Virus record (IMG/VR): IMGVR_UViG_3300047996_000020
Coordinates: 1-22,519 of that record
Reading direction: 5' to 3' (one strand)
Source: a virus
DNA length: 22,519 nucleotides
Each line of letters begins with the position of its first letter. Positions within the stretch are counted from its first letter, which is position 1. The notes below the pieces were generated by a model, which was not told where the DNA came from, did no database searches, and saw nothing but the letters and a program-made list of their open reading frames with translations. The position numbers and the translations under genes were made by a program. Positions 1-22,519 of this stretch are shown one piece after another.

Positions 1-55
1 GTCGGCTACGTTTACTCTTAATCAATAAAACACAAATAAAACCACAAATCACACA

Positions 56-289
56 ATGAAACCTACAATACAATCAATTCGCGAAAGCCTAGCACTCGGC
101 CCTTATTTCTTCTCTAAAGACACGCTAAAATTCTTCGGGCAAACCATGCATTCATTCAAAGTCGAATGGCACGACAAAGAGCAAGGCATTATCCGCCTAT
201 TCGCTCCCATGAAAAGCGACGGCAAGCGCGTAGGCACTACTGAGCGCCTCATTGACGTTTCAGACCCCGCCAACTTTAAAGAAGTATAA
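56..289 (+). CDS. Small conserved phage protein (77 aa), early arm
   Basis: No function is assigned. The central part (about residues 22-60: DTLKFFGQTMHSFKV, then IRLFAPMKSDGKRVGTTERL) resembles, from memory, a family of short phage proteins with a 'kFFG-T-r-f-V ... aP---dGk--G-T-r-f' pattern of unknown role. It looks like a small soluble alpha/beta protein with no membrane segment. The ATG follows an A/C-rich leader without a Shine-Dalgarno sequence, like most genes here. It is the first gene visible in the window and is followed by a hairpin at 301-324, so it may be its own short transcription unit or the end of one that begins outside. The coding call is fairly sure; the function is open. 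Confidence 0.7.
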   Translation: MKPTIQSIRESLALGPYFFSKDTLKFFGQTMHSFKVEWHDKEQGIIRLFAPMKSDGKRVGTTERLIDVSDPANFKEV

Positions 290-300
290 CCTATAACCAG

Positions 301-324
301 CCCCGTATTTTAACCGATACGGGG
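301..324 (+). terminator. Hairpin, possible intrinsic terminator
   Basis: A perfect 8-bp stem, CCCCGTAT (301-308) with ATACGGGG (317-324), closes an 8-nt loop and is followed by TTTCGG. The T tract is short, so termination may be weak or the hairpin may act as an mRNA end or processing signal. It starts 11 bases after the stop codon of the first gene. Confidence 0.45.
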
Positions 325-408
325 TTTCGGGGTGCAAGGGTAACACTTACTACTTGCAACACATTAAAACGCCTTTAAGGGGCAATAAAACGAAACTAAA
401 TACATATC

Positions 409-648
409 ATGAAAACATATATTACAGCCACATTTGAAAATGGTGACACTATAAAAACTGAAATTAAGGCAACGCCGCGTGAAGCCACCGCTTACTATTA
501 CGGGAAGGTTTTTAACCTTGGCGCCGAAGAGGATAATTTGCAAAGATGCGTATCTGTTATCACTTCACCTGAACCAAGTAGCAATTGCACCTTTGAGGAT
601 TCTTTAAACCAATCTAAAGACGCCGCGGGTAAACTAGCGCGTGTTTAA
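409..648 (+). CDS. Hypothetical early protein (79 aa)
   Basis: I do not recognise this protein. It begins MKTYITATFENGDTIKTEI, a pattern that suggests a beta-hairpin. The stretch PREATAYYYGKVFNLG follows, and the C-terminal third is polar. There is no membrane segment or cysteine motif. The ATG follows an A/T-rich leader (cgaaactaaatacatatc) with no SD. It lies in a run of short early genes that begin MKT or MK, the position where T7-like phages encode host-takeover proteins. That role is inference from position only. Confidence 0.55.
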   Translation: MKTYITATFENGDTIKTEIKATPREATAYYYGKVFNLGAEEDNLQRCVSVITSPEPSSNCTFEDSLNQSKDAAGKLARV

Positions 649-697
649 ATCAAGCAAACCGCCGCACATAAACCACAAATAAAACACCGCTAAGACT

Positions 698-868
698 ATG
701 AATAAAAAAAAATTCTTAATTGCTCTACCTACCTTCCCTTGTAAAAAAAACTTCAACCATCAAACTATTCTTTTATCCGCAAAGGATGAAAACGATGCAA
801 TGAACTTGCTTTTTCATTTGCGCCCTCATACTCGACACGTTGGGAAAATAAGAGAAGTTAAATCTTAA
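698..868 (+). CDS. Hypothetical early protein (56 aa)
   Basis: A short open frame that begins MNKKKFLIALPTFPCKKNF and ends GKIREVKS. It has a basic N-terminus, a short hydrophobic patch (FLIALP) too short for a sure membrane span, and the segment SAKDENDAMNLLFHLRP, which looks like a helix. The gene fills the gap between its neighbours, and its start has the same SD-less A-rich context (caccgctaagact before ATG). I recognise no family. The coding call rests on fit to the operon, codon pattern and start context. Confidence 0.5.
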   Translation: MNKKKFLIALPTFPCKKNFNHQTILLSAKDENDAMNLLFHLRPHTRHVGKIREVKS

Positions 869-917
869 ACCATCAAACAAATCAACCCACACACACCACA
901 CACACACAAAACACACT

Positions 918-1316
918 ATGAAAACACATAAAGTAATAAAAATGAACGACACAATGAATCAACGAAAAGAATTTAAACAGGGGGACAAGGTAACATTCCT
1001 AAGTTGTGGTGATTCCCAAAGGCTACCCGCCAAGGTGATGTCGGTGAGCATAGAAAGGGACGGGGAGCGAGTGTTTTATGAGCTGAAGGGCGACTTGGTA
1101 TTAAGCCGCACGACAGGCAAAAGCATCCTAGAGAGTGACTACTGTTGTGACCAAGCTACAAACTACACAGGCCGCCAGTTTAGAGACGTAGACGGTAAAA
1201 TGTGGATGTGCCTGAGTGACTGGGCGGGAAATCATAGGGACTACGTTTTTGCCTGTTGCGATGGCAGGGACGTTGCGACAATTGAAATTTCGGAAATATA
1301 CCGATTTGAACAATGA
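918..1316 (+). CDS. Hypothetical early protein (132 aa)
   Basis: Unrecognised. Residues about 18-60 (RKEFKQGDKVTFLSCG ... LPAKVMSVSIERDGERVFYELKG) look like a small beta-barrel of the SH3/KOW kind: a 'GDKVTF' strand, a V-x-x-V turn and a YEL strand. The second half has several cysteines (CC at 76-77, CC at about 112-113) without a clear CxxC pairing. Internal ATGs at codons 9 and 13 could be alternative starts. The first ATG is preferred because it follows a CA-repeat leader (cacacaaaacacact) like those of neighbouring genes. A 288-base open frame on the opposite strand overlaps it and is judged a shadow. Confidence 0.6.
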   Translation: MKTHKVIKMNDTMNQRKEFKQGDKVTFLSCGDSQRLPAKVMSVSIERDGERVFYELKGDLVLSRTTGKSILESDYCCDQATNYTGRQFRDVDGKMWMCLSDWAGNHRDYVFACCDGRDVATIEISEIYRFEQ

Positions 1317-1352
1317 GCACTGCTTTTTTCTAATAGCGTATATAAAATTAAT

Positions 1353-1382
1353 ATAAACACATAAACACATAAACACATAAAC
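1353..1382 (+). repeat. Tandem repeat of ATAAACAC (3.75 units)
   Basis: Three full 8-base units ATAAACAC and a six-base partial unit lie in the gap between the genes ending at 1316 and starting at 1421. A GAAA-capped 4-bp hairpin (CCCCGAAAGGGG, near 1387-1398) follows. The unit is related to the CACATAAAC part of the dispersed 19-base repeats in this arm. It may have arisen by slippage. Confidence 0.7.
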
Positions 1383-1420
1383 AATACCCCGAAAGGGGCG
1401 CAACCCATCACACACATACT

Positions 1421-1606
1421 ATGAAAACTTATTTTAACACGAAAACAAACGGCGAAACAGAAACCGTAGATGAGCTTGATAGCGTTGATTTTACCACCTT
1501 TAGAGATTTCTTAAATGAACGCCGCCGCCTATTAAAAGAATATCACCTAGCGGGAATGCATGTATATCGCTCACAACGATGCACAAAAGATTGGGCGGCG
1601 AGATAA
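1421..1606 (+). CDS. Hypothetical early protein (61 aa)
   Basis: Unrecognised small acidic-then-basic protein that begins MKTYFNTKTNGETETVDELD. The segment FTTFRDFLNERRRLLKEYHL (about 25-44) is a probable amphipathic helix. The start follows a leader made almost only of A, C and T (acccatcacacacatact). It is part of the early operon of short genes; role unknown. Confidence 0.5.
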   Translation: MKTYFNTKTNGETETVDELDSVDFTTFRDFLNERRRLLKEYHLAGMHVYRSQRCTKDWAAR

Positions 1607-1614
1607 ATTAAAAA

Positions 1615-1649
1615 CAAACCACACACACAAACCACACACACAAACCGCC
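1615..1649 (+). repeat. 13-base tandem repeat in a leader
   Basis: CAAACCACACACA occurs twice in tandem (1615-1627 and 1628-1640). A third, diverged unit begins CAAACCGCC at 1641. It lies directly before the ATG at 1659. It is a low-complexity leader rather than a CRISPR, because there are no spacers. Confidence 0.7.
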
Positions 1650-1658
1650 ACAATAACC

Positions 1659-1901
1659 ATGAAAAAGCAAGCCAATAGCACAATCTTAAAGCGCACTATA
1701 GGAGGTAAGCGCCTATTGATTGAACACTCAGACCGAGGACAGGATATTATTAACAGCATTCTACAAAAGCACAGGAGTCAATACTTGTCTCTGTGGAAAG
1801 CATCCAGCGTGACAAATTCAGAACGTACTTTTATGAATAAGTTCGACCGAATAATAGGTAAACTACGAAAGCGACAATATAAAATCATAGGCACTTGGTA
1901 A
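1659..1901 (+). CDS. Hypothetical basic protein (80 aa)
   Basis: Unrecognised, strongly basic protein that begins MKKQANSTILKRTIGGKRLL and ends KLRKRQYKIIGTW. The middle (DIINSILQKHRSQYLSLWKA) looks helical. It may bind nucleic acid, judged from charge alone. The frame is open further upstream to an ATG at 1560, but that start would overlap the preceding gene and translate the CA repeat as HTHKPHTQTATIT. The ATG at 1659 is therefore chosen; it lies directly behind a typical leader (accgccacaataacc). The stop codon overlaps one copy of the AAACCGCC motif (1900-1907). Confidence 0.5.
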   Translation: MKKQANSTILKRTIGGKRLLIEHSDRGQDIINSILQKHRSQYLSLWKASSVTNSERTFMNKFDRIIGKLRKRQYKIIGTW

Positions 1902-1932
1902 ACCGCCACACAATAACCACACAATAAATACT

Positions 1933-2109
1933 ATGGACAAACAAACCGCCGCACATAAACGCTTCCAAGCGTACTATCTAGACTACCTTCTCAACTATCA
2001 AAGCATCGGTAGCTATGCCGCCTCTCACGGGCTCACTTATGAAACCGCCAAGTATCGCATTGAGACAGGCGAACGGGTGCACTTGTCACAAACTGTGACC
2101 ACCTTGTGA
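1933..2109 (+). CDS. Small helix-turn-helix-like protein (58 aa)
   Basis: The protein begins MDKQTAAHKRFQAYYLDYLL. Residues about 22-47 (YQSIGSYAASHGLTYETAKY, then RIETGE) fit a helix-turn-helix: a helix with A-A at the usual small-residue positions, the turn HGLT, then a recognition-type helix ETAKYRIETG. It is too small to hold an oligomerisation domain of the CI type, but it could be a Cro-like or excisionase-like DNA-binding protein. With an integrase 650 bases downstream, it is the only regulator candidate I see in the early arm. The ATG follows an SD-less leader (accacacaataaatact). DNA binding is inferred from pattern only. Confidence 0.5.
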   Translation: MDKQTAAHKRFQAYYLDYLLNYQSIGSYAASHGLTYETAKYRIETGERVHLSQTVTTL

Positions 2110-2171
2110 CACTCTTGCCGCTACTGGCCTTGCTTTCTTTTAGATAAACAAACCGCCACACATAAACCGCC

Positions 2172-2345
2172 ATGAAAGACATCACCGAACGCCTAAACCT
2201 AGCACGTATGCTTATACGGAACGCCATTGGTTCCCATCAAGGGACACCTGAAACCGCCGCAAGGTACGCTATAAGACAGCTAGACCTACCAAGCGACGTT
2301 ACTCAGTCACTCATTCAATACGCAACACAAACCGCCAACAAATAA
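2172..2345 (+). CDS. Hypothetical early protein (57 aa)
   Basis: A short frame that begins MKDITERLNLARMLIRNAIG and ends IQYATQTANK. It appears all-helical, with two amphipathic helices (about 3-20 and 25-38: TPETAARYAIRQLDL), and has no recognised family. The start is directly preceded by ATAAACCGCC, so one copy of the AAACCGCC motif abuts the start codon. A further two copies lie inside the gene. The coding call rests on the regular helical composition and its fit between neighbours (7 bases to the next start). Confidence 0.5.
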   Translation: MKDITERLNLARMLIRNAIGSHQGTPETAARYAIRQLDLPSDVTQSLIQYATQTANK

Positions 2346-2352
2346 TACACAT

Positions 2353-2574
2353 ATGACACCACTACACGCACGCCCTAAAGCTTACCGCAACCTCCACAAC
2401 GCACGCCGCGTATCAAACCGCGGGGGCAAATCAGAAGCTACACTCGATAGAGAATATAATAAAGAAACAGCCAAGCTTATTGACGAAGGCTGGAAAGCTT
2501 TCTGGGAGAAGCGCGGGTTAAGCAAACCGCCCTACGTATCAGACAGACAGATAGGTGTCTTCGATACGTTATAA
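2353..2574 (+). CDS. Hypothetical early protein (73 aa)
   Basis: Unrecognised. The N-terminal half is very basic (HARPKAYRNLHNARRVSNRG). The middle is a likely helix with charged residues (ATLDREYNKETAKLIDEGWK), followed by KAFWEKRGLSKPP. It follows the previous gene by seven bases and is the last small gene before the integrase regulatory gap. Start context: aataatacacat, no SD. Confidence 0.55.
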   Translation: MTPLHARPKAYRNLHNARRVSNRGGKSEATLDREYNKETAKLIDEGWKAFWEKRGLSKPPYVSDRQIGVFDTL

Positions 2575-2760
2575 CATCACATGAGGCAGTATGTCGCAAA
2601 ATGATACCTTCTGTTGCACTTGATGCACGTGCCTAGAAAGATAGGTTAGCTCAAACATATTCAAAGAATCGAAGATTTGAATATCTAAAGGGAGGATTCA
2701 CAAAACGCATTTATGCAATAATGTACTACCCAAACAGACACACACACGAAAGAATAGAAG
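2575..2760 (+). promoter_or_regulatory. Integrase upstream region with inverted repeat
   Basis: The 186-base gap before the integrase holds a perfect 9-bp inverted repeat, ATATTCAAA (2657-2665) with TTTGAATAT (2676-2684), around a 10-base loop. It also holds an 8-bp palindrome GCACGTGC (2625-2632). Such elements fit an integrase-binding or att region, or an operator for the integrase promoter. I could not identify a tRNA-like core, so an att role is inference. A purine-rich AAGGGAGGA lies at about 2688-2696 but no good start codon uses it. Confidence 0.35.
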
Positions 2761-3783
2761 ATGAGTATAAGAAAGAGTGGGAAAAACGACAACAAGTTCA
2801 TGGCTGACTTCATGGTCAAAGGCGTAAGATACCGCCGCCAATGGCCTACCTATGAGGAAGCAGCCGCGTGGGAGTCAGAGCTAAAAAAGAGAATACGCCT
2901 AGGGATACCCTACACGGAACTCTTGGAAGGCACAGGTGACTTCATCACATTAGGCGAGCTAGCCGACAAGACGATGATACGTTATTGGGAGGGAACCGCC
3001 AACGAAAGCACCATGCGTTCCAACGTAAAGATTGTTCTTGATCACTATGGACAAGGCTATGACGTCTCTCAGCTAGACGTTGCGGCAGTGGACACCCTTA
3101 TATTCGCCCTTGAGAAAAAGGGACTAGCAAAGGCTACTATAAACCGCCGCTTGTCTTGCCTGTCTAAGATCTTAACCTTCGGGGTAGATCGGGGGTTCCT
3201 TACACACAAGCCTAAGATAGAACAGAAGAAGCTCTCCAACACTCGCATGAGGTTCCTTACAGAAGAGGAAGAGTACGAGATTGTTGACGCGCTCGAAGCC
3301 TCTGGAAGGGATGACTTCGCGAGATTCTTTGAATGGCAAATTGATACAGGTATGCGACCTATAGAGGCTCGCCATATACCGCAAACCGCCGTGAGAGAAG
3401 ATCCTGAGCACGGCTGGTTGGTTGATCTGAGCAAGACCAAGAACAACTATCCGCGCACCATCTGGCTCACCGAGAGGGCTTACAAAGCTTACCTTGCTTT
3501 ATCGGATGAACAGTTCCCATTTGCTAGGTTCACCGAGGCTAAGATAGCGAGCACTTGGAAGTTCATACGGGAAGCACTTAACGAAACCGCCGACAAGGAC
3601 TTTGTGTTCTATCTTACAAGACACACCTGTGCGTCGAGATTAGTGCAGCGTAACGTGCCTCTCCAAATCGTCAAAGAGTGGATGGGTCACCGTAACTTTG
3701 AGATGACCTTGAGGTACGCTAAGCTTACTCCCACTAATATGCTTGACGCAAGGAACGCCCTTCAACAATCTCACATACACTAA
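2761..3783 (+). CDS. int: Tyrosine recombinase (phage integrase)
   Basis: A 340-aa site-specific recombinase expected to catalyse attP x attB integration. The N-terminal arm-type region (1-60: YRRQWPTYEEAAAWESELKK) is followed by a SAM-like core-binding domain (about 65-150) and the catalytic domain (about 160-340). Catalytic residues visible: Arg199 in DTGMRPIEA, Lys227 in SKTKN, Arg287 in YLTRHTCASRL, His310 in EWMGHRNFEM and the tyrosine nucleophile Tyr319 in LRYAKL. The His usually three before the second Arg is Tyr284, a substitution seen in other family members. Length and domain order are full. The ATG at 2761 is the first in frame. Integrases near the left end, upstream of the RNA polymerase, are known in several marine T7-like phages. 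Three AAACCGCC motifs lie in the gene. Confidence 0.95.
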   Translation: MSIRKSGKNDNKFMADFMVKGVRYRRQWPTYEEAAAWESELKKRIRLGIPYTELLEGTGDFITLGELADKTMIRYWEGTANESTMRSNVKIVLDHYGQGYDVSQLDVAAVDTLIFALEKKGLAKATINRRLSCLSKILTFGVDRGFLTHKPKIEQKKLSNTRMRFLTEEEEYEIVDALEASGRDDFARFFEWQIDTGMRPIEARHIPQTAVREDPEHGWLVDLSKTKNNYPRTIWLTERAYKAYLALSDEQFPFARFTEAKIASTWKFIREALNETADKDFVFYLTRHTCASRLVQRNVPLQIVKEWMGHRNFEMTLRYAKLTPTNMLDARNALQQSHIH

Positions 3784-3851
3784 GCACTGCTTCGATTATT
3801 CCCTACAGCCGTAGCTAGACTACAACGCTAGGGGATACACTAACCAACAAC

Positions 3852-3881
3852 GTGTCCTCATTTAATTACATCTGAGGACAC
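3852..3881 (+). terminator. Hairpin after the integrase
   Basis: A perfect 9-bp stem GTGTCCTCA (3852-3860) with TGAGGACAC (3873-3881) closes a 12-base loop. No T tract follows (ATAAACTC), so it may be a weak terminator, an RNA-stabilising hairpin or a protein-binding inverted repeat. It lies 69 bases after the integrase stop. The rest of the 3784-3941 gap shows no gene. Confidence 0.4.
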
Positions 3882-3941
3882 ATAAACTCACGCACTCAAA
3901 GTTAAACAAGGGTTGATTTCGGGGGCGGGCAACTAATCACT

Positions 3942-4121
3942 ATGAAAACAAACGAATCAGAATACAAAAGACTTGAGGATACCATTGAGCAGCTAAGGGC
4001 TGAAAACGCCGAGATCCGTAAGGACAAAGAGCGGCTCGACTGGATATTGAATAACTACACTCTGTCTTGCGGCATCACTCGTGAAGAGGTCGATGAGAAG
4101 ATAGCTGAGTTAGGTAAATGA
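3942..4121 (+). CDS. Small coiled-coil protein (59 aa)
   Basis: Residues about 4-33 form a clear heptad coiled coil (ESEYKRLEDTIEQLRAENAE, then IRKDKERLDWIL), ending in the short domain NNYTLSCGITREEVDEKIAELGK. The C-terminal part (R-L-D-W-I-L ... I-T-R-E-x-V-D) resembles a motif I know from small phage proteins with no known role. It has the usual SD-less context (aactaatcact before ATG). It precedes the four repeat-protein genes by 28 bases and may share their transcript. Confidence 0.6.
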   Translation: MKTNESEYKRLEDTIEQLRAENAEIRKDKERLDWILNNYTLSCGITREEVDEKIAELGK

Positions 4122-4149
4122 GCTAAATAGGAACTCTGATATAATATAG

Positions 4150-4536
4150 ATGAAAAAACTAAGCGAAACATACAAAGAACTAGGGATTGCGTTCAGCTTC
4201 CCCATCAAGATTAAAGACGCCAATGGTAAACAGACCTACTACGAGGAGAGTAATGGCTTCTGGCGTAAGTATGAGTACAATGCTGACGGCAATGAAACTT
4301 ACTACGAGAACAGCACTGGATACTGGCATAAGTATGAATACAATGCTGACGGCAATGAAACCTGCTGCGAGAACAGCACTGGCTACTGGCATAAGTCTGA
4401 ATACGATGCTGACGGCAATGAGACTTACTACGAGACCAGCACTGGCTACAAGCGAGGAACACCTAAGTCAGCTAGGACTTGTGAGGGTAAAGTTGTCGAA
4501 GTTGACGGAATTAAATACAAACTAAAAGCACTATGA
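4150..4536 (+). CDS. YD/RHS-like repeat protein A (128 aa)
   Basis: First of four paralogs. Layout: a conserved N-terminal segment (MKKLSETYKELGIAFSFPI), then three 21-residue repeats of the form TYYENSTGYWHKYEYNADGN from about residue 28 to 92, a shortened cap repeat, and a conserved tail (about 103-128: GTPKSARTCEGKVVEVDGIK, then YKLKAL). The repeat resembles the YD repeat of RHS proteins (Y-x-Y-D-x-x-G-N-x-T), which forms beta-strands, so a small all-beta protein is expected. No signal peptide. The function is unknown to me; similar unannotated repeat proteins occur in marine phages. The repeats are nearly identical in DNA, so their number could change by slippage. Its stop overlaps the next start by ATGA. 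Confidence 0.75.
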   Translation: MKKLSETYKELGIAFSFPIKIKDANGKQTYYEESNGFWRKYEYNADGNETYYENSTGYWHKYEYNADGNETCCENSTGYWHKSEYDADGNETYYETSTGYKRGTPKSARTCEGKVVEVDGIKYKLKAL

Positions 4537-4853
4537 AACCACTAAGCGAAACACTGACAGAACAGGGGATTGCATTTACATTCCCTATTACGATTAAAGA
4601 TGCCAATGGTGATCGGACTTACTTCGAGTACAGAATAGGCGACTACTATAAATGTGAGTTTGATGCCAATCGCAAACAGACTTACTACGAGACCAATGAC
4701 TACTGTGTGAAGTGGGAGTATGATGCCGAGGGCAATCTAACTTACTACGAGAACAGCGATGGACGCAAGGTAGGCACACCACGTTCCGCTAAGACCTGCG
4801 AAGGTAAAGTTGTCGAGGTCGATGGCGTTAAATACGAACTAAAAGCACTATGA
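4533..4853 (+). CDS. YD/RHS-like repeat protein B (106 aa)
   Basis: Second paralog, with the same N-terminal segment (MKPLSETLTEQGIAFTFPIT) and the same tail ending VDGVKYELKAL. It has only two repeats plus the cap. They are more diverged than in the neighbours: TYFEYRIGDYYKCEFDANRK, then TYYETNDYCVKWEYDAEGN, which is one residue short of the usual unit. The start overlaps the stop of protein A by four bases (ATGA), which points to translational coupling. Its length differs from protein A by one repeat unit less one residue. Confidence 0.75.
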   Translation: MKPLSETLTEQGIAFTFPITIKDANGDRTYFEYRIGDYYKCEFDANRKQTYYETNDYCVKWEYDAEGNLTYYENSDGRKVGTPRSAKTCEGKVVEVDGVKYELKAL

Positions 4854-5299
4854 AACCACTAAGTGAAACACTAACAGAACTAGGGATTGCATTCAGCTTT
4901 CCTATTGAAATTAAGGATGCCAATGGCAATCGGACTTACTACGAATACAGTAATGGATGCTGCTGGAATGGTGAGTATAATTGCAAAGGAAACGAGACTT
5001 ACCACGAAGACGGTAAGGGCTACTGGTTTAAGCTTGAGTATGACTCCAATGGCAACGAGACTTACTACGAGAACGGCACAGGCTATTGGTACAAGCGCGA
5101 GTATGACGCCAACGGCAATCGGACTTACTTCGAGAACATCTATGGGAACTGGTATAAATATGAGTATGACTCCAACGGCAATCGGACTTACCACGAGAAC
5201 AGCGATGGCACAAAAAGAGGTACCCCGAAGTCCGCTAAAACCTGCGAAGGTAAGGTCGTTGAGGTAGACGGAATTAAATACAAACTAAAAGCACTATGA
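4850..5299 (+). CDS. YD/RHS-like repeat protein C (149 aa)
   Basis: Third and longest paralog, with four full 21-residue repeats plus the cap. Units include TYHEDGKGYWFKLEYDSNGN, TYYENGTGYWYKREYDANGN and TYFENIYGNWYKYEYDSNGN. N-terminal segment MKPLSETLTELGIAFSFPIE and tail VVEVDGIKYKLKAL are shared with A and B. It is exactly 21 residues longer than protein A, which equals one repeat. It is coupled to B by an ATGA overlap. Best guess is a beta-rich binding or structural protein; no enzyme motif is visible. Confidence 0.75.
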   Translation: MKPLSETLTELGIAFSFPIEIKDANGNRTYYEYSNGCCWNGEYNCKGNETYHEDGKGYWFKLEYDSNGNETYYENGTGYWYKREYDANGNRTYFENIYGNWYKYEYDSNGNRTYHENSDGTKRGTPKSAKTCEGKVVEVDGIKYKLKAL

Positions 5300-5664
5300 A
5301 ACTACTAAGCGAAACATACAAAGAACTAGGGATCGATTGTGCGTTCCCTATCGAGATTATGGAAGCCAATGACAGAGTGACCTACTTCGAGGACTGTGAC
5401 GATTACTGGGAGAGGTACGAGCGAGATGTCAAGGGGCGGCCAACTTACCACGAAGACAGTAATGGCTTCTGGCAGAAGTGGAAGCGTAATGCAGATGGTG
5501 ACGTTCTTTATTATGAGGACAGCACAGGCGTAAAGAAAGGCATACCTGAATCATTAACCAAACCACTAACCGAATCGAAGGAGCGTTGTGCCTTCTGCGA
5601 TAAGCCCGATGTGTACCTCAAGGGTCTCTGCCCTGTGTGTTTCGAGGATCACTACGGGAATTAG
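5296..5664 (+). CDS. Repeat protein D with C-terminal zinc ribbon (122 aa)
   Basis: Fourth paralog (MKLLSETYKELGIDCAFPIE), with two diverged repeats and a cap (about 29-82). The tail shared by A-C is replaced by a four-cysteine motif: Cys98-x2-Cys101-x10-Cys112-x2-Cys115 (CAFCDKPDVYLKGLCPVC), a likely zinc ribbon. It is coupled to C by an ATGA overlap. The domain swap suggests that the repeat part and the tail act as separate modules. Zinc ribbons often bind nucleic acid or protein, but the target here is unknown. The stop codon overlaps the first copy of the repeat that begins the RNA polymerase control region. Confidence 0.75.
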   Translation: MKLLSETYKELGIDCAFPIEIMEANDRVTYFEDCDDYWERYERDVKGRPTYHEDSNGFWQKWKRNADGDVLYYEDSTGVKKGIPESLTKPLTESKERCAFCDKPDVYLKGLCPVCFEDHYGN

Positions 5665-5920
5665 GTGACAAATCGCTGACAAAGTTTGTCAAAATAGCTA
5701 AAACAAAGGAAAGTGCGAGGTGACAATTAAAAGAAATTATCGTTGCAAATCAATACGTTGACATAGCTTCAAAAAAAGTTAAGATATTGCTCATGGGATA
5801 GTAAATGTCTTTATTGTCACCTCTCGCCGTAACCCTATTGAAATATAAGCATTTTTAAACAAACACTTATCCGTTTTGTTCCTAAGTATTTATTTGCTTA
5901 GGTGACAAATCACTGACAAA
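5661..5920 (+). promoter_or_regulatory. Control region with clustered TGACAA sites
   Basis: A 23-base repeat with one mismatch flanks the region: 5661-5683 and 5898-5920 (core AGGTGACAAAT, then TGACAAA). Each copy holds two TGACAAA half-sites exactly 11 bp apart (5666 and 5677; 5903 and 5914). The second half-site of copy 1 is part of a perfect 15-base palindrome TGACAAAGTTTGTCA (5677-5691). A further site GCGAGGTGACAAT (5715-5727) faces an inverted near-copy, ATTGTCACCTCTCGC (5813-5827). The layout suggests operators, phage RNA polymerase promoters or both; TTAGGTGACA resembles part of the phage SP6 promoter. No gene lies in 5665-5930. Confidence 0.6.
5758..5786 (+). promoter_or_regulatory. 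Sigma70-like promoter for the RNA polymerase gene
   Basis: TTGACA (5758-5763) is a perfect -35 box. TAAGAT (5780-5785) lies 16 bases downstream and matches the -10 consensus at four of six positions. Transcription would start near 5792, giving a leader of about 140 bases before the RNA polymerase ATG. It sits between the two inverted GAGGTGACAAT-type sites, where a repressor could control it. A host promoter here is expected because the phage polymerase must first be made by the host enzyme. Confidence 0.45.
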
Positions 5921-5930
5921 TAAATTGACT

Positions 5931-8351
5931 ATGGACACGCAGCTCACACAAGACGAACTCAACACTGACATGACCACCGTAGGCGTGGGACGCTACCGTA
6001 ATAAGGTAGAGGGAGCCCGTGCTCGTGGTATGGAGAGTGAGACATCTTATGGTCAGCGTTTAATACGTGGTGCGTTGCCTTCATATATCAAGGCTATTGA
6101 TGACGTAAAAACAAAGTGGCGTGGATTTAAGAACAATGCTCGGTGGCAGTTAGACCTCCTAGAGATGCCCTCCGAGAAGATTGGGTTCCTTGTTATCCGT
6201 ACTGTCTTAGACCAGCTTACACAGAACTCCAAGATGACCGCTATGTGTACCAAGGTAGGCAACGTCGTCGACTACCAGCGTCGCTCCGAGCATCTCGTTC
6301 GTAACAACCCAAAGGGCGAAGGGATTGTTCTAGGGGCTACCCGTAAGAGTGGCTGGCAAGCTACCAAGAACCACATCCGTCTAAGTACCAAGCACGAGGT
6401 AGAGAAGGGACTCATGGAAGAGATCCCGTCTTGGACACGTAGAGACATAGCAGCAACAGGACTTAACCTTGTAGAACTCCTTCGGGATGTCACAGGGATT
6501 ATTGAGTACAGGTTCATTACTGATACAGGCAGACGCAACCCTACAAGGTACGTCACAGCCTCTCCAGAGACTCTCAAGTGGATTGATGAGTTCAACTACC
6601 ACAAGGAAATCATAAGCCCCTTCTGGCTCCCTACAGTGGATACACCAATGGAGTGGAAGAACGTGTGGGAAGGTGGCTACAAGACAGAAGAGACAGACCT
6701 CCCAAAGCTTCCGTTCATCAAGTCTACCAACATGGACTTCCTCCGAGGTATCGAAGGTAAGATTGAAGAGCCTATGGAGGCTTGTAACCTTATCCAGCAG
6801 ACACCTTGGAAGATTAACGAGGATGTCCTGAAGACAATGCAGTGGGCGTGGAAGAACTCCGTAAAGGTCGGTGGGCTTCCTAGTCGTGACGATGAAGTGA
6901 TGCCTGACATCCCTGATGACTTCTACGACAACAAACTAAGCAACCTCCAGTGGCGCACGATGGCTTCAGGTGTTCACAAGCGTAACATGAGTACACGCTC
7001 AAGACGCTTACTGGTAGCCAAGGTGCTTTACCTAGCAGAGAAGCTTACAGATAGTCGGTTCTTCTATCCGTCCCACTGTGACTTCCGAGGTCGTGTATAT
7101 AACATCCCTGCCTTCCTAGGTATCCAAGGCCCTGATATGTGTCGGGGGTTACTTCGGTTTGCTAGACCTCAACGTATTAAGACAGCAACAGACCGCAAGT
7201 GGTTAGCTATTCAAGGTGCTAACACTTGGGGCTACGATAAAGTCACACTCGACCAACGTGCTGAGTGGGCTGAGAACTTTTCCAAGGACGCTATCCGTAT
7301 TGCCGCTAACCCTACCAAGGAGTTACTATGGACAGAAGCGGGTGACCCTTGGCAATTCCTTGCGTGGTGCTTTGAATGGGCCACGCTACAGAACACGGGT
7401 AAGCTAGATACCTTCCTCCCAGTGAATATGGATGCCACCAATAACGGCCTTCAGATTCTATCTATGCTTACTCGTGACCCCTACGGGATGACCGCTACCA
7501 ATGTGTTGCCTACAGACAAGCCAGCAGACATCTACGGGGTGGTTGCAAAACAAGCGGAGGTAATCCTGAAGAAACAAGCAAGCGAGGGAGACGCTATTGC
7601 AAACGCTTGGGTAAACTTTGGGATCGACCGTAAGACAACCAAGCGCCCCGTAATGTGTTACTCGTACGGGCTAACTGAATACAGCAATCGGTTGTACATC
7701 GCTGATTGGTATGAAGACCAGATACACGGTGAAGGACGTACTAAACCTTTTGACGATAAAGAGAAGTATCTAGCCGTTCACATTTTAGCGAAGGCGGTAT
7801 GGACAGGGATTGAGAGCGTCCTAGAGAAACCAAAGGAATGTATGAAGTGGTTTCAGGACTGTTCCGCTTTGCTTACCGAGGCTGAATTACCTGTATCTTG
7901 GGTTACTCCTAGTGGCTTCCCTGTTCACCAAGAGTATTTCAACTTCACAAGTAAGAACATCAAGACTTGGATTAGCGGAACAGCTACTCACATTCGTTTC
8001 CGTGAGAACGACGATAAGCTTTCCAAGGTACGCCAGCGTAACGGAGTGAGCCCTAACTTTGTTCACTCACTAGATGCTGCTGCTCTCCACAAGACAGTCA
8101 TCAAAGCCAACAAAGAGGAGGGTATTTACGACTTTGCTTTCATTCACGATAGCTACGGAACACACGCTACAGGATGTGAAGCTCTGAGTAAAAGTTTGCG
8201 AGATGTGTTTATTTCTACATTTAGTGTTGACCTCCTTCGGGATTGGAAACATCAATTAGAACAGCAGTCGGGATTAGAACTTCCTGAGCCGCCAGAATAC
8301 GGCACTGCTGACATCTCCCAAATTAAAAATAGCACGTATTTCTTCAGTTAG
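5931..8351 (+). CDS. T7-like single-subunit DNA-directed RNA polymerase (806 aa)
   Basis: This enzyme transcribes the phage middle and late genes. Key motifs: CDFRGRVYNIPAFL (template-strand motif); motif A with Asp501 in PVNMDATNNGLQ; motif B with Lys571 and Tyr579 in TKRPVMCYSYG, spaced as Lys631 and Tyr639 of T7; PNFVHSLDAAALHKT; and motif C His739-Asp740 in FAFIHDSYG. All catalytic residues are present. At 806 aa it is shorter than T7's 883, mostly in the N-terminal promoter-binding part, so promoter specificity cannot be inferred from T7. A TTG six bases upstream is in frame, but the ATG at 5931 is preferred. The preceding control region holds candidate promoters. Confidence 0.97.
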   Translation: MDTQLTQDELNTDMTTVGVGRYRNKVEGARARGMESETSYGQRLIRGALPSYIKAIDDVKTKWRGFKNNARWQLDLLEMPSEKIGFLVIRTVLDQLTQNSKMTAMCTKVGNVVDYQRRSEHLVRNNPKGEGIVLGATRKSGWQATKNHIRLSTKHEVEKGLMEEIPSWTRRDIAATGLNLVELLRDVTGIIEYRFITDTGRRNPTRYVTASPETLKWIDEFNYHKEIISPFWLPTVDTPMEWKNVWEGGYKTEETDLPKLPFIKSTNMDFLRGIEGKIEEPMEACNLIQQTPWKINEDVLKTMQWAWKNSVKVGGLPSRDDEVMPDIPDDFYDNKLSNLQWRTMASGVHKRNMSTRSRRLLVAKVLYLAEKLTDSRFFYPSHCDFRGRVYNIPAFLGIQGPDMCRGLLRFARPQRIKTATDRKWLAIQGANTWGYDKVTLDQRAEWAENFSKDAIRIAANPTKELLWTEAGDPWQFLAWCFEWATLQNTGKLDTFLPVNMDATNNGLQILSMLTRDPYGMTATNVLPTDKPADIYGVVAKQAEVILKKQASEGDAIANAWVNFGIDRKTTKRPVMCYSYGLTEYSNRLYIADWYEDQIHGEGRTKPFDDKEKYLAVHILAKAVWTGIESVLEKPKECMKWFQDCSALLTEAELPVSWVTPSGFPVHQEYFNFTSKNIKTWISGTATHIRFRENDDKLSKVRQRNGVSPNFVHSLDAAALHKTVIKANKEEGIYDFAFIHDSYGTHATGCEALSKSLRDVFISTFSVDLLRDWKHQLEQQSGLELPEPPEYGTADISQIKNSTYFFS

Positions 8352-8405
8352 CTCTCCGCTAGCTGTCATGTAAAAACCACCGATAACAGGTAATAGTAAA
8401 ACAAA

Positions 8406-9008
8406 ATGAGTAAAGTAATAACAACACCAAAAGGTAAAGCAGTATGGCCACGCATCGACACACCAGACACCAAGTTTGATGAAGATGGCGTTTATAGCTG
8501 TAAGCTCCACGTAAGTGAGGGCGACTTCAAAGCTTTCGAGGCTATCGTAAAGCCGAAGCTTGATGCCGCTTACAAGGAAGAGTGCAGTCGCCAAGGTAAA
8601 GACAAGATCCGCATGGCTGCGTCATCTCCTCTCCGTATTAACGACGAGGGTGATCACGAGATCTATGCGAAGCAGAAAGCTAAGGTACATACTAAGTCAA
8701 AGGGAACTCTTGAGTTCACCATTGCAGCAGTAGACAGCCAAGGTAAGAAGATCGACATGCCTAAGATTGGCAGCGGTTCTACCTTAAAGATGGCAGTTGA
8801 GGTCAACACTTGGTTCGTTCCAAGTCAGGGCTTCGGATACACCCTGCGTCTCCGTGCAGTACAAGTACTCGACCTGATTGAGTACGGTGGCGGTGATAGC
8901 TCCTTCGGCTTTGGTGCTGAAGCAGACGGCTACGTAGGTAGCGGTGAATCCCTCAACCAAGCATTCGAAGTAGCTGATGAAGCGGAAACGTCCAACGCGC
9001 CGTTCTAA
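8406..9008 (+). CDS. Single-stranded DNA-binding protein, T7 gp2.5-like (200 aa)
   Basis: It coats single-stranded DNA during replication and recombination. The N-terminal part (MSKVITTPKGKAVWPRIDTP DTKF) and the OB-fold-type strands (YSCKLHV, TLEFTIAAVDSQGKKIDMPK, GSTLKMAVEVNTWF, GFGYTLRLRAVQVLDL) match the gp2.5-like family of podoviruses. The C-terminal tail is acidic and ends in phenylalanine (EVADEAETSNAPF), as expected for the tail that recruits the polymerase and helicase. It is slightly shorter than T7 gp2.5 (232 aa). It follows the RNA polymerase by 54 bases; the leader is AT-rich without an SD. Its end overlaps the endonuclease start by 32 bases. Confidence 0.85.
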   Translation: MSKVITTPKGKAVWPRIDTPDTKFDEDGVYSCKLHVSEGDFKAFEAIVKPKLDAAYKEECSRQGKDKIRMAASSPLRINDEGDHEIYAKQKAKVHTKSKGTLEFTIAAVDSQGKKIDMPKIGSGSTLKMAVEVNTWFVPSQGFGYTLRLRAVQVLDLIEYGGGDSSFGFGAEADGYVGSGESLNQAFEVADEAETSNAPF

Positions 9009-9354
9009 GTTCCGTTCGAAGTTCGAAGAGACAGTAGCCTCCGCCTTAAATGCGGCGGGGGTTACCCACTCTTACGAGTCGATGAAACTGGATTACACGA
9101 AGCTCTGCAAATACACGCCTGACTTCGTTTTAGATAATGGAATTATACTGGAGGTAAAGGGCTATTGGATAGCGTCAGACCGAACCAAACACCTGCGAGT
9201 GAGGGAAGCACATCCCAACCTCGACATCCGCTTTGTATTCCAACGAGCATCAAACACACTAAGCAAAAAGAGCAAGACCACCTATGGGGACTGGTGCGAC
9301 AAACACGGGTTCCTGTGGTGCGAGAAAAAGCTCCCACACGAATGGACGATTTAA
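8977..9354 (+). CDS. Endonuclease I, Holliday-junction resolvase (T7 gp3-like)
   Basis: A 125-aa PD-(D/E)XK nuclease that cleaves branched DNA and helps degrade host DNA and resolve replication intermediates. The active-site residues are visible: Glu17/18 in SKFEETV, Asp49 in YTPDFVLDN, and Glu59 and Lys61 in ILEVKGYW. The Asp-to-Glu spacing (10) and Glu-x-Lys match Asp55, Glu65 and Lys67 of T7 gp3. The protein is a little shorter than T7's (149 aa). The ATG lies inside the end of the single-strand binding protein gene, a 32-base overlap, and its own end overlaps the primase-helicase start by 13 bases. Confidence 0.92.
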   Translation: MKRKRPTRRSKFRSKFEETVASALNAAGVTHSYESMKLDYTKLCKYTPDFVLDNGIILEVKGYWIASDRTKHLRVREAHPNLDIRFVFQRASNTLSKKSKTTYGDWCDKHGFLWCEKKLPHEWTI

Positions 9355-10967
9355 CGGCAGTAGCCACACACCAACCTTGCCCCGACTGCGGAAGCAGCGA
9401 TGCACTCACACACAACTCTGACGGAAGCACCAAGTGCTACTCCTGCGGTGTCTTCACACCGAACAGAGACAAACAAGACACAACTACACAACACACAAAA
9501 ATGGAAAATGTATCACCACTAGGATTCGTAAAAGGACAGTTCATGGATATCGCCCCACGGGGTATCAACAAAGACACGTGCGTAAAGTATGGGTATCAAA
9601 TCGGGGAGCTTAACGGCAAGCCATGTCACGTTGCTAACTATCGCAACCTAGACGGCACACAGGTAGCCCAGAAGTATCGCTTTGCAGACAAGAGCTTTCA
9701 CTGCAACGGCTCTCCTAACTATTTCTTCGGTCAGAACCTCTGGCCCAATGGCGGTAAGAAGCTAGTCATCACCGAGGGTGAGATTGACTGTCTTACTGTT
9801 AGCCAACTCCAAGGCAACAAGTGGCCAGTCGTATCACTACCTAGTGGTGCTCAGTCAGCCAAGACAATCTTCAAGAAGCAACTCGAATGGCTCTCATCGT
9901 GGCAAGAAGTTATTGTTATGTTTGACGAGGACAAGGCGGGACGCGAAGCAGCCGAGAGTGTTGCTCACATACTTCCTGCTGGTACTTGTAAGATCGCTCG
10001 GTTGTCCATGAAAGACCCGAACGAAATGCTTCTAGCTAACAAAGGAGAAGAAGTAATCCAAGCTTTCTGGAACGCTAAGGTATGGCGACCAGATGACATT
10101 GTAGATGGCACTGAGTTGTATGAGCGCCTTACAGTCCCCAAGGAAAATGACAGCATCCCTTATCCTTACTATGGACTTAACTCGCTCACTCACGGCCTCC
10201 GTAAAGGTGAGATTGTTACCTTCTGCGCTGGCTCAGGCATCGGCAAGTCTGCTGTATGTAAAGAGATTGCCCTACACGTTCTCAAGACTACTGATCGTAA
10301 GCTCGGTTATATCGCTCTTGAGGAATCCATTGAGCGTACCGCTAATGGTATCATTGGTCTGGAGATGTCTAAGCCTCTACACCTAGAGCCTTTTACTCCT
10401 GATGCTAAATACAACGAGGCATACAAGAAGACAGTCGGATCTGGTCGTTTCTACCTGTATGACCACTGGGGATCCCTAGACAGCGACAACCTACTAGGAC
10501 ACATCCGCTACATGGCTAAGGCTATGGATGTAGACTACGTGGTTCTGGATCACCTCTCTATCATCGTATCTGGTATGGGTGATGGTGACGAGCGTCGTAT
10601 GATCGACAACACAATGACCAAGCTACGTGCTCTTGTAGAGGAGACTAAGATTGGTGTTGTCCTCGTAAGCCACCTCAAGCGTCCTGAAGGTAAGGGACAC
10701 GAGGAAGGCGCGGCAACATCCCTAGCACAACTCCGAGGCTCTGCTGCTATCGCTCAGTTGTCTGATATGTGCATCGGCTTAGAGCGTAACCAGCAAGACG
10801 TAGAGAACCGTAACAGGACAACCCTGCGTGTCCTTAAGAACCGTTTTAGCGGTGAGACAGGCGTAGCTTGTAACCTGCTTTACGATAAAGAGACCTGCCG
10901 TCTCTCAGAGGATACTAACCCTCTCTTTGAGGACACCGACGACGCTACAGCAGGCTTCGGACACTAA
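9342..10967 (+). CDS. Bifunctional primase-helicase, T7 gp4-like (541 aa)
   Basis: It unwinds the replication fork and makes RNA primers. Domains in order: Cys4 zinc-binding domain (Cys13, Cys16, Cys32, Cys35); TOPRIM primase domain with Glu145 in ITEGEIDCL and Asp195-x-Asp197 in MFDEDKAG; linker; RecA-type DnaB helicase domain with Walker A GSGIGKS (297-303), Walker B at Asp403 in YVVLDHLSI and the VVLVSHLKR motif with His444. The open frame extends upstream to 9165, but that part lies inside the endonuclease gene. ATG 9342 leaves only the 13-base overlap and gives a length close to T7's 566. A second ATG at 9501, after the zinc domain, has a typical leader and may start a short form. Confidence 0.96.
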   Translation: MDDLTAVATHQPCPDCGSSDALTHNSDGSTKCYSCGVFTPNRDKQDTTTQHTKMENVSPLGFVKGQFMDIAPRGINKDTCVKYGYQIGELNGKPCHVANYRNLDGTQVAQKYRFADKSFHCNGSPNYFFGQNLWPNGGKKLVITEGEIDCLTVSQLQGNKWPVVSLPSGAQSAKTIFKKQLEWLSSWQEVIVMFDEDKAGREAAESVAHILPAGTCKIARLSMKDPNEMLLANKGEEVIQAFWNAKVWRPDDIVDGTELYERLTVPKENDSIPYPYYGLNSLTHGLRKGEIVTFCAGSGIGKSAVCKEIALHVLKTTDRKLGYIALEESIERTANGIIGLEMSKPLHLEPFTPDAKYNEAYKKTVGSGRFYLYDHWGSLDSDNLLGHIRYMAKAMDVDYVVLDHLSIIVSGMGDGDERRMIDNTMTKLRALVEETKIGVVLVSHLKRPEGKGHEEGAATSLAQLRGSAAIAQLSDMCIGLERNQQDVENRNRTTLRVLKNRFSGETGVACNLLYDKETCRLSEDTNPLFEDTDDATAGFGH

Positions 10968-10988
10968 TAACCCCAACCCAAGGAGTAT

Positions 10989-11495
10989 ATGAGTAAATGG
11001 ATACAAGATTCATCATGGAAGCGAGGCCAAGGCGTAGAAGCCATGTTCGCTAAACTGTTAAACGAAAAAGCTATTGAAGCACGAGCGGCTGACCTAAAGG
11101 AGCAGTTCTCTCATGTGGATTACGTCACTGACTTCGGTAAGATTGACGTGAAGGCTCGCAAGCGTGTTGCCCGTAAGGACAACGACGTACAAGACGATCT
11201 AGTATGGCTGGAATTCAAGAACGTCCAAGGAAAGATTGGATGGGTCTACGGGAAAGCCGACTGGATTGCCTTCGAGCGTCTCCTCGACTTCGTTTTAGTT
11301 AAGCGTTCCGACCTAGCCCTTATGGGTGAGAAGCTATGTGATCTTGGAGATCGAGTGTCGGTAGGACGTGACGCTCTCTACAAGGGATACCAACGCAGTG
11401 GTCGTAAAGACCTCTTATCAATCGTGAAGATGTCAGACGTTCTAAAGTTGTATCATCAACTCTGGACAAAAGACGTTGACAGTACTCAACACTAA
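10989..11495 (+). CDS. Putative PD-(D/E)XK nuclease-like phage protein (168 aa)
   Basis: The pattern Asp53 in FGKIDVKARKR, then Glu75-x-Lys77 in WLEFKNVQG, fits a PD-(D/E)XK active site with a long insertion. It is followed by GWVYGKADWIAFERLLDFVL, a strand-helix that I associate with a nuclease-like family conserved in marine podo- and myoviruses. Whether it is active and on what substrate is not known; its place between helicase and polymerase suggests DNA processing. This is one of the few genes here with a purine-rich SD-like sequence (AAGGAG, 10980-10985), though only three bases before the ATG. Confidence 0.65.
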   Translation: MSKWIQDSSWKRGQGVEAMFAKLLNEKAIEARAADLKEQFSHVDYVTDFGKIDVKARKRVARKDNDVQDDLVWLEFKNVQGKIGWVYGKADWIAFERLLDFVLVKRSDLALMGEKLCDLGDRVSVGRDALYKGYQRSGRKDLLSIVKMSDVLKLYHQLWTKDVDSTQH

Positions 11496-11515
11496 TCATT
11501 GATTTAGATACACAC

Positions 11516-11665
11516 ATGAAAAAAATATCAATAATATGCCGACTCGGCATCCATTTATGGAGATACCACGGGATTCATAAGAGATGCTGCGCTAGGTGTG
11601 GAAAGACTCAGTATTACCACGTAGAGCCAGTATCCAACCCATTCTCAGATGGCCAGTGGATCTAA
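11516..11665 (+). CDS. Small cysteine-rich protein (49 aa)
   Basis: The sequence begins MKKISIICRLGIHLWRYHGI and contains C-x-LGIH-x-W followed by R-C-C-A-R-C-G-K-T-Q. This C(x4)H...C(x2-3)CG arrangement resembles short zinc-binding proteins found in many phages, of unknown role. It could bind one zinc through Cys8, His13 and Cys24/25 with Cys28. It lies between the nuclease-like gene and another small gene, with the SD-less context tagatacacac before ATG. Confidence 0.6.
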   Translation: MKKISIICRLGIHLWRYHGIHKRCCARCGKTQYYHVEPVSNPFSDGQWI

Positions 11666-11695
11666 CCCCACCTTAAATCACCTACACAAAAAGCT

Positions 11696-11923
11696 ATGAA
11701 AACAATACCAATAAAAGTAAGCATAAAGTCAGCTAATCTTGACTGGAATCCAGTCTTCAACAGCCTCCAAGTGGGCGTCGATGATGAGGCTACTGGTTCC
11801 TTCCTCGTCATATACGGAAACGACTCTCAAAACGACGGTGCTAAAATTTCCCTCGATTGGGAAGAATGGGACGAGCTCGTAAAAGTTGTTCGTAAGTATC
11901 GTAACGAATGGGAGTGGAAATAA
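11696..11923 (+). CDS. Hypothetical protein (75 aa)
   Basis: Unrecognised small acidic protein. Alternating strands are suggested by IPIKVSIKSANLDW and GSFLVIYGN, and the C-terminal helix is WEEWDELVKVVRKYRNEWEW. It ends five bases before the DNA polymerase start, so it probably shares its transcript. A polymerase accessory role is possible from position only. Confidence 0.55.
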   Translation: MKTIPIKVSIKSANLDWNPVFNSLQVGVDDEATGSFLVIYGNDSQNDGAKISLDWEEWDELVKVVRKYRNEWEWK

Positions 11924-11928
11924 TAAAT

Positions 11929-13725
11929 ATGAAAACAATAGCTTACTTTGACATTGAAACCAACGGCATCACAGACTGGTCAACTCTAAGTGACCTTAAA
12001 GATCTGCACTGCCTTGTAGTAATAGACCAACATGGTACTTGGGCTTATCGCTCTAACACCATCCAAGAAGGGCTCGCTCGTCTATCTGCTGCTGACCATA
12101 TCGTAGGACACAACAGTATAGGCTTTGACGCTATCGCCCTTTGGAAGCTCTACGGCTACCGTCACGCTGGTGTGTTAGACTCAGCAGTGATTGCTCGTCT
12201 TATGTATCCTGACGTTCGTAGCGATGACTTCAAACGTAACGACTTCCCAAAACAACTCATTGGTTCCCACAGCTTAAAGGCTTGGGGTTATCGCATTGGT
12301 AACAACAAGAGTGACCACGGGGAAACTGAAGATTGGTCTACTTGGTCTCAAGAGATGGAAGACTATTGTGTGCAAGATGTGGAGGTCACTAAGTCTCTCT
12401 ATGAGTTCTTTCTCAAGAAGGGATTAGGTGGCCTCCAGCAAGCGTGTGACCTAGAGCACGCCTTTGCTAAAGCTATCCGCGTCCAAGAGATGAACGGATT
12501 TCCTTTTGACGTTAAAGCAGCAGAAGAACTTACAGCTACTCTTATGGGTCGCCGCGCTGCTCTTGACGTAGAATTGCGTGAGTTATTCGCGCCTACTGAA
12601 GAAGTCACCAAGAGTAACTGGTGGCTCGCTCCCGATGGCACAAAGTCCCGCACCAAGAAAGCCTTGGTCGAGAAGGGCTTCAAGCCAAAGGAGATAACCA
12701 AGGGTGAGTCTGTTATAAAGACAATCCCATTCAACCCCAACAGTCGTGATCAGATAGCTGAGCGACTAATGGCTAATGGCTGGAAGCCTAGCTCCTATGA
12801 GGGCAAACGACCAGCAATCAACGAGGCGGTACTCAAGGACATCGGTACACCCCAATCCGAGAAACTCCTTGAGTACCTCCTCGTCACCAAGCGCCTAGGT
12901 CAAGTGGCTGAGGGTAAGCAAGCGTGGCTCAAGCTAGAGCGTAACGGACGTATCCACGGATCTGTGAATACCAACGGAGCTGTCTCTGGTCGATGCACTC
13001 ACAGGAATCCTAATGTGGCTCAAGTGCCGTCTACTCGTGCTCCCTATGGTGGCGAGTGTCGCTCTTGCTTCACAGTTCCAGAAGGCAAGGTGCTTGTAGG
13101 TGCTGACGCTAGTGGCTTAGAGTTGCGCTGCCTTGCTCACTACCTCGCTCTGTTTGGTGACAAGGAATACGCTAAGACTATCCTTGAAGGTGACATCCAC
13201 ACAGCAAATCAGAAGGCTGCTGGGTTGCCTACCCGTGATGCCGCGAAAACATTTATCTACGCATTCTTGTATGGCGCAGGTGATGCCAAGATTGGTTCAA
13301 TTGTTGGTGGTTCTGCCAAGCAAGGTAAAGCTCTCAAGGCTTCCTTTATGAAGAAGACGCCATCCATCAAGAAGCTCTATGACGCTGTGGCAAACGCTCT
13401 GGAAACCAAAGGTCTTCTCCGAGGTATCGATGGACGTCCGCTGCCTTGTCGTTCTTCACATTCTGCTGTGAATCTCCTGCTCCAGTCAGCAGGTGCCGTA
13501 GTAATGAAGCAAGCACTCATTGAGTTCGTAAGGATGGCAAAGCTACCCTACGAGATGCATGCCAATGTTCACGATGAGGTGCAATTCTCTTGTGACCCTA
13601 AGCACGCTGACGAACTCGGTAGGACGTTCTGTAACGCTCTAGGGAAAGCTGGAGAGGTTCTCAAGTTTAACTGCCCACTAGATGGAGAGTTCTCCGTCGG
13701 GGCAAATTGGAAAGAAACACACTAA
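11929..13725 (+). CDS. Family A DNA polymerase with 3'-5' exonuclease, T7 gp5-like (598 aa)
   Basis: Replicative polymerase. The exonuclease domain has Asp8 and Glu10 (YFDIETNG), Asp67 (HNSIGFDAIA) and Tyr146-x3-Asp150 (YCVQDVEV). Polymerase motif A: Asp393 in GADASGLELR. Motif B: Arg436, Lys440, Tyr444, Tyr448 in RDAAKTFIYAFLYG. Motif C: His548-Asp549 in NVHDEVQF. The residue equal to Phe762 of E. coli Pol I is Tyr444, as in T7. It is about 100 residues shorter than T7 gp5 (704 aa). Part of the loss is in the thumb (about 222-266), where T7 has its thioredoxin-binding loop, so use of host thioredoxin is uncertain. ATG 11929 is chosen over the in-frame ATG at 11908, which overlaps the preceding gene. 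Confidence 0.97.
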   Translation: MKTIAYFDIETNGITDWSTLSDLKDLHCLVVIDQHGTWAYRSNTIQEGLARLSAADHIVGHNSIGFDAIALWKLYGYRHAGVLDSAVIARLMYPDVRSDDFKRNDFPKQLIGSHSLKAWGYRIGNNKSDHGETEDWSTWSQEMEDYCVQDVEVTKSLYEFFLKKGLGGLQQACDLEHAFAKAIRVQEMNGFPFDVKAAEELTATLMGRRAALDVELRELFAPTEEVTKSNWWLAPDGTKSRTKKALVEKGFKPKEITKGESVIKTIPFNPNSRDQIAERLMANGWKPSSYEGKRPAINEAVLKDIGTPQSEKLLEYLLVTKRLGQVAEGKQAWLKLERNGRIHGSVNTNGAVSGRCTHRNPNVAQVPSTRAPYGGECRSCFTVPEGKVLVGADASGLELRCLAHYLALFGDKEYAKTILEGDIHTANQKAAGLPTRDAAKTFIYAFLYGAGDAKIGSIVGGSAKQGKALKASFMKKTPSIKKLYDAVANALETKGLLRGIDGRPLPCRSSHSAVNLLLQSAGAVVMKQALIEFVRMAKLPYEMHANVHDEVQFSCDPKHADELGRTFCNALGKAGEVLKFNCPLDGEFSVGANWKETH

Positions 13726-13732
13726 TACACAC

Positions 13733-14482
13733 ATGAAAGAAACAAAAGACAAACTCCTATTAATCGATGGCGATATGATCCTCTACAAAGCTGCTTGTGC
13801 GGCTGAGCAAGAGATGCGCTGGGATGACAACACGTGGACACTTCAAACCAACATGGTGGAAGCTAAAGCTGAGGCAGACCGCAACATTGATACCATCAGT
13901 AAAGCACTTAAGAGTAAGAAGATTAAGGTCTTCTTCTCTCCTAGCCGTACGTTCCGTCACGACATGTGGCCAGCCTATAAAGCCAATCGTAAAGACAAGC
14001 GTAAGCCTCTAGGTATCGGTGAACTTCGTGACTGGATGATGGAGGAATATGACTCTGTTATGTATCCAAACGTTGAAGCAGATGATGCTATTGGTGTGTG
14101 GGCTACAGCAGCTCCCGACTCCTGTGTTGCCGTCTCTGGTGACAAGGACTTCGGAACACTCCCGATCCACTGGTACAATCATCTAAAGGACACCTTGCGT
14201 ATCATCGCCAAGGAAGAGGCAGACCACTTCCACCTAGTACAATCCCTGATGGGAGACAATACGGATGGCTTTGGTGGTCTCAAAGGTTGTGGCCCTATGA
14301 CAGCTAAGAAACTCCTAGAGAAGAATGGAGCTACTTGGCAGACTGTTGTGGATGCCTACGAAGCCAAAGGGTTCACCGAGGATGACGCACTAATGACCGC
14401 TCGCCTAGCTCGTATACTCCGACACGGGGACTACGACTTTGACACTAACGAAGTAACCCTGTGGAATCCTACAAATGCTTAA
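13733..14482 (+). CDS. 5'-3' exonuclease, T7 gp6-like (FEN/PIN family, 249 aa)
   Basis: It removes RNA primers and degrades DNA ends during replication and recombination. FEN-type acidic residues are visible: LLLIDGDMILYKAA (Asp12, Asp14), VEADDAIGVWA (Glu115, Asp117, Asp118), VAVSGDKDFGTLP (Asp137, Asp139) and the helix-hairpin-helix region GDNTDGFGGLKGCGPMTAKK (about 175-193; Asp175, Asp178). It is shorter than T7 gp6 (300 aa). The frame extends back to an ATG at 13682 inside the polymerase gene. ATG 13733 is preferred for its typical leader (ctaatacacac) and because the protein then begins directly before the first catalytic strand. Confidence 0.92.
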   Translation: MKETKDKLLLIDGDMILYKAACAAEQEMRWDDNTWTLQTNMVEAKAEADRNIDTISKALKSKKIKVFFSPSRTFRHDMWPAYKANRKDKRKPLGIGELRDWMMEEYDSVMYPNVEADDAIGVWATAAPDSCVAVSGDKDFGTLPIHWYNHLKDTLRIIAKEEADHFHLVQSLMGDNTDGFGGLKGCGPMTAKKLLEKNGATWQTVVDAYEAKGFTEDDALMTARLARILRHGDYDFDTNEVTLWNPTNA

Positions 14483-14900
14483 TTCAATTGACAGATTAGT
14501 ACACGACATCGAACAAGCCAACATCAAACACAACTCAAACATGACTGAAGTAATTAAAACTGTTCTCCCTGACTCTGGGGCTCGCTCCGAGTTCACCACT
14601 GGTGCTGTCCGAGATGCCTCCGAAGGAAAGGGGAATCCCTCCTTGATACCTGTAGATGCTCTTCGGGCTGTTGCTCGGAGGTTTGAAGACGGCGCTACCA
14701 AGTATGGACGTGATAACTGGAAGCAAGGTATTCCTCTTAGTCGCTACGTGGACTCACTGTATCGTCATCTTTGGCAGTTCCTTGAAGGTGATACCACGGA
14801 AGACCACGCAGGAGCCATTATCTGGAACGCTATGTGCCTTACTCAAACTAAGAAATGGGTCGATGAAGGTAAGCTCCCAAGTGAACTTAACGACCTATAG
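14475..14900 (+). CDS. dATP/dGTP pyrophosphohydrolase-like protein (DUF5664 type, 141 aa)
   Basis: Residues about 33-130 match, from memory, the DUF5664 domain, named after a dATP/dGTP diphosphohydrolase: SGARSEFTTGAVRDASEGKG, LIPVDALRAVARRFEDGATK, YGRDNWKQG, a YVDSLYRHLWQFLEG helix, and the GAIIWNAMC helix. The likely role is control of nucleotide pools. The first ATG overlaps the exonuclease stop by eight bases. A second ATG at 14541 has the AC-rich context typical here (acaactcaaac) and sits just before the domain, so a 119-aa product is equally possible. No purZ-like gene that would indicate 2-aminoadenine DNA is present in the window. Confidence 0.75.
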   Translation: MLNSIDRLVHDIEQANIKHNSNMTEVIKTVLPDSGARSEFTTGAVRDASEGKGNPSLIPVDALRAVARRFEDGATKYGRDNWKQGIPLSRYVDSLYRHLWQFLEGDTTEDHAGAIIWNAMCLTQTKKWVDEGKLPSELNDL

Positions 14901-14940
14901 CGGGCTTGTCTCGCGCCCTATAATTATACTTACTCCCGTA

Positions 14941-15144
14941 ATGATGGAAATAGACAATCAAGCAGAAATGCCACCTATTAACAAGGCGCTCCTAGATGCC
15001 CTAGAGAGTTCCTTTCCAGCACAGGATTTCCCTGCAACTGACAGTGTTCCTCAGCTTAACTTTCACTATGGACAACGCTCCGTGGTAAACTTCATTAAGC
15101 ACCACTACCAACTTCAAACTGAAAATATAATCAACCCAAAGTAA
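14941..15144 (+). CDS. Small conserved podovirus protein (67 aa)
   Basis: Begins MMEIDNQAEMPPINKALLDA. The pattern P-x-I-N-K-A-L-L-D-A-L-E-x-x-F-P, then F-H-Y-G-Q-R-S-V-V-N-F-I, is one I know from a small protein conserved at this position, before the virion genes, in many marine T7-like phages. Its role is unknown. An ATGATG pair gives two adjacent starts. The 40 bases before it (14901-14940) contain an imperfect hairpin and AT-rich sequence but no sure promoter. Confidence 0.7.
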   Translation: MMEIDNQAEMPPINKALLDALESSFPAQDFPATDSVPQLNFHYGQRSVVNFIKHHYQLQTENIINPK

Positions 15145-15148
15145 TATT

Positions 15149-15352
15149 ATGTGTACATCAGCTCCCAAGATCCCAGATCCAGTACCACCACCAGCACCTC
15201 CTCCACCTCCTACTAAGGTGGCTAAGAAGGTCGAAAACAAGGCGCTCAAGAAACGACAGAGCTCCAAAAAGAGTGGTACTTCTGCTCTTACCGTTCGTCG
15301 CTCTACAGTGAACACTGGTTCATCTGGTAGTGGTGCAAATATAAATTACTAA
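15149..15352 (+). CDS. Proline-rich virion-associated protein, T7 gp7.3-like (67 aa)
   Basis: The N-terminal third is proline-rich (PKIPDPVPPPAPPPPPTK), the middle basic (KKVENKALKKRQSSKKSG), and the C-terminus reads ALTVRRSTVNTGSSGSGANI. A basic stretch followed by S-L-x-V-x-R-S and a glycine-rich G-x-x-I-N end is shared with T7 gp7.3 (tail assembly/host range protein, ending SLSVARSSGGGINI) and with related short podovirus virion proteins. The N-terminal MC with a prolyl run resembles other members that start MCxxxP. Position between replication genes and portal also fits. Confidence 0.7.
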   Translation: MCTSAPKIPDPVPPPAPPPPPTKVAKKVENKALKKRQSSKKSGTSALTVRRSTVNTGSSGSGANINY

Positions 15353-15368
15353 TTTAAATAATACAAAT

Positions 15369-16745
15369 ATGGCAGACCGAACCCTCACGATTAACCACGC
15401 AGATGGAGACAGTGAAACTTATACTCTAAAGACCGAGGATGTCTTGGGGGTTCGGAGTATGTCAGTAGACGGAGAGACGGTCACGATTGATCGCACAGCT
15501 CCAGACCTTATTCGTACTATTATAGCAGACGGACAGACTATTACCATTGATACCACTAGGGAAGGTGTCCGCACTCTCACAGTGGATGGCACAGAGATCA
15601 CCATTGATCGCACCGAAGAGTCTAACCTTGATAGCTTCCTTGAGGAATTTACAGGTGCAGCCGCTGCTTACTCCCTTCGTGATCTAGCGGGCTATGGGAA
15701 TACTACAGTAGTCCGTGTAAGACGGGGTAGTGATAACGCTGAGAAGGACTTTTCGGCTGCTGACATATCGAGTGGGACGCTGGAGGATTGGGTAAATACG
15801 GATGTTAATACAGGGCCATCTTCTGGAGTATATACGAAACTTTCTGGAACTGGGACAATATCAAATGCAACCATTAACTCTTTTGATGTTGATGCGGGAG
15901 CCGCTGGATTATCGACCAACCATACAGGCTCTTTTCGTGTTGAAGAAGGAGAAACCGTTAAAGTAAATGCTACGGTTACTGGAGATTTTACGTCTGCTAA
16001 TATTATTCTTGTGAGTGGTTCTAGTTTCGTTTTAACTCCATTACTTTCTGGGACTAATGATTATGAGCTGACAGCTCCTTCATACCTTGCTCATGCTGAT
16101 TTAAGATTAAATAACGCAAGCTCAACAACGGGGTTTTCTTTTGTTATTAACTCGATACAAATCATCAAATCCAACGGCTTTGTGGAGACTTGGTATGACC
16201 AGTCAGGTAACGGCAATGATGCTGTTCAGGGTGTAGCTACAAGTCAGCCTAAGATTGTTTCTAGCGGTAGCTTCATTACTAAAGGGGGAACATCCAAACC
16301 AAGCATACTATTTGGTGGTGCGGCAGATAACCGATTGGATGTCGTTGGTAGACCCATTGCGAAGAGCATATTTTCAACCCTGCAAGCAAGTAACACCAAC
16401 TTTGAAACACTGATTTGTGATACTACCGATAACGCTCCTAGGGCGACTACGAATAATAACGCAAACAATCGTGCTTACAAGTTTGAGGGATTCGGAACTC
16501 CAAGTGTCAACGTAGACGGAGTTACTTATAATGGTACATCTAATGTATCTTCATTGGGCTTTCACCTACTTGGGATGACATCGGGTTCGGGGTCATCAAT
16601 TAATAGGATTGGTGCAAACCCCTCAGCAGGTTCAACAGGTAACTCATTCAATTATGTATCGGAACTAATCCTTTACCCCTCCGACCAGTCAGCCAACCGT
16701 GCAGCCATCGAAAACAACATTAACAATCAATATGACATTTACTAA
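15369..16745 (+). CDS. Virion adhesin with split concanavalin/AbfB-like domain (458 aa)
   Basis: Probable tail or capsid decoration protein that binds carbohydrate. Layout: three N-terminal repeats of about 20 residues (29-84; for example RTLTVDGTEITIDRTEES); first part of a ConA-like domain (about 96-143: AAAAYSLRDLAGYGNTTVVR, RRGSDNAEKDF); a separate beta-rich insert (about 144-268); second part of the ConA-like domain from 269 (GFVETWYDQSGNGNDAVQ) to the end (NYVSELILYPSDQSANRAAI). AYS-R ... VRR-SDNA ... WYDQSGNGN resembles the catalytic-domain fold of alpha-L-arabinofuranosidase B, used widely by phages as a structural module; I see no proof of enzyme activity. The insert is AT-richer than the rest, which suggests module exchange. 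Its TAA overlaps the next ATG by one base. Confidence 0.75.
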   Translation: MADRTLTINHADGDSETYTLKTEDVLGVRSMSVDGETVTIDRTAPDLIRTIIADGQTITIDTTREGVRTLTVDGTEITIDRTEESNLDSFLEEFTGAAAAYSLRDLAGYGNTTVVRVRRGSDNAEKDFSAADISSGTLEDWVNTDVNTGPSSGVYTKLSGTGTISNATINSFDVDAGAAGLSTNHTGSFRVEEGETVKVNATVTGDFTSANIILVSGSSFVLTPLLSGTNDYELTAPSYLAHADLRLNNASSTTGFSFVINSIQIIKSNGFVETWYDQSGNGNDAVQGVATSQPKIVSSGSFITKGGTSKPSILFGGAADNRLDVVGRPIAKSIFSTLQASNTNFETLICDTTDNAPRATTNNNANNRAYKFEGFGTPSVNVDGVTYNGTSNVSSLGFHLLGMTSGSGSSINRIGANPSAGSTGNSFNYVSELILYPSDQSANRAAIENNINNQYDIY

Positions 16746-16981
16746 TGTATCTAATCTACACAACTGAAAAAGACGCTTGTGAGCGTGCAGACGAAGAAGG
16801 CAAGGACATTGGCTACACCTACTGGACGGAAGGCAAGGGAACACGCTGGTTGACTAAGCCAGTCCCTACTGCTGACGGCAAGTGGGCATTGGATGTCTTT
16901 GAGTATGAGCTGGATGACATTGAAGAACTCTCTGTTGTTGACAGCTACCTAATCCCCGACACTATCGAAGATAACATTTAA
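16745..16981 (+). CDS. Small acidic partner of the adhesin gene (78 aa)
   Basis: Begins MYLIYTTEKDACERADEEGK and is rich in aromatic and acidic residues (DIGYTYWTEGKGTRWLTKPV, WALDVFEYELDDIEELS). I have seen similar short genes directly after phage structural genes with the WYDQSGNGN module. It may be a chaperone or a small virion component, which is inference from linkage. It is coupled to the adhesin through a TAATG overlap. Confidence 0.65.
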   Translation: MYLIYTTEKDACERADEEGKDIGYTYWTEGKGTRWLTKPVPTADGKWALDVFEYELDDIEELSVVDSYLIPDTIEDNI

Positions 16982-16992
16982 CTACCCTTTAC

Positions 16993-17088
16993 CCCTTGCT
17001 CGTTCTGTAGAGAGCTCCTTAACCCCAATCGGTTAGATTTGCGCCCAACAGAAGGAAGCCCACCGTTCGAGCAAGGGTTTATTTTATA
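16993..17088 (+). terminator. Long structured terminator before the portal
   Basis: A perfect 10-bp outer stem CCCTTGCTCG (16993-17002) pairs with CGAGCAAGGG (17068-17077) and is followed by TTTATTTTAT. Inside are further stems: TTCTGT (17003-17008) with ACAGAA (17048-17053), and TAACC (17020-17024) with GGTTA (17031-17035). The whole folds as a branched RNA of 85 bases. Likely roles are a terminator that separates the adhesin genes from the head genes, or an RNA processing site. It fills the gap of 117 bases before the portal. Confidence 0.6.
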
Positions 17089-17098
17089 AAGACAATAT

Positions 17099-18643
17099 AT
17101 GAATACTGAAACAGCTCAAGCACTCTACTCCAAACTGGAAGGTAAGCGATACCAATACGTAGATCGTGCTCGCCAGTGTTCCAAACTCACCCTTCCCTAC
17201 ATTATGACTGAGGAAGGCTTCGGCGCACATAGCCGCCTAGAGACACCCTTTCAAGGCATCGGGGCTCGCGGAGTGAATAACCTCGCATCTAAATTACTAC
17301 TAGCACTCCTTCCACCCAATGCCCCTTTCTTTCGTCTCAACGTAGACAACCACGGACTTGAACAAGAAGGCGCTCCACCAGAGCTAGTGACTGAGATCGA
17401 GAAGTCCCTTCAGCAAGTTGAAGAGTCCGTTATGGATGAGATTAGCCGCGAGACATATCGCACTGCTCTCCACGAAGCACTCAAACACCTTATCATTTCT
17501 GGTAACGCACTTATCTACCTTCCTGAAGAGGGTGGTATGCGTGTGTTCCATCTTGATCGTTTTACCGTGGAGCGTGACCCAATGGGTAACATTCTCTACA
17601 TCTGCACCAAAGAGCAGCTATCCTATATGTCCCTCTCTCCAGAGATGAAAGACATTGCTGGTAACGCAGATGGTGAAGGAGCTGACAACGACGTCAACCT
17701 GTTCACTGCTGTTTGCCGCAAGGAGAATGGCTGGAAGGTATGGCAAGAGATCAATGGCAACCTTATCCCTGATAGTGAAGGCTTCTACCCACTAGACAAG
17801 AACCCCTTTATCCCACTCCGCTTCTCCCGTATCGACGGTGAGGACTATGGACGAGGATACGTCGAAGAGTATCTAGGTGATCTGCAATCCCTCGAGAGCC
17901 TCCAAAGAGCTCTTGTAGAAGGCTCGGCAGCCGCCGCTAAGGTACTCTTCCTCGTAAATCCGAACGGCACAACCCGCGCAAAGACACTTGCTGAATCACC
18001 TAATGGTGCTATCGCTCAAGGCAACGCGGCTGATGTGTCCGTTCTACAACTTCAGAAGTTCAATGACTTCCGAGTAGTCCAAGAGAGCATCGTAAAGATC
18101 GAGGAGCGCCTCGGTCACGCCTTCCTGTTGACCTCAGGTGTTGTTCGTAACGCTGAGCGCGTCACTGCTGAAGAGATCCGTATGCTAGGACAAGAGCTAG
18201 AGACTGCTATTGGTGGTCTTTACTCGTTGCTTTCCGTAGAGCTCCAGATGCCTATGGTTAATCGCTTGATGGATGTCATGCGTAAGAAGAAGAAGCTTCC
18301 TAAGATGCCTAAAGACATCATCAATCCTGTTATCATCACAGGTGTTGAAGCCCTTGGTCGTGGTCACGATCTACAGAAGCTGGATATGTTCCTAGCTGGT
18401 GCTGCTCAAGTAGTAGGCCCTGAAGCTGTAGCTCAATATGTGAACGTCGGAGAATACTTTAAACGTCGTGCTACATCCCTTGGTATTAAGACTGATGGAT
18501 TAGTTAAAGGCGAAGAACAAATGGCTCAAGAAGCCCAACAAGCCCAACAAATGCAGATGGCAGAGAAGCTAGGCCCAAGTGGTATCAAAGCTATTTCTGA
18601 CCAAGCGAAAGTACAACAAGAACAAGCTCCCGTAGAGGAATAA
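17099..18643 (+). CDS. Portal protein, head-tail connector (T7 gp8-like, 514 aa)
   Basis: It forms the dodecameric ring through which DNA enters and leaves the capsid. The N-terminal region (YSKLEGKRYQYVDRARQCSK, then GIGARGVNNLASKLLLALLP) matches the conserved GARGLNNLASKLMLALFP block of T7 gp8. The middle has the usual sequence VEEYLGDLQSLESLQRALVE, and the region GVVRNAERVTAEEIRMLGQE also fits. The C-terminal 40 residues are rich in Gln and Ala (AQEAQQAQQMQMAEKL). Length is close to T7's 536. The ATG follows an AT-rich leader with no SD. Confidence 0.95.
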   Translation: MNTETAQALYSKLEGKRYQYVDRARQCSKLTLPYIMTEEGFGAHSRLETPFQGIGARGVNNLASKLLLALLPPNAPFFRLNVDNHGLEQEGAPPELVTEIEKSLQQVEESVMDEISRETYRTALHEALKHLIISGNALIYLPEEGGMRVFHLDRFTVERDPMGNILYICTKEQLSYMSLSPEMKDIAGNADGEGADNDVNLFTAVCRKENGWKVWQEINGNLIPDSEGFYPLDKNPFIPLRFSRIDGEDYGRGYVEEYLGDLQSLESLQRALVEGSAAAAKVLFLVNPNGTTRAKTLAESPNGAIAQGNAADVSVLQLQKFNDFRVVQESIVKIEERLGHAFLLTSGVVRNAERVTAEEIRMLGQELETAIGGLYSLLSVELQMPMVNRLMDVMRKKKKLPKMPKDIINPVIITGVEALGRGHDLQKLDMFLAGAAQVVGPEAVAQYVNVGEYFKRRATSLGIKTDGLVKGEEQMAQEAQQAQQMQMAEKLGPSGIKAISDQAKVQQEQAPVEE

Positions 18644-18654
18644 TAAACTAGAAT

Positions 18655-19473
18655 ATGGCTGACCTACAACAAGTACAGATCAATGAAGTAAACGAGGAAG
18701 AGAATATCTCTCTCGAACAACAAGCTGCTATGCAAGAAGAAGCAGCTAACCAGCGTAATCAAACGCTTGAAGCTGACCCCAAGGAAGGCAAAGAGACTAT
18801 CGAAGAGCAGCTCAAAGTAGACGAGCCTGCTGAAGAAGAACGCCCTGAGTGGCTCGACGAGAAGTTTGAGAGTCCCGAAGAAATGGCTAAGGCTTACAAA
18901 GCTCTTCAACAGAAGATGTCCAAGCCAAAAGCTGAGAAGAAAGCTACAACAGAAGAGCCATCAGCTACAGAGGCTACTACAGGTGCTATTGATGCGGCTC
19001 GTAATGAGTTTGCTGAGAATGGTGAGCTTTCCGACAAAGCCTTTGATGCTCTTGAAGCCGCTGGGTTGCCTCGTTCATTCGTTGAGCAATACATCGCTGG
19101 TCAAGAAGCTATGTCTATTCAGCAAGCTGCTACCATCCAAGAATCTATTGGTGGTGCTGGTAACTACGAGGCTATGGCTGAGTGGGCTTCTGAGAACCTT
19201 GCTGATGGTGACCTTGATGCCTTTAACGCTATCGTAGAAGGACAATCAGTAGAGCAAGCTCGTGTAGCTGTTAAAGGACTGTATGCTCAGTTCCAAGCTG
19301 CTGGTGGTAAAGGCCCTGCTCTTGTCCAAGGATCTACTTCGGGTGACGCAGGTGTAAAGCCATTTGGTTCTACAGCTCAAGTTACTGAAGCTATGCGTGA
19401 TCCTCGTTATGCCAGTGATCCAGCTTATCGTGAGAACGTAGAAAAGCGGATGTCTGTTTCCTCAATCTTTTAA
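18655..19473 (+). CDS. Capsid assembly scaffolding protein (T7 gp9-like, 272 aa)
   Basis: It guides capsid assembly and is lost before DNA packaging is complete. The N-terminal third is very acidic and Gln/Glu-rich (NEVNEEENISLEQQAAMQEE). The block ERPEWLDEKFESPEEMAKAY is typical of podovirus scaffolds, and the centre and end are helical, with a C-terminal segment AMRDPRYASDPAYRENVEKR that is conserved in this family. It lies 11 bases after the portal gene, in the T7 order. It is slightly shorter than T7 gp9 (307 aa). Confidence 0.92.
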   Translation: MADLQQVQINEVNEEENISLEQQAAMQEEAANQRNQTLEADPKEGKETIEEQLKVDEPAEEERPEWLDEKFESPEEMAKAYKALQQKMSKPKAEKKATTEEPSATEATTGAIDAARNEFAENGELSDKAFDALEAAGLPRSFVEQYIAGQEAMSIQQAATIQESIGGAGNYEAMAEWASENLADGDLDAFNAIVEGQSVEQARVAVKGLYAQFQAAGGKGPALVQGSTSGDAGVKPFGSTAQVTEAMRDPRYASDPAYRENVEKRMSVSSIF

Positions 19474-19494
19474 CCAATAAAGTAAATTAATATT

Positions 19495-19683
19495 ATGAAA
19501 GAAATTATCTCATACCTAGTATCCAACGTAGACAGTATTCTGTTTGCTGTTTCGGCTGTCGTAGCTGCTGCTTCTGCTGTAGCTGCTCTTACTCCTACCC
19601 CTAAAGATGACTCCATTGTGGCTAAAGCTTACAAGGTTCTCGACTGGGTTGCTCTTAACGTAGGCAAAGCTAAAGACAAGTGA
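19495..19683 (+). CDS. Putative holin (62 aa)
   Basis: One hydrophobic segment (about 13-33: SILFAVSAVVAAASAVAALT) is followed by TPTPKDDSIVAKAYKVLDWV and a basic tail NVGKAKDK. The A/V-rich span, the PTPKDD turn and the second amphipathic helix match small holin-like proteins of marine podoviruses. It would make the membrane lesion for lysis. It begins the lysis cassette; its stop overlaps the next start by GTGA. Confidence 0.7.
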   Translation: MKEIISYLVSNVDSILFAVSAVVAAASAVAALTPTPKDDSIVAKAYKVLDWVALNVGKAKDK

Positions 19684-19847
19684 TTAGTACAATCGTTCAG
19701 TTACTAATAGCGTTCCCTAAGATCGGAGCGATGTTTCTGAAGATACGAACCGAATATGTTAAAGAACTTGCAACTCGCCGTCACCGTGAGCACAGCACTC
19801 GTATTAATGAGTGGGTGCGTGACACTAAGAGAGAGCAGGATTCCTGA
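19680..19847 (+). CDS. Putative i-spanin (Rz-like) with GTG start (55 aa)
   Basis: GTG at 19680 overlaps the holin stop by four bases and opens a 55-codon frame: MISTIVQLLIAFPKIGAMFL, then KIRTEYVKELATRRHREHST and RINEWVRDTKREQDS. A semi-hydrophobic N-terminal segment (2-20) followed by a charged helix fits the layout of an inner-membrane spanin, though the membrane span is weak and the periplasmic part short. The overlap with a lipoprotein gene in another frame (starting 19756) is what Rz/Rz1 pairs often show. No ATG start is available, so the call rests on this context. Confidence 0.5.
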   Translation: MISTIVQLLIAFPKIGAMFLKIRTEYVKELATRRHREHSTRINEWVRDTKREQDS

Positions 19848-19950
19848 GTTCATCGAGGAGCTAGACCAACACGAGTTTAGCTCCTCTGAACGGGAAACCA
19901 TCGGGGACATCCTCGACTACGTGAATGTCCTAGAAAACAGTGTTAATTAA
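19756..19950 (+). CDS. Putative o-spanin lipoprotein (Rz1-like, 64 aa)
   Basis: A lipoprotein signal peptide is visible: MLKNLQLAVTVSTALVLMSG then Cys21, so the lipobox is LMSGC. The mature part of about 44 residues is charged (RESRIPEFIEELDQHEFSSS) and lacks the proline richness of classic Rz1. The gene overlaps the preceding frame by 92 bases and the lysozyme start by 11. Function in joining inner and outer membrane at lysis is inferred from lipobox and position. It implies a host with an outer membrane. Confidence 0.6.
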   Translation: MLKNLQLAVTVSTALVLMSGCVTLRESRIPEFIEELDQHEFSSSERETIGDILDYVNVLENSVN

Positions 19951-20434
19951 ACTAATACTTTCATCCCTTTTGTTGTTCGGGTGCTGCCAAGCGGACACCT
20001 CAATAACCCTTAAAGACTTCGTTAAGTTAATCCCTCAGTGGGAAGTCTACCCTGATAGTCCTCACACAATAGTGGGTGACAACGGGGCTGCTTATGGTCA
20101 CTACCAGATCCACAAGGTAATGGTAGATGATTACAACCGTATTACTGGTTCTAAAGCCTCCCATACGGACGTATTTGACCCCGTGTTCGGGGAGATGGTC
20201 GCCTATGCTGTTCTGAAGCACTACGCGAAGCACATACAAGCCTCTGGTGTTACACCTACGGCTGACCACATGCTGTTCATCTGGAACGGTGGTGGTAGTG
20301 CTTGGAAGCGCGTAGAGAACCCTATCAACGACCAGAAGCAAATCAATCTTAATACCTACAGAAGTAGGGCAACCCCAATCATAACAAAGTATCTAAATGA
20401 AAAGAAAAGGCGTCAGTCTCCGCAAGGAGCATAA
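19940..20434 (+). CDS. Lysozyme-like endolysin with signal sequence (164 aa)
   Basis: A GTG start gives a hydrophobic N-terminus, MLIKLILSSLLLFGCCQADT, that looks like a Sec or lipoprotein signal. The catalytic-type region follows: PQWEVYPDSPHTIVGDNGAA, YGHYQIHKVMVDDYN, and the late block FIWNGGGSAWKRVENP. G-D-x-G-x-A-x-G-x-Y-Q-I and W-N-G-G fit the lysozyme/transglycosylase superfamily, with Glu35 a candidate acid. The expected activity is cleavage of the peptidoglycan glycan backbone. An exported endolysin would not need a large-hole holin. The end overlaps the following basic protein gene by 38 bases. Confidence 0.75.
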   Translation: MLIKLILSSLLLFGCCQADTSITLKDFVKLIPQWEVYPDSPHTIVGDNGAAYGHYQIHKVMVDDYNRITGSKASHTDVFDPVFGEMVAYAVLKHYAKHIQASGVTPTADHMLFIWNGGGSAWKRVENPINDQKQINLNTYRSRATPIITKYLNEKKRRQSPQGA

Positions 20435-20636
20435 ATCAGCCAAAGGCGGTCTTACCGCTAAAGGGCGGAAGCACTACAATGCTAAGACTGGCTCCAATCT
20501 AAAAGCACCCCAGCCACAAGGAGGCTCTCGTAAGAGATCCTTTTGTGCTCGTATGGGTGGCGTCAAAGGCCCTATGAAGGATTCTAAAGGTCGCCCTACA
20601 CGTAAGGCTTTGGCACTAAGAAGATGGAAATGCTAA
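20397..20636 (+). CDS. Small basic protein, DUF6321-like (79 aa)
   Basis: Very basic: SLRKEHKSAKGGLTAKGRKH, then YNAKTGSNLKAPQPQGG, SFCARMGGVKGPMKDSKGRP and a C-terminal RKALALRRWKC. The blocks GGLTAKGR, TGSNLKAPQ, SFCARM and a final R/K-x-x-A-L-x-R-W-x-C are the marks of a conserved phage protein family (DUF6321, from memory). A structural or nucleic-acid-binding role is likely from charge, but unproved. It overlaps the lysozyme end. Confidence 0.75.
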   Translation: MKRKGVSLRKEHKSAKGGLTAKGRKHYNAKTGSNLKAPQPQGGSRKRSFCARMGGVKGPMKDSKGRPTRKALALRRWKC

Positions 20637-20642
20637 ACTATT

Positions 20643-20768
20643 ATGAGCTTATACAAAAACATTAATCGTCGCCGTAAACTCGGCATCTCGCGTAGTAAAA
20701 AGAAATCTACTGTTAGCGCTAATTCTTACTCAAGTATGAAGAAGGGCTTTCCTGATAAGAAAAAATAA
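20643..20768 (+). CDS. Small basic conserved phage protein (41 aa)
   Basis: Sequence begins MSLYKNINRRRKLGISRSKK, with the C-terminal part KSTVSANSYSSMKKGFPDKK. The S-L-Y-x-N-I-N-x-R-R-K-x-G-I-S-R-S/P-K-x-K-S-T pattern is common beside the preceding family in marine phages. Role unknown. It ends in an A-rich stop context (AAG AAA AAA TAA) that overlaps a second open frame. Confidence 0.7.
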   Translation: MSLYKNINRRRKLGISRSKKKSTVSANSYSSMKKGFPDKKK

Positions 20769-20896
20769 ACCAATTTCGTTCCCATCCGCAAGAAGTAACA
20801 GCTTTGCCCTCCGAGGAGGATAACCTAGCGGTGAACCAAGTGAGTAAAGAACACCCAACTGTAGCCCCACTCTGGGAGTTACTCAAAGTAAACTAA
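20759..20896 (+). other. Open frame without ATG between basic protein and capsid
   Basis: The frame one base back from the preceding gene is open for 45 codons to a TAA at 20894-20896 and reads INQFRSHPQEVTALPSEEDN, then LAVNQVSKEHPTVAPLWELL. It has no ATG. Starts could be TTG at 20804 (30 aa) or GTG at 20831, which follows a strong SD-like GAGGAGGA ten bases upstream (21 aa). It could also be reached by a -1 slip on the A run at 20760-20765. The composition looks protein-like. Confidence 0.35.
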
Positions 20897-20920
20897 CTCA
20901 AAAATAGAAATAATAACATC

Positions 20921-21940
20921 ATGGCAAATACAAGCCCGTCCCGTTTGGGACAAGTAAACGGTTCTGGAGACGTCGATAGTCTCTTTCTCAAAGTTTTCAG
21001 TGGGGAGATTCTCACTACCTTTGAAGAACAAAATATAATGAAGGATCTCCACATGGTCCGCACCATCTCGTCTGGTAAAACAGCTCAGTTCCCTGTTACA
21101 GGTGTCGCTGACGCTAAGTACCACACTGTTGGTGAAGACATCGTGGACAGCTCTAACAGCTACTTATCAACCATCAAGCACGCTGAGCGTACCATCAACA
21201 TCGATGACGTTCTGATTGCTTCGACGTTCATCGCCAATATCGATGAGCTTAAGAACCACTACGACGTCCGTAGCATCTACGCTAAGGAACTCGGTAAGGC
21301 TCTTGCTAAGCGCTTCGACATCGCAACAATGAAGACTCTCTTCGCTGCTGCTGGTGGTACATCGCCTATCGGTGGTAACGGTGGTACAAGCATCTCTGGT
21401 GCTACTACTGACACTGCTGCTGGTCTTGTTGACTCGCTCTACGCTGTTGCTCGCTCTCTTGACGAGAAAGACGCTCCAGACGAAGGTCGTTTCGCAGTTC
21501 TGACTCCTTCTCAGTACTACACTCTCCTTACTTCCGACAACGTTGCGATCAATCGTGACACTGGTGGTGTAGGTAATGTTGCAACTGGTAAGATCGCTCA
21601 GGTCGCTGGTATCAACCTCTTCAAGAGCAACCACCTTGATAGCGTTATCTCTCTTGGTGACGTATCTGCTGTTGCTACTGATGACGGTGCTGCGAACAAT
21701 GACGTGTTCGGTGCTGGCGGTGCTGGCTACAACGGTGACTTCTCCGCTCTTAGCGGCACAGCATCTGCTAAGGGATTCCTTGCAGGTACTAAGGAAGCTA
21801 TCGGTACTGTTAAGTTGCTTGATTTGGCTACTGAAAGTGAGTACCAAATCCAACGCCAAGGTACATTGTTCGTTGCTAAATATGCAATGGGGCACGCGCC
21901 ACTTCGCCCTGAGTGCGCTGTGAAGGTTCTTCCTGCATAG
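20921..21940 (+). CDS. Major capsid protein (T7 gp10-like, 339 aa)
   Basis: It builds the icosahedral head (HK97 fold). The N-terminal part ANTSPSRLGQVNGSGDVDSL, then FLKVFSGEILTTFEEQNIMK, and the segment TISSGKTAQFPVTGVADAKY match podovirus major capsid proteins. So do ERTINIDDVLIASTFIANID and the late GTKEAIGTVKLLDLATESEY, FVAKYAMGHAPLRPECAV. Length is close to T7 gp10A (345 aa). A strong terminator follows, as after gene 10 of T7. I see no slippery site that would give a gp10B-like extended form. The codons are strongly biased, as expected of the most expressed gene. Confidence 0.97.
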   Translation: MANTSPSRLGQVNGSGDVDSLFLKVFSGEILTTFEEQNIMKDLHMVRTISSGKTAQFPVTGVADAKYHTVGEDIVDSSNSYLSTIKHAERTINIDDVLIASTFIANIDELKNHYDVRSIYAKELGKALAKRFDIATMKTLFAAAGGTSPIGGNGGTSISGATTDTAAGLVDSLYAVARSLDEKDAPDEGRFAVLTPSQYYTLLTSDNVAINRDTGGVGNVATGKIAQVAGINLFKSNHLDSVISLGDVSAVATDDGAANNDVFGAGGAGYNGDFSALSGTASAKGFLAGTKEAIGTVKLLDLATESEYQIQRQGTLFVAKYAMGHAPLRPECAVKVLPA

Positions 21941-21959
21941 TAATTAACACTTAATCATT

Positions 21960-21994
21960 GAGCCCCTTGGGACAATCCCCTTGGGGCTCTTTTT
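21960..21994 (+). terminator. Strong intrinsic terminator after the capsid gene
   Basis: GAGCCCC (21960-21966) pairs with GGGGCTC (21983-21989); an inner GGG/CCC extends the stem, and TTTTT follows (21990-21994). It lies 19 bases after the capsid stop, the position of the T-phi terminator of T7. It would limit transcription of tail genes relative to capsid. Confidence 0.9.
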
Positions 21995-22017
21995 AAAACA
22001 CATAACCCACCTAATTT

Positions 22018-22395
22018 TTGAAAGAAACTAAACAGTGTAATAAGTGTAATGAGGTTAAGCCTCTGGATATGTTCCATAATAGAACTTACTCGCCTGATGG
22101 TAAAAGAAACCAATGCAAGAGGTGTCGTTCCGAAGAAGCATGGAAACGTATTTATGGATTAGAAGCTGGAGAATATGACACACTATTAGAATCTCAAAAA
22201 GGTGTTTGCGCTATCTGTGGTACTGACACCCCCTCCCCGACCCAAGAAGACACGCACAAACACTTATTCGTAGATCATTGTCACACTTCAGGAGCCGTTA
22301 GAGGTCTCCTCTGTAGTTCCTGCAATACTGGTCTCGGACTTTTCAAAGACAACCCTGAGCGCCTAAAAGCCGCCATTCAATATTTAACAAAGTAA
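22018..22395 (+). CDS. HNH / endonuclease VII-type nuclease, free-standing (125 aa)
   Basis: Two zinc sites are visible: Cys7-x2-Cys10 with Cys33-x2-Cys36, and Cys64-x2-Cys67 with Cys99-x2-Cys102. The catalytic block FVDHCHTSGAVRGLLCSSCN (about 84-103) has the D-H-x-H of the recombination endonuclease VII family, followed by NTGLGLFKDNPERLKAAIQY. It probably nicks or cuts double-stranded DNA and may be a homing endonuclease, since it sits alone between the capsid terminator and the tail tube gene. The only start in front of the first zinc pair is TTG at 22018, after an AT-rich leader. No interrupted gene or intron edge is visible. Confidence 0.85.
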   Translation: MKETKQCNKCNEVKPLDMFHNRTYSPDGKRNQCKRCRSEEAWKRIYGLEAGEYDTLLESQKGVCAICGTDTPSPTQEDTHKHLFVDHCHTSGAVRGLLCSSCNTGLGLFKDNPERLKAAIQYLTK

Positions 22396-22399
22396 TAAT

Positions 22400-22519
22400 A
22401 TGCCTACTCTGACATCTAAACTAGAAGCAGTAAATTCGATGCTAGGACACATTGGTGAGACACCAGTCAATAGTATCAGCAACACCAACGCACTCCCTGT
22501 TTCCGCTGCTACAGCTATC
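22400..22519 (+). CDS. Tail tubular protein A (T7 gp11-like), cut by window end
   Basis: The 40 codons present begin MPTLTSKLEAVNSMLGHIGE and continue TPVNSISNTNALPVSAATAI. The L-E-A-V-N-x-M-L-x-x-I-G-E-x-P-V-N-S pattern is the hallmark N-terminus of podovirus tail tube protein A (gatekeeper), which joins the portal to the tail nozzle. The gene starts four bases after the nuclease stop and runs off the window. Confidence 0.9.
   Translation, partial: MPTLTSKLEAVNSMLGHIGETPVNSISNTNALPVSAATAI

What the first reader, a model, noticed from the sequence alone, without database searches (positions are those of the whole stretch)
4150..5664. Tandem array of four translationally coupled YD-repeat paralogs
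Four genes share an N-terminal segment (LSET-KELGIAFSFPI type) and 21-residue repeats, with 3, 2, 4 and 2 full repeats in order. Each junction is a 4-base ATGA overlap, and the bases around each junction are almost the same. The lengths of the first and third proteins differ by exactly one repeat. Both repeat number and gene number could therefore change by recombination. Seen in sequence: layout, repeats and overlaps. Known: YD/RHS repeats form beta structures. Inference: the array may be a fast-varying binding or decoy set (for example against host defence, or for surface variation). I know no described function.
Basis: partly seen in the sequence, partly recalled or inferred. Interest (0 to 1): 0.72.

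Follow-up and report, generated by a model that had tools for sequence, protein, structure and literature searches.

The report
Swappable tandem beta-repeat phage genes
A marine phage, probably of Verrucomicrobia, carries four back-to-back copies of a small gene for an open beta-sheet repeat protein, and close relatives swap, add and lose these genes and their repeats, as expected of a fast-changing set of binding proteins whose target is still unknown.

Summary
In detail: four paralogous genes (128, 106, 149, 122 aa) at 4150-5664, joined by 4-base ATGA overlaps, with 21-residue repeats (3, 2, 4, 2). The repeats are of YD/RHS type: two proteins pass the NCBIfam YD_repeat cut-off, and a confident model of gene 3 (pLDDT 93) matches RHS and teneurin shells best. 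Here the sheet is short and open, without a shell or toxin domain.

About 70 virus contigs and phage P8625, which infects a verrucomicrobial host, carry relatives in arrays of 1 to 12 genes. The family was found in only 1 of 384 genomes of one bacterial class.

The guess of fast change by recombination is directly supported. Two contigs 98% identical upstream and 95-97% identical from the last array gene onward carry a different array interior, exchanged at CACTATGAAA gene starts. Two 99.4%-identical contigs differ by exactly one 63-base repeat. Scaffold residues are under strong purifying selection; about six positions per repeat vary freely.

Genes 1-3 share a C-terminal hairpin also found on MORN-type repeat proteins, suggesting a common handle with exchangeable binding surfaces. 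The molecular role is inferred: I favour accessory binding proteins aimed at variable host or rival-phage factors; no target was found.

The parts
3846..3941 (+). Left flank ending in CACT|ATGAAA. Its last part (AAACAAGGGTTGATTTCGGGGGCGGGCAACTAA) is followed by different gene content in different phages
   Evidence: 98% identical in L106 and L132, shared with L005 (94%) and L008/L101; the contents after the joint differ
3942..4121 (+). 59-aa coiled-coil-like gene that travels with the array as a cassette
   Evidence: About 99.5% identical block 3940-4147 in L020/L126 between unrelated flanks; absent at this site in L106/L132
4130..4149 (+). Leader GGAACTCTGATATAATATAG directly before gene 1; extended -10 promoter-like (TGATATAAT)
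   Evidence: Exact copy once in the window, none expected by chance; variants before family genes and other small genes in other contigs. Promoter activity is inferred
4150..4536 (+). Gene 1: YD-type repeat protein, 128 aa, 3 full repeats, shared tail (codons 4480-4533)
   Evidence: YD_repeat_2x 17.4 bits against cut-off 15.8
4533..4853 (+). Gene 2: YD-type repeat protein, 106 aa, 2 full repeats, shared tail (codons 4797-4850); ATGA overlap with gene 1
   Evidence: member of alignment A3
4850..5299 (+). Gene 3: YD-type repeat protein, 149 aa, 4 full repeats, shared tail (codons 5243-5296); ATGA overlap with gene 2
   Evidence: Model pLDDT 93; RHS/teneurin fold matches; YD_repeat_2x 17.9 bits
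5296..5664 (+). Gene 4: YD-type repeat protein, 122 aa, 2 full repeats, zinc-ribbon-like C-terminus (codons 5587-5661) in place of the tail; ATGA overlap with gene 3
   Evidence: shared at 97% with L106/L132, where it is also the last array gene; zinc-ribbon matches below cut-off
11696..11923 (+). 75-aa gene whose relatives travel inside or beside the arrays in other phages (in L106/L132 between the two family genes)
   Evidence: 89% DNA identity with L106 3890-4147; next to arrays in many loci

Best explanation
This is a phage accessory locus of exchangeable gene cassettes. Each gene encodes a short open YD-type beta-sheet: a fixed scaffold with about six freely varying side chains per 21-residue repeat, usually ending in a shared hairpin tail. 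Shown by comparison of phages: the array changes by exchange of whole genes at gene-start joints (CACTATGAAA), by exchange inside repeats, and by gain or loss of single 63-base repeats. Inferred: the proteins are made early in infection, the varying sheet binds changeable host or rival-phage factors (defence proteins, or host proteins that are taken over), and the tail docks to a common partner. A set of diverse copies would widen the range of targets or hosts.
For: Exchange of the array interior between contigs that are 98% (left) and 95-97% (right) identical, with both edges at CACTATGAAA. One-repeat difference between 99.4%-identical contigs. Arrays of 1-12 genes, mostly with 4-nt overlaps. 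Ends of near-identical blocks lie near CACTATGA 21 times of 208 against 1.9 expected. Scaffold positions pN/pS 0.13, variable positions 1.02 in 88 independent pairs. RHS-type open sheet. The same tail on MORN-type repeats. Location before the phage RNA polymerase in the window and in several relatives, or among DNA-replication genes in others. Family confined to phages in the genomes searched.
Against: No target, expression or phenotype is known. The variable positions are not above neutrality, so an arms race is not proven. P8625 manages with one copy. No association with known defence genes was found; the array proteins tested have no PADLOC match, and host genomes of these phages are not known. 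The breakpoint null does not separate the joint from gene starts in general.
Confidence: 0.45

Rival explanations
1. Drift: recombination between similar short genes keeps adding and removing copies, and the proteins have a mild, redundant role (for example stabilising a phage or host protein) without an arms race.
For: Variable positions evolve at the neutral rate; copy number is 1 in P8625; a decayed copy persists in L007 and L012.
Against: Strong constraint on the scaffold (pN/pS 0.13); the interior is replaced between phages that hardly differ elsewhere; two different sheet types share the tail.
Confidence: 0.22
2. Superinfection exclusion or phage-phage conflict: the proteins block competing phages and vary because the competitors vary.
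For: The window encodes an integrase, so lysogeny is possible; promoter-like leaders could let the cassettes be expressed on their own; contents differ between close relatives.
Against: P8625 is described as lytic (PMC4642752) and no integrase is mentioned in that paper; no signal peptide or membrane segment is evident in the sequences.
Confidence: 0.15
3. Virion-associated adhesins or decorations that vary for host attachment.
For: YD-type and other aromatic-rich repeats occur in surface proteins; weak profile similarity to glucan- and choline-binding repeats; a few BFVD fold matches are to minor tail proteins.
Against: The genes lie in early or DNA-replication regions, not with structural genes; there is no tail-fibre or secretion feature.
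Confidence: 0.1
4. Fragments of an RHS-type toxin or effector gene.
For: Fold and sequence resemblance to RHS repeats.
Against: Only 2-4 repeats per gene, no shell, no toxin domain; all four genes are intact and the short form is conserved in about 70 contigs.
Confidence: 0.03

Closest known systems
YD/RHS repeat proteins (TIGR01643, PF05593; RhsA, teneurins, Tc toxin BC components)
   Same: Repeat motif (YDxxGN) and beta-hairpin sheet; best PDB fold matches; NCBIfam repeat cut-off passed by genes 1 and 3
   Different: 106-149 aa with 2-4 repeats, no closed shell, no toxin or receptor domains; extra N-cap and C-terminal tail; tandem overlapping genes in phages
Verrucomicrobia phage P8625 gp42 (YP_009221585.1, hypothetical protein)
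   Same: Full-length homologue, 60.5% identity, same cap, repeats and tail; 4-nt overlap with the next gene
   Different: Single copy, between a helicase and a PAPS reductase gene, in a phage described as lytic
MORN repeat proteins (Morn1, MORN4)
   Same: Single-layer beta-hairpin repeats; the DGPA-repeat phage proteins that share the tail have this fold
   Different: The window proteins match RHS repeats first, not MORN; no sequence link except the tail
Phage morons and boundary-sequence mosaicism (short conserved boundary sequences, discussed in PMC3029335)
   Same: Gene cassettes exchanged at short shared sequences at gene boundaries; promoter-like leader before the first gene
   Different: Here one joint, CACTATGAAA, precedes many unrelated small genes and also joins the paralogues within an array

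Membership tests
YD/RHS repeats | Match to a curated repeat profile | tested here: met
   TIGR01643 17.4 and 17.9 bits (cut-off 15.8) for genes 1 and 3; Pfam RHS_repeat below cut-off, 13-16 bits against 22
YD/RHS repeats | RHS-type beta-hairpin sheet | tested here: met
   AF2 model pLDDT 93; 7q97 E 2e-7, TM 0.61 normalised to the query
RHS toxins and effectors | Large closed shell with a C-terminal toxin domain | tested here: not met
   Proteins of 106-149 aa, 2-4 repeats, no toxin-domain match in Pfam or NCBIfam
Ocr-like DNA-mimic anti-restriction proteins | Strongly acidic protein | tested here: not met
   Net charge -3.3 to -9.4 at pH 7, pI 4.7-5.5
Glucan/choline-binding repeats | Match to cell-wall-binding repeat profiles | tested here: not met
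   No Pfam match; profile search of the PDB only E 1.1-5.9 for such chains
Anti-defence proteins | Inhibition of a host defence system | not testable with these tools
   Needs an experiment. PADLOC holds defence rather than counter-defence models; no hit to the array proteins tested
Moron | Gene present in one phage and absent or replaced in a close relative | tested here: met
   Window against L106/L132
Moron | Own promoter and terminator | tested here: inconclusive
   Recurrent promoter-like leader before gene 1; no transcription data, and terminators were not examined

The most novel reading that the evidence does not exclude
These phages keep a recombining repertoire of binding proteins: interchangeable beta-sheets (YD-type or MORN-type) with freely varying residues on a common docking tail, so that new target specificities arise by shuffling repeats and genes, somewhat like a set of variable receptors in a virus.
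Probability: 0.25. Interest if true: 0.85.

Novelty: new variant of a known kind. Interest (0 to 1): 0.62.

Why it matters
It is a compact natural example of repeat proteins whose number, order and residues change between phages that are otherwise nearly identical, with the exchange points visible. If the sheets bind host defence or takeover targets, the arrays would be a ready catalogue of such targets in a bacterial phylum whose phages are almost unknown.

Tried and rejected
Ocr-like DNA mimicry: charge too low. Housekeeping or described phage family: Pfam, PHROGs and NCBIfam give nothing beyond YD repeats. Host-gene origin: 1 of 384 genomes, and that match lies at the end of a 14 kb contig. 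Positive selection at the variable positions: an all-pairs count gave values above 1 at several positions, but independent pairs gave 1.02, so it is not claimed. Assigning the variable residues to one face of the sheet: no coordinates were available and the strand register is ambiguous, so not claimed. Tail as a DNA element only: most tail codons vary synonymously, so it is kept as protein; only the final GCA-YTA-TGA behaves like a conserved joint. Literature searches for YD-repeat phage arrays and hypervariable tandem paralogues found nothing on this family.

Full report
What is there. Four genes at 4150-4536, 4533-4853, 4850-5299 and 5296-5664 (+) overlap by ATGA. All begin with an LSET..LGI..FPI cap (gene 2 has QGI) and carry 3, 2, 4 and 2 full 21-residue repeats. 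Genes 1-3 end in CEGKVVEVDGxKYxLKAL; gene 4 ends in a CxxC...CxxC segment. DNA repeats are 69-76% identical over 126-300 nt. The array lies between an integrase (2761-3783) and a T7-type RNA polymerase (5925-8351), in a 22.5 kb linear virus record.

What kind of protein. Pfam RHS_repeat is below its cut-off; NCBIfam YD_repeat_2x is above its cut-off for genes 1 and 3. The AlphaFold2 model of gene 3, from 56 family members, has mean pLDDT 93 and shows a short helix followed by beta-hairpins. Foldseek against the PDB puts RHS effectors, teneurins and Tc BC components first (best E 2e-7, TM 0.61 on the query), then OspA single-layer sheets. The best viral match is a 152-aa protein at 60% identity, which by length and identity is P8625 gp42, followed by uncharacterised phage proteins. 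With 2-4 repeats such a sheet cannot close into a shell (inference).

Who has it. Among the named phages searched only P8625, a phage of Puniceicoccales strain IMCC8625, has it, as a single gene between a helicase and a PAPS reductase gene. A scan of viral contigs gave 69 loci. One of them (L061) holds a more distant tandem group with another N-terminus, and L067-L071 match mainly through the tail. One bacterial hit came from an Opitutae MAG; a search of 384 genomes of its class found only that one. So a verrucomicrobial host is likely for the window but not proven. Tailed proteins come mostly in lengths of 86, 107, 128, 149 and 170 aa, that is 65 + 21n. Arrays hold 1 to 12 family genes, mostly with 4-nt overlaps; many contigs are fragments, so counts are lower bounds.

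How it changes. L106 and L132 match the window at about 98% up to the first ATG of the array region. From gene 4 onward L106 matches at 95.3% and L132 at 97% over the part of gene 4 that it holds. Between these points the window has the 59-aa gene plus genes 1-3, whereas L106 and L132 have one 107-aa family gene (about 75% identical to the window's) plus a 75-aa gene. Both edges fall in CACTATGAAA. The 59-aa gene of the window recurs at about 99.5% identity in L020 between unrelated flanks. L006 and L013, 99.4% identical, differ in one family gene by exactly 63 bases, the rest of that gene being identical. Over all near-identical blocks 208 ends were counted: 21 lie near CACTATGA against 1.9 expected from nearby positions, and 68 near TATGA against 13.8. 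This null does not separate a recombination joint from gene starts in general. CACT is also the commonest tetramer before ATG in these loci (44 of 431 genes), and few genes have a Shine-Dalgarno-like sequence (59 of 431), so the joint may be a translation signal that doubles as short homology.

What is conserved. In the repeat, positions 3, 4, 6, 8, 12, 16, 18 and 21 are nearly fixed and positions 2, 5, 7, 9, 13 and 15 vary, position 13 most. In 88 independent unit pairs pN/pS is 0.13 for the first group and 1.02 for the second. The scaffold is thus maintained as protein; the variable positions are free or diversifying, and these data cannot tell which. In the tail most codons vary synonymously, but the Ala codon two before the stop is GCA in all 61 distinct tails.

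The shared tail. A degenerate scan for the tail found it on the YD-type family and on DGPA-repeat proteins. The DGPA model (pLDDT 91) matches MORN proteins best. Two kinds of single-layer sheet with one tail suggest a common docking part; this is inference.

Leader. GGAACTCTGATATAATATAG precedes gene 1 (4130-4149). Variants precede family genes and other small genes in several contigs, usually with GGAAC 22 nt before the ATG, which puts TATAAT at -12 to -7 relative to the ATG. That position would fit leaderless transcripts; it was not tested. In the window the spacing is 20 nt.

Mechanism and verdict. Shown: tandem YD-type genes, cassette exchange, repeat gain or loss, protein-level constraint. 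Inferred: early accessory binding proteins aimed at variable host or rival factors, docked by the tail. Rivals are drift with a mild role, superinfection exclusion, and adhesins. The fold is known; the array of small genes with exchangeable interiors was not found in the papers searched (most subscription journals are not in that library), so I rate it a new variant of a known kind.

Noticed in passing
L027 380-3048, L044 496-1729, L063, L072; window 4130-4149: A leader GGAAC-N4-ATATAATA at a nearly fixed 22 nt before the ATG of many different small genes, with TATAAT where a -10 box would start leaderless transcripts.
   Followed up: partly
431 ATG genes of 100 aa or more in the window and related loci: Only 59 have a Shine-Dalgarno-like sequence upstream, and CACT is the commonest tetramer before ATG, so these phages may start translation without Shine-Dalgarno pairing.
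   Followed up: partly
L128 92-460 and 1711-2217; L067-L071: Phage proteins with DGPA repeats fold like MORN proteins and end in the same tail as the window genes.
   Followed up: partly
L061 3186-5693: A second tandem group of four genes with similar 21-residue repeats but an unrelated N-terminus (MKRLIRKILREE type).
   Followed up: no
L007 3534-3893 and L012 333-692: A family gene that keeps the cap, loses most repeats and runs into an unrelated sequence, present in both contigs: a decayed copy inside a large array.
   Followed up: no
window 152-246 (-): ARAGORN calls a 95-nt tRNA-Met on the minus strand, overlapping an ORF on the other strand; possibly a false call.
   Followed up: no
window 5587-5661; L004 4117-4590; L005 4796-5143: The zinc-ribbon-like end of gene 4 also ends unrelated coiled-coil-like proteins in other phages, so this end is modular too.
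   Followed up: partly
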